Positions 1 to 64,000 of a stretch of 64,000 bases of DNA are shown one piece after another. A program made the translations under genes and the position numbers. The stretch is from Deltaproteobacteria bacterium (GTDB lineage: Bacteria; Myxococcota_A; UBA796; UBA2385). The notes under the pieces are model-generated. The model was not told where the DNA came from. It saw only the letters and a program-made list of their open reading frames with translations, and did not search any database. The stretch lies in contig JAGYJW010000028.1 in NCBI GenBank assembly GCA_018401435.1, positions 1 through 64,000 on the forward strand, in the 5' to 3' direction. Within the stretch, counting starts at the first letter, position 1; each line of letters starts with the position of its first letter.

Positions 1-259
1 CTCGGCCGACCGCCTGCTGGAGGCCGGCTGGCGGGCCGTCGAAGCCGGCGACCTCTCCGGCGCCCGCGCCACCTTCTCGAAGCTGCCCGGCGCCGATGGT
101 CGGGCCCGCTATGGGCTGGGCTATGTGGCCGACCAGCAGGGCAACCTGGACGCCGCCACCACCTACTATTGTGCCGCCCTCGACCTCTCGTCCACGCCAG
201 CCGACGTGGCGCGCGAGATTCGGGGACGGCTGGGCGTGCTCGGCCGGGACTGCCCCTAG
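1..259 (+). CDS. TPR-like protein, 3' end only (truncated by window edge)
   Basis: The frame starting at base 2 is open from the window edge to a TAG at 257-259 and encodes about 85 residues; it is absent from the ORF track because the start lies outside the window. The sequence contains a helix-rich stretch, LLEAGWRAVEAGDLSGARATF, then ARYGLGYVADQQGNLDAATTYY, which has the size and small/aromatic spacing of two tetratricopeptide repeats. TPR units usually mediate protein-protein contacts. The stop is immediately followed by the ATG of the next gene at 260, so the two are probably cotranscribed. The full domain structure and any signal peptide cannot be seen. Confidence 0.7.
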   Translation, partial: SADRLLEAGWRAVEAGDLSGARATFSKLPGADGRARYGLGYVADQQGNLDAATTYYCAALDLSSTPADVAREIRGRLGVLGRDCP

Positions 260-1063
260 ATGTGGCTCACCCTGCTGATGGCCCTGCCCGCGCAGGCCAG
301 CGCGCCCACGGGCAGCCCCTTGGAGCCCTCCCCCGACGACGTCTGCGCGACGCTGTCCGCCTTCAACGCAAAGGCCAGCATGCCCATCGGCGAGATCGAC
401 CGCGAGACCTGCGCCGAGCTGGCCCGGGGGCAGACGGTCACCCTGATCCAGAAGCGCCCCGACGGGCTCTTTCGCGCCGTTGGATTGGCCCGTGCGGGCC
501 AACCCAAGGAGGGTGTCTGGCTGAGCACCCAGGACCCGCACTTTGCCGGTGAGGAGGCCATCGAGGCCAACCTCGAGCTGCGTCCGGATGGGGGCGTCTG
601 GTACGGGATGCTCGACATCCCCCGCCCCTTCGCCGATCGCCACTGGGTGTTGGAGACCTGGAATAACAAGGCATTGGCCAAGGCTTCGGGCGGCGCCATC
701 TGGGAGCACCCCTGGCGCCTTCGCAACGGCGAGACGGCGCGGGTGCGGCCGAAGGTAGAGCGGGGCGAGGTCGCGGGCCTCAGCCTGGAGGTCTTCGACG
801 AGGCGGTGGAGACCTCGGTGAACGAGGGCGCGCTGGTCTTTCTCGACCTGCCGGGCGAGGACAGCCTCTTCCTCTACCATGTGACCACGGTCATCGGCGG
901 CGGCATCCCCGACCGCCTTGTGGCGGGCTTCGTGCGCAGCACCATGTCCGGCTATATCGACGAGACGGTGAAGCGGGCGCGCCGGGTCGTGCCCGGCCAC
1001 TATCGCGCGGGTCACAGCCCCCTGGAAGGGGGGGGCGGGCAGCACCTGCCCTACTATCCCTGA
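260..1063 (+). CDS. Secreted START/SRPBCC-like lipid-binding protein
   Basis: 267 residues beginning with a short signal-peptide-like segment (MWLTLLMALPAQASA), so probably exported. The middle contains GGVWYGMLDIPRPFADRHWVLETW, which resembles the conserved core of bacterial START-domain proteins (a Trp, a Pro-rich turn and a D-R-aromatic-V strand). The C-terminal part, LDLPGEDSLFLYHVTTVIGGGIPDRLVAGFVRSTM, fits the long C-terminal helix region of that fold. START-like proteins bind a hydrophobic ligand in a cavity; the ligand here is unknown. The ATG directly abuts the stop of the upstream TPR gene. The family assignment rests on pattern resemblance and should be tested by profile search. 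Confidence 0.6.
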   Translation: MWLTLLMALPAQASAPTGSPLEPSPDDVCATLSAFNAKASMPIGEIDRETCAELARGQTVTLIQKRPDGLFRAVGLARAGQPKEGVWLSTQDPHFAGEEAIEANLELRPDGGVWYGMLDIPRPFADRHWVLETWNNKALAKASGGAIWEHPWRLRNGETARVRPKVERGEVAGLSLEVFDEAVETSVNEGALVFLDLPGEDSLFLYHVTTVIGGGIPDRLVAGFVRSTMSGYIDETVKRARRVVPGHYRAGHSPLEGGGGQHLPYYP

Positions 1064-1073
1064 CCCCGTCTCT

Positions 1074-3290
1074 TCAGAAACGAATGCCGGCGGACCCGCC
1101 GGGCCAGAAGCGCAGTCCGTCGGCGATGGGCTGCGCCTCTACCCAGAGGGGCCAGGGCGACGGGTCTCCCCGCACCGCGATGCCCAGGTTGAGATCGGCC
1201 CCCACAAAGGGGGTGAAGTGCTCGTTGATCTTGAAGCCCACCGACACACGAAGGCGCGGGATCAAGGTCAGCTCGGTCTGGCTGTTGAGAGCGATGGCAG
1301 ACCACAGGCCGAGATCGACATCCACCGGGACCCGGGGCGGGCCGGCGCGCACGCCCATGCCCGCGCCGGTGACCAGCAGGTGGTCGGCCGGGGTCTTTGC
1401 CGGCGCGTCGAGATCGGCGATGGCCCCCGCCGCCAACACCGTGTAGAGACGCTTCCCCCCGGTCTTGAGCCCAATCGACGCTGCGCCCGTGCTGTCGGCC
1501 CACAGCTCGCCATCGAAGATGCCGTCCCGCACGATGTTGATCAAGCCGATGGGCGCACCTTCCATGCTGCGGGCCACATTGACCAGGCCCACGGTGCTGC
1601 CTTGGATATCGCCCGAGACGTTGACCAGGCCCAGCTTGAAGGCCCGGTCGTCCTCGCCGGCAGACACGTTTACGAGGCCAATCTGGGCGCCATGGGCCTG
1701 CAGGGCGACGTTGGCGCCGGCGCTCAGCTGCAGGCCCGACAGCTCCTGGGCAAAGTTGGCCCCTGCGCTGGCTTGCAGGCCCTCGGCCCGGGCGCCGACG
1801 ATGTTGGCGCCCGCGCTCAGCTGCAGGCCCCGCAGGTGCTGCTCCACCACATTGGCCACGGCGGCCCCCTGAAGGCCGCGGAGGTCCTGGGCCCAGTTCC
1901 CGCCGGCCGATGCTTGAACTCCCTGCAGCTCCGCAAAGGCGACATTGGCCCCCACCGCACCCTGCATGCCCCGCATGTCGCCGCCGGCATGGTTCAGCCC
2001 GATGGCACCTTGCATGCCCTGGCCGCCGTCGTCGGTGAAGGTGGCGCCCAGGGCCAGGGCGGTGCCGTCCATGCGCCAGGAGCGGGTGGCCACGACGCCC
2101 ACGCCGGTCTTCAGCTCCACCCGCTCGCGATCGGACTCCAGGTTGAGGTCGGGCAGCAGGGTCGCAGCAAAGGCCACCACCCGGTCGGGCTCGCGGTGCG
2201 GGGCTGCGCCCGGCGCGGCTTCGGGGGGCACATCGCCGCGGGCCCGGGCGTCGGCCAGGGCGAAGCCGGTGAATGCGCTGCGCTCCAAGGTGGTGGAGCC
2301 CCCCGCGGGCACCGTCGCCGTCGCCCGCCAGGTGCCGCCCTCCTCGCGGGCCGTGACCGAGTATTGGCCCGGTTCCAGGCCGAGGGCCACGGGCCGCCCG
2401 GGCGCCTTGCGCAGCTCCGCCACCAGACGCCCGCTGCTATCGCGCACCATCACCAGCCCTTGGACCTCAGCGCCCAGCTGCAGACCCGCCCCGCGCTGGC
2501 GCAGATCGGTCATCACCAGATCGCCCGACCCATTGAGTTGGATGTCAAAGGCCGCATGTTGGGGACCGTAGCGGGTGCCCTCGGTGCGGGCCAGCGTCTC
2601 GTCATAGGCGAAGCGGTAGGCCTCGTTCAGGGTCACCCGCCCGTCCAGATCCGTGTCTGCGCCCCCCCGCAGGCCCGTGACCAGGGCGTGGGTGAAGAAG
2701 GATCCGCCCAGGGCGTCGGCCTCCTGGCTGATCTCGTCGGCCGAAGACGAGGTCAGGAAGGCGTGGCCCTCCACCACATTGCCCTCGTCCAACAGAAAGG
2801 CGGGCGCCGCCGCGCCGCCTTTGCCCCGCACCAGCGCCCCCGACGCGCAGGAGTCGAGGATGGCCACCCGCACATCGGCGGGCAAGGCGTCCAATGCCGA
2901 CCGCAGCTCGCGGTAGGGCATGCGCTCGCCCGCCAGCAGCAGGCCCGATGCGTCGGAGTGCCCGGAATAATAGACCACCACCTCGGTGCGGGCAGCCGGG
3001 CCGGCGGCTGCGATGCGCCGGTTGAGGTCGGCGAATGCGTCCTTCATGGCGGCGTGGTCGGGGTCCACCAGCACCACGACATCTCTGGTGTTCACCCCGC
3101 CATAGCGGGCCAACACCGCCGCCATGGACCGGGCGTCCGATCCTGCATAGACCAGGGGGACCCGGTCATTTCCACCGTCGTTGGCGCCAGCCAGCAGCGC
3201 GAAGCGCCGCACCGTGCTCTCTGCAGCATGGGCAGGCGCCGCCCCCAGGGCGGCCAGACCGAGCAGGGTCGCCGCCCACCGTGCGGTCAT
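1074..3290 (-). CDS. Secreted caspase-like peptidase (C14) with C-terminal GLQ-type repeat domain
   Basis: 738 residues. Residues 1-22 form a signal peptide ending AHA. Residues about 27-245 look like a caspase/metacaspase p20 domain: the catalytic His is in YYSGHSD (H111) and the Cys in ILDSCASG (C148). After a linker with a possible carbohydrate-like beta segment, residues about 400-600 carry around ten short degenerate repeats of the type GLQxSAGAN / GAQIGLVNV, similar to the LA_2272-type surface repeats and probably a beta-solenoid. The C-terminus is beta-rich and may be a barrel or surface domain. The start overlaps the anti-sigma stop by 4 bases (ATGA), so it belongs to the sigma/anti-sigma operon. 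The substrate is unknown. Confidence 0.85.
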   Translation of the reverse strand: MTARWAATLLGLAALGAAPAHAAESTVRRFALLAGANDGGNDRVPLVYAGSDARSMAAVLARYGGVNTRDVVVLVDPDHAAMKDAFADLNRRIAAAGPAARTEVVVYYSGHSDASGLLLAGERMPYRELRSALDALPADVRVAILDSCASGALVRGKGGAAAPAFLLDEGNVVEGHAFLTSSSADEISQEADALGGSFFTHALVTGLRGGADTDLDGRVTLNEAYRFAYDETLARTEGTRYGPQHAAFDIQLNGSGDLVMTDLRQRGAGLQLGAEVQGLVMVRDSSGRLVAELRKAPGRPVALGLEPGQYSVTAREEGGTWRATATVPAGGSTTLERSAFTGFALADARARGDVPPEAAPGAAPHREPDRVVAFAATLLPDLNLESDRERVELKTGVGVVATRSWRMDGTALALGATFTDDGGQGMQGAIGLNHAGGDMRGMQGAVGANVAFAELQGVQASAGGNWAQDLRGLQGAAVANVVEQHLRGLQLSAGANIVGARAEGLQASAGANFAQELSGLQLSAGANVALQAHGAQIGLVNVSAGEDDRAFKLGLVNVSGDIQGSTVGLVNVARSMEGAPIGLINIVRDGIFDGELWADSTGAASIGLKTGGKRLYTVLAAGAIADLDAPAKTPADHLLVTGAGMGVRAGPPRVPVDVDLGLWSAIALNSQTELTLIPRLRVSVGFKINEHFTPFVGADLNLGIAVRGDPSPWPLWVEAQPIADGLRFWPGGSAGIRF

Positions 3291-4114
3291 CTGCGGGCCT
3301 CCTTCTTGAGCAGCAGGGTCTGCTGCTGCACGGGCTGGCTGGCGGGCAGCTTCAGGGGCAGCAAGGCGGCGCTGCGGGCGAGGCCCGTGGCAGCCAGCTT
3401 CTCGGCCGCGGCCTGCATTGCGCCGGCGTCCAGGGGCAAGGGGCTGGTGACGAAGAAGAAGCGCTCGAAGCCGGGGGCCTCATCCAGGGTCCAGGCGCGG
3501 TCCAGGTGGTGCTCGCCGCCGCCATCCAGGGCGGTGGGTCCGCCGGGCTCGCTGGGCCAATGCAAGCTGACGGCGCCCGCACCATCGATGCTCAGGATGA
3601 CGCCATGGCCCTGGTCGCCGGCGAGGTAGGCGACCTGGATGACGTCGCCCCCGGACACGGCGGCGCCGTCTTGCAGCAGCTCGATGCCGGCGGCTGCTTT
3701 GCGGTAGACCCGCAGATCGGGGCGTTGGGCCTCGGCGCTGCCCTTGGGGCGCACGCCGTCGTTCAGGGCGGGATCCTTGAGGCCGCCGATATGGTCCAGG
3801 CGGTTGGGCGGCAGGGCCACCCACATCATCACGGCCATCACGGCCATCGACATCACCCACACGCCCCAGCCGCCGCGCTTGCGCTCCTCGCGAAAGCCGG
3901 CCCGGGCCTCGATCTCGTTGGCCATGCGCCCCGCGGGGTATTGAATGCGGGTGGCGTCGTCTTCGGCGCGCAGGGCCTGCACCTGGGCGCGGAATTCGGG
4001 GTCGCTGTCCAGCAAGGCGTCCAGGGCGGCCGTGCGGGCGGGGTCCAGCTCACCCAGCAGGTAGCGCTCCAGCTCGAGGCCGACGGGGGGCGGCATCTTG
4101 GGATCGGAGGCCAT
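3287..4114 (-). CDS. Membrane anti-sigma factor (partner of the ECF sigma factor)
   Basis: 275 residues from the chosen ATG at 4114; the track starts nine codons earlier. I prefer 4114 because AAGGAG lies six to seven bases upstream and it begins right after the sigma stop (4116). The N-terminus LELERYLLGELDPARTAALDALLDSDPEFRAQVQAL matches the helical anti-sigma (zf-HC2-like/ASD) pattern although no His-Cys zinc motif is visible. One transmembrane helix (GVWVMSMAVMAVMMWVAL, about residues 85-103) separates it from an external domain of about 170 residues, FFFVTSPLPLD included, that resembles nothing I can name. Predicted role: hold the sigma factor at the membrane until an envelope signal arrives. 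Confidence 0.8.
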   Translation of the reverse strand: MASDPKMPPPVGLELERYLLGELDPARTAALDALLDSDPEFRAQVQALRAEDDATRIQYPAGRMANEIEARAGFREERKRGGWGVWVMSMAVMAVMMWVALPPNRLDHIGGLKDPALNDGVRPKGSAEAQRPDLRVYRKAAAGIELLQDGAAVSGGDVIQVAYLAGDQGHGVILSIDGAGAVSLHWPSEPGGPTALDGGGEHHLDRAWTLDEAPGFERFFFVTSPLPLDAGAMQAAAEKLAATGLARSAALLPLKLPASQPVQQQTLLLKKEARR

Positions 4115-4115
4115 C

Positions 4116-4625
4116 TCAGACTCCTTCCAGCTCGGCCACATGGGCCTTGAGGGTGCGCAGGCGCTTGCGCACCCCCGAAACGGACAGGCCGGTCTCGTCG
4201 GCCACCTCTTGCAAGGTCATGCCATCCAGCAGGTGCATCACCGCCATGGCCCGGGTGCTCTCGGACTCGTCTCGAAAGATGCGTTGCAGCATCAAGCGCG
4301 CCGGAGCCAGCCCGCCCTCGGGGGCGGCGGCAATGCGCTGCAGCAGCGCGTCGTCGCGGTCCTCGGGGTGGCGCTTGTTGCTGCGGATGCGGTTGAGGCA
4401 GACATGGGTGGCCATGCGGTAGAGCAAGGAGGAGAGGCCCTGGTCGGTCAGGCGCGCGGAGTAGCGGAGCAGGCGCACGAAGGTGTCCTGCATCGCGTCC
4501 ACCGCGGCCTCTTCATTTCGGAGGAGAGCCCGACAGCGGCGCAGGACCATGGGCCCATAGCGGCGGTAGGTCGCCTCGACGTCGATGGCCAAGCCATCCT
4601 CCAGGGGGTTCGAGAGGTGGAACAC
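4116..4625 (-). CDS. ECF-subfamily RNA polymerase sigma factor
   Basis: 169 residues with a region 2 helix pair (YGPMVLRRCRALLRNEEAAVDAMQDTFVRLLR) and a C-terminal region 4 helix-turn-helix (MTLQEVADETGLSVSGVRKRLRTLKAHV), the standard two-domain ECF layout and length. It directs RNA polymerase to promoters of its own regulon. The track start is a GTG at 4625; I see no strong ribosome site, so a start some codons further in is possible. It is the first gene of an operon with the anti-sigma factor (start two bases past this stop) and the caspase-like peptidase, so the operon is likely autoregulated, as is usual for ECF loci. Confidence 0.92.
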   Translation of the reverse strand: MFHLSNPLEDGLAIDVEATYRRYGPMVLRRCRALLRNEEAAVDAMQDTFVRLLRYSARLTDQGLSSLLYRMATHVCLNRIRSNKRHPEDRDDALLQRIAAAPEGGLAPARLMLQRIFRDESESTRAMAVMHLLDGMTLQEVADETGLSVSGVRKRLRTLKAHVAELEGV

Positions 4626-4711
4626 CGGGGCCGCCCGGAGCTGTCACCCCAAGCTGCGCCAGAACTAACGCGTGCCCCGTCGGGATAGGGCGCTTGCAGC
4701 CCGGAGGCCCC

Positions 4712-5137
4712 ATGAGCACCCCGAACAAGACCCACCAGACGGAGGCCTCGGTCGAGGCATTCATCGCGGCCACCTGCACCCCGCGCCGCCAGGACGAGGC
4801 CCACCAGCTCTGTCGGCTCATGACCGAGGTCACCGGCGAGCCGCCCGCCATGTGGGGGCCCACGATGATCGGCTTTGGCCGCTACCACTACAAATACGAG
4901 AGCGGCCACGAAGGCGACGCCATGCGGGTGGGCTTCTCGCCCCGCAAGGCCAGGCTCTCCCTCTACCTGCTGCCCGGCCTGGACGGCTACGAGGCGCTGC
5001 TGGCCCGCCTGGGCAAGCACAGCACCGGGGTGGGCTGCCTCTATGTCAACAAGCTGGCCGACATCGACATGGGCGTGCTGCGCGAGCTGGTGCAGAGCGC
5101 CTGGGCCGAGATGAACCGGCGCTACCCGCAGCCCTGA
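4712..5137 (+). CDS. DUF1801 (YdhG-like) domain protein
   Basis: 141 residues. MWGPTMIGFGRYHYKYESGHEGDAMRVGFSPRKARLSLYLLPG and the following LLARLGKHSTGVGCLYVNKLADID are the characteristic DUF1801 blocks, and the protein is about the usual length for a single-domain member. The biochemical role of the family is not established. I use the ATG at 4712 rather than the upstream in-frame codon at 4694 because GGAGG stands four bases before it. It lies divergent from the sigma factor operon and is followed after 46 bases by a GNAT gene on the same strand with an almost identical ribosome site. Confidence 0.9.
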   Translation: MSTPNKTHQTEASVEAFIAATCTPRRQDEAHQLCRLMTEVTGEPPAMWGPTMIGFGRYHYKYESGHEGDAMRVGFSPRKARLSLYLLPGLDGYEALLARLGKHSTGVGCLYVNKLADIDMGVLRELVQSAWAEMNRRYPQP

Positions 5138-5183
5138 GCCCGCGTCTCGGCCGCGATCTTGTAGGATGCGTTGAGGAGGCCCC

Positions 5184-5600
5184 ATGCCCTTGACCTGGAC
5201 CCGTGAGAGCCCCGCCCGTTGGGACGCCGACAAGGCGCGCATCCTGGGGGGCGCCGCCCCGGGCAGCCTGCCCGAGATGGCCATGCCCATCGGAGATCTC
5301 GCGCCGGGGGACTGGTTCCGGGTGGAGCACGACGGCCAGGTCGTGGGCTATGGCTGGATGGATGTGGTGTGGGGGGACGCCGAGATCCTGCTGGCCGTGG
5401 CGCCCGAAGCCCGCGGAAATGGCGTCGGAACCTTCATTCTCGACCAGATCGCCCTGGAGGCCCGCGCCCAGGGCCTGCGCCGCATCCACAACAGCGTGCG
5501 GCCCAACCACCCCGAACGCCAGACCACCCAGGCCTGGCTGGGGCGGCGCGGCTTCTCGGGCGGAGAGGGCCACGAGAGCCTGGAGCGGCGCCTGGCCTGA
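5184..5600 (+). CDS. GNAT-family N-acetyltransferase
   Basis: 138 residues. The acetyl-CoA binding motif A is visible as ILLAVAPEARGNGVGTFILDQIALEAR (about residues 68-94, R-x-x-G-x-G/A form), followed by IHNSVRPNHPERQTTQAWLGRRGF, which fits motif B with the usual late aromatic strand. Such enzymes transfer an acetyl group from acetyl-CoA to an amine; the acceptor cannot be told. The start has GAGGAGG four bases upstream. It follows the DUF1801 gene on the same strand and converges with the MATE gene 18 bases downstream. Confidence 0.88.
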   Translation: MPLTWTRESPARWDADKARILGGAAPGSLPEMAMPIGDLAPGDWFRVEHDGQVVGYGWMDVVWGDAEILLAVAPEARGNGVGTFILDQIALEARAQGLRRIHNSVRPNHPERQTTQAWLGRRGFSGGEGHESLERRLA

Positions 5601-5618
5601 AGGTGCGCGGGCGGCCCC

Positions 5619-7004
5619 TCAGACCGCCGTGCCCACCCGCGCCCAGTCGCCCCGGCGCCAGTGCACCAGGCCCAGGGCGGCCTTGACCAGAAAGCCCACC
5701 GGAAAGGCCACCCACACGCCAAAGATGCCCAAACCCAGCGGAAAGCCGAAGAGGTAGGACAGGGGGATCTGGACGACCAGGGTGGCCAGGATGTTGATGC
5801 GCAGGCTGGTGCGCGTGGCCCCCGACCCCTGGAACATGCCCACCAGGGCGATGTAGACGCCCGCCAGGGGCATACAGGAGCCCAAGACCCAGATCCACAT
5901 TCGGGTGTGGCTGGCCAGCACCGTGTCTGCGCCAATATCGAAGAGGCCGATGATGGGGTCGGCAAAGCCGATGATCAGGGCTGCGAGGCTGCTCATGATG
6001 GCGCAGCTGAGCACGACCCCGGCCCGCACCACGGCCTTGGCCTCGGCCGGGTTGCCCGCTCCCAGCGCGTTGCCCACCATGGCGCCTGTGGCCTGACCCA
6101 CGCTCATGCCCGGCACGAAGGCCAGGGCCTGTATGCGCAGGCCCACCCCATGGGCGGCCACGGCCACCGGATCGATGCGGCCCAACATGCCCACGATGCT
6201 GATGAAGCTGGCGTTGAGCACCACCATATCCAAGGCGGCCGGCGCGCCGATGCGCACCAGCTGGCGGGCGAGCTTGAGATCGAGCGGGGCCGGCCGCAAG
6301 GCGATGCCCACGCCAGGCACCCCGCCCCTGGCGATGGCCAGGACCAGGACCCCGGTGCTGAAGACCTGGCTGGCGACGGTGCCCAGGGCGGCACCCTGCA
6401 CCCCCATGGCCGGCAGGCCGAAATTGCCCAGGATCAAGCCATAGTTCAGGCCGAAGTTGACCAGGTTGCTGGCCAGGGCCACCAGAAAGGCGAGGCGGGT
6501 ATTGCCCGCCCCCCGCAGCGAGGCCCCATAGAGGATGGTCAGGTAGTAGAAGACCGATCCGGCCAGCAGGGGGCGCAGATAGGCCAGGGCGGCCTGCAAG
6601 GCGCCCCCTTCGGCCCCCAAGGCCCGCAGCATCAGCGGCGCGGCGAGGTTGCCAAAGCCGGCCACCAGCAGCCCCAGGATCACGGTGAGCTGCGTGCTCT
6701 GCCGCATCAGGTGCTGCACCCGGTCCGCGTCGCCCGCGCCATGGGCCCGCGACACCAGGGCCACATTGCCCACGGTCAGGCCCATCATCGCCACCATCAG
6801 CAAGAAGACCAGCTGGGTGGCAAAGCCCAGCCCCGTCAGCGCCGTTTCGGCCAGGGGGGTGCGGCCGATCATCGCCGTATCCACCGCCAGGGCGAGCACA
6901 TTGAGCACGTTGAGGCCGACCACCGGCCAGGCCAACGAGACCAGGCGCCGCGCGATCGGGGGCCCAGGGGGCGTGGAGGGTGGGGTCAACAGGGGTCCGA
7001 GCAC
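5619..7004 (-). CDS. MATE-family multidrug/sodium efflux transporter (first of two)
   Basis: 461 residues with about twelve hydrophobic helices in two similar halves. Family marks include the first-helix stretch SLAWPVVGLNVLNVLALAVDTAMIG, LYGASLRGAGNTR in the first half and a second copy-like FVPGMSVGQATGAMVGNALGAGNP in the second half. MATE proteins export cationic drugs or metabolites across the inner membrane using a Na+ or H+ gradient. The track start is GTG at 7004 with no convincing ribosome site; the N-terminal 15 residues (proline-rich) may be leader. It is divergent from the zinc-ribbon gene. A second, only distantly similar MATE lies at 47927-49360. Confidence 0.92.
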   Translation of the reverse strand: MLGPLLTPPSTPPGPPIARRLVSLAWPVVGLNVLNVLALAVDTAMIGRTPLAETALTGLGFATQLVFLLMVAMMGLTVGNVALVSRAHGAGDADRVQHLMRQSTQLTVILGLLVAGFGNLAAPLMLRALGAEGGALQAALAYLRPLLAGSVFYYLTILYGASLRGAGNTRLAFLVALASNLVNFGLNYGLILGNFGLPAMGVQGAALGTVASQVFSTGVLVLAIARGGVPGVGIALRPAPLDLKLARQLVRIGAPAALDMVVLNASFISIVGMLGRIDPVAVAAHGVGLRIQALAFVPGMSVGQATGAMVGNALGAGNPAEAKAVVRAGVVLSCAIMSSLAALIIGFADPIIGLFDIGADTVLASHTRMWIWVLGSCMPLAGVYIALVGMFQGSGATRTSLRINILATLVVQIPLSYLFGFPLGLGIFGVWVAFPVGFLVKAALGLVHWRRGDWARVGTAV

Positions 7005-7106
7005 CAGGGCGCCTGCCCCTATCGTCGGAGGGGGGCATGCACCCGTGCTTGATCCCCTGGCCCCGCGCGGCTACGAAGGGCTACCCATCTGCCCATGGAG
7101 CCGGAC

Positions 7107-7436
7107 ATGTCCAAGGAAGGCGTCGATCTCGAGGAAGACTACTTCGCTCGCCAGGATCGCGAGAAGCTCGCCAAGATCAAGGCCCAGGCCGAGGCCGAAG
7201 AGGCCGCGCAGGCCGCAGCCGCCCGCAAGGCGCTGCACCACCTGCATTGCGGCAAGTGCGGCGGCAAGATGGACACGACCACCTTCAAGGGGGTCGAGAT
7301 CGAGATCTGCCCGGACTGTGGCGCGGTGCTGCTGGACGCCGGCGAGCTCGAGACCCTCGCCGGCACCGACGAAGGCAGCGCCTTCGACACGCTGGCCGAG
7401 CTCTTCCACTTCAGCAAGGGAAAGCGCAAGCGCTGA
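7107..7436 (+). CDS. TFIIB-type zinc-ribbon (zf-TFIIB) protein
   Basis: 109 residues. A charged, Ala/Glu-rich N-terminal helix (EEDYFARQDREKLAKIKAQAEAEEAAQ) precedes a Cys4 zinc ribbon: HCGKCGGKM and ICPDCGAVLLDAGELETLAG. The ribbon with the following acidic LD-GEL stretch is typical of the small zf-TFIIB proteins found in many bacteria, whose function is not known. I choose the ATG at 7107 because GGAG is six bases upstream; the track uses an ATG four codons earlier. The gene is followed, after 32 bases, by a flavoprotein on the same strand. Confidence 0.88.
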   Translation: MSKEGVDLEEDYFARQDREKLAKIKAQAEAEEAAQAAAARKALHHLHCGKCGGKMDTTTFKGVEIEICPDCGAVLLDAGELETLAGTDEGSAFDTLAELFHFSKGKRKR

Positions 7437-7468
7437 CCCCGAACCGCCGCCGCCTTCGGGAGCCCGCC

Positions 7469-9112
7469 ATGACCCCAACCCGAAGCCGCCCGGATCGGCC
7501 TTGGTCCAAGAAGGCCCCCCACAACGGGCCCTGGGACGTGATCGTCATCGGGTCGGGCATGGGGGGCATGACCGCTGCCGCGCTCTTGGCCAAGCTGGGC
7601 CGCAAGGTGCTGGTGCTCGAACAGCACTATGTTCCCGGCGGCTTCACCCACACCTTCCGGCGCAAGGGCTATGTCTGGGATGTAGGGGTCCACGCGGTGG
7701 GCGAGGTCACCCCCCACAGCCTGACGGGCCGGCTGCTCGACTTTCTCACCGATGGCCGCTTGAAGTGGGCCAGCCTGGGGCCGGTCTATGACGCCTTCCA
7801 TTACCCGCCGCGCCATGCCGGCGAAGATGGGGTGGACATCGACTTTCCCGACACGCCCCAGGCCTTTCGGGACAACCTGATCGCGGCCTTTCCCGGCGAG
7901 GTGCCGGCCATCGACCGCTACCTGTTGGAGGTCAAGCGCACCGCCGGCGCCATGAAGGGCTACTACCTGGCCCGGCTCTTTGGCGGCCGCATGGGGCGCC
8001 TGGCCGACCGCTTCCTGGCGCGGGAGGCCCAGCAGCAGCTGACCCGTCACACCCGCGAAGCCATCGAGTCCTTCACCGAGGATCCGCACCTGCGCGCAGT
8101 CTTCACGGCGCAATGGGGCTATTATGGCTCGGTGCCCGCCCGGTCCTCCTGGGCCATGCAGGCCCTGGTCACCAAGCACTTCTTGCACGGTGCCTACTAC
8201 CCGGTGGGGGGGTCTGGGCGCATCGCCTTCGAGCTGCTGCGCACGGTGGCCGACGCCGGGGGCTGGACCCGCATCTGTGCCGACGTGGAGCAGATCCGGG
8301 TGGAGGGCGGCAAGACGGTGGGCGTGCGCCTGGTGGGGGGCGAGGAGCTGCACGCCCCGGTGGTGCTCAGCGCCGCGGGCATCCAATCTACGGTGGCCCG
8401 CATGCTACCGCCGGCCGTGGCCGACACCGAGTGGGCGCGGGCGGCCCGAAAGGATCCCCCCGCCTCCGCCCACCTCTGCCTCTACATCGGCTTCAAGGGC
8501 GATATCCGCGCGGCCGGGGCCAGCGCGGCCAACCAGTGGTTCTACGAGGTCTGGCAGTGGGATGGCGAGACGGATGCCTGGGATGTCTCCCAGCCCGACG
8601 CCCTGGACGATGCGCCCTGCTTGTATTGCTCCTTCCCCAGTCTCAAGGATCCCGAGCACGACCCCGGCCCCGAGCAGCGCCACACCGGCGAGGTCGTGAC
8701 CTTCGTGCCCTATGACGCCTTTTCGAAGTGGGCGGGCACCCCCTGGCGCAAGCGCGGGGCCGACTACGAGGCCTTCAAACAGAAGCTCCAAGACAAGCTG
8801 TTGGAGCAGTTTCTGCGGCGCATGCCCGGGCTGGCGCCCTTCATCGACCACGTCGAGATCTCCACGCCCATCTCGACCGAGACCTTCGTACGGCCCATGC
8901 GGGGGTCGATCTATGGCATCGAGCCCACGCCCGAGCGATTCAACAACCCGTGGTTGCGGCCGAAATCGCCCCTTCCTGGCTTGTTTTTCGGCGGAAGCGA
9001 GGTCACGACCGTCGGCGTCATCGGCGCAATGATGGGCGGGGTGCTGGGGGCGGCCGCGGTGGCGCCGGTGCCGGCCCTCAAGCTGCTTCGGGGCCTGCAG
9101 CGGCCCGTCTGA
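7469..9112 (+). CDS. FAD-dependent phytoene desaturase/RetSat-type oxidoreductase
   Basis: 547 residues. The N-terminal dinucleotide-binding motif is DVIVIGSGMGGMTAAALLAKLGRKVLVLEQ (about residues 25-54), followed by the family block HYVPGGFTHTFRRKGYVWDVGVHAVG. The C-terminus GIEPTPERFNNPWLRPKSPLPGLFFGGSEVTTVGVIGAMMGGVLGA is the second FAD-contact region of carotenoid isomerase/retinol saturase-like (CRTISO/RetSat) proteins. Such enzymes desaturate, saturate or isomerise polyenes; the substrate here is unknown and no other carotenoid genes are adjacent. The start chosen is the ATG at 7469 with GGGAG eight bases upstream; the 710-residue track ORF extends through the zinc-ribbon gene in another frame and is not real at its 5' end. 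Confidence 0.88.
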   Translation: MTPTRSRPDRPWSKKAPHNGPWDVIVIGSGMGGMTAAALLAKLGRKVLVLEQHYVPGGFTHTFRRKGYVWDVGVHAVGEVTPHSLTGRLLDFLTDGRLKWASLGPVYDAFHYPPRHAGEDGVDIDFPDTPQAFRDNLIAAFPGEVPAIDRYLLEVKRTAGAMKGYYLARLFGGRMGRLADRFLAREAQQQLTRHTREAIESFTEDPHLRAVFTAQWGYYGSVPARSSWAMQALVTKHFLHGAYYPVGGSGRIAFELLRTVADAGGWTRICADVEQIRVEGGKTVGVRLVGGEELHAPVVLSAAGIQSTVARMLPPAVADTEWARAARKDPPASAHLCLYIGFKGDIRAAGASAANQWFYEVWQWDGETDAWDVSQPDALDDAPCLYCSFPSLKDPEHDPGPEQRHTGEVVTFVPYDAFSKWAGTPWRKRGADYEAFKQKLQDKLLEQFLRRMPGLAPFIDHVEISTPISTETFVRPMRGSIYGIEPTPERFNNPWLRPKSPLPGLFFGGSEVTTVGVIGAMMGGVLGAAAVAPVPALKLLRGLQRPV

Positions 9113-9124
9113 CCCTCCAGCAGC

Positions 9125-10507
9125 TCAGGCCAGAAAGACCGGCGAGCGGCGCTGCGTCCACGCCATCGCCTCCTCCAGGCTGCGGCTGAGGCGCAGCAGG
9201 TCGAGGTCGGCGCCCGGCTTGCCCACCAAGTGCACGCCAAAGGGCAGCTGGTCGGGCCCGCCCAGGCCGCCGGGCAGGCTGGCGGCGGGCTGGCCCGAGG
9301 TGTTGATGGCGGCGGTGAAGGCGCCGATCTGGGCGGCGGCCAGGAAGCCCGCGCGGGGGTCGAGATCGGTGTAGGCGCCCACCTTGGGTGCGAATCCGGG
9401 GGTGGTGGGGCTCAACATGAAGTCGGCGTCGCCAAACCAGGTCAACACCCGGTCCTGGAAGCTGCGGGCCAGGTCGCTGGCCTGCTGGGCGCTGACTTGT
9501 CGCCCCCCCTCCCGCAGCCAGCGGGTGATGGGCTGCATGGCGGCCTCGCTGGGCGAGAAGGCGCGGCTGCTCAGGCGCTGGTAGATGGGAAGGAACTCGT
9601 CGATATCGCCGGATGGGGGCTCAATCTCATCGAGATGGTGCCCCATGTCGGCAAGCAGGCGGGCGACGGCGCGCACCCCCGCTGCGATGTCGGGGTGCAC
9701 CTCGGCCACATTGGAGCGCAGGCACACGCGGATCTTCAAGCCGGCGGGCAGGGGGGTCTGGCTGAGCGCCAGCAAGCTGCCGGGCTGGCCGGCCTGGGGG
9801 CGCCCACACAAGGCGTCCACCACCGCGATGCAGTCCTCGACCCGGTGGGCCACGGCCCCCATCACGGCCATCTTCATCTCGTCGAGGCGGCCGTAGAAGT
9901 CGGGCATGAGGCCACGGGAGGCCTTGTAGCCATAGAGGTGGCAGAAGGCCGCCGGGATGCGGATCGATCCCCCACCATCCGAGGCGTGGGCCACCGACAG
10001 CAGGCCGCCCATGGCCACCGCCGCCGCAGCACCGCCGCTGGACCCGCCGGCGCTGAAGGCCGGGTTCCAGGGATTCACCGTGGGCGGCTGCAGATCGGTC
10101 TCGACCACGGGCATCAGGCCCAGCTCTGACGTCGTGGTCTTGCCCACGAGGGTGGCCCCGGTGCGCCGGAGCAGCTTGACCGCCGGCGCGTCCACCGGCG
10201 ACCAGCCATAGCGATAGGCGCGGGACCCGGCCCGGGTGCCCGCAAAGGCGACCAGGTCGAGATCCTTGATGGCAAAAGGCACGCCGGCCAAGGCGCCGGG
10301 CAGGGGCTGACCGCGGGCCACCGCCGCGTCCACGCGGCGGGCGTGTCGCAGGGACCGTCGGCGAAAACGCTCGGCAAAGGCCTGGAGTTGAGGCTGGTGC
10401 TGGTCGATGCGCGCCTGCTGCCAGTCCAGCAGCTCCACCGCGGACAGGGTGCCGCTGCGGATCTGTGCGGCAAGCTCCAGGGCGCCAGCTTGTGCGATCT
10501 CGGTCAT
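9125..10507 (-). CDS. Amidase-signature-family hydrolase
   Basis: 460 residues from the ATG at 10507 (GAGAGG just upstream; the track begins 18 codons earlier inside the previous gene). The Ser-cisSer-Lys triad is visible: Lys in GVPFAIKDLD, Ser in the Gly/Ser-rich loop FSAGGSSGGAAAAVA, and the nucleophile Ser in ASDGGGSIRIPAAFC. Family members hydrolyse linear amides, including amidotransferase-type, fatty-amide and nylon-oligomer hydrolases; GatA is unlikely because gatB/gatC are not adjacent. It starts 11 bases after the stop of an ABC permease and is the last gene of the thrS-ABC-amidase run. Confidence 0.92.
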   Translation of the reverse strand: MTEIAQAGALELAAQIRSGTLSAVELLDWQQARIDQHQPQLQAFAERFRRRSLRHARRVDAAVARGQPLPGALAGVPFAIKDLDLVAFAGTRAGSRAYRYGWSPVDAPAVKLLRRTGATLVGKTTTSELGLMPVVETDLQPPTVNPWNPAFSAGGSSGGAAAAVAMGGLLSVAHASDGGGSIRIPAAFCHLYGYKASRGLMPDFYGRLDEMKMAVMGAVAHRVEDCIAVVDALCGRPQAGQPGSLLALSQTPLPAGLKIRVCLRSNVAEVHPDIAAGVRAVARLLADMGHHLDEIEPPSGDIDEFLPIYQRLSSRAFSPSEAAMQPITRWLREGGRQVSAQQASDLARSFQDRVLTWFGDADFMLSPTTPGFAPKVGAYTDLDPRAGFLAAAQIGAFTAAINTSGQPAASLPGGLGGPDQLPFGVHLVGKPGADLDLLRLSRSLEEAMAWTQRRSPVFLA

Positions 10508-10518
10508 GGGCCTCTCTC

Positions 10519-11328
10519 TCAGGACGACGCGCTGGTGTAATGCGCCAGCGCGCTCACCCACGCCCAGCGGGACAATGCGAGCAGCCCGATGCCCACCGCG
10601 GCGGCTTGCAGCACCAGGCCGGGCTCCATGCGGCCGAGCAAGGCCATGGCCGGGAAGCTGGTGACCAGGGCCACCGGCAGGACCACCGTGAGCAGGGTGC
10701 GCAGCCAGCCGCGGTAGACGGTCACCGGCCAGCGCCCGGTGTCCATGGCGCTATGGAGCAAGAAGCGCAGGTTGTCCACCCGCACAAACCAGAATGAGGT
10801 GCAGGTGACCAGCACCCAGATGCCCACCATGGCGGCCAGCCCGCAGGCGAGCAGGGCGGCGGCCAGCAGGGCCTGGCTGAGGGTGGGCGTCGGCAGCTTC
10901 GATAGTGCATAGACGCCCAAGGCGAGGCCCGCGAAGGCATCCCAGAGCCGGGCGGGGGCCAGGCGCTGCAAGCCGGCCACCAGCTGGGAGTCGGCGGGCT
11001 TGAGCACGAGGTGGTCCAAGGCGCCGGTGCGGATGCCCTCGACGATGGCGCCCAGGTTGGGGTCGACGAAGGCGCCAATCAGCCCCTGCAAGACCAGGAA
11101 GAAGGCCGTGACCAGCAGGGCCTCGGGCAGGGTCCAGCCCGCCACGGTGCTGGCGTGGCCATAGACAAAGACCAGGGGCAGGACCAGGCCCACGCTGGTG
11201 ATGGCGCCGGTGAAGACATCCAACAGAAAAGAGGCGCGGTAGGTTGCCGCGTTCATCAGGGCCACCCGACCCAACGCGCCCAGCACCCGCAGCAGCCGGC
11301 GGAGCCCCTCAGGCACCGACAGCCCCAT
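10519..11328 (-). CDS. ABC-2 type transporter permease (DUF990 family), second subunit
   Basis: 269 residues, six predicted membrane helices, starting with a basic amphipathic N-terminus and including FLLDVFTGAITSVGLVLPLVFVYG and WVLVTCTSFWFVRVDNLRFLLHSAMDTGRWPV. The FW..R...L......GR.P block is the hallmark of the ABC2_membrane_6 (DUF990) permeases that occur as pairs beside a long ATP-binding subunit. It overlaps the first permease by 20 bases. Together they form an ABC-2 exporter of unknown substrate in the inner membrane. Confidence 0.9.
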   Translation of the reverse strand: MGLSVPEGLRRLLRVLGALGRVALMNAATYRASFLLDVFTGAITSVGLVLPLVFVYGHASTVAGWTLPEALLVTAFFLVLQGLIGAFVDPNLGAIVEGIRTGALDHLVLKPADSQLVAGLQRLAPARLWDAFAGLALGVYALSKLPTPTLSQALLAAALLACGLAAMVGIWVLVTCTSFWFVRVDNLRFLLHSAMDTGRWPVTVYRGWLRTLLTVVLPVALVTSFPAMALLGRMEPGLVLQAAAVGIGLLALSRWAWVSALAHYTSASS

Positions 11329-12118
11329 AGCGACGCAGCCCCCGCTGCCACATCAGGGCCGCCAAGGCCGCCAGGGCCCCAGTCCAGCCGACCTGCACCG
11401 CGAGTCGCCCCAGCAGATCGGGCTCCAGGCCGACGAGGATCTCGACGGGGGCCGCCAGGGTGGCCTGGAAGGGCAGCCAGCGGGCGGCCGCACCCACCGC
11501 GGGGGGCAGCAGGTCCAGCGGGACGACATAGCCGCCCAGCAGCGCATAGGCGGCGAACCACAGGCCAAAGAAGCCCATGGACTGCTCAAACCAGAAGGCG
11601 AGCATTCCAAAGATGACCTGCACCACAAAGCTCAACAAGAAGGCCAACAAGACGCTGACGGCCCCCGCCAGGGCCTGGGCGGGGGTGGGCAGGGTGGCCA
11701 GCTCGGGGCGCCACAGGCACAGCGCCCCCAGAATGGGCGCCAGGACCACGATCCGAAAGGGCAGGGCGGCGGCGGTCTGGGCCAGCTCATAGACCAGCGG
11801 GTTGAGGGGGCGCAGCAGCAGGGGCGACAGGCTGCCCCGGCGCACCTGCTCGTTCAGCTCCCACACAATCCACGCGCCGGTGAGTTGGCGCACAATCAGC
11901 GTGACCGTGAAGTATCGGGCAAACTCGGCCTGCCCGAATCCCATCAGCGGGCCCTCGGCCGCGGCGGCATCCCACAGGGCCAACATCACCAGGGGCATGG
12001 TCGCAGTGAGGATCCAGACCACCATCTCGGCGCGGTAGGCCACCATGCTGGCAAAGCCCACCCGCAGCAGGGCCGGGGCGGCGCGCAGCAGGTGCAGGGG
12101 CCGGGGCGGCGGGCTCAT
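11309..12118 (-). CDS. ABC-2 type transporter permease (DUF990 family), first subunit
   Basis: 269 residues with six hydrophobic helices. The N-terminus LLRAAPALLRVGFASMVAYRAEMVVWILTATMPLVMLALW is the usual opening of DUF990 permeases, and the later FGMLAFWFEQSMGFFGLWFAAYALLGGYVVPLDLLPP matches the second conserved block (F W ... S ... LL.G..PL...P). Its start overlaps the stop of the ATP-binding gene by 4 bases (12115-12118) and its end overlaps the next permease, so the three transporter genes are translationally coupled. Paralogue of the neighbouring permease, with clearly different sequence. Confidence 0.9.
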   Translation of the reverse strand: MSPPPRPLHLLRAAPALLRVGFASMVAYRAEMVVWILTATMPLVMLALWDAAAAEGPLMGFGQAEFARYFTVTLIVRQLTGAWIVWELNEQVRRGSLSPLLLRPLNPLVYELAQTAAALPFRIVVLAPILGALCLWRPELATLPTPAQALAGAVSVLLAFLLSFVVQVIFGMLAFWFEQSMGFFGLWFAAYALLGGYVVPLDLLPPAVGAAARWLPFQATLAAPVEILVGLEPDLLGRLAVQVGWTGALAALAALMWQRGLRRYGAVGA

Positions 12119-13074
12119 GCCGCACCTTCGCCGCGGAAGGTGCGGGCCATGACCTCCTCCAGTGGCAGCTCTTCGACGCCCAGCTCGGCCGCCGGCAAGC
12201 GGGCCAGCAGGCCCTGCACCAGGGCGTTGACCTCGGCTGTGGGGATGGTGGCGACCATGCGGGCGCCATCGACGGCAAAGCCCAGGGCCTGCAGCGGCGG
12301 GTGCACGCCTTTGACCGTCACCCGGCGTTCCGGAGCCATCTTGGCCGTCAGGCCCGAAAGGCTGCCGTCATAACGCAGCCGCCCCTGGTCGATCAAAATC
12401 AAGCGCGGGGTGAGGGCCGCGATGTCTTGCATATAGTGGGAGGTCAGCAGCACCGTGGCGCCAGTGCGGGCGTTGAGATCGGCGATGAAGCGACGCACCT
12501 CGCCCTGCATCTCGACGTCCAGCCCGATGGTGGGCTCGTCCAGGAAGAGCACCTCGGGCTCGTGCAGCAAGGCGGCCACCAGCTCGCACTTCATGCGCTC
12601 GCCCAGGGACAGGTTGCGCGCGGGCTTGTGGATGAGGTCGCCCAGGCGCAGCAGCTCCACCAGGTCGGCCTGGGTCTTTCGGGCGCGGGCGGGGTCCAGA
12701 TCGTAGAGGGCCGTGTTGAGCGCAAAGGTCTCCACCGGCGGCAGATCCCAGAGCAGCTGCTGCTTCTGGCCCATCACCAGGGTGATGCGGGTCAAGAAGG
12801 CGGCCTCGCGCTGCTGGGGACGGTGACCCAGCACCGACAGGGTGCCCGAGGTGGGGTGCAGCAGGCCCGACAGCATCTTCAGGCTGGTGGTCTTGCCGGC
12901 GCCGTTGGGGCCCAGAAAGCCGATTCGTTCGCCCTTCTCGATGGAAAAGCTCAGGTCGGCGACGGCCTGGACCTCCTTGTACTCGCGGTGAAAGAGCGAG
13001 CGCAGGCTGCCCCCGAGGCCCGGCTCGCGCACGGGCACCCGGTAGGTCTTGCTGAGGCCCTCGACCCGGATCAC
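12115..13074 (-). CDS. ABC transporter ATP-binding protein (ABC-2 exporter)
   Basis: 319 residues. Walker A is GPNGAGKTTSLKML, the signature is LSLGERMKCEL, Walker B is EVLFLDEPTIGLD and the switch His is in LLTSHYMQDIAAL. The elongated N-terminus (VREPGLGGSLRSLFHREYKEVQAVADLSF) and the C-terminal extension of about 90 residues fit the COG4586-type ATPases that pair with DUF990 permeases. It energises export by the two following permeases. The start is a GTG at 13074, ten bases after the thrS stop, with only a weak ribosome site, which suggests coupling to thrS. Confidence 0.93.
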   Translation of the reverse strand: MIRVEGLSKTYRVPVREPGLGGSLRSLFHREYKEVQAVADLSFSIEKGERIGFLGPNGAGKTTSLKMLSGLLHPTSGTLSVLGHRPQQREAAFLTRITLVMGQKQQLLWDLPPVETFALNTALYDLDPARARKTQADLVELLRLGDLIHKPARNLSLGERMKCELVAALLHEPEVLFLDEPTIGLDVEMQGEVRRFIADLNARTGATVLLTSHYMQDIAALTPRLILIDQGRLRYDGSLSGLTAKMAPERRVTVKGVHPPLQALGFAVDGARMVATIPTAEVNALVQGLLARLPAAELGVEELPLEEVMARTFRGEGAA

Positions 13075-13084
13075 GGCCGGCGGC

Positions 13085-14929
13085 TCAGGCGCGGTCGAGG
13101 AAGGTCGGGCTGCGGGTCTGGATGGTGCGCAGCAGGCGGTCCTTGAACTCGGCCACGGTCATGGTCTCCTGATCGCGCGAGCCATAGCGCCGCAAGGTGA
13201 CGGTGCCGTCCTCGACCTCTTTTTCGCCGATCACCAGCACATTGGGGATCTTCTCGGTGACGGCGTTGCGGATCTTCTTGTTGATCCGGTCACCCGAGCG
13301 GTCGAGCTCGGTGCGGACCAGGTGGTTGAAGCGCAGGTCTTCGAGCACCGTATCTGCATAGTCATCGAAGCGGTCGGCCACCGTCAGCGCGCGCACCTGC
13401 ACCGGAGCCAGCCAGGTGGGGAAGGCCCCGCCAAAGTGCTCGATCAGGAAGGCGATGAAGCGCTCGTGGGTGCCCAGGGGAGCGCGGTGGATGACATAGG
13501 GGTGGTGTTCGGCGTTGTCGGCGCCGGTATAGGTCAGGTCCAGCCGCGGGGGGATGGCAAAATCCAGCTGGTTGGTGCTGGCCGTCTCTTCGCGGCCGGT
13601 CACGGTGCGGAACTGCACATCGATCTTGGGGCCGTAGAAGGCGGCCTCGCCCTTGACCTCCTTGAAGGGCAGGCCGCTCTCGATCATGGCCTCTCGCACC
13701 ATGTCTTGGGTCCGGGCCCAAGCCTCGGGGTCGTTGACATACTTCTCTTGGCCCTTGGGATCCTCGGGGTCCCAGGTGGAGAAGCGCATGTAATAGTCGG
13801 TCAGGCCGAGAATCTCGTAGAGTTCGCGGTGCAGATCCATGACCGAGAGGAACTCGGACTTGACCTGTTCCAAGGTGCAGTAGATGTGGGCATCGTTCAT
13901 GCACATGCCGCGCACCCGCAGCAGACCCGACAGGGCGCCGCTGTCTTCAAAGCGGTAGCACTGGCCATATTCGGCCAGGCGCAGGGGCAGCTCGCGGTAG
14001 GAGCGCTTGCGGGCACCGAAGATCTTGTGGTGGTGCGGGCAATTCATCGGCTTCAGCGCGTAGATCTCCTTGATCTCCTCCACCGTGCCCGACTCGGTCT
14101 CGCGCTGCTCCTTCAGCTCCATCAGCGGGTACATATGCTTCTGGTAATAGGGCAGGTGGCCGGTCTTGTAGTAGAGCGACGCCTTGCTGAGGTGGGGCGT
14201 CGCAACGCGCTGGTAGCCGCGCTTGAACTCCATCTCCTTGGCCAGCTTCTCCAGCTCGTCGCGCAGCACGGTGCCATGGGGCATCCACAGGGGCAGGCCC
14301 TTGCCGATCTCCTCGTCGATGACAAAGAGATCGAGGTCCTTGCCCAGCTTCTTGTGGTCGCGCTCCTGGGCTTCCTTCCAGGCGGTGACGTGGGCCTCCA
14401 GCTCTTCCTTGGTCTCGAAGGCCCAGGCGTAGAGACGGGTCATCATCGCGTTGTCGCTGTTGCCGCGCCAATAGGCGCCCGCCGTGGCGCGGATCTTGAA
14501 GCCGGCCTTCTGCAGGTCGCGGGTGCTGGCCACATGGGGGCCCTCGCACATGTCCAGGAAGGGGCCGTTCTTGTAGAAGGTCAGCTCGGAGATGCCCTTC
14601 TTGTCGAAGAGCTCCTGGGCATACTCGCGCTTGTAGGGCTCCCCCATCTCGTCGATGCGGGCCATCGCCGCGTCATAGGGCAGGGCGTCCTGTTCGAAGG
14701 GCTGGTTCTTCTTGATGATCTTCCGCATCTTGGCTTCGATCTCGGCAAAGTCGCCATCCGAGATGGGGCTGCTCAAGATGAAGTCGTAGTAGAAGCCATC
14801 GGCGATGGGCGGACCAAAGCCCAGGGTGCTGCCCGGCCGAAGCTCGAGAACAGCCTGCGCCAGCACATGGGCGAGGCTGTGGCGGATGCGGTAGAGCGCG
14901 TCGTTGTGCGAGTCGCCGGCGGTGTCCAT
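13085..14929 (-). CDS. thrS: Threonyl-tRNA synthetase lacking the TGS domain
   Basis: 614 residues. The protein begins directly at the N2 editing domain: RHSLAHVLAQAVLEL (H17 and H21) with the partner CEGPHV. The class II catalytic core follows: KPMNCPHHHKIF (zinc Cys), motif 2 RLAEYGQCYRFEDSGALSGLLRVRGMCMNDAHIYC, motif 3 region HRAPLGTHERFIAFLIEHFGGAFPTWLAPVQV, then the C-terminal anticodon-binding domain. It charges tRNA-Thr with threonine in the cytosol. Compared with the 642-residue E. coli enzyme the N-terminal TGS domain (about 60 residues) is absent, while a catalytic-domain insertion (LKEQRETESGTVEEIKEIY) is present. IF-3 and ribosomal protein genes, its common neighbours, are not here. 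Confidence 0.97.
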   Translation of the reverse strand: MDTAGDSHNDALYRIRHSLAHVLAQAVLELRPGSTLGFGPPIADGFYYDFILSSPISDGDFAEIEAKMRKIIKKNQPFEQDALPYDAAMARIDEMGEPYKREYAQELFDKKGISELTFYKNGPFLDMCEGPHVASTRDLQKAGFKIRATAGAYWRGNSDNAMMTRLYAWAFETKEELEAHVTAWKEAQERDHKKLGKDLDLFVIDEEIGKGLPLWMPHGTVLRDELEKLAKEMEFKRGYQRVATPHLSKASLYYKTGHLPYYQKHMYPLMELKEQRETESGTVEEIKEIYALKPMNCPHHHKIFGARKRSYRELPLRLAEYGQCYRFEDSGALSGLLRVRGMCMNDAHIYCTLEQVKSEFLSVMDLHRELYEILGLTDYYMRFSTWDPEDPKGQEKYVNDPEAWARTQDMVREAMIESGLPFKEVKGEAAFYGPKIDVQFRTVTGREETASTNQLDFAIPPRLDLTYTGADNAEHHPYVIHRAPLGTHERFIAFLIEHFGGAFPTWLAPVQVRALTVADRFDDYADTVLEDLRFNHLVRTELDRSGDRINKKIRNAVTEKIPNVLVIGEKEVEDGTVTLRRYGSRDQETMTVAEFKDRLLRTIQTRSPTFLDRA

Positions 14930-14998
14930 GGGGCTCTCCGAAGGGGTCGAAGGGCGCCCCTATCCGGGCGAGCCGAGCGGGGCACCGCCCCAGGCCGG

Positions 14999-16096
14999 TC
15001 AGGGCTTGGGCGCGGGCTCGGAAGGCGGCGGCGCCGCAAGGGTCTTGCCGCGGGGCGCCTTGGCGGCGGGCAGGCCGGCCTCGGCCACGGCGGGCACATG
15101 GCCCACGCCGGGCTGGTCGTGCCAGGAGTAGCGTTCACCGGACTCCACCAGGGGGCGGACCTCGGCGCTGCCGGGCATGACCGGGCGGGTCACGGCCTCG
15201 GTGCGGGTCTCGGTCGTGCGCACAATGCCGTTCTGGAGCTTGCTTTCCACATTGTACCAGCCCGAGGGCAGGTCGCGGATCAGGCCCACCGTCAGCGGCC
15301 CCATGCGGCCGATCTCCATGCCGTTGATGGTGATGTCCGCATAGGACGTGGTCTCGTTGCGAATGGGGAGATCGCCGCGCTCAGGCAGCTTCTGTTGGGC
15401 GTCGCGCTCGGCGCGCAAGCGGCGGCGCACGGCGGCGGCGTCTTCGAGGGCGGCCTGCTGGGCGGTGGCCTCGGGGTCGGCGGAGGCGACCCGCTCCTCC
15501 ACCATGAATTCGACCCGGCGGTTGGCGGTGCGGGCGTCGTCATCGGTGCCGGGCTCCAGGGGCTCGGTCTCGCCCTTGCCCACGGCCACCAGGCGTTCGG
15601 CGGCGACGCCGCGCTGCACCAGGGCGGCCACGACGGCCTCGGCCCGCTGGCCCGACAGGCTGAGGTTGAAGGCGTCGTCGCCCACATCGTCGGTGTGGCC
15701 CTCCACCCGCACGCGGCTCACGCCGGGGTGGGAATTCAGGGCCTGGGTGAGGGCGTCGAGCAGCTCGCTGCTTTCGGCCTTGACCACCGCAGAGCCGGTC
15801 TCGAACTGGATCTTGTCCGAGATGACGAAGCGGTCGGCGGCGACAGCCACCCGCACCACGGGCTTGGGCCTTTCAAAGATCCGGTCGGGCTTGAGCTGGT
15901 CCTTGAGCCCGTAGGGGTCCACATAGACCTTGCGGAAGTTGGCCACCGGGCCTTCGGAGAGGCCGGGGTTCACCGGGTAGGTGGTCGGGTGCTGGGGCAG
16001 CGTCGGATCCCAGGCGGCAGCGTCGCGGGGGGCGGCCACCCAGAGGGCGGCCAGCGAGGTGGCGAGCAGCAGGGTTGGGCGGGTCTGAGCGGTCAT
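14999..16096 (-). CDS. OmpA-family protein with C-terminal PEGA-like segment
   Basis: 365 residues from the ATG at 16096, chosen because it opens a good signal peptide (MTAQTRPTLLLATSLAALWVAAPRDAAA); the track start 34 codons upstream would bury it. Residues about 95-205 form an OmpA-C peptidoglycan-binding domain: IQFETGSAVVKAESSELLDALTQAL, RVEGHTDDVGDDAFNLSLSGQRAEAVVAAL, then the usual ANRRVEF end. A further beta segment (YADITINGMEIGRMGPLTVGLIRDLPSGWYNVESKLQNG) looks like a PEGA-type domain. Predicted periplasmic or outer-membrane protein that anchors to peptidoglycan. It is followed downstream by thrS but with 69 bases between. Confidence 0.88.
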   Translation of the reverse strand: MTAQTRPTLLLATSLAALWVAAPRDAAAWDPTLPQHPTTYPVNPGLSEGPVANFRKVYVDPYGLKDQLKPDRIFERPKPVVRVAVAADRFVISDKIQFETGSAVVKAESSELLDALTQALNSHPGVSRVRVEGHTDDVGDDAFNLSLSGQRAEAVVAALVQRGVAAERLVAVGKGETEPLEPGTDDDARTANRRVEFMVEERVASADPEATAQQAALEDAAAVRRRLRAERDAQQKLPERGDLPIRNETTSYADITINGMEIGRMGPLTVGLIRDLPSGWYNVESKLQNGIVRTTETRTEAVTRPVMPGSAEVRPLVESGERYSWHDQPGVGHVPAVAEAGLPAAKAPRGKTLAAPPPSEPAPKP

Positions 16097-16181
16097 GCAG
16101 CACCGGAGGTTGCGGGGCTCCCCCCACAGGTGGGAGGACAGGCGGGCGATGCTAACGGGTCGGCGCCCGGCCTTCACTGGC

Positions 16182-17132
16182 CTACTTGATCGAGACATAG
16201 AGGATCAGGGCTTCGACCCCCCCGGCGCCATCGACATCCAGGCAGACCAGGTCGGGGTAGAGATAGGCGTCGGATTCCACGAAAGGCCAGCGTTTACGCA
16301 GCATTTCGAGAGCGCTCATGGGGGCGGAATCCGGAAGTTCCAGCGAGGGCAACAGGGCCTGGACCGTCCCCCAGGCGGCCCGCGCGCTGTCGGGGTGTTG
16401 GGCCTCGGTGACCCAGAGCAGCTTGCTGCCCGAGCGAGCGCCCGCGCGCCGTGCCAGCAGGAAGCGCCGGCAGCGGTTGTGGCTGTGCAGCGGGAGGCTG
16501 TGTCGAAAGGCCTGGAGCGCGCCGGGCAGGCCCAGGTCGCGGGCCTCGCCTTCGCCGTCTTCGCACAACCAATAGTCCCGCGCGCCCACAAAGCCGTCTG
16601 GGCCGAGGTCCGCGCACACTGCGGCCGGCAGGGCCCCCGGCGGAGGGGCCAGGGGCAGAACGCCGGCGCCCAGCCCCAGGACAGCGCCGATGAGGGCCGG
16701 AGCCCGCTGAAGCGCCATCAGCTCCTCGTAGTAGAGGCCAACCCGCAAGGGCCGGCCACCCGCGGCCCCCCACTTGAGCGACAGGGTGGTCTGGACCTCG
16801 CCGGGCGGAGACAGGGCGAAGAAGGCCTCGATCGCGCGCGCCGAGAAGCCCAGGGGCGGCAACACCGACCGGATGCGGCCGCGAAAGGCCTCGGGCTCGC
16901 CCTTGTCGTTCACGGAGAAGCGGGCGTGGGCGGCCCCATCTCGCCCCAACCGAAAGGACAGGTCGAGCTTGAAGCGGCGGGCCTGGGCCTGGGCCACCGC
17001 GGCATCCATCAGGGCCAAGGGATGGGGCTGCAGCGGCGCGGATACGCAGTCGGCGAGGGCCGCAACCAGCGCGTCCACGGCGCCTTCGGGGGCAGGCAGG
17101 TCCGGGCGGGTCTGCAGATCGGGGCCAGCCAT
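16182..17132 (-). CDS. Unrecognised protein coupled to a 2Fe-2S ferredoxin
   Basis: 316 residues from the ATG at 17132; the 824-residue track ORF extends antisense through the aminopeptidase gene and is not real upstream. I recognise no family. The sequence has an early helical part (AVDALVAALADCVSAPLQPHPLALMDAAVAQAQARR), a beta-rich middle (KLDLSFRLGRDGAAHARFSVNDKGEPEAFRGRIRSVLPPLGF; VQTTLSLKWG) and an acidic aromatic end (SDAYLYPDLVCLDVDGAGGVEALILYVSIK). No signal peptide or membrane helix is evident, so it is probably cytosolic. It starts two bases after the ferredoxin stop, which strongly suggests the two products act together. Confidence 0.75.
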   Translation of the reverse strand: MAGPDLQTRPDLPAPEGAVDALVAALADCVSAPLQPHPLALMDAAVAQAQARRFKLDLSFRLGRDGAAHARFSVNDKGEPEAFRGRIRSVLPPLGFSARAIEAFFALSPPGEVQTTLSLKWGAAGGRPLRVGLYYEELMALQRAPALIGAVLGLGAGVLPLAPPPGALPAAVCADLGPDGFVGARDYWLCEDGEGEARDLGLPGALQAFRHSLPLHSHNRCRRFLLARRAGARSGSKLLWVTEAQHPDSARAAWGTVQALLPSLELPDSAPMSALEMLRKRWPFVESDAYLYPDLVCLDVDGAGGVEALILYVSIK

Positions 17133-17134
17133 GG

Positions 17135-17419
17135 CTACCAGTAGTCGGTGGTGACCACCATATCGCCCCGGGCTGGGATCAGGCAGGCCAGCCGCAAGGT
17201 CGGGTCCACGCGGTTCGCGGCCTTGCTGCGCTGCTCCATCCGGCTCTCTTTGGGGACGCGCCCCGACAGCACCCGCACCCCGCAGCGCCCGCAGATGCCA
17301 TCGCCGTCGCAGGCCGCCCCCAGGGGCGCCTCGACGCTGCGGGCGGCGGTCAGCACCGATGTGCCGGCCGGGACCTCGGCGACCAGGCCCATGGGCTCGA
17401 AGCGAATGGTGGCGCGCAT
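17135..17419 (-). CDS. Small 2Fe-2S ferredoxin
   Basis: 94 residues from the ATG at 17419. The cluster ligands are C37-x5-C43-x2-C46 in AACDGDGICGRCGVRVLSG and C79 in LRLACLIP, the C-x5-C-x2-C-xn-C spacing of adrenodoxin-like ferredoxins and of the N-terminal ferredoxin of corrinoid-reductase activators. The preceding VPAGTSVLTAARS is the usual lead-in. It would carry single electrons in the cytosol to an unknown partner. The track ORF (359 residues) extends antisense through the aminopeptidase and is wrong at its 5' end. It is divergent from that aminopeptidase with 46 bases between starts and is coupled to the orphan protein downstream. Confidence 0.88.
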   Translation of the reverse strand: MRATIRFEPMGLVAEVPAGTSVLTAARSVEAPLGAACDGDGICGRCGVRVLSGRVPKESRMEQRSKAANRVDPTLRLACLIPARGDMVVTTDYW

Positions 17420-17465
17420 GCGCCCAGAATGCCACGGGCGGGCCCGGTCCGTTAGGACGCGGCCC

Positions 17466-18905
17466 ATGAGCACCCATATCCACCTCTCCCTCGGCAGCCT
17501 CCCCCCCCTCAACGACCCGCGGGCCACCGTGGTCATCGGCCGCAAGGGGCCCATCGAGAAGGCCGCGCTGTCCGAATTCCTGGGGGTGGACCCCACCGCC
17601 TGGGCCGCCATGTTGGCGGGCACCCGCGCGGGCGACGGGGGCGCCTCCACCACCACCTGGATCGGCCCCCGAAAGATCAGCCTGGGGCTGCTGCCCGAGC
17701 CCTGCTCGCGGCACAACAGCCCCGCCCGCGCCTGGGCCATCCCCAGCCTGGCCGCCCTGGCCAAGGGCAAGCAAGATGCGGTTGTCGTGCTTGTTCTCGA
17801 AGAGGTCGCCCACGCCCGCGCCGCCCTGATGGCGGCCGCCCGGGGCCTGCCCCTCTTTGACCGCAGCACCGGCGAAGATCGGCAACAGCAGGTGCTTCTC
17901 TGCGCGATCGGGCCCGATGGCCCCCTGGATGTCGCGGGCGACCAGCCCCTGGTGGATGGCGTGCGCCTGGCCGCCCGCCTCTTTGACAGCCCCACCGACC
18001 TGCTGCACACCGACGCCTTCGTGGACGAGGCGCGGGCGGTCGCCGCCGAGGTGGGCGCCGAGATCACGGTGATCCAGGGCGAAGACCTCATCGCCGCCGG
18101 ACTCGGTGGCTTGTGGGGCGTGGGCAAGGCCGCCACCCGCAAGCCGGCCCTGGTCGCCTTGCGGCACCGGCCCGCCCAGCCCGCCGCCCGGGTGACCTGG
18201 GTGGGCAAGGGCATCGTCTACGACACCGGCGGGCTCTCCATCAAGGGCAAGGACGGCATGCCCGGCATGAAGGGCGATATGGGCGGCGCCGCGGCGGTGC
18301 TGGGGGCATTTCGGGCGGCCGTGCTGCTGGGCAGCGACCTCGACCTCACCGCCGTGCTCTGCCTGGCCGAGAACGCGGTCGGCCCCGACAGCCTGCGCCC
18401 CGACGACATCCTCACGATGCGCTCGGGCAAGACGGTGGAGGTGAACAACACCGACGCCGAAGGCCGCCTGGTGCTGGCCGATGGTGTGGCCTGGGCCTGC
18501 GCCCAGGGCCCCCTGGACCTGCTGGTGGATGCGGCAACCCTCACGGGCGCGGCCCTGGTGGCGACTGGAAAGACGCACGCCGCCCTCTATTGCAACGACG
18601 AGGGCGTCGAGGCCCTGGCGGTGCGCGTGGGCCGGGAGATCGGCGAGCCCTGCCACCCCCTGCCTTATGCGCCCGAACTCTTCCGCAAGGAGTTCAAGAG
18701 CGAGGTGGCCGACATGAAAAACTCGGTAAAGGACCGGTCAAACGCCCAGTCTTCCTGTGCTGGCCAGTTCATCGCCAACCACCTGCCCGAGGCCGCCCCC
18801 CGGTGGTTGCACATCGACCTCGCGGGCCCCGCCTGGGCGGCCAACGGGCGCGGCACCGGCTATGGCGTGGGCCTGCTGGTGGCCCTGGGCGCCGCCCGAG
18901 GCTGA
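17466..18905 (+). CDS. M17 leucyl aminopeptidase, NPEPL1-like
   Basis: 479 residues from the ATG at 17466. The two-metal site of M17 peptidases is clear: GKGIVYDTGGLSIKGKDGMPGMKGDMGGAAAVLG (Lys and Asp ligands), VEVNNTDAEGRLVLADG (Asp/Glu ligands), then the DAATLTGA block. The GLSIKGKDGMPGMK form is closer to the animal NPEPL1/probable-aminopeptidase branch than to E. coli PepA. It removes N-terminal residues from peptides in the cytosol and normally forms hexamers. The N-terminal domain is more divergent, as expected. No strong ribosome site is visible before the start. Confidence 0.92.
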   Translation: MSTHIHLSLGSLPPLNDPRATVVIGRKGPIEKAALSEFLGVDPTAWAAMLAGTRAGDGGASTTTWIGPRKISLGLLPEPCSRHNSPARAWAIPSLAALAKGKQDAVVVLVLEEVAHARAALMAAARGLPLFDRSTGEDRQQQVLLCAIGPDGPLDVAGDQPLVDGVRLAARLFDSPTDLLHTDAFVDEARAVAAEVGAEITVIQGEDLIAAGLGGLWGVGKAATRKPALVALRHRPAQPAARVTWVGKGIVYDTGGLSIKGKDGMPGMKGDMGGAAAVLGAFRAAVLLGSDLDLTAVLCLAENAVGPDSLRPDDILTMRSGKTVEVNNTDAEGRLVLADGVAWACAQGPLDLLVDAATLTGAALVATGKTHAALYCNDEGVEALAVRVGREIGEPCHPLPYAPELFRKEFKSEVADMKNSVKDRSNAQSSCAGQFIANHLPEAAPRWLHIDLAGPAWAANGRGTGYGVGLLVALGAARG

Positions 18906-18918
18906 TCGGCGCGGGCGC

Positions 18919-19593
18919 TCAGGCCAGCGTGTCGGGCGGGCCCGGCATGCGCTCGGCCAGGGCGGCCACCACCTGCTCCACCCGGGGCAGCAGCGGCTCC
19001 TGATCCAGGTAGGCCTGGCGCGTCTCGGGGTCGCGCAGGCAGAGGTGGGCCAAGGCGTCGGTCACCTCGGCCAGATCGCGGTCAGGATCGAGCAAGCCCC
19101 GGAGCTGGTCGGCCACGTCGGGGCGGTGCCCCATCAGCTGGGCGAGGCTCATGCGCAGCTGGGTCCGGGCGCGGCGAAGATCTGCCCCCTGTCGCTCGTC
19201 GGGCGCCTCCTGCATCAGGCGGGCCTGCACCACCCGGTAGGGCAGCGGGCCGGCCGGCAGCTCCTGCACCAGGCGCACCCGGCCCAGCCCCAGGAGCACG
19301 ATATTGCAGCGCCCATCGGGTAGGGCCTCGTGGCGCACGATCCGGCCGATGCCAAAGCTGGGGATCAGGGCCGGGGCCTCCTCGTAGTGGTCCTCCCAGC
19401 CCGGCGCCAGGGCAGGAACCCCCAGCAGGCCATCGGCGGCCCGCACATCGGCGATCAATGCCCGATAGCGCGGCTCGAAGACGTGCAGGGGCAACAAGGT
19501 GTGGGGGAGGAAGACCACCCGGGGCAACGGAAAGATGGGCAAGGCCGCGCAGCGGTCGGCGAGCTGTTGCAGAGAGGGGGCGGCACTTTGCAT
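18919..19593 (-). CDS. LON substrate-binding-domain protein
   Basis: 224 residues. The N-terminal half, ALPIFPLPRVVFLPHTLLPLHVFEPRYRALIADV, is the classic Lon N-terminal (PUA-like) domain opening, continued by FGIGRIVRHEALPDGRCNIVLLGLGRVRLVQEL. The protein stops after a helical bundle and has no ATPase or protease domain, like the stand-alone LON proteins common in proteobacteria and myxobacteria. A substrate-recognition role is inferred; none is proven. The ATG has GAGGAG four bases upstream. It is the last gene of the run that starts with the 1249-residue ATPase, eight bases after the FAD oxidoreductase stop. Confidence 0.9.
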   Translation of the reverse strand: MQSAAPSLQQLADRCAALPIFPLPRVVFLPHTLLPLHVFEPRYRALIADVRAADGLLGVPALAPGWEDHYEEAPALIPSFGIGRIVRHEALPDGRCNIVLLGLGRVRLVQELPAGPLPYRVVQARLMQEAPDERQGADLRRARTQLRMSLAQLMGHRPDVADQLRGLLDPDRDLAEVTDALAHLCLRDPETRQAYLDQEPLLPRVEQVVAALAERMPGPPDTLA

Positions 19594-19601
19594 GCGCTCC
19601 T

Positions 19602-21056
19602 CTACCTCAATGCCCGGACTCGACGAGCACCGGGGCCGGGCCAGCGCTGAAGAGCCGCCTCAGCGGCAAAGAATCCGCACATGCCATGGACGCCCCCGCC
19701 CGGTGGGGTGGAGGCCGAGCACAGGTAGAGCCTGGGATCCGGCGTGTTGTAGGGTCGGGCCTGCACCAGGGGGCGGGTGAAGAGCTGGTCCCAGTCTGCG
19801 GCCCCACCGTTGACGTCACCGCCCACATAGTTTGGGTTGAGTCGCTCTTGAGTTGCGGCGCTGCGCACATGGCGGGCCAGGATGCGCGCTTGGAAGCCGG
19901 GGGCATAGGCCTCCACCACCGCCTCGATCCGGGCGCTGAGGTCGCGCCGGTCGCCCGGCGGCGCGTGCACATAGGCCCAGGCCACCTGCTGGCCCTCCGG
20001 CGCGCGGCTGTCGTCCACGACGGAGTGCTGCACCAGCAGCACATAGGGGGCCTCGGCCACCCGGCCCTCCCAGGGGGCGCGCTCGGCGGCCTCGATGGCG
20101 GCGAGGTGGCCCCCGAGGTGCACTGTCGCGGAGCGCCGGACCGCTGGATCCGACCAGGGGATGGGCCCCGAGAGCGCCCAATCCACCTTGCTGGCCCCCG
20201 GCCCATAGCGGAAACGAAGGAGGCGCTCCCGCCAGGCCAAGGGCAAGGCCGCCGCGGCGATGGCGGCCAGGGCGCGGGGGCCCGTGTCGAAGAGCACCGG
20301 GCCGTCGGTCTCCACCTCCGAGAGCTGGCCGATGGGCACGCCCGTGCGGATCTCTCCCCCCAGATCGGCGAGGATGCTGGCCAGGGCCGCAGAGACGGCG
20401 CCGGCCCCCCCACGGGGCAGGGGCCAGCCCACCGCGTGCCCCGCAAGCTGCAGCATCAGGCCGATGGCCGCAGAGGGCACCCGGTCCAGCGGCAGCACCG
20501 AGTGGGCGGCAACTCCCGCAAAGAGCGCCTGGGCGCGGGGACCCCGAAAGAGGCGTCGGGCCAGCCCGGCGGCGGACTGGCCCGCGAGCAGCCCAAAGCG
20601 GGCCAACAGAAGGGGCGAAGCCGGCGGCCCGAGGGGGGCCAGGGCGTCGGCGCACAGCTCGGACCAGCGCCGGGCCAGGGGCCCGAAGGCGCGCATATAG
20701 GCGGCCCGATCCACCGGGTCCAGGCCGGCGGCGGTCTGCTCCACCGACCGCTCCAGCACCACCGCGTCCCCATCCAGCAGCGGGTGGACGGCCGGGGCCT
20801 GGGGCTGCAGCCAGGTGACGCCATGCTGGGCCAGGGGAAGCTTGGACCAGTAGGGCGAGGACAGGGCCATGGGGTGCACCGACGAGCAGGGGTCGTGCAC
20901 AAAGCCGGGCAGGGTGAGGGCCGCGCTGGACAGGCCGCCGCCGATCTGCGCAGCACCTTCATAGACGACGACGCGGTGCCCGGCCTGGGCCAGGCGGATC
21001 GCGGCGCTGAGCCCGTTGGGCCCCGACCCGACGACGGCGGCGGTGAAGGCGGTCAT
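19602..21056 (-). CDS. FAD-dependent phytoene desaturase-like oxidoreductase (second copy)
   Basis: 484 residues from the ATG at 21056 (GAGG six bases upstream; the track starts inside the mscS gene). The FAD motif is AAVVGSGPNGLSAAIRLAQAGHRVVVYEGAAQIGGGLSS at the very N-terminus, and the C-terminus LYLCSASTPPGGGVHGMCGFFAAEAAL is the second FAD contact with the G-G-G-V-H-G-M pattern of the CrtI/PDZ-like NAD(P)-FAD oxidoreductases. The substrate is unknown. It differs clearly from the 7469-9112 enzyme. It starts eight bases after the mscS stop, which ties it to the channel/ATPase operon. Confidence 0.88.
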   Translation of the reverse strand: MTAFTAAVVGSGPNGLSAAIRLAQAGHRVVVYEGAAQIGGGLSSAALTLPGFVHDPCSSVHPMALSSPYWSKLPLAQHGVTWLQPQAPAVHPLLDGDAVVLERSVEQTAAGLDPVDRAAYMRAFGPLARRWSELCADALAPLGPPASPLLLARFGLLAGQSAAGLARRLFRGPRAQALFAGVAAHSVLPLDRVPSAAIGLMLQLAGHAVGWPLPRGGAGAVSAALASILADLGGEIRTGVPIGQLSEVETDGPVLFDTGPRALAAIAAAALPLAWRERLLRFRYGPGASKVDWALSGPIPWSDPAVRRSATVHLGGHLAAIEAAERAPWEGRVAEAPYVLLVQHSVVDDSRAPEGQQVAWAYVHAPPGDRRDLSARIEAVVEAYAPGFQARILARHVRSAATQERLNPNYVGGDVNGGAADWDQLFTRPLVQARPYNTPDPRLYLCSASTPPGGGVHGMCGFFAAEAALQRWPGPGARRVRALR

Positions 21057-21064
21057 GGGCGGCC

Positions 21065-21934
21065 TCAGCCCGCATCTGGCGGAGCGGACAGGTCGGGCCC
21101 ACCCCGCAGCCGGCCGCCCTTGGCCCACTCCAGCTGCCCTGCGGTCTGGATGCCGGCCTGTCGAAAGGCGCGCAACACCCGCTCGGTGACATCCGTGCCA
21201 AAGGAGGTCTCGTAGCGGCCGTCCAACACATAGGCCTTGAGCGTCAGGGCGATGGCGAAACGCTCGGCGCCATCGGGCACCGGGCCCTCGCGCACCTGCA
21301 CCGCGATGGGCTTGCGCAGGTAGACATAGCGGCTGGACGCGCAGGCCTCATAGACGATTCGCCGCCCCAGGTCGAAGTCCTCGTCGCAGCCGATGAAGAA
21401 TCGGAAGACGCACATCTGGTCCAAGGCGCCGGCGTTGGCGCTGGCCACCGTCGCCCCCAGGAAGAGGTTGTTGGGGATGCTGACCAGGTTGTCGTCCAGG
21501 GTGGCGATGCGCACCGACCGCAGGCCCATGGACACCACCTCGCCATAGGTGTCACCGAATTGCACCCGGTCACCCACATTGAATGGCCGGTCAAAGAGCA
21601 GGATGATCCCCGCGATAATCGATGCGAGGATATCCTTCAGCGCAAAGCCGATGGCCACGGCGGCGGTGCCGCTCACCGCCAGCATGGCGTCGTTGGTGAG
21701 CTCCAGCACCGTAGACAGGCTGAGCACCACCGCCACGATCAAGATGAAGAATCGGGCGAAGGCCGTGGTCTGCTTGAGCACCAGCCGGCGGTTGGTGAAG
21801 CGTTCACCCAAGGCATCGAAGGTGCCCGTGATCACCCGCAAAAGGACCACCGCCGCAAATATCCACAGGATCGCGATGGGGATGCGATCGAGGTGGATGT
21901 AGCGGAACAGCGATGCGTCGAGGGCCACGTCCAC
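21065..21934 (-). CDS. MscS-family mechanosensitive ion channel
   Basis: 289 residues. Two N-terminal helices (IPIAILWIFAAVVLLRVI; ARFFILIVAVVLSLSTVLELT) precede the pore-lining helix and beta domain: AVSGTAAVAIGFALKDILASIIAGIILLFDRPFNVGDRVQFG, the diagnostic MscS block, then GEVVSMGLRSVRIATLDDNLVSIPNN. Channels of this family open on membrane tension and release solutes after hypo-osmotic shock. Length matches the minimal MscS. The start is a GTG at 21934, two bases after the stop of the 1249-residue ATPase gene, so the two are translationally coupled and probably function together. Confidence 0.94.
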   Translation of the reverse strand: MDVALDASLFRYIHLDRIPIAILWIFAAVVLLRVITGTFDALGERFTNRRLVLKQTTAFARFFILIVAVVLSLSTVLELTNDAMLAVSGTAAVAIGFALKDILASIIAGIILLFDRPFNVGDRVQFGDTYGEVVSMGLRSVRIATLDDNLVSIPNNLFLGATVASANAGALDQMCVFRFFIGCDEDFDLGRRIVYEACASSRYVYLRKPIAVQVREGPVPDGAERFAIALTLKAYVLDGRYETSFGTDVTERVLRAFRQAGIQTAGQLEWAKGGRLRGGPDLSAPPDAG

Positions 21935-21936
21935 GG

Positions 21937-24900
21937 CTACTCCGGGTGCAGGAATTGCTTCTGGCGAAGGATGCGGTCCACGGCAGGCAGCCAGGGGTCG
22001 CGAATGAAGAAGCGGCGGCTGGCCACATCCCCCTCCAGCACGCCCAAGGCTTCGAGGTGCCGGCAGGTGGCCCGGCAGACACCGGCGGGCAGGTTCAAGG
22101 TGGACGCAAGCTGGTCCACATCCAGCCCGTCATGGATGCTGAGGGCGGTCAGCACGAAGAGGTCGCGATCCGATGCCACGTCCAGCTGCTTGGCGGCCGG
22201 CGACGAGAAGAGCGTCACCAAGGCCGTCTCTGGCCCAGCACCCTGGCGCAGGCTGTCCACCCACCAGCCCAGGGCCACCTGGGGGTTGCCCTCGCATTCG
22301 TCGGCCAGCAGCAGCCAGTAGCTGGTGCGCGCCCGCTCCAGGGCCCGCGCGAGGTCCGCGGCGCCCTCGGGCACCAGCAGCTCATAGCTGCTGTCCAGGC
22401 CCTGGCTTTGCGCCCGAGCCTCCAGCCACGCGGCCAGCTGGGGGGCATCGAGGGGCCGCAAGGACACCCGCGTGCGGAAGACATCCAGGTTGACCGCCTG
22501 GTTCACGCCTTCGAGGAACCACCAGGCCGGCCCGTGGAAGCAGCACAGCCAGAAGTGCTCTTCGGAGGTGCCATGCATGATCCCAAGCACCCGCCGCAGG
22601 GCCCGGAAGCCCCCCACCGTGCGCAAGAAGAGCCGATGGCAGTCCTCCAGGATGAGGATCATCGGGGGCCGCTTGCTCAGCTCCTCGGCCATGCGCCCGG
22701 CAGCCACGCCGATGTCCTCTCCGGGCGTGAACTGCAGCTCCAAGCGCTCGGCCAGCCAGGCCAAGGCCACATCGCAGTCCTGGGCGCCTGGCGGGGGGTC
22801 GAGCACCACCACCGGCATGCTGTCGTCCAGCCCTTGGATGAAGAGCGCGATCAGGCGCGACTTGCCCGATCCCCGGTGGCCGACGAGGGCCACCATGCCG
22901 CGCCGGTGCTCCCGGGCCCAGCCGCCATGGGCGTGGCGCACGGCGGCCAGCTCCTCCGCACAGGACAAGCCGTCGCTGCCGAGGTCGAGGAGGCGGGTGC
23001 GCTGGTCCTGGCTGAGGGGCAGGTGCTGGTGGTCGGTGTGTTGCTCCTTCAGGCGCTGCCGGGCGAGGGCGGCCCCCAGCCAGGCCAGGCCGGCCTTGGA
23101 CTCCACCAGCCGGGTGGCCAGACCCAGGATGGCCCGCACCCCCAGCACCAACAGGATGGCCGCCGTGAGCGGGGCGCGCAGCACCGGAGACGCCACCTCG
23201 CCGGTGAGCAGGCGGGTGAGCCGGTTCTCTTCGAGCTCGGTGAGGGCCTGGCGGCTGGGACCCCACCAGCGGCTGAGCAGGAGCCCCAGCAAGCCCAAAC
23301 CGCCCACCAGCAGCAGATCCCGCAGCAGGTCAGAGAGGCGATCCGCGTCCAACAGGCCAATGGCCACGAAGCGGGTGACCCGCAGCACCACCCACCAGGT
23401 CACCAGGGCGCCCACCGTGCTCAGAATGAGGTCCCGCAGCTCGGTTTCGACCCGGCGCAGGCTGGGGCGGCTGTCCGTGGTCTGGCCCAGCAGCAGGCCC
23501 ACCAGTCCCGGCACCGCCCGAAGCACCCGAGTGGCCACCCAGATGGCCAGGGGCAAGGCCAACAGGCTGGCCCGCTCGTGCAGCATCAAGAAGACCAGGT
23601 AGCCGGCCAGGGCGTCCACCAGGGCGAGCAGGACGGGGACGGCCGGCAGCACGGCGGCATTCCAGTCACCGGCCACACCCACCTGCTGAAAGGGGCCCGG
23701 CAGGCGCAGGGCCTGGGTCGCACGTCGGCCCGCCCCCATGCTGAGCATGCCCGCAGCGTGTGCAGCGAGGCCGGGCACCTGGCGGCGGATGATGCCCCAC
23801 AACACCACGATCACCAGGATCTCCGCCGAGCTTCGCAGCAGGGTGAGCAGCGCCCGCACCTGCTCTTCGAAGGAGAGGGAGCGCACATCCGTGTGCACCA
23901 GATCCCAGAACCAGCCCCGGACCCGCACCGGAATGGCCCGAAGCTCGTCGGCCAGCTCCACCAGGAAGCCGTCGGTGCTGCGTTGGATGGCGTCGGGTGC
24001 CAGGGCCTCGATGCCCCGACGCAGCAGCTTGGCCTTGGCCAGCACGGCCATCACGGCGGCCACCTCGTCCCGGCAGGCGGTGCGGCGGTCCCGGGCGCGG
24101 TCCTCCAGCTCCGCCACCCCCTGGGTCACCTGTCGGGACAGCTCGGGATCCGCCTGGGCCGCGACATCGCTGGGCACCGAGGGCAGATTCCGGGAGAGTT
24201 CCCGATCAAAGGCCACGATGCGGGCACACTCGTTGTCCCGGTTGAACAGCTCTTTGCGAAGGTCGATGACCAGGGTGTCGGCGCTGCGCCAGGTCTCGGA
24301 CAGGCGGCTGGCGCGTTCGCGGGCCAGCGGGGGCAAGGCGAGGGCCGCCTCGCGGTCCACCTGAATGCCGCCCAGGCGCTGCTCGAAGGCGACCAGCTGG
24401 CCTTCGATGCGGCTGCGCCGGCCCTGCTCGTCCTGGACCTGGCTGACGCTGGCTGCAGACACGGCGGACAAGGCGTCCGCCACCAGCTGGTCGGCCTCCT
24501 GGGCGCCGCGCCGGGCCTCTGCCACCCGCTGCTGGGCGTCGCGGGCGCGGGCCTCAGCGGCGCTCACGTCGGCATCGGTCAGGCTGCCTTGGTCCAGACC
24601 CAGCTCGGCCAGGCGGCGAGCCCGAGCCAGGCGCCGGCGGGCCAGCTCCTCGTCCTGGCTGGCCAGGTCCACACGCAACACCCGCAGGCGGGCCTGCTGG
24701 TCGACAAGGGAGGCCGGCAACAGCGGATCGGGCGCGAGGGCTGGGGCCGCCTCCAGCGCGGTCCGCCGATCGGTGGCCTCGGCCAAGGCCGCCTCGAAGG
24801 TGGCGACCGAGCCCGTCAGCTCGGCCCCTTCCACCGAGAGCAGCTCGGCCTCGTTTTCGGCGCGGCGGCGCTGCAGCTCGGCCTCTTCCTCGTCCAGATC

Positions 24901-25686
24901 GGCCTTTGCGTGCCGGGCCAGGGCCTGCATCAACGGATCGAGCTGGGCCTCGTCCAACAGCGGCGCAACGAGGCGCAGCCGGGCCAGGGCGAAGCGGGCG
25001 TCGTCGTCTTGAAGGCGGGCGAGATCGCGCTGGATCGCGTCGTCCAGGCTGGGATCCTGGGGCACCAGGGCGGCGCGTCGGGCGGCATCGAGCAGGCGGG
25101 TCAGCCGGGCCGCTTCATCCCCCAGGGCGGCATGGCGAGCGGCGCGGTCCTGCCAGCCCTCGCTCCCCTCGTTCACCGGGCCCACCGCTTCGCGGGCGGC
25201 GGCCAGCTCGGCCCACAGGGGCCACTGCCCGGCGCGGCTGAGGCCCGGCGCGCGCTGCAGGGCGGCTTGCAGGGCGACCACCAGGCGCTGTTCCAGGGCG
25301 TCGGCAGCGTCCTCGGCATCCAGCGCCGCCGCGCGGGCCTGGGCCAGCCGCGCGGAATCCGGCGGAGGCAGGTCGGCGTCGAGGGGGGCCACCCGCTCCA
25401 GGGCCCGAAGACGCGCCTTCTCGGACAGATTGTGCAGGCGGCCGGTCAAGAAGTCCGGATCGTCCAGGGGCGCGCCGGCCAGCTCCGGAAAGGCTGCAGG
25501 CAGGGCCAGCTTGCCATCAAAAGCAAGCAGCGCCGCCTTTTTTCGCGCAGTGGCGGCCTGGGTGCGGGCCTGAAGGCCCGGCAGGGTCTGCTGGTCGGCC
25601 CGCGCGACCGCCACCCCCGCCGCCTCGGGGGAGGCCGCCCGGGCGGGGCCCGCGAGGGCGAAGAGCAGGGCAAAGAGTCGAATCAA
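21937..25686 (-). CDS. Signal peptide, periplasmic coiled-coil, multi-TM and P-loop ATPase protein next to mscS
   Basis: 1249 residues, TTG start. A signal peptide (about 1-18) leads into about 600 residues of Ala/Glu/Arg-rich coiled coil (for example DLDEEEAELQRRRAENEAEL). Roughly six membrane helices follow between residues 615 and 860 (AEILVIVVLWGII; AAVLPAVPVLLALVDALAGYLVFLML; LILSTVGALVTWWVVL; LLVGGLGLLGLLLS). The cytosolic end is an ATPase: Walker A GHRGSGKS at 936-943, Walker B MILILEDCH at about 1009, and a winged-helix-like C-terminus (LDVDQLASTLNLPAGVCRATCRHLEALGVLEGD). The front resembles MscK/MscM N-terminal regions, but the MscS module is a separate downstream gene. I know no described family with this full architecture. 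Confidence 0.85.
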   Translation of the reverse strand: MIRLFALLFALAGPARAASPEAAGVAVARADQQTLPGLQARTQAATARKKAALLAFDGKLALPAAFPELAGAPLDDPDFLTGRLHNLSEKARLRALERVAPLDADLPPPDSARLAQARAAALDAEDAADALEQRLVVALQAALQRAPGLSRAGQWPLWAELAAAREAVGPVNEGSEGWQDRAARHAALGDEAARLTRLLDAARRAALVPQDPSLDDAIQRDLARLQDDDARFALARLRLVAPLLDEAQLDPLMQALARHAKADLDEEEAELQRRRAENEAELLSVEGAELTGSVATFEAALAEATDRRTALEAAPALAPDPLLPASLVDQQARLRVLRVDLASQDEELARRRLARARRLAELGLDQGSLTDADVSAAEARARDAQQRVAEARRGAQEADQLVADALSAVSAASVSQVQDEQGRRSRIEGQLVAFEQRLGGIQVDREAALALPPLARERASRLSETWRSADTLVIDLRKELFNRDNECARIVAFDRELSRNLPSVPSDVAAQADPELSRQVTQGVAELEDRARDRRTACRDEVAAVMAVLAKAKLLRRGIEALAPDAIQRSTDGFLVELADELRAIPVRVRGWFWDLVHTDVRSLSFEEQVRALLTLLRSSAEILVIVVLWGIIRRQVPGLAAHAAGMLSMGAGRRATQALRLPGPFQQVGVAGDWNAAVLPAVPVLLALVDALAGYLVFLMLHERASLLALPLAIWVATRVLRAVPGLVGLLLGQTTDSRPSLRRVETELRDLILSTVGALVTWWVVLRVTRFVAIGLLDADRLSDLLRDLLLVGGLGLLGLLLSRWWGPSRQALTELEENRLTRLLTGEVASPVLRAPLTAAILLVLGVRAILGLATRLVESKAGLAWLGAALARQRLKEQHTDHQHLPLSQDQRTRLLDLGSDGLSCAEELAAVRHAHGGWAREHRRGMVALVGHRGSGKSRLIALFIQGLDDSMPVVVLDPPPGAQDCDVALAWLAERLELQFTPGEDIGVAAGRMAEELSKRPPMILILEDCHRLFLRTVGGFRALRRVLGIMHGTSEEHFWLCCFHGPAWWFLEGVNQAVNLDVFRTRVSLRPLDAPQLAAWLEARAQSQGLDSSYELLVPEGAADLARALERARTSYWLLLADECEGNPQVALGWWVDSLRQGAGPETALVTLFSSPAAKQLDVASDRDLFVLTALSIHDGLDVDQLASTLNLPAGVCRATCRHLEALGVLEGDVASRRFFIRDPWLPAVDRILRQKQFLHPE

Positions 25687-25773
25687 GTGCGGTCCGGGGC
25701 TTCAGCCGAGGGTAGCGCACGGACCCGCCGACATCGGTCTGCTTCAATGCTGGGCGATGCACGCATCCATGAA

Positions 25774-26553
25774 CTACAGCGCCTGCTCGGAGATCGCGGC
25801 GTCGGGCTGCAGGAATTCCGTCTGCACATCCACCGCACCCCAGGCCCGGGGTGGGGGCATGGAGCGCAGGCGCGCGGTCAGGGTCTTGCCGAGGATCTGC
25901 ACCTCGTAGCCCACCAGCAGCCCGTCCAAGTTGTAGGACAGGGACACCGGACCGGTGACCGGGCGCCACTCGACCTGATCGGCGGGCACGGCCTCCTGGC
26001 CCACCTGGACCTGGCCGGCGCCCCGGGCGGCGACGCTGCCCGACAGCAGGGTGCCGGTCTCGGCCATCAGCAAGGAGGCCTGCCCCCGCTCGGGGTCCAG
26101 GAGCTTGTGGCGCACGGGATCGAAGAGGTCGAGGCCGGTGAGGTCCACGTCCATGCTGCGGTAGCTCAGCTGCTGGATGCTGCCCTTGGTGATGGCCGTC
26201 ACCAGCCAGGTGCCGCTGGGATCCTGCCGGGCCTGGATCTCCACCGTCTCGCCATTGGTGCGGGTGGAGGCCACAAAGCTCATCTTGCTGGCGGTGGCGC
26301 GGGCGTCGGCGCGGCTGTCGATGTCGTAGTCCAGGCCGGCCACCCGGGCGTCGATGCGGGTGGTGACGCGCAGCAGCCGCGTCTCGGGCGCCACCCCCGG
26401 CTGGGGCGGCAAGGTGCGGATGGCGACCTCGCGGCTGCCCACCGGCTTGCTGCCCAGGAAGATGTCATAGAGGAGAACCTGCTCTTCCTGGGCAAAGGCC
26501 GTCGATGACCCCAGCAGGGCAAGCAGCGTCAAGAGTAGATATCGAAGCAGCAT
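25774..26553 (-). CDS. Secreted beta-rich protein of unknown function (DUF6134/DUF3108-like)
   Basis: 259 residues with a clean signal peptide (MLLRYLLLTLLALLGSSTAFAQ). The mature part is a succession of beta strands beginning VLLYDIFLGSKPVGSREVAIRTL and containing SYRSMDVDLTGLDLFDPVRHKLL, a pattern like the DUF6134/DUF3108 periplasmic proteins (target-tag strand, G-x-x-V-G turn, then a W/Y-rich region). This is a resemblance only. It would sit in the periplasm. It precedes the 1249-residue ATPase gene by 87 bases on the same strand and is divergent from the radical SAM gene. Confidence 0.75.
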   Translation of the reverse strand: MLLRYLLLTLLALLGSSTAFAQEEQVLLYDIFLGSKPVGSREVAIRTLPPQPGVAPETRLLRVTTRIDARVAGLDYDIDSRADARATASKMSFVASTRTNGETVEIQARQDPSGTWLVTAITKGSIQQLSYRSMDVDLTGLDLFDPVRHKLLDPERGQASLLMAETGTLLSGSVAARGAGQVQVGQEAVPADQVEWRPVTGPVSLSYNLDGLLVGYEVQILGKTLTARLRSMPPPRAWGAVDVQTEFLQPDAAISEQAL

Positions 26554-26640
26554 GCGGTGACCCTATCTCGGCCCGTCGGGGGGCGTGAGGGCGACCCCTC
26601 CCTTTCGTCGGGGGCAGGACCCGGCTAACCAGTTGCGGGC

Positions 26641-28179
26641 TTGACCCGCTGCAACCCCCGAGCCGCCTTGCCGCCATCCCTGGCCGAGATCAACACCATC
26701 GACCGCCGCCTGCAGCAAGAGCAGGGCGGAGACTTCCGTCCGGGCGGCCCGCGCTCCGCGCTGCTCTACCCAAGCCCCTACCGGGCCGGCATGTCCAGCC
26801 TGGGTTTCCAGTGGATCCTGCAGCAGCTTCGCGACGCCGGACACGCCACCGAGCGCGCCTTCTTGCCCGACGATGTGCCGGCCTGGCAGGCCAGCCGCCG
26901 GCCTCTCTTCACCTACGAGACCCGCAGCGCCCTGGGCGACTTGCCCGTCATCGGGGTCAGCCTCGCCTATGAGCTGGAGCTGGCCGGGCTGGTGCAAGCC
27001 CTGCAGCTCGCGGGCATCCCGCCCCTGCGCCGAGACCGCGGGCCGCAGCACCCGCGCATCCTGCTGGGTGGCCCGCTGACCTTCTCCAACCCGCTCCCTG
27101 CGGCGCCCTTTGTGGATGCCATGCTGCTGGGTGAGGCCGAAGAGCAGGTTGTCGCGGCCTTTGACGCGGCCCACAATCTGGACACGCCCGCCTTTCAGCG
27201 GACGATCGCCGCCTTGCCCGGCGGCTATGTGCCCGACCTGCACGGCACCGGCTTGCCCCCGGTCGCCAAGGCCACTGACGCCCTGCTTCCGGCCCGGGCC
27301 GCCATCCTGGCCCCCGACGCCGAGCTGTCGTCGATGTTCTTGATCGAGGGCGAGCGGGGCTGTCACCGCCAGTGCACCTTCTGCGTGATGCGGCGCAGCA
27401 CCAATGGCGGCATGCGGCTGGTCACCCCCGACCGCGTGCTGTCCTATATTCCCGAGGCCGCCCAGCGCGTGGGCCTTGTGGGCGCCGCCATCTCCGACCA
27501 CCCGCAGCTGGTGGGCTTGCTGCAGGCCATCGTGGATTCGGGGCGGGGTGTGGGCATCAGCTCCTTGCGGGCAGACCGGGTGGCGCTGAAGCCCGATATT
27601 GCCCGCCTGCTGCGCCTGGGCGGCTACAAGACCCTCACCGTGGCCTCGGATGCCGCCAGCCAGCGGCTGCGCCGGACCCTGGCCAAGGGCACCACCGAGG
27701 CCCACCTGCTGCGCGTGGCCGAGCTCGCCGCCGAGTACCGCTACAAACAGGTCAAGGTCTACATGATGCTGGGCCTGCCCGACGAGACGGACGAAGACCT
27801 CGACGAGCTGATCGACTTCAGCCGCCGAATGGCCGCCATCCACCCCATCTCGCTGGGCATCGCCCCCTTCGTGCCCAAGCGCAACACCCCCATGGACAAT
27901 GCCGAATTCGCTGGCATCAAGGTGGTGGAAGGCCGCCTCAAGCGCCTGGACAAGGGCCTGAAGGGTGTTCAGGCCGAGATTCGCCCCACCTCGGCCCGCT
28001 GGGCCTGGGTCGAGGCCGAGCTGGCCCAAGGCGGGCCCGACAGCGGGCTGGCGGTGCTGCGGGCCGTCGCCGCGGGCGGGCGCTTCGCTGACTGGAAAGG
28101 CGCCCTGTTGGAGGTCGCCCCAGCCACCAAGGCGCCTTGGCGGGAGGACCGGACCGATGGTGTCCACGCCGCGCGCTAG
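26641..28179 (+). CDS. B12-binding-like radical SAM protein
   Basis: 512 residues. The 4Fe-4S/SAM site is GERGCHRQCTFCVMR (C-x3-C-x2-C) at about residue 240, preceded by a cobalamin-binding-like N-terminal domain with YPSPYRAGMSSLGFQWILQQLRDAGH and LGGPLTFSNPLP. The order B12-like domain then radical SAM matches the YgiQ/TIGR03960-type group. Further radical SAM strands show as GISSLRADRV and KVYMMLGLPDETDEDLDELI. It should catalyse a radical SAM-dependent reaction on an unknown substrate. The start is uncertain: TTG at 26641 or at 26668; no ATG occurs before residue 51. It overlaps the SGNH hydrolase gene by 23 bases. Confidence 0.88.
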   Translation: MTRCNPRAALPPSLAEINTIDRRLQQEQGGDFRPGGPRSALLYPSPYRAGMSSLGFQWILQQLRDAGHATERAFLPDDVPAWQASRRPLFTYETRSALGDLPVIGVSLAYELELAGLVQALQLAGIPPLRRDRGPQHPRILLGGPLTFSNPLPAAPFVDAMLLGEAEEQVVAAFDAAHNLDTPAFQRTIAALPGGYVPDLHGTGLPPVAKATDALLPARAAILAPDAELSSMFLIEGERGCHRQCTFCVMRRSTNGGMRLVTPDRVLSYIPEAAQRVGLVGAAISDHPQLVGLLQAIVDSGRGVGISSLRADRVALKPDIARLLRLGGYKTLTVASDAASQRLRRTLAKGTTEAHLLRVAELAAEYRYKQVKVYMMLGLPDETDEDLDELIDFSRRMAAIHPISLGIAPFVPKRNTPMDNAEFAGIKVVEGRLKRLDKGLKGVQAEIRPTSARWAWVEAELAQGGPDSGLAVLRAVAAGGRFADWKGALLEVAPATKAPWREDRTDGVHAAR

Positions 28180-29281
28180 GCCGGCCACCTCCTGGACCCG
28201 CCGCCTGCTGGCCCTGGCCCTGGGCAGCGCGGTGGCCGCCGCTGGGCTGCTGGCAGCCGAGTGGCAGATTCGCAAGGATGAAGGCGGCGTAACTGTCTTT
28301 GTTGCGGATCCGGTCGGCCTCAAATTCGCCTATGCGCCGGGCCAGGGTGAGCGCGGTCGGGGCTGGGAGCTTCAGCGACCGCCCGTCCCCAAGGTCAAGG
28401 ACACCCGCCGCGTGGTCTTTGTGGGCGATAGCGTCACCTTTGGCCTGAAGGTGCGGCCCTTCGAGGCCTGGCCTGATGTGGCCACGGATTGGCTCAACCG
28501 GCAGTCCCAGGCCGAGGGCCAGGGCCGGATCGAGTCCTACAACTTCGCCATGTCGGGCTATGACGCCGAACAATCGGCCACGCTGGTGCAGACCGGGCTG
28601 CAAGATTGGGCCCCGGATCTGTTGGTTTGGGGGGTCTATGTCAACGACCTGCAACGCACCTGGCTGCTCTACCGGGAAAGCAAGACCTGGCCCCTCTTTG
28701 TCAGCACCACGGTGCCCGCTTCGGTGGCCTTCCTGCCGGGCGGCTGGGACCACCGCCTGGCCCTGAAGAGCGCCATCTGGCGGCGCTTCCTGGGTGCGCG
28801 CACCGCCCGGGTCATCGAGGCCAACCCCGAGTTCAGCGACGACATCGGCCTGGTGCGCAGCGCCTTGCAGCAGATGAAGGCCTGGGCGGCAAACCAAGGC
28901 ATCCCCTTCGCGGCGGTCGCCCTGCCTCCCCATGTCCTGGCCGACCCGGCGGCCTGTCCGGACTCCTATGGGGGCGACGCCGCCCGTTGCGACCTGGAGA
29001 CGCGCCGCTACCAGCAGATCCTCGACGAGCTGAGCGCCCAAGCCGTCCCCCACGCCGACGCCTTGCCCACCCTGCGGGCCACGGGGCAAGCCGCCTTTCA
29101 ACCCCGGAATGGCACGGATCCCGACCACCCCGGTCCCGACGGCCACCGCCTCTTCGCCAAGGCCGCCTATCCCTTGCTACAGCACCAGCTGGGCCTCTCC
29201 GAGCAGGCGCCGGTAGAGCCTCCTCCGGTGGTGAGAGAGCGCAAGAGCAGCCGGGATTATCCACGCCCGGACAAGCCTTAG
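28157..29281 (+). CDS. Membrane-anchored SGNH/GDSL-type hydrolase
   Basis: 374 residues from the ATG at 28157 (GGAGG ten bases upstream). A basic N-terminus and one hydrophobic helix (LLALALGSAVAAAGLLAAEW) act as signal anchor. Block I of the SGNH fold is VFVGDSVTFGLKV (catalytic Ser), followed by a Gly/Asn-rich block (ESYNFAMSGYDAEQS; WGVYVNDLQ) and block V near the C-terminus, DPDHPGPDGHRLFAKAA (Asp-x-x-His). Such enzymes hydrolyse acyl or acetyl esters. It overlaps the radical SAM gene by 23 bases, so the two may act in one pathway modifying an exported lipid or glycan. That link is inferred. Confidence 0.85.
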   Translation: MVSTPRARPATSWTRRLLALALGSAVAAAGLLAAEWQIRKDEGGVTVFVADPVGLKFAYAPGQGERGRGWELQRPPVPKVKDTRRVVFVGDSVTFGLKVRPFEAWPDVATDWLNRQSQAEGQGRIESYNFAMSGYDAEQSATLVQTGLQDWAPDLLVWGVYVNDLQRTWLLYRESKTWPLFVSTTVPASVAFLPGGWDHRLALKSAIWRRFLGARTARVIEANPEFSDDIGLVRSALQQMKAWAANQGIPFAAVALPPHVLADPAACPDSYGGDAARCDLETRRYQQILDELSAQAVPHADALPTLRATGQAAFQPRNGTDPDHPGPDGHRLFAKAAYPLLQHQLGLSEQAPVEPPPVVRERKSSRDYPRPDKP

Positions 29282-29293
29282 GCCCGAAGCGTT

Positions 29294-29524
29294 TCAGGAC
29301 TGGGCCGAGGGGTCCACCACCGGCTTGAGTTGCACGCTCAGATTGCCGTGTTCCGCGCTCTTCAACACATAGTCGATGCGGGCGAGGGCGTCGTCTTCGG
29401 TCCACTCCCCCAGCTCGGCCAGCTGGATGATGCGCTTGTCCAGAGCCGCTTTTTCGGCCAGGTCGGCCCGGGACCAGCCCAGGGCCTTTCGGCGGTCCTT
29501 GATGTGCAGCTCGGTGGCAGTCAT
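29294..29524 (-). CDS. Small HTH (XRE-like) protein
   Basis: 76 residues from the ATG at 29524; GGGAG is five bases upstream. IKDRRKALGWSRADLAEKAALDKRIIQLAELGEWTEDDALARIDYVL has the helix-turn-helix layout of Cro/C1-type DNA-binding domains (R-x-x-x-G-W-S-R-x-D-L-A and a second helix). No other domain is present. It starts 17 bases after the amylase stop on the same strand and may regulate it, which is inference from position only. The track start 20 codons upstream lies in the amylase gene and lacks support. Confidence 0.7.
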   Translation of the reverse strand: MTATELHIKDRRKALGWSRADLAEKAALDKRIIQLAELGEWTEDDALARIDYVLKSAEHGNLSVQLKPVVDPSAQS

Positions 29525-29541
29525 GGGGTCTCCCAGGGGCT

Positions 29542-31845
29542 TCAGCGGCGAAGCAGCAGGCGCGGGGTCCAGGCGGGCGCCCACACGGTCAGGCTGTCGC
29601 CCGTGGCGGTGAAGGTGTCGCCGCTCAGCAGGTCTTCGAAGGTGGAGCCAGGGCTGAGCCCGGCATAGGCGAGGCCATTGGTCAGGCTGGCGTCGCGACC
29701 GCTGCGGTTGAGGATGACGATGACCTCGTCGCCCGAGTCAGCGTCCTTGCGGGCATAGGCCCACAGATCCGGTGCATCGGTGGGCTCGCGCCACCACTCG
29801 ATGGTGCTGCCCCGGTACATTGCCGGGTGGTCCAGGCGGGCCTGGCCCAGGGCGGCGACGGTGCGCAGCAGGGCAGCCCGGTCGCCATCCACCTGGGCCG
29901 CCAGCGCCTCGACCCCGGCCCCGGGGGGCAGGTCGGCAAACCACCACAAGGGCTGGCGGTTGTCGGGGTCGGAATAGCCGGGAATGCCCAGCTCATCGCC
30001 ATAATAGACCAGGGGCACGGCGGGCTGGGTAAAGAGGAAGGTCCAGGCCAGGCGCATGCGGGTGTAGATGTGGGGGTCCCAAGCCAGGCCCGCGCTGCGC
30101 ACACCCACGCCCTCCTGGCAGGCGGGCTGCCAGCCCTCGGTGGCCTCGGTGGTGAAGCGCATCACGTCGTGGTTGCCCAGGAAGCTCGACATCAAGGCGT
30201 CGCCATAGCTGGCCTGGGCGGCGGCGGCGGCCCCCTCCAATGCAGAGAGGTCAGCGCTCATGGACCCGAAGACCGCCTGCATCGTGTAATACATGGGGAA
30301 GTCGAACTGGCCGTCCAGACCCAGGCGCCCGTCCCCGTCGTTCAGGTACTCGGCGATCTTTTCGGCGCCATCGAAGGTCTCGCCTACGGTCCAGAACTGC
30401 TCGTCGCCTCCGGCCTGCCGGTGTTCGACCTCTCTGCGGATACGCGCCTCCAGGTTCCAGGCCACGCTATGGGGCATGTGCTTGACGGCGTCCACCCGCA
30501 GGCCATCCAGGTCGTAGGTCTTGACCCACCACAGGGCGTCTTCGACCATCAGGTCGAGGATCTCGGGCTGGGCATAGTCGATGTCGGGCAGATAGGGGGC
30601 GAACCAGCAGCTCTCGGGGATGCGGTCCCAATTGCTCTGGCCGCCGCTGCTGTCTCTGCAGTTGGCCGGCGCGTTGAACCAGTCGTCGGCGTGTTCGGCA
30701 TAGTAGGGGTGATCCTGGTGGACATGGTTGGCCACCCAATCCATGATGACCCGCATATTGCGGGCGTGGGCCGCCTCAACCAGGGCGTGCAGCGTGTCTG
30801 CATTGCCGAAGTGATCCTCGACCTCGCGGGCCTGGTCGGGCCAATAGGCGTGGTAGCCCGCATAGGTCTCGTCGCAGTCTCCGTCCCAGGCGCCCTCTGC
30901 GTTGTCTTGGGGGTTGCTCAGCCACAGGGTGCGCACACCCAGCTCGTCGAGGTAGGGCAGGCGGTCGATGACGCCTTGCAGGTCACCGCCCATATAGTCG
31001 CCGATCTCCAGGGTGGTGCCCTCGCTGCGGTCCAGAGAGGGATCCCCGTTGGCGAAGCGATCGACAAAGGCGAAGTAGATGGCGCCCTCTCGCCAGGCGT
31101 CGTCCCCGCTGGCGTCCATCCACAGCGGCACAAAGGCGTCTTCGCTGTCGTTGCCGGCGTCGTCGGTGGCCACCAGGCGCAAGGTGTGGCGGCTGGGGGA
31201 GAGATCCGACAGCTCCAGGCGGGCCACGCTGCCGTCCCAATCGACCGGGTGGTCGGCGCCGTCCAGCAGGGCGCGCACCCCGGTGATGCGGCTGGCGGCC
31301 TGGCCGGGGGTGGCGCTTGCGGCCACCGAGACGCGACCACCGGACCGATCGATGTCCAGGCTGTCCAAAGACAGCTGGGGCAGGGCGCAATTGGCCACCT
31401 TGACCATGCTGTTGCATGCCGTGGCCGCCGGGCTGGCGCAGTCGTGCCGCCAGTCGGTCTCCCAGGGCTCCTTATAGCCCTCCTCGCAGTGAATCAGCTC
31501 GGCATTGGGGTCGCAGACCTCGTTCTCGTAGCCGCCCTCGCTCCAGGCGTAGAATTCGACCAGCCGGTAGGGGTGGGCGCCGGGTGGCAAGGGCACCTGG
31601 GCCTCGAAGTGGCCGGGCGTGGTCTCGACCAGCGGGGTCGCGTCGGTGCGCCAGCCGTTGAAGGCGCCCATGACGAAGACGGCGTCGGGGAACGCGTCTT
31701 CGCTGGCGTCATAGGAGAAGGATGTGTCACAGAGGCCGGCCTGCGGGCCGCTGGACAGATCGGGGGCCACCGCCGGGGGCTGCCCGGAGGGATCCGAGCA
31801 GGAGGCGGCAAGCAGGAGCGTGGGCAGGAGGAGATGGCGTGGCAT
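29542..31845 (-). CDS. GH13 alpha-amylase-family lipoprotein
   Basis: 767 residues. A lipobox (LLLAASC, Cys16) predicts an outer-membrane lipoprotein. Residues about 45-125 look like a glycogen-binding (CBM48-like) domain (DAVFVMGAFNGWRTDATPLVETTPGHFEAQVPLPPGAHPYRL), followed by an Ig-like segment. The GH13 barrel carries region I MRVIMDWVANHVHQDHP, region II DGLRVDAVKHMP (nucleophile Asp), region III FWTVGETFDG (acid Glu) and region IV SFLGNHDVMRF. It should cleave or transglycosylate alpha-1,4-glucans outside the cell. The C-terminal beta domain is standard. It is divergent from the lipase-like lipoprotein and upstream of a small HTH gene. Confidence 0.94.
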   Translation of the reverse strand: MPRHLLLPTLLLAASCSDPSGQPPAVAPDLSSGPQAGLCDTSFSYDASEDAFPDAVFVMGAFNGWRTDATPLVETTPGHFEAQVPLPPGAHPYRLVEFYAWSEGGYENEVCDPNAELIHCEEGYKEPWETDWRHDCASPAATACNSMVKVANCALPQLSLDSLDIDRSGGRVSVAASATPGQAASRITGVRALLDGADHPVDWDGSVARLELSDLSPSRHTLRLVATDDAGNDSEDAFVPLWMDASGDDAWREGAIYFAFVDRFANGDPSLDRSEGTTLEIGDYMGGDLQGVIDRLPYLDELGVRTLWLSNPQDNAEGAWDGDCDETYAGYHAYWPDQAREVEDHFGNADTLHALVEAAHARNMRVIMDWVANHVHQDHPYYAEHADDWFNAPANCRDSSGGQSNWDRIPESCWFAPYLPDIDYAQPEILDLMVEDALWWVKTYDLDGLRVDAVKHMPHSVAWNLEARIRREVEHRQAGGDEQFWTVGETFDGAEKIAEYLNDGDGRLGLDGQFDFPMYYTMQAVFGSMSADLSALEGAAAAAQASYGDALMSSFLGNHDVMRFTTEATEGWQPACQEGVGVRSAGLAWDPHIYTRMRLAWTFLFTQPAVPLVYYGDELGIPGYSDPDNRQPLWWFADLPPGAGVEALAAQVDGDRAALLRTVAALGQARLDHPAMYRGSTIEWWREPTDAPDLWAYARKDADSGDEVIVILNRSGRDASLTNGLAYAGLSPGSTFEDLLSGDTFTATGDSLTVWAPAWTPRLLLRR

Positions 31846-31924
31846 GGCGCGAGTCTACCCCGCCTCTCGCGGGTGGCGAAGGCTGGGTACGGGCTGTATG
31901 CTCCGCCCCCGCCTTGGAGCGTCG

Positions 31925-33874
31925 ATGCGCCTGCCCCTGCTGCTCGTTCTGGCCGCCTGTTCCGACCCGGCCAGAGACTCGGCCGACCCCGGGGCCTTGC
32001 CCGCCCGCGACGGCCTGGAGCGGGCGCCCCTGACCGCCGCCTGCGACGATCAGGACGACGCACGCTGCATCCTGCCCTTCCCCAACAACCGCTTCGCGCG
32101 GCTCGATCCCACCAGTGTCGAGACGGGCCTGCGGCTGCAGATCGATCCGGCCTCCCTTGAAGGCCCCCCCGACGAGCCCGACTTCCTCAACACCCATGAC
32201 GGCTTCTCCCGCATCGGGTCGGTCATGACCGCCTGGGATGCCGACATCGACCCCTCCTGGCTGGGTGGCCTGGGCAAGCCCATCGCACTCGACGCCCCCA
32301 TCCGCCTGTTCAACGCCCAGCCGGATCACCCCGACTATGGGCAGCAGGTGCCGCTTTGGGCCGAGATCATCCAGGACCCGTCGGGCATGTCCCTGGTGAT
32401 GGCCCACCCGCTGCAGCCGATGGCCGAGAATGCCGATCACGTAGTGGTCATCACCGATGAGCTGGTCGATCTGGCCGGCGAGCCCCTGCCGCGCAGCGCC
32501 GACACGGCGGTGCTGCTGGGCCTGACCCCCGCCGCCGACGCCGCCCAGGAGGAGCTGGTCTGGTACCACGGCCCCACCCGGGCCTTGCTCGCCGAGGTCG
32601 GCATCGCGCGCGAGCAGGTGCTGCGAAGCTGGGACTTCACCACCCGCAGCCAGGACGATGTGTCCCGGCGACTGCTCGCCATGCTGGCGGGCGTGCAAGC
32701 TGCGAATGACGGCCTGGACGTGATCATCGACCGGGTGCAGGGCTCTGGCAACCCCGACGTGGCCATGGTGGTGGAGGGCCGCGTGACCGGCGTGCCCCTC
32801 TACCTGGACGCCGAGGATCGCTTTGTCTTCGACGCCGACCACCTGCCCACCATCACCGGTGAGAACGAGGCCGTCTTCCGCATCCTGGTGCCGGCGGGCG
32901 GCTATGACAGCCTGGATGGGCCCTACAAGATCAGCCTCTATGCCCACGGCACCGGCGGCGACTTTCACGACGACAGCATGGACGGCACCTTCGCTGCCAA
33001 TGGCGTGGCCAAGCTGGGCTTGCAGCTGGGGGCCTGGAATGGCACCGAGCTCTTCGACACCTTCGCCCGCGTGATGGCCATGAACCGCGGGGTCGAGCAG
33101 TCCACCGGGCAGCTGCTGCAGTCGCTGGTGGACGCCCACGCGGTCTACCAGACCCTCAACGGGCCCCTGGGTGAGGCCCTGATGGCGGCAGAGATTGGCG
33201 GTCAACCCAACCCTGCAGCCGGGCGCAGCTTTGATGCAGAGACGCCCCTGTGGACGGCGGGGTCCCTGGGCGGCACCCTGGGCGCCGTGGTGGGCGCCAC
33301 CTTCCCCGAGGTGCGCTTTGCCGCCATCAACGTGCCCGGCGGGGCCTGGACCCACTTCATCCCCCAGTCTTACCTCTACGATTGGATCATGAAGGGCGTG
33401 ATGGAGGGCAACTTTGGCGGCCCGGTAAACGCGCGCATCGCCATCGCGCTGAGCCAGGGCGGCTGGGATGACGTGGATGGCGGCGCCTGGTCCGATGTCA
33501 TCGCTGAAAAAGGCGTGGTCTTCCTCATGCAGGAGAGCGTGAACGACTCGGTGATGCCCAATGTAGGCACCGAGCTGCTGGCCCGCGCCCTGGGCGCCCA
33601 GCACGTCGGCGTGCCCTTGACCGCCATGCCCGGTGTGGGCGCGGTGGACGAGCTGACCGGCGCCACCGGCGTGACCCAATTCTGGGTGGACGACACCGGC
33701 CCCTACGATGTGCATGGCTTCGCCGCCAAGGACAGCCCCGCCGGGGACGCCGCGCTGGAGCAGATCTTCGGCTTTGCCCGCTCGGCCTGGTCCGGAACCG
33801 CCCACATCACGGTGCCCACCGGCTGTCAGGCCGTGCAGGCCGACGGCCGCTGCGATTTCCGCTCCGCCCGCTGA
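31925..33874 (+). CDS. VolA/Pla-1-like lipase lipoprotein (alpha/beta hydrolase)
   Basis: 649 residues from the ATG at 31925, which opens a lipobox (LLLVLAAC, Cys12). The N-terminal CILPFPNNRFARLDPTSVETGLRLQI...FLNTHDGFSRIGSVMTAW resembles the start of the VolA/Pla-1/cef extracellular lipases. The hydrolase core includes PYKISLYAHGTGGDFHDDSM (oxyanion-type loop) and a nucleophile elbow TAGSLGGTLGAVVGATFPEVR (A-G-S-L-G). A late Asp/His pair cannot be assigned with certainty. It probably hydrolyses esters of lipids at the cell surface. It is transcribed divergently from the GH13 lipoprotein, 79 bases apart. Confidence 0.8.
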   Translation: MRLPLLLVLAACSDPARDSADPGALPARDGLERAPLTAACDDQDDARCILPFPNNRFARLDPTSVETGLRLQIDPASLEGPPDEPDFLNTHDGFSRIGSVMTAWDADIDPSWLGGLGKPIALDAPIRLFNAQPDHPDYGQQVPLWAEIIQDPSGMSLVMAHPLQPMAENADHVVVITDELVDLAGEPLPRSADTAVLLGLTPAADAAQEELVWYHGPTRALLAEVGIAREQVLRSWDFTTRSQDDVSRRLLAMLAGVQAANDGLDVIIDRVQGSGNPDVAMVVEGRVTGVPLYLDAEDRFVFDADHLPTITGENEAVFRILVPAGGYDSLDGPYKISLYAHGTGGDFHDDSMDGTFAANGVAKLGLQLGAWNGTELFDTFARVMAMNRGVEQSTGQLLQSLVDAHAVYQTLNGPLGEALMAAEIGGQPNPAAGRSFDAETPLWTAGSLGGTLGAVVGATFPEVRFAAINVPGGAWTHFIPQSYLYDWIMKGVMEGNFGGPVNARIAIALSQGGWDDVDGGAWSDVIAEKGVVFLMQESVNDSVMPNVGTELLARALGAQHVGVPLTAMPGVGAVDELTGATGVTQFWVDDTGPYDVHGFAAKDSPAGDAALEQIFGFARSAWSGTAHITVPTGCQAVQADGRCDFRSAR

Positions 33875-33919
33875 CCCCGCCCAGACCCTTGGCCTCCGAA
33901 TCGGGCTAAGGCGAGGGCG

Positions 33920-35431
33920 ATGGACAGCTTGCCCCCCTCCAGCCTCAGCTTCTTCGAGCTTGTGCAGCCCGTCGGCCGGGGGGCCATGGGTGAGGTGTGG
34001 CTGGCCGAACACAAGCAGGGCCGGGCGCGCGTTGCCATCAAGTTCCTCCACCTGGGCGAGGAGCAGGGACAGGACGCCCGCGAGGCCCTGAGCAACGAGG
34101 TGCGGGCCTGCGCCCACCTGGCCCACCCCAACATCGTCACCGTGCTCGATCACGGGCTGGTGGACCTGCGGGGGCGGGCGGCCAGCGAGGGCCGCATCGC
34201 CGTTGGAACGCCCTATCTGGTGATGGAATTCATCCCCGGGCGCTCCCTGCAGACCGTGGTGGGGCGCATGGCCTGGGCCAGCATGCGCGAGGTGCTACTG
34301 GTGCTGCTGGACGCCCTGGCCCACAGCCACGCCCGCGGCGTGATTCACCGCGACTTGAAGCCCGGCAACGTGCTGTTGCGCCAGCCGCCCATGTCCGAGA
34401 CCACGGGCTTTCTGCCCCCCGAACCGCTGCTCACCGACTTCGGCGTGGCCCAGGCCCTCACCGGCCGCGGCCAGGGCACCCGCGCGGTGGTGGGCACGCC
34501 GGCCTATATGGCGCCCGAGCAGCTGCAGGCCCGGTGGCGGGATCAGGGCCCCTGGACCGACCTCTACTCGATCGGTTGTCTGGCCTGGAGCCTGGCCACG
34601 GGCTTTCCGCCCTTTGGGCGGGGCCGCAGCTTTGAAGAGAACCGCGACGCCCACCTGGGCAGCCCGCCGCCTGCCTTTGAACCCATGATGCCGGTCCCCC
34701 CTGGCTTTGAGGGTTGGTTGCGTCGGCTGTTGGAGAAGGATCCGGGCCAACGTTATGCCCGCGCCGCCGATGCTGCAGTGGGCCTGCTGGCCATGCCGGG
34801 CACGCCACCCCGGGTGGCACCCCCCTGCGCCCACGCTGCCGCCGCTGCCGGGTGCAACAGAGCCACCGGGGCCCGCCTGCAGGCGCTGGACGCCGACGCC
34901 TTGACGCTGCCGCCGGGGATGACGCCGCGCCTGCTGCCGCCCTCCCGCCCGCGGCGCCTTCCCGGGCGGTGGGCGGCGCCATGCCGCCTCGGGTCTTCCC
35001 CAAGCCCATTCAGGCCGAGTGGCGGAGCCCCCGTCCCCCCACCCTCCCGGCCCAGCTGCTGGGGGTGGGGCTCAACCTCTATGGGCTGCGCGATGTGCCC
35101 ATGGTGGGCCGCACGTCGGAGCGGCAGGCCCTCTGGGATGCCCTGCGCGCCGTCGATCAAGAGAAGGCCGCCCGCGCCGTGCTGCTCGAAGGCGCCAGCG
35201 GCAGCGGCACCACCCGCCTGGGGCGCTGGCTCTGTGAGCGGGCCCACGAGCTGGGGGCGGCCATCGACCTGCGCGCCCCGCCAGGTGGCGACGACGGCAC
35301 CAGCGGCGTGGGCGAGATGCTGGCCCGGCACTTCCGCGTGGAGGGCATGGCCGCAGAGCCCCGGGCGCGGCGCCTCGACCGGGTGCTGTCGGACCATGGC
35401 TTCCTCGACCCCTCCGAACGCCGCGCCATGA
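33920..35431 (+). CDS. Serine/threonine protein kinase, N-terminal part of a frameshifted kinase-ATPase
   Basis: The frame starts at ATG 33920 (GAGGG just upstream). Residues 1-300 are a complete Hanks-type kinase: GRGAMGEVWLAEH, VAIKFLH (Lys), GVIHRDLKPGNVLL, LLTDFGVAQ, GTPAYMAPEQL and WTDLYSIGCLAW. After a Pro/Ala-rich linker the track frame becomes low-complexity nonsense (WAAPCRLGSSPSPFRPSGG) from about 34970 and stops at 35431. The sensible continuation is in the next frame (see 34981-36684), so one base appears to be missing near 34967-34975 in a G-rich tract (gggcggtgggcggc). The intact protein would be a cytosolic kinase fused to an AAA-type regulatory module, a common myxobacterial layout. 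Confidence 0.9.
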   Translation: MDSLPPSSLSFFELVQPVGRGAMGEVWLAEHKQGRARVAIKFLHLGEEQGQDAREALSNEVRACAHLAHPNIVTVLDHGLVDLRGRAASEGRIAVGTPYLVMEFIPGRSLQTVVGRMAWASMREVLLVLLDALAHSHARGVIHRDLKPGNVLLRQPPMSETTGFLPPEPLLTDFGVAQALTGRGQGTRAVVGTPAYMAPEQLQARWRDQGPWTDLYSIGCLAWSLATGFPPFGRGRSFEENRDAHLGSPPPAFEPMMPVPPGFEGWLRRLLEKDPGQRYARAADAAVGLLAMPGTPPRVAPPCAHAAAAAGCNRATGARLQALDADALTLPPGMTPRLLPPSRPRRLPGRWAAPCRLGSSPSPFRPSGGAPVPPPSRPSCWGWGSTSMGCAMCPWWAARRSGRPSGMPCAPSIKRRPPAPCCSKAPAAAAPPAWGAGSVSGPTSWGRPSTCAPRQVATTAPAAWARCWPGTSAWRAWPQSPGRGASTGCCRTMASSTPPNAAP

Positions 35432-36684
35432 CCGAGCTGATCGGCCCCGGCGACGGCCAACGCAGCGCCCCCCACACCCTGTCCAACCCCGGCGAACGCT
35501 ACCGCCTGGTCGCCCGCCTGCTGCGCGCCATCTCGCGGGGTCCCCAGGGGCCGCGTCCCCTCATCGTCTTCCTGGACGACGCCCGCTGGAGCCCCGACAG
35601 CCTCGAACTCACCCGGGCCCTGCTCGACCTGCCGGCCAAACGCAACCTGCCGGTGCTGGTGGTGCTGGCCCTGGGCCAGGGCGGCGCCGACCGCGCGGCC
35701 CAGCTGCGGCTGCTGGACAGCTTGCGGGCCCACCCCCGGGCGACCACCCTGAGTGTGCCGCCCCTGCCCCCCGAAGACCACGAGGAGCTGGTGCGCCTGC
35801 TGCTGGGCATGGACGACGCGCTGGTGAGCAGCCTCGCCAGAAGAACCGCGGGCAATCCCCATTATGCGGTTGAGCTGATCCAGGACTGGGTGGCCAATGG
35901 CAAGCTGCAGGTGGGGCCCCAGGGCTTCAAGCTGCGGGCGGGGGTCGAGGTCATCATGCCTCCGGATCTGCAGCAGACCTGGCGGGCCCAGGTCGAACGC
36001 CAGCTCGCCCGCCTCACGCCCGAAGAGGTGCGCGCGCTGGAGCTTGCTGCGGCCCTGGGCAACCAGGTGGACGATGAAGAGTGGCGCGACGTCTGTGCAT
36101 TGACCAGCACCAACCCTTCGCCGCGCCTGCGCGCCCAGCTCCTGGACAGCCAGATCGCCCGTCTCAGCGGGAATGCGACCGGCTGGTCCTTCTCCAACCC
36201 CATGTACCGCGAGGTGCTGGAGCTGCGCAGCAACCAGGCTGGCCGACTCAAGCGCATTCACCTGGCCTGTGCCCGCATGTTGGAGGCCCGCCGCGGCCTG
36301 GTGCCCGGCGCCTGGGAGCGGCTGGGCGTGCACCTGCTGCTGGGCGGCCAACCCATCCCGGCCACGGCGGCCTTGCTGCATGGGGCGGTCGAGCGCCTGG
36401 AGCGCGGGCAGCTGGTGGATGCCGAGCAGCTGCTGGACAAGCGGCAAGAGGTGCTGCGGCGCCTGCGCCTGCCCACCGAGGACGCCTTGTGGGGCCAGGG
36501 CTGGGTGCTGACCGCTCGGCTCTATCGCCTGACCGACCGCAAGACCGAGGCCCGCGAGCTGGCCGAGCGCGCCCTGGCTTCCGCCACACGCAACCGCTGG
36601 GCCGCGGTGCAGGCCGACGCCGAAGCCGAGCTGGCCGCCTTGGCCGCGGGCCCGCTTCCGCCCACGGACTCCTTGTCCGGCTGA
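34981..36684 (+). CDS. AAA_16-type ATPase and helical-repeat part of the frameshifted kinase
   Basis: This frame is one base off the kinase frame. It reads AMPPRVFPKPIQAEWRSP, then LLGVGLNLYGLRDVPMVGRTSERQALWDALRAV, the standard AAA_16 entry, with a P-loop LLEGASGSGTTRLG (Thr-Thr instead of Lys-Ser/Thr in the GKS/T position) and a Walker B-like LIVFLDDARW. The second half is alpha-helical (LERGQLVDAEQLLDKRQEV; TEARELAERAL) with TPR character. An ATG at 34981 could start it, but there is no ribosome site. I treat it as the C-terminal half of the kinase at 33920. The absent P-loop Lys suggests weak or no ATP hydrolysis. Confidence 0.82.
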   Translation: MPPRVFPKPIQAEWRSPRPPTLPAQLLGVGLNLYGLRDVPMVGRTSERQALWDALRAVDQEKAARAVLLEGASGSGTTRLGRWLCERAHELGAAIDLRAPPGGDDGTSGVGEMLARHFRVEGMAAEPRARRLDRVLSDHGFLDPSERRAMTELIGPGDGQRSAPHTLSNPGERYRLVARLLRAISRGPQGPRPLIVFLDDARWSPDSLELTRALLDLPAKRNLPVLVVLALGQGGADRAAQLRLLDSLRAHPRATTLSVPPLPPEDHEELVRLLLGMDDALVSSLARRTAGNPHYAVELIQDWVANGKLQVGPQGFKLRAGVEVIMPPDLQQTWRAQVERQLARLTPEEVRALELAAALGNQVDDEEWRDVCALTSTNPSPRLRAQLLDSQIARLSGNATGWSFSNPMYREVLELRSNQAGRLKRIHLACARMLEARRGLVPGAWERLGVHLLLGGQPIPATAALLHGAVERLERGQLVDAEQLLDKRQEVLRRLRLPTEDALWGQGWVLTARLYRLTDRKTEARELAERALASATRNRWAAVQADAEAELAALAAGPLPPTDSLSG

Positions 36685-36793
36685 GCCCAGGGGCCTGGCT
36701 TCTGGGTTGGAGCGGAGGGCCCAGGCGCCTTTCGGGCTCATGGGGGGCAGGGTCCGATCCGTCCCCCGAGGGCACCCGACCGATGGAGGCCCC

Positions 36794-37627
36794 GTGAATG
36801 AAGAGCTGATCCAGGCTCCCGATCCGCGGGACGATTCCTACCGCATCGACGATTTTGGCGACCGCGCGGCCGAGCTGGCGCGCCTGGAGCGCCAGGCCCG
36901 CGTGGCCTTGCCCCTGGAGATCGCCCAGCTGCGGCGCATCGGCATCCAGCCGGCCGACAAGGTGCTGGACGTGGGCTGTGGCCCTGGGATCTTGAGCGAG
37001 GCCATCGCCGCCCTCGTCCCCGATGGGCGCGTGGTGGGTATCGACGCCGATCGCGGCCTGCTGATGGGCGCACGGCGCCGTGTGGCGGCCGCCGGCGGGG
37101 GCAACCTGCGCTTCGTGCAGGCCCTCGTCGATGACATCCCGATTGAAAACGATAGCTTCGACCTCGCCTATGCCCGATTTCTCTTCCAGCACCTGCCCCG
37201 CCCCGTCGCGGCCTTGACCGAGCTGCGGCGGGTGATTCGACCCGGGGGACGGGTGGTGGTGGTAGACACCGACGATGGCGGCCTGGTGCTGCACCCCGCC
37301 CCGCAAGGGCTGCCCGCGCTGCTGGCGCGCACCCAGGCGGCCCAGGCCCGGCGCGGCGGAGATCGCGCAGTGGGCCGCAAGCTGCGCGGCCATATGATCG
37401 CTGCGGGCCTGCGGGAGGTGCGGGTGGAGGTGGTGCCCTTCAGCTCCGAGCAGGTGGGCATGCAGGTCTTTCTCGACATCTGCCTGGGCTTCAAGGGGCA
37501 GCTGCTCGCTGCATCGGGCGAGGACCCCGAAGCGACAGGCAAGACCCTGGCCGAGGCCCGCGCCTTGGTGGACCGCCCCGACGCCTTTGGCCACGCCCTG
37601 GTCTATGTGGCGGTGGGCGTCGTCTGA
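36794..37627 (+). CDS. Class I SAM-dependent methyltransferase
   Basis: 277 residues from the GTG at 36794, which has GGAGG four bases upstream; the longer track start lacks a ribosome site. The SAM-binding motif I is VLDVGCGPGILSEAIAALV, motif II VVGIDAD, and motif IV/post-I blocks are DSFDLAYARFLFQHLPRPVAALTELRRVIRPGGRVVVVDTD. This is the ubiquinone/menaquinone-biosynthesis-like Methyltransf_11/31 type; the acceptor is unknown. It follows the kinase/ATPase locus by 109 bases on the same strand and converges with the gene at 37646. Confidence 0.92.
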   Translation: MNEELIQAPDPRDDSYRIDDFGDRAAELARLERQARVALPLEIAQLRRIGIQPADKVLDVGCGPGILSEAIAALVPDGRVVGIDADRGLLMGARRRVAAAGGGNLRFVQALVDDIPIENDSFDLAYARFLFQHLPRPVAALTELRRVIRPGGRVVVVDTDDGGLVLHPAPQGLPALLARTQAAQARRGGDRAVGRKLRGHMIAAGLREVRVEVVPFSSEQVGMQVFLDICLGFKGQLLAASGEDPEATGKTLAEARALVDRPDAFGHALVYVAVGVV

Positions 37628-37645
37628 TCGCCCGGTGTGCGCCGA

Positions 37646-38275
37646 TCAGGACTGGGAGGCCGGCGCGATGCGGGGCTCGGTGGAGGCCAGGGCGATCCAG
37701 GACAACACCGGGATGCCACAGCACATCAGCGCCACCACCGCGGCGTTGATCGCCATGAAGAAGCCGGCAAAGGTGCCCAGCAGGCTGCCTTGTTCCGGGC
37801 CTTGCCTGGCGAGGGCGGCGGCGTCGATGACCTGCCGGGTCTTGGGCCAGAAGGCCCGCCCATAGAAGGCGCCATCCTGCATGGCTACCCGTTCTTCGGT
37901 CACGACCACGGGGTGCCAGGTCTGGGCAAAGCCCTTCTTGACCGTGGCCTGGCCATAGGTCAGCGCGTCGGCTTCGGCCGCCTCGGCCAACCACACATCC
38001 ACCAAGGCCCAGGCGTGCTGGAAGCCGCGTGGAATGCGCCCGTTGTCGTGTTCCCGGAAGCGCTCCAGCAACTCCGTGTAGCCGCCCTGCATGTCGTCTT
38101 TGGCCAGCTGCTGGACGCGCCGGACCCGCACCAGGGTGGTCAGCCGCGAGAAGACATCCCAGTGCCAGCGGCGCCGCATGGCCACAAAGCCATCGGGCAG
38201 CTTTTCGACCACCACAAAGCCAATCTCTTCGAGGGCTTGTTGGCGCCGGTGGAGGTCAAAGGGGGCGGGGCCCAT
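37646..38275 (-). CDS. Conserved-looking hypothetical membrane-tail protein
   Basis: 209 residues; ATG at 38275 with GGAG five bases upstream. The first 150 residues are mixed alpha/beta and rich in Arg/Trp/Val (ALEEIGFVVVEKLPDGFVAMRRRWHWDVFSRLTTLVRVRRVQQL) with no motif I can name. One hydrophobic helix near the C-terminus (LLGTFAGFFMAINAAVVALMCCGIPVLSWIAL) probably anchors the protein in the inner membrane with the bulk in the cytosol (no signal peptide). Neighbours are a methyltransferase (convergent) and a lipoprotein (divergent, 81 bases away). No function is proposed. Confidence 0.7.
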   Translation of the reverse strand: MGPAPFDLHRRQQALEEIGFVVVEKLPDGFVAMRRRWHWDVFSRLTTLVRVRRVQQLAKDDMQGGYTELLERFREHDNGRIPRGFQHAWALVDVWLAEAAEADALTYGQATVKKGFAQTWHPVVVTEERVAMQDGAFYGRAFWPKTRQVIDAAALARQGPEQGSLLGTFAGFFMAINAAVVALMCCGIPVLSWIALASTEPRIAPASQS

Positions 38276-38356
38276 GGCTTCTCCGGGTGGGGGCAGGCGC
38301 CGGCCGGGCGGGTGGCGGCGCAGTGCAGTAGACTGGCAGCTTCACATGGAGGCTTC

Positions 38357-39130
38357 ATGCGCGCACTTCTCCCCATCCTGCTCCTCGCCCTCGCGGCATG
38401 CTCCCCAGCCGACGCCGACAAGTCCGACACCGGTGATATCAGCGGCGATGGCACCTGATGGCACGATGGCACGATGCCCGATGGCACCGATGGCACCGAT
38501 GGCACCGATGGCACCGATGGCACCGATGGCACCGATGGGGGCGGCGACTTCGACGCCACCCAGGTCGAGGGCAAGGCCTACGCCATCGATCTCGCCGAAG
38601 CCACCTGGGTTCAGCCCGCCGGCGTCGGCGACCTGCTGGGTGGCTCCTTGGAGCAGAACCTGCTGCTGGGCGTCGATAGCGCCGATGGCACCTCCATCAG
38701 CTTCATCTCCACCCTGACCACCTCCCTGACCGATCTCAACCAGGATCCCTGCCAGGTCACCCAGGACATCTCGGGCGACTTCAGCGGCGCGCCGGCCTTC
38801 GAGGTCAACGAGCCGGTGCTCAACGTGGGCGTCAGCGGATCGGTGATCCCCTTGCGGGACTTCAGCTTCAACGCCAGCTTCTCGGATGATGGCAGCGCGA
38901 TCGACGATGGCACCCTGGTGGCCGAGATCGACGTGCGCGATGTGGGCCCCCTGGTGGGCTACGACAACCCCGATGACATCTGCGATCTGGTGGTCTTCCT
39001 GGGCACCTCTTGCGTGGCCTGCAGCGATGCTTCGGGCACCTACTGCCTGGACACCGAGATCACCAACTTGCAGGGCCCCGCCGCCGACACCGTGGTGGAG
39101 CGCATCACCACGCCCCCCTCGGGCTGCTGA
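38357..39130 (+). pseudogene. Lipoprotein with DGT repeat, interrupted by an in-frame TGA
   Basis: ATG 38357 (GGAGG five bases upstream) encodes a lipobox signal MRALLPILLLALAAC (Cys15) followed by an acidic stretch. The frame hits a TGA at 38456-38458, then continues in the same frame from W-H into MPDGTDGTDGTDGTDGTDGTDGG and a 190-residue acidic secreted domain to 39130 (track ORF 38474-39130). The stop falls where irregular copies of the 9-base unit GATGGCACC have lost or gained bases, so paired indels rather than a point mutation explain it. The mature domain (VSGSVIPLRDFSFNASFSDDGSAIDDGTLVAEIDV) resembles no family I know. Genuine truncation and assembly error are both possible. Confidence 0.7.
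38447..38539 (+). repeat. Tandem 9-base repeat GATGGCACC (Asp-Gly-Thr) with irregular 5' copies
   Basis: Six exact copies of GATGGCACC lie at 38480-38533. The copies before them are irregular: one perfect unit at 38447-38455, then a stray T, two 8-base units and a 7-base unit (total 33 bases). The irregular part creates the TGA at 38456-38458 while keeping the frame. Slippage-prone DNA inside a surface lipoprotein gene. Confidence 0.85.
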
Positions 39131-39138
39131 TCTCTGCG

Positions 39139-40068
39139 TTGTCGGCCAGCGACCCGCCGGATCCAGGCAGGGTCCGAGCCTGGCTGCAGGACCTCCAGGG
39201 CCGCATCTGCGCGGGCCTGGAGGCTGTGGATGGGCAGGCGCGCTTTGTCCCGGACCGAGAGGATCGGGGCGAGGCCGGCCTGTCGGATCCCCGGGTGCTC
39301 GAAGATGGGCCGGTGATCGAGCGCGCAGCGGTCAACTTTACGCACAGTCGCGGCGCGGGATTGCCAGAGGCCGCCACCCAGCGCCACCCCCAGCTTGCGG
39401 GGCTCCCCTTCGAGGCCGTGTCGCTGTCGCTGATCGTTCACCCCCGCAACCCCTACGCGCCCACCACCCACGCCAACTTTCGCTGCTTTGTGGCGGGTGC
39501 GCCGGGCGAGCCGGCGGCATGGTGGGTGGGGGGCGGCTTCGACCTCACGCCCTACTACGGCTTTGATGAAGACACGGTGGCCTGGCATCGGGCGGCCCGG
39601 GCGGCCTGTACGCCGTCGGGTCCGGGGGTTCACGCCGACCTGAAGGCGCGTTGCGACGCCTACTTCCACCTGGACCACCGCAACGAGCAGCGCGGGGTCG
39701 GCGGCATCTTCTTCGACGATTGGACCGAGGGGGGATGGACGGCCAGCCTGGGCCTGTTGCAGCGGGTGGGCGAGGCCTTCTGGCCGGCCTACCGCCCCAT
39801 CCTGGTGGCGCGCAGCGCCATGCCCTATGGCGAGAGTCAGCGGCGCTGGCAGCTCATCCGCCGGGGCCGCTACGTCGAGTTCAACCTGATCCAGGACCGC
39901 GGCACCCGCTATGGCCTGCAGTCCGGACGCCGCATCGAGGCGGTCTTGGGATCGATGCCGCCAGCGGTGGCCTGGGCCTACCAGCACCAGCCGACCCCGG
40001 GCAGCCCCGAGGCCGAGCTGCTCAGCCGCTACCTGGTGCCGCGGGACTGGCTGGCTGACGGGGTCTGA
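39139..40068 (+). CDS. hemF: Coproporphyrinogen III oxidase, aerobic
   Basis: 309 residues using a TTG at 39139; no better start exists and E. coli HemF has 299. Diagnostic blocks are RAAVNFTHSRG, VSLSLIVHPRNPYAPTTHANFRCF (active-site region), WWVGGGFDLTPYYGFDEDTVAWHR and AYFHLDHRNEQRGVGGIFFDDW. The enzyme uses O2 to decarboxylate two propionates of coproporphyrinogen III to vinyls in heme synthesis, in the cytosol. It starts eight bases after the stop of the lipoprotein gene and converges with the acidic repeat lipoprotein. No other heme genes are near. Its presence implies aerobic growth. Confidence 0.95.
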   Translation: MSASDPPDPGRVRAWLQDLQGRICAGLEAVDGQARFVPDREDRGEAGLSDPRVLEDGPVIERAAVNFTHSRGAGLPEAATQRHPQLAGLPFEAVSLSLIVHPRNPYAPTTHANFRCFVAGAPGEPAAWWVGGGFDLTPYYGFDEDTVAWHRAARAACTPSGPGVHADLKARCDAYFHLDHRNEQRGVGGIFFDDWTEGGWTASLGLLQRVGEAFWPAYRPILVARSAMPYGESQRRWQLIRRGRYVEFNLIQDRGTRYGLQSGRRIEAVLGSMPPAVAWAYQHQPTPGSPEAELLSRYLVPRDWLADGV

Positions 40069-40092
40069 TCCCCGCCGGCCAGCCCCCGTGCT

Positions 40093-41031
40093 TCAGCGGC
40101 AGACCGTGACCGAGGTGGTGTAGCTGCAGGACCAGTCGTCGCAGTCCACGAAGCCGTCGCCGTCGTTGTCCACGCCGTCAGCGCAGGTGGCGTCCGTCGT
40201 TTCGGTGACACCCGGGCCGCCGCAAGCCACGGCGAAGCCGCAGTCGGGGTCGTTGCAGTCCGAGCGGTCCGAGGTGGTCGTATCGGCGTCGTTGTCGATG
40301 CCGTCCGAGCACTCCTCTTCGGTGTCTTCGACGCAGTGGGTGGCGTCCCAGTTGCGCCAGCAGCCGTTGTCGGCGCAGTCGGTGCGGCCGTCGCCGTCGT
40401 TGTCCACGCCATCGGAGCACTGGGCCACGTCGTCGCGACCCTCGGGGATCACCTCGTCGCAGAAGTCCTCGCAGTCGAAGTCATTGCAGTCGATATAGCC
40501 GTCGCTGTCGTTGTCCACGCCGTCGCTGCAGGCGGCCTCGGTGTCTTCGCCCTCGCAGAAGTCGTCGCAGTCGAAGTCGTTGCAGTCGATATAGCCGTCG
40601 CTGTCGTTGTCCACGCCGTCGCTGCAGGCAGCCTCGGTGTTCTCGCCGCCGCAGACGTCGCCGCCCAGGTCCTGGCAATCGAAGTCATCGCAGTCGATGT
40701 AGCCGTCCCCGTCGTTGTCGATGCCATCCGAGCAGGCCGCGGCGTTGTCTTCGGTGCTGCCGCCGCCGTCGCCGCCGTCGCCCCCGTCGCCGCCGTCGCC
40801 CCCGTCGCCCCCGTCGCCCCCGTCGCTACCACCAGCGCAGTCGTCGTCCAGGGCGTCGGCATAGCCGTCGCCGTCGTTGTCCACGCCGTCGTCGCAAATC
40901 TCGACGCTGGTATTGGAGCCGCCGTCGTCGCCGTCATCGTCACCCTCGTCCGTCTTGCCGAAGCAGCCGGCCACGCTGATGAGGAGGGCGAGGCTGAGCC
41001 CGCGGGAGAGGGACAGGGGAAGTCGGTACAT
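40093..41031 (-). CDS. Acidic lipoprotein with seven Cys-flanked DNDGDG repeats
   Basis: 312 residues with a lipobox (LALLISVAGC, Cys23). After an acidic linker with a (GGD)n run (GGDGGDGGDGG), seven units of about 32 residues follow the pattern C-S-D-G-V/I-D-N-D-G-D-G-Y-x-D-C-x-D-x-D-C. The DxDxDG core is the classic Ca2+-binding loop and the flanking Cys pairs should be disulfide-bonded in the exported protein. Units three and four are nearly identical at DNA level. It is a probable surface-exposed metal-binding lipoprotein typical of myxobacteria. Its mRNA start carries a possible hairpin over the ribosome site (see 41036-41050). Confidence 0.88.
   Translation of the reverse strand: MYRLPLSLSRGLSLALLISVAGCFGKTDEGDDDGDDGGSNTSVEICDDGVDNDGDGYADALDDDCAGGSDGGDGGDGGDGGDGGDGGDGGGSTEDNAAACSDGIDNDGDGYIDCDDFDCQDLGGDVCGGENTEAACSDGVDNDSDGYIDCNDFDCDDFCEGEDTEAACSDGVDNDSDGYIDCNDFDCEDFCDEVIPEGRDDVAQCSDGVDNDGDGRTDCADNGCWRNWDATHCVEDTEEECSDGIDNDADTTTSDRSDCNDPDCGFAVACGGPGVTETTDATCADGVDNDGDGFVDCDDWSCSYTTSVTVCR
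40457..40648 (+). repeat. 96-base tandem duplication in the DNDGDG lipoprotein gene
   Basis: Two adjacent 96-base units (40457-40552 and 40553-40648) are nearly identical, differing at only a handful of sites, mostly silent. They encode repeats three and four (32 residues each). This points to recent unequal exchange within the repeat array. Confidence 0.8.
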
Positions 41032-41035
41032 GCAT

Positions 41036-41050
41036 CCTCCAGGAAGGAGG
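41036..41050 (-). promoter_or_regulatory. Possible ribosome-site-sequestering hairpin before the DNDGDG lipoprotein gene
   Basis: In the mRNA read from the minus strand, CCTCC (41050-41046), a five-base loop TTCCT, and GGAGG (41040-41036) form a perfect all-GC five-base-pair hairpin. The GGAGG is the ribosome-binding site of the lipoprotein gene, four bases before its ATG at 41031. Pairing would hide it and could make translation temperature- or ligand-dependent. Confidence 0.45.
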
Positions 41051-41265
41051 CATCGTCACCTGTCTGGGGGCCGATCGCCGTGGCGGCCACGTGAAAACTG
41101 GCGCCATATCCACCGCGGCGGGGCGCAGGGCGGCCAGGGATCCCCCCGGGTCTGCCCGCGTAACGGTGCATCTGCAGCCGGCTTTAGGGAGATTTCACCG
41201 CGTCATCAAAGCTCAAGATCCTCGCGGCCCTGCCGTTGCAGACGGTGAAGCCTCAGGAGGTCTAC

Positions 41266-43830
41266 ATGCGCATTCCATCCCTGGTGATCGGCCTCGCCCT
41301 CATGGCCTGCAAGGGCGGCGACTCCGAGAATCCCGACGCCAACATCAACGTCAGCGGGGGCTCCGCCGGGGCCCTCACTGTGGACAACGACGGGGACGGC
41401 TGGACCGAAAACGAGGGCGACTGCAACGACGCCAACGCCTTCGTCTTCCCAGGTGCGGGCGAACGTTGCGACGGCCTGGACAACGACTGCAACGGCACTG
41501 TAGACGACAACGTCCAGGGCATCTGGTATATCGACAATGACGCCGACAACTATGGGCACCCCTCGGGCGTCTTCCCCAGCTGCAACCCACCCCCGGGCTT
41601 TGCACCCAACGCCACCGATTGCGACGACAGCAACGCGTCGGTGAATCCGGGTGCTTCCGAGGTCTGCGACGGCCTGGACAACAACTGCGCCGGCGGCGTG
41701 GACGAGGGGGTGACCACCACCTACTACCGCGACCTCGACGCCGACGGCTTCGGCAACCCGGGCAGCACCAGCGCCGCCTGCAGCGCGCCCAGCGGCTACA
41801 CCCTGGACAATACCGACTGCAACGACGCTAGCGCATCGGCCTACCCCGGCGCCACCGAGATCTGTGACGGCATCGACAACGACTGCGACACCGTCGTGGA
41901 CCAGGTCGATGACGACGGCGACTCCTGGGTGGCCATGGCCTGTGGCGGCGGCGACTGCGACGACACCGACCCCACCGTCAACCCCGGCGCGGTCGAGGTC
42001 TGGTACGACGGCATCGACCAGGACTGCGACCTCAACAGCGACTTCGACCAGGACGGCGACGGCTTTGACAGCAGCGCCTATGGCGGCACCGACTGCGACG
42101 ACACCAATGTCGCCTTCAACCCGGGAGCCACCGAGATCTGGTACGACGGCATCGACCAGGACTGCAGCGGGGGCAGCGACTTCGACCAGGATGGCGACGG
42201 CTACACCGCCCTGGCCCACGGCGGCAGCGACTGCGACGACGTGGCCGCGGGGGTCTACCCCGGCGCCATCGACGCCTGGTATGACGGCGTGGACGCCGAC
42301 TGCGCCGGCAACAGCGACTTCGACCAGGACGGCGACGGCTTCGACAGCGACGCCTATGGCGGCACCGACTGCAACGACCTGGTCGGCACCATCAATACCA
42401 GCGCCACCGAGGTGGCCAACGACGGCGTCGACAACAACTGCGACGCCAGCCCCGTAGGCGACGGCATCTGGCAGCACTTCACGGTGGCCAACGCCGACGC
42501 GCGCTTCACCGGCGAGGCAGCGGGCGACCGCGCAGGCCAGGGCGACCCCGGCATCGACGGTGCCGGCGACGTCAACGGCGACGGCTATGGCGACCTGATC
42601 ATCAGCGCCCTGCGCCATGGCTCCGGCGGCAGCCAGGTGGGCGCGGCCTATGTGGTGTTGGGCCCGGTCAGCGGCAACCACAGCCTCAGCACCGCCGACG
42701 CCAAGATGACGGGCGAGTCCTCCGGTGACCAGGCCGGCCGCGGCGTGGCCGGGGTGGGGGATGTCAACAACGACGGCTACGACGACGTTCTCATCGGTGT
42801 CATCGGCGATGACGCCGGCGGCGCCGACGCGGGCGCCAGCTACCTGGTCTATGGCCCCATCGTGGGCAACTTCGACATGGGCTCGGCCGATGTGGAGATC
42901 CGAGGGGCCGCCGCCAGCGACTCCTTCTGCGAGGTCGCCTGGGTGGGGGATGTCAACGGCGACGCCTACGACGACTTCATGGTGGGCGCGATGTACAGCA
43001 GCGCGGGCGGCCCGCTGGCCGGCGCTGCCTACATCTTCCATGGCCCCATGACCGTTGACATCAGCGCCAGCGCCGCGGACGCCGTCATCACGGGCGAGAC
43101 CTTCTTCGACGAGGCCGGCGCCTCCAACTGGGGTGCCGGCGACGTCGATGGCGACGGCATCAACGATCTGCTCATCGCCTCCCGCTCCAACGATGTGGGC
43201 GGAACCGACGCGGGCGCCGCCTATGTGGTCCTGGGGCCCATCACCAGCGATATGAGCCTGGCCGCCGCCGACGCGCGCTTCACCGGTGAACACGCAGGCG
43301 CCATGATCGGCTGGGGCGTCAGCGCCACCACCGCTGGCGACGTGAACAACGACGGCTACGCCGACATGGTCATCGGGGCGAAGTTCGACAGCGACTCGGC
43401 GACCTATGCAGGCGCCGCCTATGTCATCTACGGTCCGCCCACCGCTGGCTCGTCCAGCCTGAGCACCGCCGATGCCAAGCTGCTGGGCGAGTACGAGCGG
43501 GACTTCACCGGCGACTCGGTGCACGGGCCCGGCGACGTGGACGGCGACGGCTTCGACGACGTGCTGATCGGCTCCGGCTATAGCGACGCCGGAGCGGCCA
43601 ATGCCGGCGCGGTCTACCTGGTGCGCGGCCCCATGAGCGGCACCCAGAACCTGTCCTCGGCCGCGGCCAGCCGCATCGGCGCCGCGGGGGCCGAGGACCG
43701 GCTGCGGGGCCATGGCGCGGGCGATGTGGACGGCGACGGCCTGGCCGACATCCTGGTCAGCGCCCAGCTCAACGACACCGCGGGCACCGACGCCGGCGCG
43801 GTCTACCTCTTCTTCGGCTCGGGGCTCTGA
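41266..43830 (+). CDS. Surface lipoprotein with MopE-type metal-binding motifs and FG-GAP repeats
   Basis: 854 residues from the ATG at 41266 (AGGAGG six bases upstream). A lipobox (LVIGLALMAC, Cys15) precedes about seven putative metal-binding units (DNDGDGWTENEGDCNDANAFVFPGAGERCDGLDNDCNG form; residues 45-395) that alternate Cys-free DFDQDGDGFDSSAYGGTDCDD variants. Residues about 405-854 hold six or seven FG-GAP repeats (GAGDVNGDGYGDLIISA; VGDVNNDGYDDVLIGV), which fold as an integrin-like beta-propeller and bind Ca2+. Predicted surface-attached adhesion or metal-binding protein. It diverges from the DNDGDG lipoprotein, separated by 234 bases, suggesting a shared control region. Confidence 0.9.
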   Translation: MRIPSLVIGLALMACKGGDSENPDANINVSGGSAGALTVDNDGDGWTENEGDCNDANAFVFPGAGERCDGLDNDCNGTVDDNVQGIWYIDNDADNYGHPSGVFPSCNPPPGFAPNATDCDDSNASVNPGASEVCDGLDNNCAGGVDEGVTTTYYRDLDADGFGNPGSTSAACSAPSGYTLDNTDCNDASASAYPGATEICDGIDNDCDTVVDQVDDDGDSWVAMACGGGDCDDTDPTVNPGAVEVWYDGIDQDCDLNSDFDQDGDGFDSSAYGGTDCDDTNVAFNPGATEIWYDGIDQDCSGGSDFDQDGDGYTALAHGGSDCDDVAAGVYPGAIDAWYDGVDADCAGNSDFDQDGDGFDSDAYGGTDCNDLVGTINTSATEVANDGVDNNCDASPVGDGIWQHFTVANADARFTGEAAGDRAGQGDPGIDGAGDVNGDGYGDLIISALRHGSGGSQVGAAYVVLGPVSGNHSLSTADAKMTGESSGDQAGRGVAGVGDVNNDGYDDVLIGVIGDDAGGADAGASYLVYGPIVGNFDMGSADVEIRGAAASDSFCEVAWVGDVNGDAYDDFMVGAMYSSAGGPLAGAAYIFHGPMTVDISASAADAVITGETFFDEAGASNWGAGDVDGDGINDLLIASRSNDVGGTDAGAAYVVLGPITSDMSLAAADARFTGEHAGAMIGWGVSATTAGDVNNDGYADMVIGAKFDSDSATYAGAAYVIYGPPTAGSSSLSTADAKLLGEYERDFTGDSVHGPGDVDGDGFDDVLIGSGYSDAGAANAGAVYLVRGPMSGTQNLSSAAASRIGAAGAEDRLRGHGAGDVDGDGLADILVSAQLNDTAGTDAGAVYLFFGSGL

Positions 43831-43840
43831 GCCCCTGACC

Positions 43841-44764
43841 TCAGGAGATGATCAGCTCTGCAACAGAGCCGCGGGCGGTCGCCTTGGAGTTGATCGCCCG
43901 CGTCATCATGACCTGACCCGAAGTGAAGCCCCGTCGGTAGAGCGATCTCACCGGCGGGGTGTCGCTGTTGGACAGCAGCACGCTCACGCCCTTGTCCTTG
44001 AGCGCCGCCGCCACATCCCGCAGCCGCTCCTGGTCCGACAGGTCAAAGCCGCCCTGGGTGTAGGCCGTGAAGGAGGCCGTCTCGCTCACCGGCACATAGG
44101 GCGGGTCGAAATAGACCAGGTCACCCGGCAGCGCGCGGTCGAGCACGGCGTCAAAGCCTTCGTGGTGGATGGCCGCGCCCCCCAGCACCCGGCTGCAGGC
44201 CCGCAGGTTGTCCTCGTCGCAGATGCGGGGGTTCTTGTAGCGACCCACAGGCACGTTGAAGTCGCCCTTGCGGTTCACCCGATACAGCCCATTGAAGCCC
44301 GTCTTGTTCAGGTAGATGAACCAGGCACCGACGTCGGCGTCGTGCTCGAAGGCATCGACGGGGAGCTGGCGCACCTCGTAGTAGTGCTCGGGGCCATGGG
44401 CCTCGCTGTAGTCGCGAAGGCGCTGAATGAGGCCCTCCACATCGTCGCGCACAGCCCGATAGGTGCGCACCAGCCGGGCGTTGGTATCGGAGAGGTGGGC
44501 CCAAGGCTGGTCGGGATCGGCGACCAGGCCCCGGGCCTCGCGCCGGGCGGCCAGGCCGAAGAAGAGGGCGGCGCCGCCCGAGAAGGGCTCGTGAAAACGC
44601 TGGAAGCGGTCCGGTCCACGCCGCAGCAGCTCGGGCACCAGGCGGCGCTTGCCACCGGCCCACTTGATGAAGGGGGTGGCCTCGGGTGGGGGCGCACGGC
44701 GAAGCCCGGCCTCCGGCGGCAAGGGGAGCTGGACCGGCGATCCGGCGAGGGCGGGCTTGGGCAT
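43841..44764 (-). CDS. Dam-family (D12 class) DNA adenine methyltransferase
   Basis: 307 residues. SAM-binding motif I is ATPFIKWAGGKRRLVPELLRR (F-x-G-G-K type) and the catalytic motif IV is LVYFDPPYVPVSETASFTAYTQGGF (DPPY), in the order of N6-adenine methylases of the alpha group that include E. coli Dam (GATC specificity by family, not shown here). Supporting blocks are WFIYLNKTGFNGLYRVNRKGDFNVPVG. No restriction endonuclease gene is adjacent, so it is probably an orphan methylase for epigenetic control or repair. The 5' region contains three GATC sites (see 44820-44935). Confidence 0.92.
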   Translation of the reverse strand: MPKPALAGSPVQLPLPPEAGLRRAPPPEATPFIKWAGGKRRLVPELLRRGPDRFQRFHEPFSGGAALFFGLAARREARGLVADPDQPWAHLSDTNARLVRTYRAVRDDVEGLIQRLRDYSEAHGPEHYYEVRQLPVDAFEHDADVGAWFIYLNKTGFNGLYRVNRKGDFNVPVGRYKNPRICDEDNLRACSRVLGGAAIHHEGFDAVLDRALPGDLVYFDPPYVPVSETASFTAYTQGGFDLSDQERLRDVAAALKDKGVSVLLSNSDTPPVRSLYRRGFTSGQVMMTRAINSKATARGSVAELIIS

Positions 44765-44819
44765 GGGCTCTTCTCGGGTCTTGACGTGGCAAGAGTAGAG
44801 CAGAGCTTTGCATCAAGGA

Positions 44820-44935
44820 TGATCCGCGTCCAGCCGGAATTCCTCGCTTTCGACGTTCCACGGCGGGCCTACCGAGGCCGACCTCGATCATATTCTTCGC
44901 GTAGATCCGACTTAGGCTATTGACCTGTCAAGTGT
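44820..44935 (-). promoter_or_regulatory. Dam gene upstream region: TTGACctGTCAA palindrome and three GATC sites
   Basis: Within the 267-base gap upstream of the adenine methylase, GATC occurs at 44821, 44886 and 44904, and the inverted repeat TTGACctGTCAA at 44920-44931 supplies a perfect -35-like TTGACA on the minus strand. No good -10 hexamer is visible at the right spacing. The rest of this gap (to 45031) shows no gene. A methylation-sensitive control region is possible. Confidence 0.35.
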
Positions 44936-45031
44936 TTCACAGGCAGGAAAAAGCCCCGGTCAGGCGCAGGCTTCGGCGCGCGGCTCACCCGGCCCCCGGT
45001 GCAGCAGCCCGCGCGGGGGCTCAGCGGGGGC

Positions 45032-46006
45032 TCAACCGTGGCCGTGGCCGTGCCCGTGGTCATGGCCGTGCCCGGCTTCGGGCTCCGGCTCGGGCGCGGC
45101 GGCGGGGGCCTGCATGCCCAGGTCCGGCGCACCACAGGGCCGGTCCGTCTCGACCTGCACGGTGCAATGTCGAATGTCGAATCGGGCCTTGAGCATGGCA
45201 GCCGCCTGGTCGGTCAGGCGGGTGGCGAATTCGGGGCTGCGGGCCACAAGGTGGGCCGACAGCACGGTCTGGCGGCCATCCAGGGACCAGATGTGCAGGG
45301 CGTGCACCTCGGCCACATCTTCAAGGCTCAGCAGAGCCGCGCGCACCGCCTGCACCGACAGCCCCGGTGGCGCGAATTGCAGCAGCACCCGCAGCGTCGC
45401 GCTCAGCAGGCGCAGGGTGCTCCAGGTGACGATGACCGCGACCAGCAGGCTGGCGACCGCGTCGGCCTTGTGGATGCCCGCCAGCAAGAAGCCCGCCGCC
45501 ACGATGGCGGCCACCGATCCGAGCGCGTCCCCCATCATGTGAATGAGGGCGCCGCGGATGTTGAGGTCCTCCTTGTCCGAGCGGTAGAGGGCCCAGGCGC
45601 TGCCCAGGTTCACCGCCAGGCCGATCACGCCGATGACCAGCACCGGCCAGCCCGGAACCTCGGGGCTGCCATGAACCAGGCGTTCCACCGCCTCAATCAG
45701 GATGAGCAGCACCACCACCACCATGGTGCCGCCGTTGATGAGCGCGCCCAGGACCTCGGCCCGGCGCATGCCAAAGGTCTGGTCGGGGCGGGCCGGGCGG
45801 CGGGCCAGCCAGGCGGCACCCAGGGCGATCAACAGGGCGCCCACATCGCCCAGCATGTGGCCGGCGTCGGACAGCACCGCCAGGGAGCCCGTGGACCAGC
45901 CCACGATCAGCTCGGCCACCAGCAGCACGACGTTGAGCGCGAGCACCCAACCCAGCACGCCGCGGTGATCCGCGGAGTCGTGGCTGTGGCTGTGGTTGTG
46001 GGACAA
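45032..46006 (-). CDS. Cation diffusion facilitator (Zn2+/Cd2+/Co2+ exporter)
   Basis: 324 residues using a TTG at 46006 (GCAGGCCCC before it); the 852-residue track ORF runs antisense through the TPR gene upstream. Both ends are His-rich: HNHSHSHDSADH and HGHDHGHGHGHG, as in CzcD-type proteins. Six membrane helices include the metal sites SDAGHMLGD (TM2) and HMMGDALGS (TM5). The C-terminal cytosolic domain EVHALHIWSLDGRQTVLSAHLV is the CDF dimer/ferredoxin-like fold. It exports divalent metal from the cytosol using the proton gradient. No metalloregulator gene is adjacent. Confidence 0.94.
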   Translation of the reverse strand: MSHNHSHSHDSADHRGVLGWVLALNVVLLVAELIVGWSTGSLAVLSDAGHMLGDVGALLIALGAAWLARRPARPDQTFGMRRAEVLGALINGGTMVVVVLLILIEAVERLVHGSPEVPGWPVLVIGVIGLAVNLGSAWALYRSDKEDLNIRGALIHMMGDALGSVAAIVAAGFLLAGIHKADAVASLLVAVIVTWSTLRLLSATLRVLLQFAPPGLSVQAVRAALLSLEDVAEVHALHIWSLDGRQTVLSAHLVARSPEFATRLTDQAAAMLKARFDIRHCTVQVETDRPCGAPDLGMQAPAAAPEPEPEAGHGHDHGHGHGHG

Positions 46007-46111
46007 GGGGCCTGCCGCTGCGGGGGAGGCCCAGTCTATCCCTCCCGGCACGCGGGGCGACCGGGCGGTCCCCTCGACACGCGGCGGAACCAACGGGATA
46101 GCGCGAGGTCG

Positions 46112-47923
46112 ATGCTTGCCATGCGCGCCTTCACCCTCAGCCTGATCCTGCTGGCGCCGGGCCTCGCCCACGCGGCCTGGCTGCCCGCCAGCGCCGACCT
46201 CGCCGCCTATAGCGAGGGCGTCGTGGCCCTGGGCACCCAGCGCCTCGAAGACGCCGAGGCCACCTTTCGTCGCCTGCTGGAGGGCAGCCCCGACTGCGGC
46301 ATGTGCCGACAGGGCCTTGGGGTCGCCCAGCTCCGCCAGGGTCGGGTGGAGGAGGCGGTGGTGACCTTGCAGGCGGCCACGGTGGCTGCTCCCGATCAGC
46401 CCGAGGTCTGGTCCTCCTTGTCGGCCGCGGCCTTTGCCGCCCAGGATCTGCCCCGGGCGCGCGAGGCCGCGCTGCGGGCGGTGGCGGTGGACCCCGGTTC
46501 CATCGACGGCCAGGCAGCCCTGCAGCAGGTGCTGCTGCGCACGGGCGATCTCGAGCTGGCCCAGGTGTCCCTGGACCGCGCGCGACAGGACCTGCCCGAC
46601 CCGGTGGTGGCCTGCTTCGAAGTGCAGCTCAGTCAGGAGCGGGGCAAGGCCGTCGCCGCCGACCGCCTGGAGGCCTGCCGCCGCGCCGGCACCCCGGACC
46701 TGGTGGCCGGCGCCCTCAGCCGGGCGAACGAATCCAGCGACCAGGTGGGCGCCCTCGCCGCGCGCCTGGGCATGGACCCGGTGGTGCTGGTCGCACAGGC
46801 CCTCGACCGGGAACAGGCCGGCGATCTGCGCCAGGCCTCGGCCTTGCTGGACCGGGTGCTGGCCGGTTGGCCCCAGCGGGCGGACGCCCGGGCCATGCGG
46901 GCGAGGCTGCGGCGCGCCCAAGGCGACCGCGCCGGGGCAGAGGCCGACCTCGAGGCCCTGCTGATGTCGGGGAGCTGGGTGGATGTGCACCGCAGCGGCG
47001 CCACCAGCGGCATCCTGCGCCAGAGCGACGCCGTGCGCCTGCAGAACACGGTCGCAGAAGGTGCGGCTGCCCTGGTGGAGCTGCACCTCGACGCCGGCGA
47101 TCTGCCCGGCGCACAGACCCGCTGGGCCGCCATCTCGGGGCTGCCGGCCCACCCCGCGCTCTTCGCCATCGGCGCCCGCCTGGCCCTCAAGCAGGGCGAC
47201 CCGGCGCTGGCATGGAGCCGCGTGAATGAAGGCATGGAGCGCTTTCCCAACGATTCTGCCCTGCTGTCTGTCGCCGGCGGGCTGGCGGCCAGCGATCCCG
47301 CCGGGCTGGGCCCGGAACGCCGCGCGGCCTTGGCGGCCTCGCCCCACTGGCGCGACCACCTGAACCTCGCCGCGGTGCTGCGCAAGGAGGGCGATGTCGC
47401 GGGCTGCACCACCCAGGCCGGCCGGGCGCTGGCGGGCGCGGCGCCCGAAGAAGCCGACGCGGTCGCGCTGCTGCTGCATGGATGCGCGGTGGACGGGCGA
47501 GATCGGCAGGGCGCAGACGCCGCGCTGGCGCGCCTCAGGGACGTCGGCCAGCTGCGGCCCGGCGCACGCTACAACCACGCCCTGCTGCACCTCAACGCCC
47601 AGGACAGCGCGGCCGCCGCCCGGGTGCTCGGGCGCCTTCCCGAAGAGCTGGCCGCGGTCTCCAAGGCCGATGATCCGGTGCTGCGCGCGGTGCTCGCCCT
47701 GGGCCTGCGGGTAGCCGCCGCCCAGGCCGACTGGGGCCGCGGCGAAGCCCTCAGCCGCCTGCCCGCCGCCCCCCTCGACGACCGGCTGTGGTTTGTCGGC
47801 GCCATGTTGGACGCCGGCCTGGTGCGCGCCGCGGCAGACCTGCTGCCCGCAGACTGCGACAGCCTGGACCCACCCTTCTCCGGCCGATGCGCCGTGCTCA
47901 AGGCCCGCTCCGGGGCGCTCTGA
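46112..47923 (+). CDS. Secreted TPR-repeat protein
   Basis: 603 residues from the ATG at 46112 (GAGG four bases upstream); ATG 46121 is an alternative. A signal peptide (MRAFTLSLILLAPGLAHA) is followed by many helical pairs with TPR spacing, for example DAEATFRRLLEGSPDCGMCRQGLGVAQLRQGRVEEAVVTLQAATVAAPDQPEVWSSL and DLPRAREAALRAVAVDP, over almost the whole length. Such periplasmic or outer-membrane TPR proteins usually assemble envelope or secretion complexes; no partner is recognisable here. It is divergent from the CDF gene with 105 bases between, and converges with the second MATE. The 974-residue track ORF is false at its 5' end. Confidence 0.85.
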   Translation: MLAMRAFTLSLILLAPGLAHAAWLPASADLAAYSEGVVALGTQRLEDAEATFRRLLEGSPDCGMCRQGLGVAQLRQGRVEEAVVTLQAATVAAPDQPEVWSSLSAAAFAAQDLPRAREAALRAVAVDPGSIDGQAALQQVLLRTGDLELAQVSLDRARQDLPDPVVACFEVQLSQERGKAVAADRLEACRRAGTPDLVAGALSRANESSDQVGALAARLGMDPVVLVAQALDREQAGDLRQASALLDRVLAGWPQRADARAMRARLRRAQGDRAGAEADLEALLMSGSWVDVHRSGATSGILRQSDAVRLQNTVAEGAAALVELHLDAGDLPGAQTRWAAISGLPAHPALFAIGARLALKQGDPALAWSRVNEGMERFPNDSALLSVAGGLAASDPAGLGPERRAALAASPHWRDHLNLAAVLRKEGDVAGCTTQAGRALAGAAPEEADAVALLLHGCAVDGRDRQGADAALARLRDVGQLRPGARYNHALLHLNAQDSAAAARVLGRLPEELAAVSKADDPVLRAVLALGLRVAAAQADWGRGEALSRLPAAPLDDRLWFVGAMLDAGLVRAAADLLPADCDSLDPPFSGRCAVLKARSGAL

Positions 47924-47926
47924 CCG

Positions 47927-49360
47927 TCAATCGTCGATGACGGGCAGGTGCATCCAGCGCCCCCGGGCAAAGACCACGCCCAGGGCGAGGCCCCGCACCG
48001 CCCAGTCCAGGGTGGTGCCGATCCAGATGCCGAGCAGGCCCATGTCCAGCTCGACCGTCAGCCACCAGCAGGCGGCCAGGCGCACCACGACCGGCCCCAC
48101 CAGCGCCACCACCATGGGGCTGCGGGTGTCGCCGGCCCCCCGCAAGGCGCCGGCCAGCGAGTCCGAGATGGCCATCAGCGGCTGGGCGATGGCCGCCACC
48201 CGCAAGCAGCGGGCCCCTAGCGCCACCACCTCTGCATCAGGGGTGAACAGGGTCACCAGCTCCTCGGCAAAGACCAGGAAGATCACAGAGACCAGGCTGA
48301 GGGACACCGCGCCCAGCCCCACGCTCAGCCAGCCGCAGGTGGCCGCAGCGGCGGGGTCTTGCGCCCCCAGCTTGCGCGCCACCAAGGACGAAGAGGCCAC
48401 CCCAAAGCCGGCCGCCGCGATGAAGCCCAGGCTCTCGATGGCGATCAAGCTCTGGTTGGCCGCCGTGGCCACCGCCCCCAGGCGCCCCACGATGCTGGCG
48501 AAGACCAGAAAACCCACATGGAAGATGAGCTTTTCGCCAAAGGCCGGTCCCGCGATGCGCAGCACCGGCCGCATCAAGGCCCGAAAGCCCGCCCAGGCCT
48601 CGGCCAGGGGCAGGCGCCGCCCCGAAGAATTGCCCAGGGCCCACACCGTCAGCAGCGCCTGCGCCGTGAAGGCCGCGGCGGTGCCGATGGCCGCACCCGC
48701 GATGCCCATCCGGGGCGCCCCCCACCAGCCAAAGAGCAGAAAGCCCGACACCCCCAGGTTGATCAGCCCCGTGAGGATGCCGATGCGCATGGGCGTCTGG
48801 GTGTCGCCGGCGGCCTGAAGGGCCACCGTGCCCGACGCCGCCACGAAGACAAAGGGCAGCAGCGGATAGACGATGCCCATGTAGATCGAGGCATGCTCGC
48901 GCAGCACCGCCGTCTCCGGGCCGCTGCCCGTCATCAGCGCCGCGATCGGATCCCGGGTGACAAAGCCCAGGACCGCGGTGATCACGCCGATGCCCAGGGC
49001 AAAGAGCAGGGTCGCTGCGGTGGTGCGCTCTGCCCGATCGGTCTGGCCGGCGCCCGATGCGCGCCCCACCACGGCCAGCGTGCCCGCCGCGAAGGCCCCA
49101 AAAACCGAGTGCACCGACCACAACACCGGCCCGCTCACCTGCATCGAGCCCAGGGCGTCGGCGCTGAATCGACCCAACATCAGCCGATCGGTGAAGAAGA
49201 CCAGGGTGCCCGCCAGACCAGCCACGATGGCCGGAAAGGCGAGGCGCACGACCTCGCGGGCGAGGGTGGAGAGGGCAGAGGGCGGGGACACGCCGTCGTC
49301 TACCCGGGCCCGGCCCCGGCGGCTAGATCGAAAAGGCCCGCTGCCCCTGGCGCTGTCCAA
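47927..49360 (-). CDS. MATE-family efflux transporter (second of two)
   Basis: Up to 477 residues with about twelve membrane helices. REVVRLAFPAIVAGLAGTLVFFTDRLMLG is the opening helix; ALQAAGDTQTPMRIGILTGLINLGVSGFLLFG and the later DSLAGALRGAGDTRSPMVVALVG are the internal-repeat G-D-T-x-x-P blocks of MATE exporters. The track start is TTG at 49360; a GTG at 49291 would give a more typical N-terminus and I cannot decide between them. It exports unknown amphiphilic or cationic compounds by a Na+ or H+ gradient. It shares little sequence with the MATE at 5619-7004. It converges with the TPR gene (3 bases apart). Confidence 0.9.
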   Translation of the reverse strand: MDSARGSGPFRSSRRGRARVDDGVSPPSALSTLAREVVRLAFPAIVAGLAGTLVFFTDRLMLGRFSADALGSMQVSGPVLWSVHSVFGAFAAGTLAVVGRASGAGQTDRAERTTAATLLFALGIGVITAVLGFVTRDPIAALMTGSGPETAVLREHASIYMGIVYPLLPFVFVAASGTVALQAAGDTQTPMRIGILTGLINLGVSGFLLFGWWGAPRMGIAGAAIGTAAAFTAQALLTVWALGNSSGRRLPLAEAWAGFRALMRPVLRIAGPAFGEKLIFHVGFLVFASIVGRLGAVATAANQSLIAIESLGFIAAAGFGVASSSLVARKLGAQDPAAAATCGWLSVGLGAVSLSLVSVIFLVFAEELVTLFTPDAEVVALGARCLRVAAIAQPLMAISDSLAGALRGAGDTRSPMVVALVGPVVVRLAACWWLTVELDMGLLGIWIGTTLDWAVRGLALGVVFARGRWMHLPVIDD

Positions 49361-49451
49361 AGCCTTTCAATAAAGTAGAGGGGCGATTCGGCGGGTGCCC
49401 GGGCGGCATCTTCAGGAGCGCTTCGACGTGGCCATCCCGGCCGCATGGCAG

Positions 49452-49472
49452 GACAGGCGCCTTCAGCCTGTC
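49452..49472 (+). promoter_or_regulatory. Perfect 7-bp hairpin in the RRM gene leader
   Basis: GACAGGC (49452-49458), loop GCCTTCA, GCCTGTC (49466-49472) is a perfect inverted repeat about 69 bases before the RRM start codon. The loop side also contains the palindrome AGGCGCCT, allowing alternative folds. A structured leader is usual for cold-inducible RNA-binding protein mRNAs. No T-run follows, so it is not a plain terminator. Confidence 0.4.
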
Positions 49473-49540
49473 AGGACTACGGGCCGCCCAACCAAGACGA
49501 GAGTTCCCTGGGGCGCGGCCCTTTGAAGATCGAGAAGAGC

Positions 49541-50254
<714 letters not shown>

Positions 50255-52384
50255 GGGCGCGCGTCTGCGCAGCGATCCGCCTTGTAGAGCATCCAGCCGG
50301 CCATGGCCCAGGGGCGCGGGTCGCCGGGCATGCTGCGGACCGCGGCGTCATAGGCCTTCCTGGCCTCGTCGATCTGGCCCCCCCGCTGGTAGCCGGCACC
50401 AATCCAGAGGTCCAGATCCGTAGCCTGGGTGCCCGCCTTGCGGGCCTCTTGCATGCGTTGCACGCCGGCCAGGGGGTCGCCACTCTCGATCTCGGCGAGG
50501 CCCAGCAGATAGAGGAGGTTGGGGTCATCGGGGGCGATGGCGACGCCGGCGCGGGTGATCTCCAGCACCTGGACGGCGTCGTTCCGGTCCACATAGACCG
50601 CGGCGGCCAGCCGATAGCCGCGGGGGTCCTGCGGGTTGATGCGGCGCAAGCGCTCCGCCAGCTTGAGGGTCAGCTCGGGCTGCTGCAGGCCCCGGGCCAG
50701 GGTGGCGGCGTTGCCCAGGGCCGTGCTGTGTTCGGGCTGCTGTTCGAGCAGGGTCAGGTTGTCGGCCAAGGCGCCGGCCAGGTCCCCCATCTCGGCCCGC
50801 TTCAGCGCCAAGGAGATGCGCGCGTCGGCCATCTGGGGGTGGGCGCGCACCAGGGCCAGGAGCGCGGGGATGGCGCGCTCCGGCGGCAGGGCCTCGGCCC
50901 CGTGAAGCTCGGCCAGCAGGCCCACCTGGTCGCGGGGATCCGGCGCGTCCGGCCCCGCAGCCACCACCACCGACAGGTAGCCCAAGGCCTCCAAAGCGGC
51001 CGCCTGGTCGCCCGAGAGCGGGCCCGGCCGCGGATCGGCCTGCCCGCGCCACCGCTGCACCGCCGCCCCAAGGCCGGCACCGTGGCGGCCGCCACGCGGG
51101 CTGCCGCGCCCCGCGGGGTCCTCGGTCCATGCAGACTCAGTCAGGAATGCGCCTTGTTCCAAGCGAATCGTCTCGTCCTGCGCCATCTGCAAGGCCGCCC
51201 AGCCATGGTGGAAGGCGGGGAACCACGTCTCTGCATAAACGGGCACCGGGCTCAGGGCCTGCCCCTCCACCAGGGGGCGCAGGCTGCGGCCATCGACCCC
51301 GGGCAAGGCGACACCGGCGTAGTCCGCCAGGGTTGGCGCCAGATCGACGCCGCTCACCGGCATGCGCAGAACCGACCTGGCCTTTGGGGCGTCGGGGACG
51401 GGATCGAGCACCAGCGCGGCATCCACGCCGGCGGGCCGCTGGGTCGCGCTGGCCCCCCAGGCCGGGGCGCGACCGCCGCCGCAGACGCACAAGGGCAGGC
51501 CGGCAGGGGGCCGCAGAATCCACGGCACCCGGGTGACCGAGCGCCCCAACAGCACCCCATGCTCGCGCTCGCCATGGTCCCACAGCGACTCGCCATGATC
51601 CGAGGTCACCACCACCAGATCCCCCTCATCGGTGGCGTCCACCAGCCGCTGAAGCAGGCTGTCGGCATAGGCCACCTCGCCCCGGTAGGGGTCGCCCGTC
51701 CAGCCCGGGTGCTCCTGCCAGGGGGTGTGGGGTTCATAGAGATGCACCCAAGCGAAGCGGGGCCGGTCGCCGTGTGCCGGCGCCTTCCACCAGGCCAGGG
51801 CGGCGTTGACCACCTCGGCGCCCGGTAGGGACACCTCACCGAAAACGGGCGCAGCAGCGAGATCCTGGGGGTGAAATGGATCGCGGTATTCGTCGAATCC
51901 GCGGTCCAGGCCCCAGGCCCCATCCAAGACATAGGCGCTCACGAAGCCGCCCGTGGCGTAGCCCCCGGCAGCGAGGGCCTCGGCCAGGGTGGGCACCCCC
52001 TCTGCCAGCCGGAAGCCCCCATTGTCTCGCAGGCCGTGGTGCAGGGGGTAGAGGCCGGTCAGCAGGCTGGCGTGGCTGGGCAAGGTGAGGGGGGTGACGC
52101 TGTGGGCCTCGGTGAAGAGCACACCCTGGGCCGCCAGCCCATCCAGCACCGGCGTGCGCGCGAGGGGGTCGCCATAGGCGCCCACGCGATCCGCGCGCAG
52201 GGTGTCGATGGTCACCAGCAAGATATCGGGCCGCACCGTCGATTCCGCCGCAGGCGGGCCCTCGGGCGAGGGGGTGGGGTCGCAGGCAACCAGGAGCAGG
52301 GGGAAGAAGCGCATCGTCATCCCAAAGCAGGCGCCTTGCCCCTATCGGGCTGTGGCCCCTGCCGCTCCGTGGCATCCTCGCCCC

Positions 52385-53319
52385 ATGTCCCGCCCGCACC
52401 GCACCGTCCTGTTCGCCCCCCTGCTCAGCCTCATCCCGGTGGCCTGTGCGGAATCACCAGAGGCCCCCGCGCCGCCCGGCCACAGCGACAGCGGCGCCCC
52501 AGCGGAGGCCGACACAGGGGATCCTGGCGGCGATGGGGAGGCCGGCGGCTGCCCCAGCGGCGCCCTGGCCCGGCTGGTCTGGGCCGACCGGGACCTCACC
52601 CACGCCCTGATGCCCGGCTTCGCCCTCTCCGTCGTCCCCGAGGTCACCGCTGTGGTCGAGACCCAGGCCACCCTCGAGATCCTCCAGCGCTTCGACCGGG
52701 GGCGCTTCACGTCGGTCACCCTCACGGCCCTGGAGGGCGAGGACCGCCGCCCCCTCTTCGAGGATCGGCTGCTCTGGGGCGAGGACGGGCTGCCGGAGGG
52801 CGAGCAGCGCTGGGTCCCCGACGGCGCGGCGGGCTGGGTCCTGGAGGCTGCCTCCACCTTCCGCCACGACGCGGCGGGGCGCCGGCTGGAGGCCACCCTG
52901 GAATTCGCGGCAGGCGGGCCCGCCCAGCGCCTGCTGTGGACCTGGGAGGAGGGCTGCCTGGTGGCCTATGACCGCGCCGCCGACGACGGCCGACCGGGCA
53001 GCCTGCTGACCTGCACCGCGGGCGACCGGGTGCAGGGGCTGGTGGCCGACGACGGCAGCCCACCCCGCCGCTTTCGGTGGCCCGCAGCCCCACGACGGCG
53101 CCCGGCCCGGATGGACTCGATGAAGATGAAGGCGCTGGCTTCATCTTCGCAGAGGAGTGGACCTGGGATGACCAGGGCGGCCTGCGCACGATTCGCCGCG
53201 CCGACGGCACCGAGGAGCGCCTGGACACCGACGCCGACGGCAGCCTGAGCGCCGCCATCACCGTGCATTCCGACGGCACGGAGTCGCCCACCGCCACCTT
53301 CGCGATCACCTGCGATTAG
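52385..53319 (+). CDS. Lipoprotein of unknown function, apparently frameshifted
   Basis: ATG 52385 opens a lipobox (LLSLIPVAC, Cys21) and an acidic/Ala/Pro linker, then a beta-rich domain (LTHALMPGFALSVVPEVTAVVETQATLEILQRFDRGRFTSVTLTALEGEDRR). Near 53060-53110 the frame becomes Arg/Pro junk (RRRPARMDSMKMKALASSSQ) and ends at 53248. The next frame (track ORF 53077-53319) carries the sensible continuation DEDEGAGFIFAEEWTWDDQGGLRTIRRADGTEERLDTDADGSLSAAITVHSDGTES with an acidic turn-rich end. A one-base deletion joins them and makes 935 bases fit 312 codons. I recognise no family. Surface location is expected. Confidence 0.7.
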
Positions 53320-53696
53320 CGCGGGTTGAAGACCAGCTCCCAGGGGTGGCCCTCGGGGTCGGCGATCCATGCCGCCATCGCCCCCCAGGGCTTGGCGTGC
53401 AGGGGCCGCAGCAAGGCCGCGCCGGCCGCCCGCGCCAGCTCCAGCTGCCGCTCCAGCTCCGGCAAGGAGGGCAGGTTCCAGGACAGGGCCACCGCGCCCG
53501 CGGGCCCCAGCGCCCGGCCGATCTCCGCCGCCATCGCGGGCCGCGAATAGAGCGCGAGCACGAGGGCGTCCAGGGCAAAGAAGCAGTGGTCCGCCCCCTG
53601 CCGGGTGGGCTCTGCACCCAGAAAGCGGGTGTAGAAGGCGGTGGACAGGCCCAGGTCGGCCACGGCGAGGGTGAGGTAGCTGGGGCAGGCGGCCAT
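53316..53696 (-). CDS. VOC/glyoxalase-like protein
   Basis: 126 residues, a single vicinal-oxygen-chelate domain: SYLTLAVADLGLSTAFYTRFLGAEPTRQGADHCFFALDALVLALYS in the first beta-alpha-beta-beta-beta module and AMAAWIADPEGHPWELVFNPR in the second, ending with the usual D-P-x-G-x-x-W-E-x-x-x-x-P. The family includes glyoxalase I, dioxygenases and resistance proteins, so the activity cannot be named. It lies just inside the left 17-bp repeat that flanks the toxin-antitoxin module, with its ATG three bases from that repeat. Confidence 0.9.
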   Translation of the reverse strand: MAACPSYLTLAVADLGLSTAFYTRFLGAEPTRQGADHCFFALDALVLALYSRPAMAAEIGRALGPAGAVALSWNLPSLPELERQLELARAAGAALLRPLHAKPWGAMAAWIADPEGHPWELVFNPR

Positions 53697-53698
53697 GG

Positions 53699-53715
53699 CT
53701 CAGCCCCGCAGCGCC
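53699..53715 (+). repeat. Left 17-bp direct repeat CTCAGCCCCGCAGCGCC flanking the toxin-antitoxin region
   Basis: This 17-base string is identical to 54929-54945, where it comprises the last four codons and stop of pntB (ALRG-stop on the minus strand). Here it has no coding role and lies just upstream of the VOC gene. See the finding on the toxin-antitoxin module. Confidence 0.7.
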
Positions 53716-53905
53716 ATCATGCGGCCGCAGCGCCAAGCTGCGCTGGGGGGCATGGGCGGGCAGGGAATCGCGGTGGGGAGGCTCTGGGCGGGCACTGGGG
53801 GAGGTCCTCGGCGCGGTCGGGGCTGAAGGGGGCACCCATAGCCCCGCCAGGCGGTCGAAGGGGTCCGCTGCAGGCTGCGGCGGGCGCAATGTGCGAAGGC
53901 CAATC

Positions 53906-54496
53906 CTAGCAGGGCACCAGCGCGCCGCCTGCGCCACCGACCGGCCCGGAAGGCATCCACCGCGATTCGTGAAAGCTGACCCGGTTTTCCACCGGGCGGC
54001 GGGGCCGCGGCATCTCGGACGAGACAGGCTGGTCGAGGACCGCGACCGCCCGTTGGATGAGGCTGCGCAGCTCGTCTGCGCCCAGCGCGCCCGCCGATTC
54101 CTCCGGACTCGAGTAGTCGCCCTCACCGACGGGGAGCAGGGCGCGCATTCGCAGGAGCTTCTCGGCGTTCTTGCCCATCGGCCGCTTGTCGTTCTCCCAG
54201 TAGGACACCTGCTGCGGGCTGATATCGAAGTGGCGGGCGAAGTCCTTGCCGCTCCAGCCCAGGTGCTTGCGCAAGAAGCGGATCTCATCGCCATTCAGGC
54301 GGCCGGGCTTCTGGGCCACCACCCGCGCCAAAGCGTCATGCAGACTGGCCAGACCGGGCACCTCGACCTCTTTCTCGCCGCAGCTGGGGCAGGCGTGGAT
54401 GGTGACACCGTCGAGGATGACCGGGATGCCACAGGGGTAGGGCGCGGACCCCGTGACCGGTGGGCTCATCTCGGTGCCGCATTCGGAGCACTTCAT
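53906..54496 (-). CDS. MqsA/YgiT-type antitoxin with XRE helix-turn-helix
   Basis: 196 residues. An N-terminal zinc finger MKCSECGTEM ... HACPSCGEKEVE (Cys4, YgiT type) is followed by an XRE domain: EIRFLRKHLGWSGKDFARHFDISPQQVSYWENDKRPMG, the order of MqsA/HigA antitoxins. The C-terminal tail (about 60 residues, SRWMPSGPVGG) is unusual. It should bind the toxin and repress the operon by binding DNA. It overlaps the toxin gene by 4 bases (ATGA), with toxin first, the order found in mqsRA. The partner toxin is DUF4258-like, not MqsR by sequence. The pair lies between two 17-bp direct repeats. Confidence 0.88.
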   Translation of the reverse strand: MKCSECGTEMSPPVTGSAPYPCGIPVILDGVTIHACPSCGEKEVEVPGLASLHDALARVVAQKPGRLNGDEIRFLRKHLGWSGKDFARHFDISPQQVSYWENDKRPMGKNAEKLLRMRALLPVGEGDYSSPEESAGALGADELRSLIQRAVAVLDQPVSSEMPRPRRPVENRVSFHESRWMPSGPVGGAGGALVPC

Positions 54497-54696
54497 TTGT
54501 CCTTCCTCCAGGCCGTCACGACCTTCAAGCTCCGCGATGAGCGGAAAAGCACCACCACCACCATCTTGTTGGTGTGGACCTGGTAGCGGTGCGTGCCGCG
54601 TTCGAAGGCGTGCCCCGCTGGGTCAACCCACCCCCTCAGCAGCACATTCCGGACGTCCGAAATGGTGAGATCCCGTTGCCCGCGGCGCAAGTTCAT
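54493..54696 (-). CDS. DUF4258-type toxin (candidate), C-terminal ORF
   Basis: 67 residues. LRRGQRDLTISDVRNVLLRGWVDPAGHAFERGTHRYQVHTNKMVVVVLFRSSRSLKVVTAWRKDK has the DUF4258 pattern (R-x-x-x-R-x-l-t-x-x-D-V...l..G, a basic-aromatic middle, and a final V-V-T-A/V-W/Y), a family of RelE-superfamily-like toxins that pair with HTH antitoxins. The track ORF lacks the N-terminal helix expected; that helix is encoded directly upstream in the same frame behind a TGA (see 54724-54828). As it stands the protein may be incomplete. mRNA cleavage would be the predicted activity if intact. Confidence 0.72.
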   Translation of the reverse strand: MNLRRGQRDLTISDVRNVLLRGWVDPAGHAFERGTHRYQVHTNKMVVVVLFRSSRSLKVVTAWRKDK

Positions 54697-54723
54697 GTGT
54701 GGGCTGGAGTAGCTGACAGAGCT

Positions 54724-54828
54724 TCAGTCACCCTCCCGGCCATTGGCGATGGTCCGAATGAGCGCCTGTGCGTCGGCCGCAGAGAGTGGCTCAACGAGCG
54801 CATCGTCCGCTTCGTTATCGGCTGTCAT
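54724..54828 (-). pseudogene. Upstream in-frame piece of the DUF4258 toxin gene (34 codons, ends TGA)
   Basis: On the minus strand an ATG at 54828 reads MTADNEADDALVEPLSAADAQALIRTIANGREGD and stops at TGA 54726-54724. The frame is identical to that of the 54493-54696 ORF, with only nine codons (SSVSYSSPH) between. LSAADAQALIRTIANG followed by VSYSSPHMN is what DUF4258 N-termini look like (helix, then a beta strand and His), so the two probably belong to one gene split by the TGA. Alternatives are a separate short peptide or sequence error. The upstream bases are AT-rich (ctaaagaatagct region), which would suit a promoter. Confidence 0.6.
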
Positions 54829-54928
54829 CACCAATACCTTAGCTATTCTTTAAGCGCAACCCCGCCGCAAATAACCCCAGGCCCCAATCGGAGCCCGTGG
54901 CACAGCCATGGCACACCGGCGGGGGGGC

Positions 54929-54945
54929 CTCAGCCCCGCAGCGCC
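54929..54945 (+). repeat. Right 17-bp direct repeat CTCAGCCCCGCAGCGCC at the pntB 3' end
   Basis: Identical to 53699-53715. On the minus strand it encodes the last four residues of PntB and its TGA stop. Direct copies of a gene's 3' end flanking about 1.2 kb of accessory genes resemble attachment sites left by site-specific integration, but no integrase is present. Confidence 0.7.
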
Positions 54946-56390
54946 GCGACGATGCCCTCCATGCTGGCTTTGGCGTCGCCGAAGCACATCAGCGTGTTGT
55001 TGTGGAAGAACAGGGGGTTTTCCACGCCGGCATAGCCCGCGCTCATGCCGCGCTTGAAGACCACCACGTGCTTGGACTTCCACACCTGCAACACGGGCAT
55101 GCCGTAGATGGCGCTGCTGGTGTCCGTCTCGGCGCCGGGGTTGACGATGTCGTTGGCGCCAATGACCAGGACGAGGTCCGTCTCGGGCAGATCGCCGTTG
55201 ATCTCGTCCATCTCCAGGACGATGTCATAGGGCACGCCGGCCTCGGCCAGCAGCACATTCATGTGGCCGGGCAAGCGGCCGGCGACCGGGTGGATGGCGT
55301 AGCGGACGTTGACGCCCCTGGCGCGCATCTGGGCGGAGAAGTCGTTGACCAGGTGCTGGGCCCGACCCACGGCCATGCCGTAGCCGGGCACGATCACGAT
55401 GGAGCGGGCGTCCTTGGCCAGCTCGGCCACCTCTTCGGGCGTCGCCGACTGGACCTCGCCCTGCTCGGCGGCCTCACCCGATGGCGGGGCCGCGCCGGCG
55501 TTGGCCCCAAAGCCCCCAAAGACCACATTCCAGATGCTGCGGTTCATGGCCGCGCACATGATGTAGCTGAGGATGGCCCCGGAGCTGCCCACCAGGGCGC
55601 CCGTCACGATCAGCAGGTCGTTGCCCAGCATGAAGCCAGCGGCCGCCGCCGCCCAGCCCGAGTAGCTGTTGAGCAGGGACACCACGACGGGCATATCCGC
55701 ACCGCCAATGCCGGCGACCAGGTGCACGCCCAACAGGCCGGCCACCACGGAATTGCCCACCAGCAGCCAGAAGGCGAGGCCCGGCCCCGGGCTTGCGTGG
55801 CCCAGCGCATCTTGCACAAAGGGCACGGCCGCCCCCACCAGGGTGAGGACCAGCAGCGCATTCAGCAGGTGGCGGCCCGGCAGGAGCAGGGGCTTGCCCG
55901 ACAAGGTGCCCTTGAGTTTGGCCCAGGCCACGATGGACCCGGTGAAGGTGACCGCGCCGATGGCCACGCCCAGCCAGATCTCCAGCGAGTGCACGACCAG
56001 GGCGCCGGTGCCGGTGGGGTGGTCGGTGCCCAGCAGGCTGGACATGCCCACCAGGACGGCGGCCAGACCCACGAAGCTGTGCAGCAGGGCCACCAGCTCG
56101 GGCATGGCGGTCATGGCCACGCGCTTGGCCAGGGTGCTGCCGATGGTGGCGCCAACGGCCACGGTGCCCGCGACCAGGCCCCAGGCGGTGGCATTCCACT
56201 TCATGATGTGGGCGAGGACTGCGGTGGCCACCACCGCGATGACCATGCCGATCACGCCGTAGAGGTTGCCCCGCCGCGCGGTCTCCTGGTTGGACAGGCC
56301 ACCCAGGCTGAGGATGAAGAGCACCGCGGCGCCCAGATAGGCCACCGTCGCGACGCCCCGCAGGTCTGAAAACAAGGCTTCAGCGGGCAT
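54930..56390 (-). CDS. pntB: NAD(P) transhydrogenase beta subunit
   Basis: 486 residues from the ATG at 56390 (GGGAGGGG five bases upstream); the track start lies in pntA. Nine hydrophobic helices ([71 protein letters not shown]) form domain II, and the C-terminal NADP-binding domain III carries [39 protein letters not shown] and [13 protein letters not shown]. With PntA it couples hydride transfer between NADH and NADP+ to proton translocation in the inner membrane. It overlaps pntA by 11 bases. Its last codons ALRG-stop lie in a 17-bp repeat copied at 53699. Confidence 0.96.
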
Positions 56391-58023
56391 GGTGGCCCCT
56401 CCCGTTGCTCTTCGCCGGGCCTTCGCGGCGGAACATCTGCAGCATGCGGTGGGTGACCCGGAAGCCACCCGCGATGTTGATGGTGGCGACCAGGATGGCG
56501 ATGCCACCCAGGATGGCGCCCAGGTCCAGGCGCCCGCTGGCGGCCTGCAGCAGCCCGCCCACGACGATGATGCCCGAGATGGCGTTGGTCACGCTCATCA
56601 GCGGGGTGTGCAGGGCCGGGGTGACATTCCAGACCACCTGCCAGCCCACGAAGCAGGCCAGGACAAAGACGGTGAAGTGTTGGATGAACTCGGCCGGGGC
56701 GAAGAGCCCGATCACCCCGAAGAGGGCGGCCACACCCAGGGCCACCAGCCCGCGGGTGCTGCCGGGCTTCTTCTCGGCCTGGGCGCCGGCGGCGGTCACG
56801 GCCCCGGGCACGCCCGCCTGGGGCAGGGCCTTGGCATCGGGCCGCGCGGATTGGGCGGTGGGCGGCGGCGCCACGGCCTTGCTGGGGTCGGGCGGCGGGG
56901 GCCAGGTGACCCGGCCCTCATGCAGGACGAGGCTCTGCTGCACGACCTCGTCGCTCAGGTCGATCTGGAAGGAGTCGGCCCCGCCCATGTCGCTGAGCAG
57001 GTGCAGCAGGTTCGTGCCGAAGAACTGGCTGGCGTGGGTGGCCAGGCGGCTGGTGAGGTCGGTGTAGCCGATGACGGTGACGCCGTTGACCTCCACCGCC
57101 TGGTCGGGCTGGGTGTAGCCGCAGTTGCCGCCCTGTTCAGCAGCGAGGTCCACCACAATGGAGCCTGGCCGCATGCTATCGACCATTTCTTTCGTGATGA
57201 GGGTGGGGGCGCGCTTCCCGGGGATCAGGGCGGTGGTCACGATGATGTCCACCTCCTTGGCCTGGGCGGCGAAGAGGGCCATCTCGGCGTCGATGAAGGC
57301 CTTGGACATCTGCTTGGCGTAGCCGCCGGCGGTCTCGGCCTGCTCCTCCTCTTCGAAGTCCAGCTCCAGGAAGCGGGCGCCCAGGCTCTCGACCTGCTCT
57401 TTTGCGGCCGGGCGCACGTCAAAGGCGCGCACCTGGGCCCCCAAGGATCGGGCGGCGGCGATGGCCGCGAGGCCCGCCACGCCGGCGCCGATCACCAGCA
57501 CCTGGGCCGGGCGGGTGCGCCCCGCCGCGGTGATCTGTCCGCCAAAGAAGCCGCCGAAGTGGTTGGCGGCCTCGATCACCGCCCGGTAGCCGGCGATATT
57601 GGCCATGCTGCTGAGCACGTCCATCTTCTGGGCGCGGCTGATGCGGGGGATCTGGTCCAAGGCGATCAGGCTGCAGCCGCGGGCGGCCAGGCGCTCGATC
57701 AGCTCGCCGTTCTGGGCCGGCTGCACCATGGAGATCAACAGCTGGCCCGCCCGCGCCTTGTCGGCCTCGTGGGCCCCGTCCGGTAGCAGGTCGGGCGCGT
57801 TGACCTTGATGAGGATGTCGGCGGCCGCCCAGACCGCGTCGGCGTCCGGCAGGATCTCTGCCCCTGCGCTGACGTAGAGGGCGTCGTCCAGGCGCGCCTC
57901 TTCGCCTGCGCCAGCCTGCACCAGCACCAAGAAGCCGAGCTTCTTGAGCTTGCCCACCGTGTCCGGCGTGGCTGCGACCCGGCGCTCTCCGCCCCGGACC
58001 TCCCGTACGATGCCGAGCTTCAT
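56380..58023 (-). CDS. pntA: NAD(P) transhydrogenase alpha subunit (single chain)
   Basis: 547 residues from the ATG at 58023 (GGAGG five bases upstream); the track ORF is extended by antisense of the phosphatase gene. Domain [24 protein letters not shown], the NAD-binding site [44 protein letters not shown], and [15 protein letters not shown] Pro/Ala linker of about 50 residues leads to four membrane helices ([36 protein letters not shown]), so alpha1 and alpha2 are fused as in E. coli PntA (510 residues). It makes NADPH from NADH with the proton gradient, together with PntB encoded next. Confidence 0.96.
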
Positions 58024-58084
58024 GCGACCTCCAGCGCGCGCCGGATAAGCCGCTGGAGCCCATTGGGAAAGGATGAAGGGCGCT

Positions 58085-59404
58085 TCAGCGAGGCAGGCTG
58101 AAGCGGTCGATGACCTCGCCGGACAGGCCGCGCACCACGAACTCGATGCTATCCGGGCCAAAATCGGCGATGATGTAGTGCTCTTGGGGGCTGGCCACCG
58201 CGCCGAACCACTCGCCCTCGACATTGGTGTAGAGCGGCGCGCCTGCTCCGCCAGAGACCAGGTAGACCGTGCCTTGTCCCGGCTCGACCTGGCGCCCGTT
58301 GGCGATGGGCACGCTGCGCTCGTAGATGTGGTTGTGCCCAGCCAGAACGAAGTCCACGCCGTTGTTCTCAAAGATCGGCGACCAGTCCAGCCTCAGGTCC
58401 AGATCCGAGCCGTGGGTGGTGCAGGTGGAGTAGGCCGGCTGGTGATGCAGGGCGATCCGCGTGGGCGCTGCGCTCGCGGCCAGCTCGCGCTCCAGAAACT
58501 GCGCCTGGGTGGTGGAGATGCTGTTGGAATCCCGCACCGTGTCGTTGAGGGCCAGGATCAGGGCGTCCCCCCAGTCCACCGCGAAGTACTCTTCGGGCTC
58601 GGGCAGGGACCACAGCGCGAAGTAGTGCTGGGCCAGGAATTCGTGGTTGCCGTGGGCGGGCACCAGGATGCGCCGCGCCAGGATGTCCCCCGTGGCCTCG
58701 AACCAGCGGTCCCACTCCTCCTGGTTGACGCCCAGCTCGACCATATCGCCCGAGAAGAGGATGAGGTCGGGCTGGTGGCTGTCCATGGCCGCGAGCAGGC
58801 TGGCCCAGGTGGCATAGGCCCCGCGGCTATCGCCGGCCATGGCCACCCGGAAGCTGCTGAAGCTGCCCGGGGCGCCCGGCGTGGTGAAGCTGTAGATCGG
58901 CGACCAGGCGCCCTGTCCGCCCACCCGGTAGCTGTAGGTGGTGCCGGGCGTCAGGCGCTCGCACAGGCGCACCTCGTGCACGCGGTTGGGACCCTCGCCC
59001 ACCACGCCGCCCCCATAGAGGAAGCTCGCGCCCTCAACCTGCTCGGCATTGTCGGGAAAGCCGTCGGCAGGCCCGAACTCGACCAGGGACGAGAGCGTGG
59101 CCGTGTCGGTATTCCACACCATCGACACGCTGCGGGACAGGTCGCGTTCGGGGATGCCCAGGTGCACGGAATAGGGCGTGGGCGCGGCCCCCAGGCTGGC
59201 TTGATGGGGGGTGGCCGGCAGGGGCTGCCCCGGCAGGTTGCCGGTGGGCACCCAGATCTCGGTCTGGCAGGCGGTGGTCTGGGGATGCACCGACGGGCCG
59301 CCCGTGTCTTCGGGGTAGAAGTCGATGCAGCCCGCTGCCAACAGCAGGACGAGCGCGGGGCCGCCATTCAGGCAGGGGATGAAAGCAGTCCGGCCGGGGC
59401 CCAT
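58085..59404 (-). CDS. Purple acid phosphatase-like metallophosphoesterase lipoprotein
   Basis: 439 residues with a lipobox (LVLLLAAGC, Cys26). An N-terminal fibronectin-III-like domain ([20 protein letters not shown] ... [23 protein letters not shown]) precedes the metallophosphoesterase core: [46 protein letters not shown] and [12 protein letters not shown], which supply the two-metal ligands in purple-acid-phosphatase order. It should release phosphate from organic esters outside the cell. The next gene upstream, on the same strand, is an OprO/P-like porin, consistent with phosphate scavenging (inferred). GGAG precedes the start by about seven bases. Confidence 0.92.
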
Positions 59405-59415
59405 GATCGGCTCCA

Positions 59416-59452
59416 GGGTGGATCAGCAGGGTGGATCAGCAGGGTGGATCAG
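59416..59452 (+). repeat. Three tandem copies of a 13-base unit GGGTGGATCAGCA
   Basis: Copies lie at 59416-59428, 59429-59441 and 59442-59452 (last one partial). On the minus strand the porin stop TGA falls in the first copy read, and the other copies extend toward the phosphatase start. Possibly a small regulatory or slippage array between the two genes. Confidence 0.75.
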
Positions 59453-60645
59453 AAGGTGAAGTGGCCGGCCAGGGCGACCCGGTCATTGGCCACGGGCTGG
59501 CCTTCCCTTTCCTGAATATGGCCAAAGACAAGCTGCAGGCGCAGATCGTGGGCGGATTGGAACCAGGGCTGACCCGCATAGAGCCCCAGACCGCCCTCCC
59601 AGATCCGCTGGCCCTGGCTGGGATCGGTGGGACCCGACAGCGGCAGGGTCGCGGTGATCGGCGCGAATGCGTCCATATCCTCGAAACGGGCCAGCAGCGC
59701 GAGGTGATCGCCCAGCTTGGGGATGAAGTAGCCCGCCTGTATATAGGCGCTGCGGGCGGTGAAGTCGGCGATGCTGGGGTCCTGCCAGTCGTTGAACTGG
59801 TGCAACCACTCGGCCTGCAGGGTCAGGCCGCGCCAATGGCCCATCAGCTCGGCGTTGTGGCCCAGGGTGCCCAGCTCCTGGCCCTCGGGCCCCACCACGT
59901 TGAGGTGCGCGGCATAACCAAGGGAGAAGGTAGCATCCATCGCAGAAGGCAGCAGCTCGCTGTCTGCGCCGGGCCCCCCCAAGGGGCTGACCGAGATCCG
60001 CCCCACCCACAACATCTTGCGGTTGACATTGCCCAGGCGGTTGGCGCCCTCGCCATTGAAAGAGGCCAGGGCCCACTCCAGGCGATGCTCGGGCAAGAAA
60101 CCAAAGAGCATGGCGCCCATCTCGCGCCCGGGCTCCAGGCGCTGCAAGGCGGCGCGTTCGGGAAAGAGCGTCTGGCGATCCGATACCAGCCAGGTGCGGC
60201 TGACCGGGGCCTTGAACTGGCCCGCCCGCAGCTGCAGCCAGGGGCGCAACCAGAGGTCGAGGAAGACGTCGGCGAGCAGGGCCTCGGGCACCAGCTCCGT
60301 GCTCATCTTGGGGTGGATGCCCCATCCCCGGCCATAGGCGGCATCGCCCCAGCGATCGACCTGGGGCGCGCCGCCCCGCAGGGTGGTCAGGGTCGCATCG
60401 ATCTCCAGCCGCGCGCGGGCCACCTGAAAGCCCACCTCGCCCGTCGCGCCGGCCACGGGGTCTTCGGGGATGCGCAAGGCGCGGGGCTGGACGAAGCCGC
60501 CCACATCCACGGCCACCTGGTCGAAGCCGGCCTCGGGGCGGGCGTCCAGCAGCTCCAGGGCCTGGGCCGGACGGCGCAGGGCGAGCAGGGCGAGGGTGGG
60601 CCCCAGCACGAGGACGCGGCGCGGCCAGGGGGCGCGTGGGCCCAT
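59449..60645 (-). CDS. Outer-membrane porin, OprO/OprP (phosphate-selective) type
   Basis: 398 residues. A signal peptide (RRVLVLGPTLALLALRRPAQA) is followed by an amphipathic beta-barrel with alternating strands: FQVARARLEIDATLTTL, AYGRGWGIHPKMSTELVPEALLADVFLDLWLRPWLQLRAGQFKAPVSRTWL, EWLHQFNDWQ and the terminal aromatic VALAGHFTF. The R-x-G-Q-F-K-x-P-x-S block is characteristic of OprO/OprP porins, which pass phosphate or pyrophosphate. Specificity here is inferred. It stands 44 bases upstream of the phosphatase gene on the same strand, so the two likely form a unit; three 13-bp repeats separate them. Confidence 0.86.
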   Translation of the reverse strand: MGPRAPWPRRVLVLGPTLALLALRRPAQALELLDARPEAGFDQVAVDVGGFVQPRALRIPEDPVAGATGEVGFQVARARLEIDATLTTLRGGAPQVDRWGDAAYGRGWGIHPKMSTELVPEALLADVFLDLWLRPWLQLRAGQFKAPVSRTWLVSDRQTLFPERAALQRLEPGREMGAMLFGFLPEHRLEWALASFNGEGANRLGNVNRKMLWVGRISVSPLGGPGADSELLPSAMDATFSLGYAAHLNVVGPEGQELGTLGHNAELMGHWRGLTLQAEWLHQFNDWQDPSIADFTARSAYIQAGYFIPKLGDHLALLARFEDMDAFAPITATLPLSGPTDPSQGQRIWEGGLGLYAGQPWFQSAHDLRLQLVFGHIQEREGQPVANDRVALAGHFTF

Positions 60646-60788
60646 GGAGCCTCCAAGGTGGTCCGCGCAGCATGCCCGGCCTCGGTGGCGTTGGCGTGAC
60701 GGCGGTCAGATACGACCTTCCGCGCCCGGGTCGTGGACAGCGGCGACGCGGAGTGGCTAGGTGGAGGAGCGCGCCGACTGGAGCCCCT

Positions 60789-61337
60789 GTGTCCCGCCCT
60801 CACACCTCGACCTCCCGCCTGCTTGGCGGCCTGGCCGCCGCGGCGCTGTCCGGGCCGGGATGCGCCTCCACCACTGTGGTCTTCACGCCCGCAGACGACC
60901 CCATCCCCCTGCTTCAGGGGGAATTGGAGGCGGCCGAAGAGCGCATCGACCTCGCGATCTACACCTTCAACTACCCGCCCATCGCCGACATGCTGGTAGT
61001 GGCGAAGCTGCGGGGCGTCAAGGTGCGGGTGATCGCCGATGCCGGCCAGAGCTACCCCCCCGCCAGCGAAGGCGGCGGCGCCATCGGCCAGGCCGATCTG
61101 CTGGCCGATCTGGAGAGCGAGGGCATCCCGGTCTGCCGCCGCGGCGGCGAAGACGGCGGCATCATGCACCACAAATTCGCCGTGGTGGACCGGCGAACCG
61201 TGGTGACCGGCTCCTACAACTTCACCGAATCCGCCACGCTGCGGAACCTCGAGAACCTGCTCGTCCTGTCGGATCCGACGCTGGCGGTGCAATATGCCGA
61301 CGCCTTTGACGGGCTGTGGAGCTGCAATGGGCAATGA
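60789..61337 (+). CDS. PLD-like (HKD) nuclease-family lipoprotein
   Basis: 182 residues from the GTG at 60789 (GGAG five bases upstream). A signal peptide with a Cys at its end (LLGGLAAAALSGPGC, Cys25) suggests a lipoprotein. LLQGELEAAEERIDLAIYTFNYPPIADMLVVAKLRGVKVRVIADAGQS is the N-terminal PLD strand/helix module, and the HKD motif is HHKFAVVDRRTVVTGSYNFTESA (H-x-K-x4-D, then G-S-x-N). The size and single HKD fit dimeric Nuc-type endonucleases of phospholipase D superfamily. It overlaps the next gene by 11 bases. Predicted to act on DNA outside the inner membrane. Confidence 0.88.
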   Translation: MSRPHTSTSRLLGGLAAAALSGPGCASTTVVFTPADDPIPLLQGELEAAEERIDLAIYTFNYPPIADMLVVAKLRGVKVRVIADAGQSYPPASEGGGAIGQADLLADLESEGIPVCRRGGEDGGIMHHKFAVVDRRTVVTGSYNFTESATLRNLENLLVLSDPTLAVQYADAFDGLWSCNGQ

Positions 61338-63582
61338 CAGGGCCTGGATGGGCCTGGGGCTGCTGGTCGGGCTGGCGCTGGCGCCCCGTTCGGCAGAGGC
61401 GCGGGTCTACCCGATCCCGATCCTCGCCGACACCGAGGACGATCTGCGCCTGTTGATCGAGGACGGCGTGCTGGATCCCGACGACTTCGAGACCCTGCTG
61501 GAGCTGCTCAGCAACCCGGTGGATCTGAACCGGGCCAACAAGAACCAGGTCTATGACCTGCCCGGCGTGTCCTTGAAGCTGGCCGGCGCCATCGTCGACG
61601 ACCGCAGGGCCAACGGCCCCTTTGCCTCTCAGGCCGACCTGGCCCGGGTGCCCGGGGTCACCGACGAGATCGTCGCACAGGCCCGGCTCTTTGCCTATGC
61701 CGAGCCCCGCCCCGACAAGCCTCGCCTGGAGGATCTGCGCACCAACCTGAAGATGCGCGGCTCCTACTTCATCCAGGATCGAAGCACGTTCTCAGCCTCG
61801 CAGACCAGCTCCAACAGCACCGAGGAGCTGGGCTATGGCAGGTTGCCCCAGAGCTATGTGGCCACCCGGGTAGAGCACCCCTGGGGCTTCGAAGCGGGCT
61901 TTGTCGGCCTGCAACGAGAGGCGGTGGTGCGGGCGGCCTATAGCCCCGCCGACCAGGCCATCTACGCGGATTGGGGCTACCCGGCCCTGCAGCTGGGGCG
62001 CCTGTGGGGATCGGTCGAGCGGGGGCGCTACTCGGCCATCGCCGGGCACTACACCGCCGGCTTCGGCCTGGGCATCACCTTTGACAGCACCAACCGCACC
62101 CGGCCCCAGGGCTGGTACCCCGACATGGCGGTGAACACCGACATCGAAGACGGCGACTTCCGCCTGCGCCAGGCCCTGGTCGGCGTATCGGGTCGGGTGG
62201 AGGATGTGCCCCTGGGCAGCCTGCTGCTGGAATCGACGGCCTTCGTGTCTTCACGAACCCCGGACGTCTACCAGTACCATATGGCCGTCACTGGCGATGA
62301 AGCCTTCGATCCCGACTCGCCCGACCTCAGCTCCCCCCGTGTCTTCATTGACGGCTACAAGGCCGCCTACATCACCATACCCAACGCCTACCGCGAGAAC
62401 CTGGTGGGCCTCAACACCGAGCTGAGCGCGCGGGGCAGCACCCGCTTCGGGCTGACCGGCTGGATGGGCTTCTACGACAAGACCGCCCTGGACGGCACCC
62501 CCGACAACGAGGAGTGGTATGTGCGGCAGCGGGTGGCCGACGACAACCAGTTCGGCGCCTTTGGGGCCTATGCGGGCCACAGCGTCGGCGGATTCGACTT
62601 CACGGGCGAGTATGCACGCAGCCTGTCGGGGGGCAACGCCGTCCAGCTGATGGCGCTCTATGACGACGGGCCCGCCGAGATCGAGCTTTCGGCGCGGCAT
62701 TTCGATACGACCTATGACAACCCCCACGCCCGCGGCATCGCCGCCGCCGACGTCTACCGGGGCTTCCGCGACCGCGACGAGCAGGGCCTTCGGTTGCGCA
62801 CCGAGATCAAGCCGACCAAGATCTTCAAGACCCGCTGGATGGTGGACGCCTGGAAGAACCTCAGCACCGACCGCGCCAACCTCGAGGTCTTCGGCCGGGT
62901 GCAGCTGGATCCCCAGAAGTGGCTGATGCTGGCCGCAATGGCCGACCACCGCAACCGCGACCTGGCCAACAACGGGCGCACCCGCATCTATGGCGGGGAC
63001 TACGCCGACCAGTTTGCCGACGCGGGGGACTTTGACGAAGACGTCACCGTGATCACCGACGACACCAACATTGTCGATGGGGCAGGGTCGCGAAACTACT
63101 GGGCCCTGCAGACCCGCTTCTCGCTGATTCCGGCCACCCAGCTGGAGCTGTTCTACCGGCGGGTCTACGAAGACGCCGGGCTGGTCTACCCCCAAGGGGG
63201 CGAGATCTGCGAGCCGGGCTTCCAGATTGGCACCGCAAGCTGGGCCAAGGTGCGGGTCAAACCCACCGACAGCACCACCTTGACGGTGCGCTGGCGCTAC
63301 TGGGACGATGATGTGCATGGCAGCAAGGGCGACCGCTTCACCGACGGCTACCTGCAGGCCCAACAAAAGATCAACAAGACCTGGTCCGCGACCCTGCGGG
63401 GCGGCCTCCTCTTTGACCTGGTGGACCTGCCAGCGGAGTGGGCCGATGCCTGCAAGCTGGTGGGCCGGCCCGACCTCGAGGCCGCCTGTGGGGTGACCGT
63501 GGACACCGACACCGCGCTCTCGGCCGCCAAGAAAAAGCCCGAGGCGCTCATTCTGGCCACGGTGGAGGCGCGCTTCCGATGA
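61327..63582 (+). CDS. Helix-hairpin-helix protein fused to an outer-membrane beta-barrel
   Basis: 751 residues from the ATG at 61327. A signal peptide (MGLGLLVGLALAPRSAEA) is followed at about residues 55-120 by two ComEA-like HhH motifs: NPVDLNRANKNQVYDLPGVSLKLAGAIVDDRRANGPFASQADLARVPGVTDEIVAQARLF. Residues about 135-751 have alternating strand character with many aromatics (RGSYFIQDRSTF; GRYSAIAGHYTAGFGLGITF; QLELFYRRVYEDAGLVY; KTWSATLRGGLLFDLVDL) and no membrane helices, as in a large outer-membrane beta-barrel. HhH motifs bind double-stranded DNA non-specifically. It overlaps the PLD lipoprotein (11 bases) and the LTD gene (4 bases). A DNA-binding outer-membrane role is inferred. Confidence 0.8.
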   Translation: MGNDRAWMGLGLLVGLALAPRSAEARVYPIPILADTEDDLRLLIEDGVLDPDDFETLLELLSNPVDLNRANKNQVYDLPGVSLKLAGAIVDDRRANGPFASQADLARVPGVTDEIVAQARLFAYAEPRPDKPRLEDLRTNLKMRGSYFIQDRSTFSASQTSSNSTEELGYGRLPQSYVATRVEHPWGFEAGFVGLQREAVVRAAYSPADQAIYADWGYPALQLGRLWGSVERGRYSAIAGHYTAGFGLGITFDSTNRTRPQGWYPDMAVNTDIEDGDFRLRQALVGVSGRVEDVPLGSLLLESTAFVSSRTPDVYQYHMAVTGDEAFDPDSPDLSSPRVFIDGYKAAYITIPNAYRENLVGLNTELSARGSTRFGLTGWMGFYDKTALDGTPDNEEWYVRQRVADDNQFGAFGAYAGHSVGGFDFTGEYARSLSGGNAVQLMALYDDGPAEIELSARHFDTTYDNPHARGIAAADVYRGFRDRDEQGLRLRTEIKPTKIFKTRWMVDAWKNLSTDRANLEVFGRVQLDPQKWLMLAAMADHRNRDLANNGRTRIYGGDYADQFADAGDFDEDVTVITDDTNIVDGAGSRNYWALQTRFSLIPATQLELFYRRVYEDAGLVYPQGGEICEPGFQIGTASWAKVRVKPTDSTTLTVRWRYWDDDVHGSKGDRFTDGYLQAQQKINKTWSATLRGGLLFDLVDLPAEWADACKLVGRPDLEAACGVTVDTDTALSAAKKKPEALILATVEARFR

Positions 63583-64000
63583 CCCCTCTCACCCTCAGCT
63601 TCGCGCTCCTGCTCGCTGCCCAGGCCGCTCCCCCCGCCGTGGGCGATGTGGTCTTCACCGAGATCCACCCGCGGGCCAGCCCCAGCTACTGCGAGTGGTT
63701 CGAGGTGGGCAATGCGGCAGGTGCCCCCGTCGAACTCGACGGCTGCTATATCGCCTGGCAAGGCGAGACCTCCCGCTTGGCCGAGCTGGACGGCTTCAGC
63801 CTGTCCGCCGGCCAGACCGCAGCAAACCCCGCGATCATCGGCCGAGACACCGACTCCTGCAAGGACGACGACAGCGCGCCCTTGGATTGTGTCGCATGGG
63901 CCGAACCCGAGCGACTGACCTGCACGGCCCCAGTAGATATCGCCGTGCCCGGCATCAGCGTCACCGACAGCGTGCGCGGCAGCCTGTGCATCGCTTGCGG
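63579..64000 (+). CDS. Secreted lamin-tail-domain (LTD) protein, 5' part (runs off window)
   Basis: Open frame from ATG 63579 to the window edge (140 codons); not in the ORF track because no stop occurs. A signal peptide (MTPLTLSFALLLAAQAAP) precedes an LTD-like fold: VGDVVFTEIHPRASPSYCEWFEVGNAAGAPVELDGCYIAWQGETSRLAELDGF, the I/V-x-x-E-x-x-P, W-F-E-x-x-N and L-x-G-x-x-I pattern of lamin-tail domains found in many secreted nucleases and surface proteins. Four to six Cys suggest disulfides. The ATG overlaps the stop of the HhH-barrel gene (ATGA), so it belongs to the same operon. What follows the domain is outside the window. Confidence 0.75.
   Translation, partial: MTPLTLSFALLLAAQAAPPAVGDVVFTEIHPRASPSYCEWFEVGNAAGAPVELDGCYIAWQGETSRLAELDGFSLSAGQTAANPAIIGRDTDSCKDDDSAPLDCVAWAEPERLTCTAPVDIAVPGISVTDSVRGSLCIAC

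Follow-up and report, generated by a model that had tools for sequence, protein, structure and literature searches.

The locus analyzed here raises the question of what a large membrane protein ending in a P-loop ATPase does directly in front of a gene for a small mechanosensitive channel, and whether the two products act together. In the window, by which we mean the whole 64,000-nucleotide stretch of myxococcotal DNA that was analyzed, the large ORF (1249 aa) runs from a TTG start at 25686 to 21937 on the minus strand, and the MscS ORF (289 aa) runs on the same strand from a GTG start at 21934 to 21065, leaving 2 bp between the TAG stop codon of the first and the start of the second. The earlier note on this DNA, made from the letters alone, had read the large protein as a signal peptide, a coiled coil, about six membrane helices, and a P-loop ATPase; ORF analysis, Pfam, hydropathy, and AlphaFold modeling bear out this description, including length and strand, and the ORF coordinates confirm the 2-bp spacing that the note had given. 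The unit comprises the following features:

21937 to 25686, minus strand: large membrane protein of 1249 aa ending in a P-loop/winged-helix module, the proposed auxiliary subunit (ORF, Pfam AAA_22, homologues)
25633 to 25686, minus strand: predicted signal peptide, residues 1-18, MIRLFALLFALAGPARAA (read from sequence)
23887 to 25629, minus strand: coiled-coil region, residues ~20-600, presumed periplasmic (all-helical in AlphaFold)
23107 to 23853, minus strand: membrane region, residues ~612-860 (six hydropathy peaks and helices in the model)
22858 to 22881, minus strand: Walker A motif GHRGSGKS, residues 936-943 (sequence)
22636 to 22662, minus strand: Walker B region MILILEDCH, residues 1009-1017 (sequence)
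21967 to 22179, minus strand: predicted winged-helix domain, residues ~1170-1240 (MarR/TrmB matches in homologues; Foldseek matches to Cdc6/Orc1 and STAND proteins)
21940 to 21990, minus strand: conserved C-terminal tail of the LPAVxRxLRRxHFLH type, residues 1233-1249 (tail comparison, ~75 loci)
21065 to 21934, minus strand: minimal MscS channel of the partner subfamily, 289 aa (MS_channel_2nd, phmmer)

On the opposite strand, a 1531-codon open frame (window 21913-26508, plus strand) spans the whole unit; it is a typical effect of GC-rich coding DNA and no gene candidate.

By sequence, the partner is an ordinary MscS-type channel. It matches MS_channel_2nd (PF00924, E 3e-20), with the MS_channel beta domain present, and phmmer aligns its residues 18-263, almost end to end, to residues 31-267 of E. 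coli MscS structures, thereby covering the three membrane helices and the cytoplasmic cage. Unlike E. coli MscS or YnaI, on the other hand, it falls in a distinct subfamily that occurs in the class only alongside the large protein. A profile of this partner finds members solely in those genomes of the class that encode the large protein, all at 382 bits or more except for a fragment of 150 bits at the end of a contig (G049); class genomes without the large protein hold only general MscS proteins, at ~80 bits or less, and two draft genomes (G013 and G047) have an N-terminal fragment of the large protein and no partner-MscS match. More distant extra mscS genes were also seen near or beside the pair at some loci (L125:6830-7798; L118:646-1605 and 8923-9873; L123:6945-8327).

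The large gene and mscS belong together: across the phylum Myxococcota, they are conserved as a single unit with little space between the genes. Homologues of the large protein were found in 23 of the 39 relatives searched and occur in most families of the class. An mscS of the same subfamily lies directly 3' of 32 of the 33 testable class homologues, the window's included (71 class genomes; loci truncated at contig ends were not counted); in the loci read, it is on the same strand and its product is 44-65% identical to that of the window, the large proteins being 22-42% identical. The exception, which is also the only unlinked case of the window's type, is G017 (L073:5865-13847), where 3.5 kb, with genes for a LysR-like protein and a PhoX phosphatase, separates the large gene from the downstream mscS of the same subfamily, and where the ATPase has a broken Walker A motif. 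In a phylum sample of 379 genomes, class members included, 120 match at E 1e-8 or better. From the better matches outside the class, a non-exhaustive sample of 26 window-type proteins and 14 longer ones was fetched, and all 26 of the former are followed on the same strand by mscS, with gaps of -14 to +170 bp. A scan of named records gave four loci, in Deltaproteobacteria, proteobacterium, and Myxococcota MAGs. The gene pair that the earlier note proposed to look for in other Myxococcota is thus present there, and, rather than occurring mainly without an adjacent mscS, the pattern that would have counted against that note's reading, proteins of the window's type are encoded next to mscS at 58 of 59 testable loci across the phylum. 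The gaps are nearly all between -14 and +24 bp, in the class and outside it, which implies one transcript for the pair. A fused, one-chain ATPase-MscS was not seen at any locus, the channel being a separate gene in every one, and no ORF held both domains.

Little else around the pair is retained. At 20 other class loci, many of them with longer flanks, the window's upstream DUF6134 gene recurs at one and its radical-SAM gene at two. The FAD oxidoreductase and LON-domain genes, which the earlier note had placed in the same tight run and regarded as possible accessories, do lie in that run in the window but are found beside none of the 20 other pairs examined in the class, and they were rejected as accessories. 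A shared function is the best explanation for why only the large gene and mscS stay together despite such divergence. The trees of the two proteins are also in agreement (r = 0.81, with 34 of 53 splits in common), as would be seen if the pair were inherited vertically as one unit; ordinary vertical descent would lead to such agreement too, and on its own it does not show contact.

Within the large protein, the C-terminal P-loop module is the sole part that Pfam recognizes (AAA_22, E 2e-6). The N terminus, MIRLFALLFALAGPARA followed by AS, was judged by eye to be a putative signal peptide, and the N-terminal part is modeled as all-helical, with helices of 70-80 residues and pLDDT values of 90+ in places; a structure search with the coiled coil returned generic helical matches only, none below E 0.2, and no specific fold. 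Six hydropathy peaks (621, 692, 724, 762, 796, and 849) were counted in the membrane region. This count gives the wrong parity, as a chain with six helices starts and finishes on the same side and, with an exported N terminus, would have its P-loop ATPase outside the cytosol; because a P-loop should be cytosolic and the N terminus carries a predicted signal peptide, one helix (fifth/seventh or re-entrant) was probably missed or miscounted, and the cytosolic placement of the ATPase end is presumed.

A model of residues 560-1249, built from five sequences only and with pLDDT values of 80-90 over much of the ATPase part, found its best Foldseek matches in Cdc6/Orc1 initiators, Apaf-1, TnsC, and Avs4. 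The match to 2qby (E 4.8e-7; TMt 0.46, full-query TM-scores being low because the membrane part was included in the query) includes the helical domain and winged helix after the P-loop domain. Among 21 relatives, Pfam matches comprise AAA_16, weak nSTAND, and MarR/TrmB models, with the winged-helix models MarR_2 and TrmB matching 8 of the 21 homologues. As modeled, the ATPase end, with its P-loop, helical, and winged-helix parts, belongs to the switch ATPases of the STAND/initiator kind, in line with the P-loop ATPase and winged-helix-like end first read from the letters. It shares with Orc1/Cdc6, Apaf-1, Avs4, and TnsC the P-loop, helical domain, and winged helix in the same order, whereas here the protein that carries them crosses the membrane several times, has an exported coiled coil, and lacks a repeat sensor, and the P-loop is often degenerate among relatives. 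ATPases of the STAND/initiator type often act as nucleotide-dependent oligomers.

The same module also occurs in a second architecture. The profile that finds the window-type proteins retrieves proteins of 1400-1700 aa that share only the ATPase-winged-helix end with the window protein; in Pfam, a Na_H_Exchanger domain opens four of the five long proteins tested, giving the order Na+/H+ exchanger, coiled coil, and the same ATPase-winged-helix end. These paralogues thus start like CPA-type Na+/H+ exchangers but continue for ~900 aa more, through a coiled coil and the ATPase, and are paired with mscS, whereas the window protein has no exchanger domain. The exchanger-type genes are followed by mscS at 18 of 19 testable loci, the exception being L132, and this mscS is of a different, more divergent kind than the window-type partner. 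That the ATPase module recurs next to mscS in two different architectures makes the strongest case for a coupling between module and channel. Upstream of some exchanger-type genes lie those for TrkH or TrkA, which are potassium uptake proteins, or for another exchanger-like protein. Exchanger-type units were recorded at L063:1720-7058, L065:3901-9884, L131, and L133-L144, and the window's own genome has one with an interrupted frame (G000, contig C113, L169). The C terminus of most homologues lies no more than a few residues from a conserved motif, which reads RxLRRxHFLH in window-type proteins, and many exchanger-type proteins carry ELRRxNLI at the very C-terminal end; this motif is a possible docking tail.

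The nucleotide site itself is unevenly preserved. The window protein satisfies the Walker A pattern GxxxxGK[ST] with GHRGSGKS, and nucleotide binding is plausible for it because this motif is kept; its Walker B, ILILED, has Glu where the canonical hhhhD[DE] and most relatives have the first Asp. Counted by hand from the alignment columns of ~80 homologues, the Walker A Lys and Ser/Thr are both kept in 25 of the 26 window-type proteins outside the class and in ~11 of the 33 class members (window included), one or the other being lost in ~22 of the 33 (about two thirds); among exchanger-type proteins, Walker A is intact in 2 of 20 and degenerate in 18, mostly reading GKR. With this distribution, nucleotide switching looks ancestral and repeatedly lost. 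Since mscS is kept beside both intact and broken Walker A motifs, the module must serve some purpose that requires no hydrolysis, and, given the losses in the class and in the exchanger type, ATP turnover cannot be a requirement throughout. Within the class, the P-loop has decayed in many different ways while the neighboring mscS stayed.

The earlier note had described the unit as a split, MscK-like one. In its general plan, MscK joins an exported N-terminal helical domain of ~500 aa to additional membrane helices and the core of an MscS channel (PMC9653487). The window unit resembles MscK (KefA)/MscM in having all three parts, but MscK is one chain with 11 helices that ends in the MscS core, whereas here the channel is separate and the large chain, with about six helices, has the P-loop/winged-helix module at its end. 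As a statement of descent, the label does not hold and was rejected: neither MscS_porin (PF12795) nor MscS_TM (PF12794) matches the window's large protein at E<1 in Pfam, neither is among the 25 most frequent Pfam matches for 21 homologues, and hhalign against E. coli MscK, as a single sequence, gives a probability of 0.2% and an E-value of 0.3. The likeness is an analogy in plan only, and the unit may work like a split MscK while not being one by descent on present evidence.

Our preferred explanation, to which we assign a probability of roughly 0.55, is that the 1249-aa protein serves the MscS encoded behind it as a dedicated auxiliary subunit with a regulatory role and was ancestrally a nucleotide switch. 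The exported coiled coil and extra membrane helices would surround the MscS heptamer like a collar, in the role of MscK's periplasmic domain and outer helices, and the cytosolic P-loop/helical/winged-helix module would assemble near the cytoplasmic cage of the channel and set how easily it opens. This module would ancestrally have been driven by nucleotide, and in many class members, where the site has decayed, it would stay as a structural or oligomerization part. Only tentatively would we go further and propose a new kind of gated channel, in which a ring-forming STAND-type nucleotide switch on a multi-pass protein controls a separate MscS heptamer and the same switch, joined in the second architecture to a Na+/H+ exchanger that has an MscS of its own, links ion exchange, turgor release, and nucleotide state in one complex.

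Other explanations share part of this evidence. The earlier note favored an ATP- or nucleotide-gated channel, in which the MscS pore would be opened or closed directly when the large protein binds or hydrolyzes nucleotide. The intact GHRGSGKS of the window, the intact site in nearly all sampled window-type proteins outside the class, and the switch-ATPase fold agree with this proposal; as a general mechanism, however, it is weakened by the two thirds of the class and nearly all exchanger-type proteins that lack the Walker A Lys or Ser/Thr and keep mscS, and by the Glu in the window's Walker B. We regard it as doubtful, and it is the repeated loss of the nucleotide site with mscS kept that leads us to rate an auxiliary subunit above it. 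The large protein could instead be an assembly, folding, or positioning factor with no gating role, its coil tying the channel to the cell envelope, as strict pairing with one MscS subfamily and a long periplasmic-type coiled coil might suggest. To our knowledge, however, E. coli MscS assembles with no dedicated helper, and the MscS proteins paired with this ATPase module differ considerably between its two architectures, making such a factor unlikely.

It is quite unlikely, too, that the protein is a membrane-tethered signal transducer, in which the channel or membrane region would sense swelling and the winged helix would relay the signal, e.g. to transcription: the MarR/TrmB-like matches to the C-terminal winged helix in homologues and the DNA-binding Cdc6/Orc1 and TnsC among the nearest folds speak for it, but winged helices in STAND proteins are usually structural, and no conserved target gene or neighbor was found at the loci compared. 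That two osmotic-stress proteins are merely co-transcribed, with no physical contact, would account for the short gaps; we consider this improbable, because the pairing holds at 22-42% identity across the phylum with all other synteny lost and recurs in the second architecture. Finally, the STAND-like fold and the Avs4 match could indicate anti-phage defense, with a STAND sensor and a membrane channel as effector. This is very improbable, given the lack of any match to the known defense protein models in PADLOC, the mostly single-copy occurrence and mirrored trees, which suggest vertical inheritance and not patchy mobile carriage, the degenerate P-loops, and the TrkH/TrkA potassium transport genes adjoining the second architecture.

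Gating of MscS channels is generally attributed to membrane tension, either by itself or together with small ligands, and where known variants of the family have additional parts, these are fused to the channel in one chain; we know of no separate, strictly paired switch-ATPase partner of MscS. A prior description of the pair was not found in the open-licence literature searched, which included a study of M. xanthus transporters. The pairing of the ATPase with mscS suggests that such channels have a regulator or partner subunit not described before. If this is true, it would be the first dedicated auxiliary subunit for the MscS family, separate, paired with its channel phylum-wide, and built on a switch-ATPase fold. 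It would then be testable whether the state of the cytosol sets the opening threshold of these emergency valves, and the repeated decay of the nucleotide site would provide a natural experiment on the need for hydrolysis.
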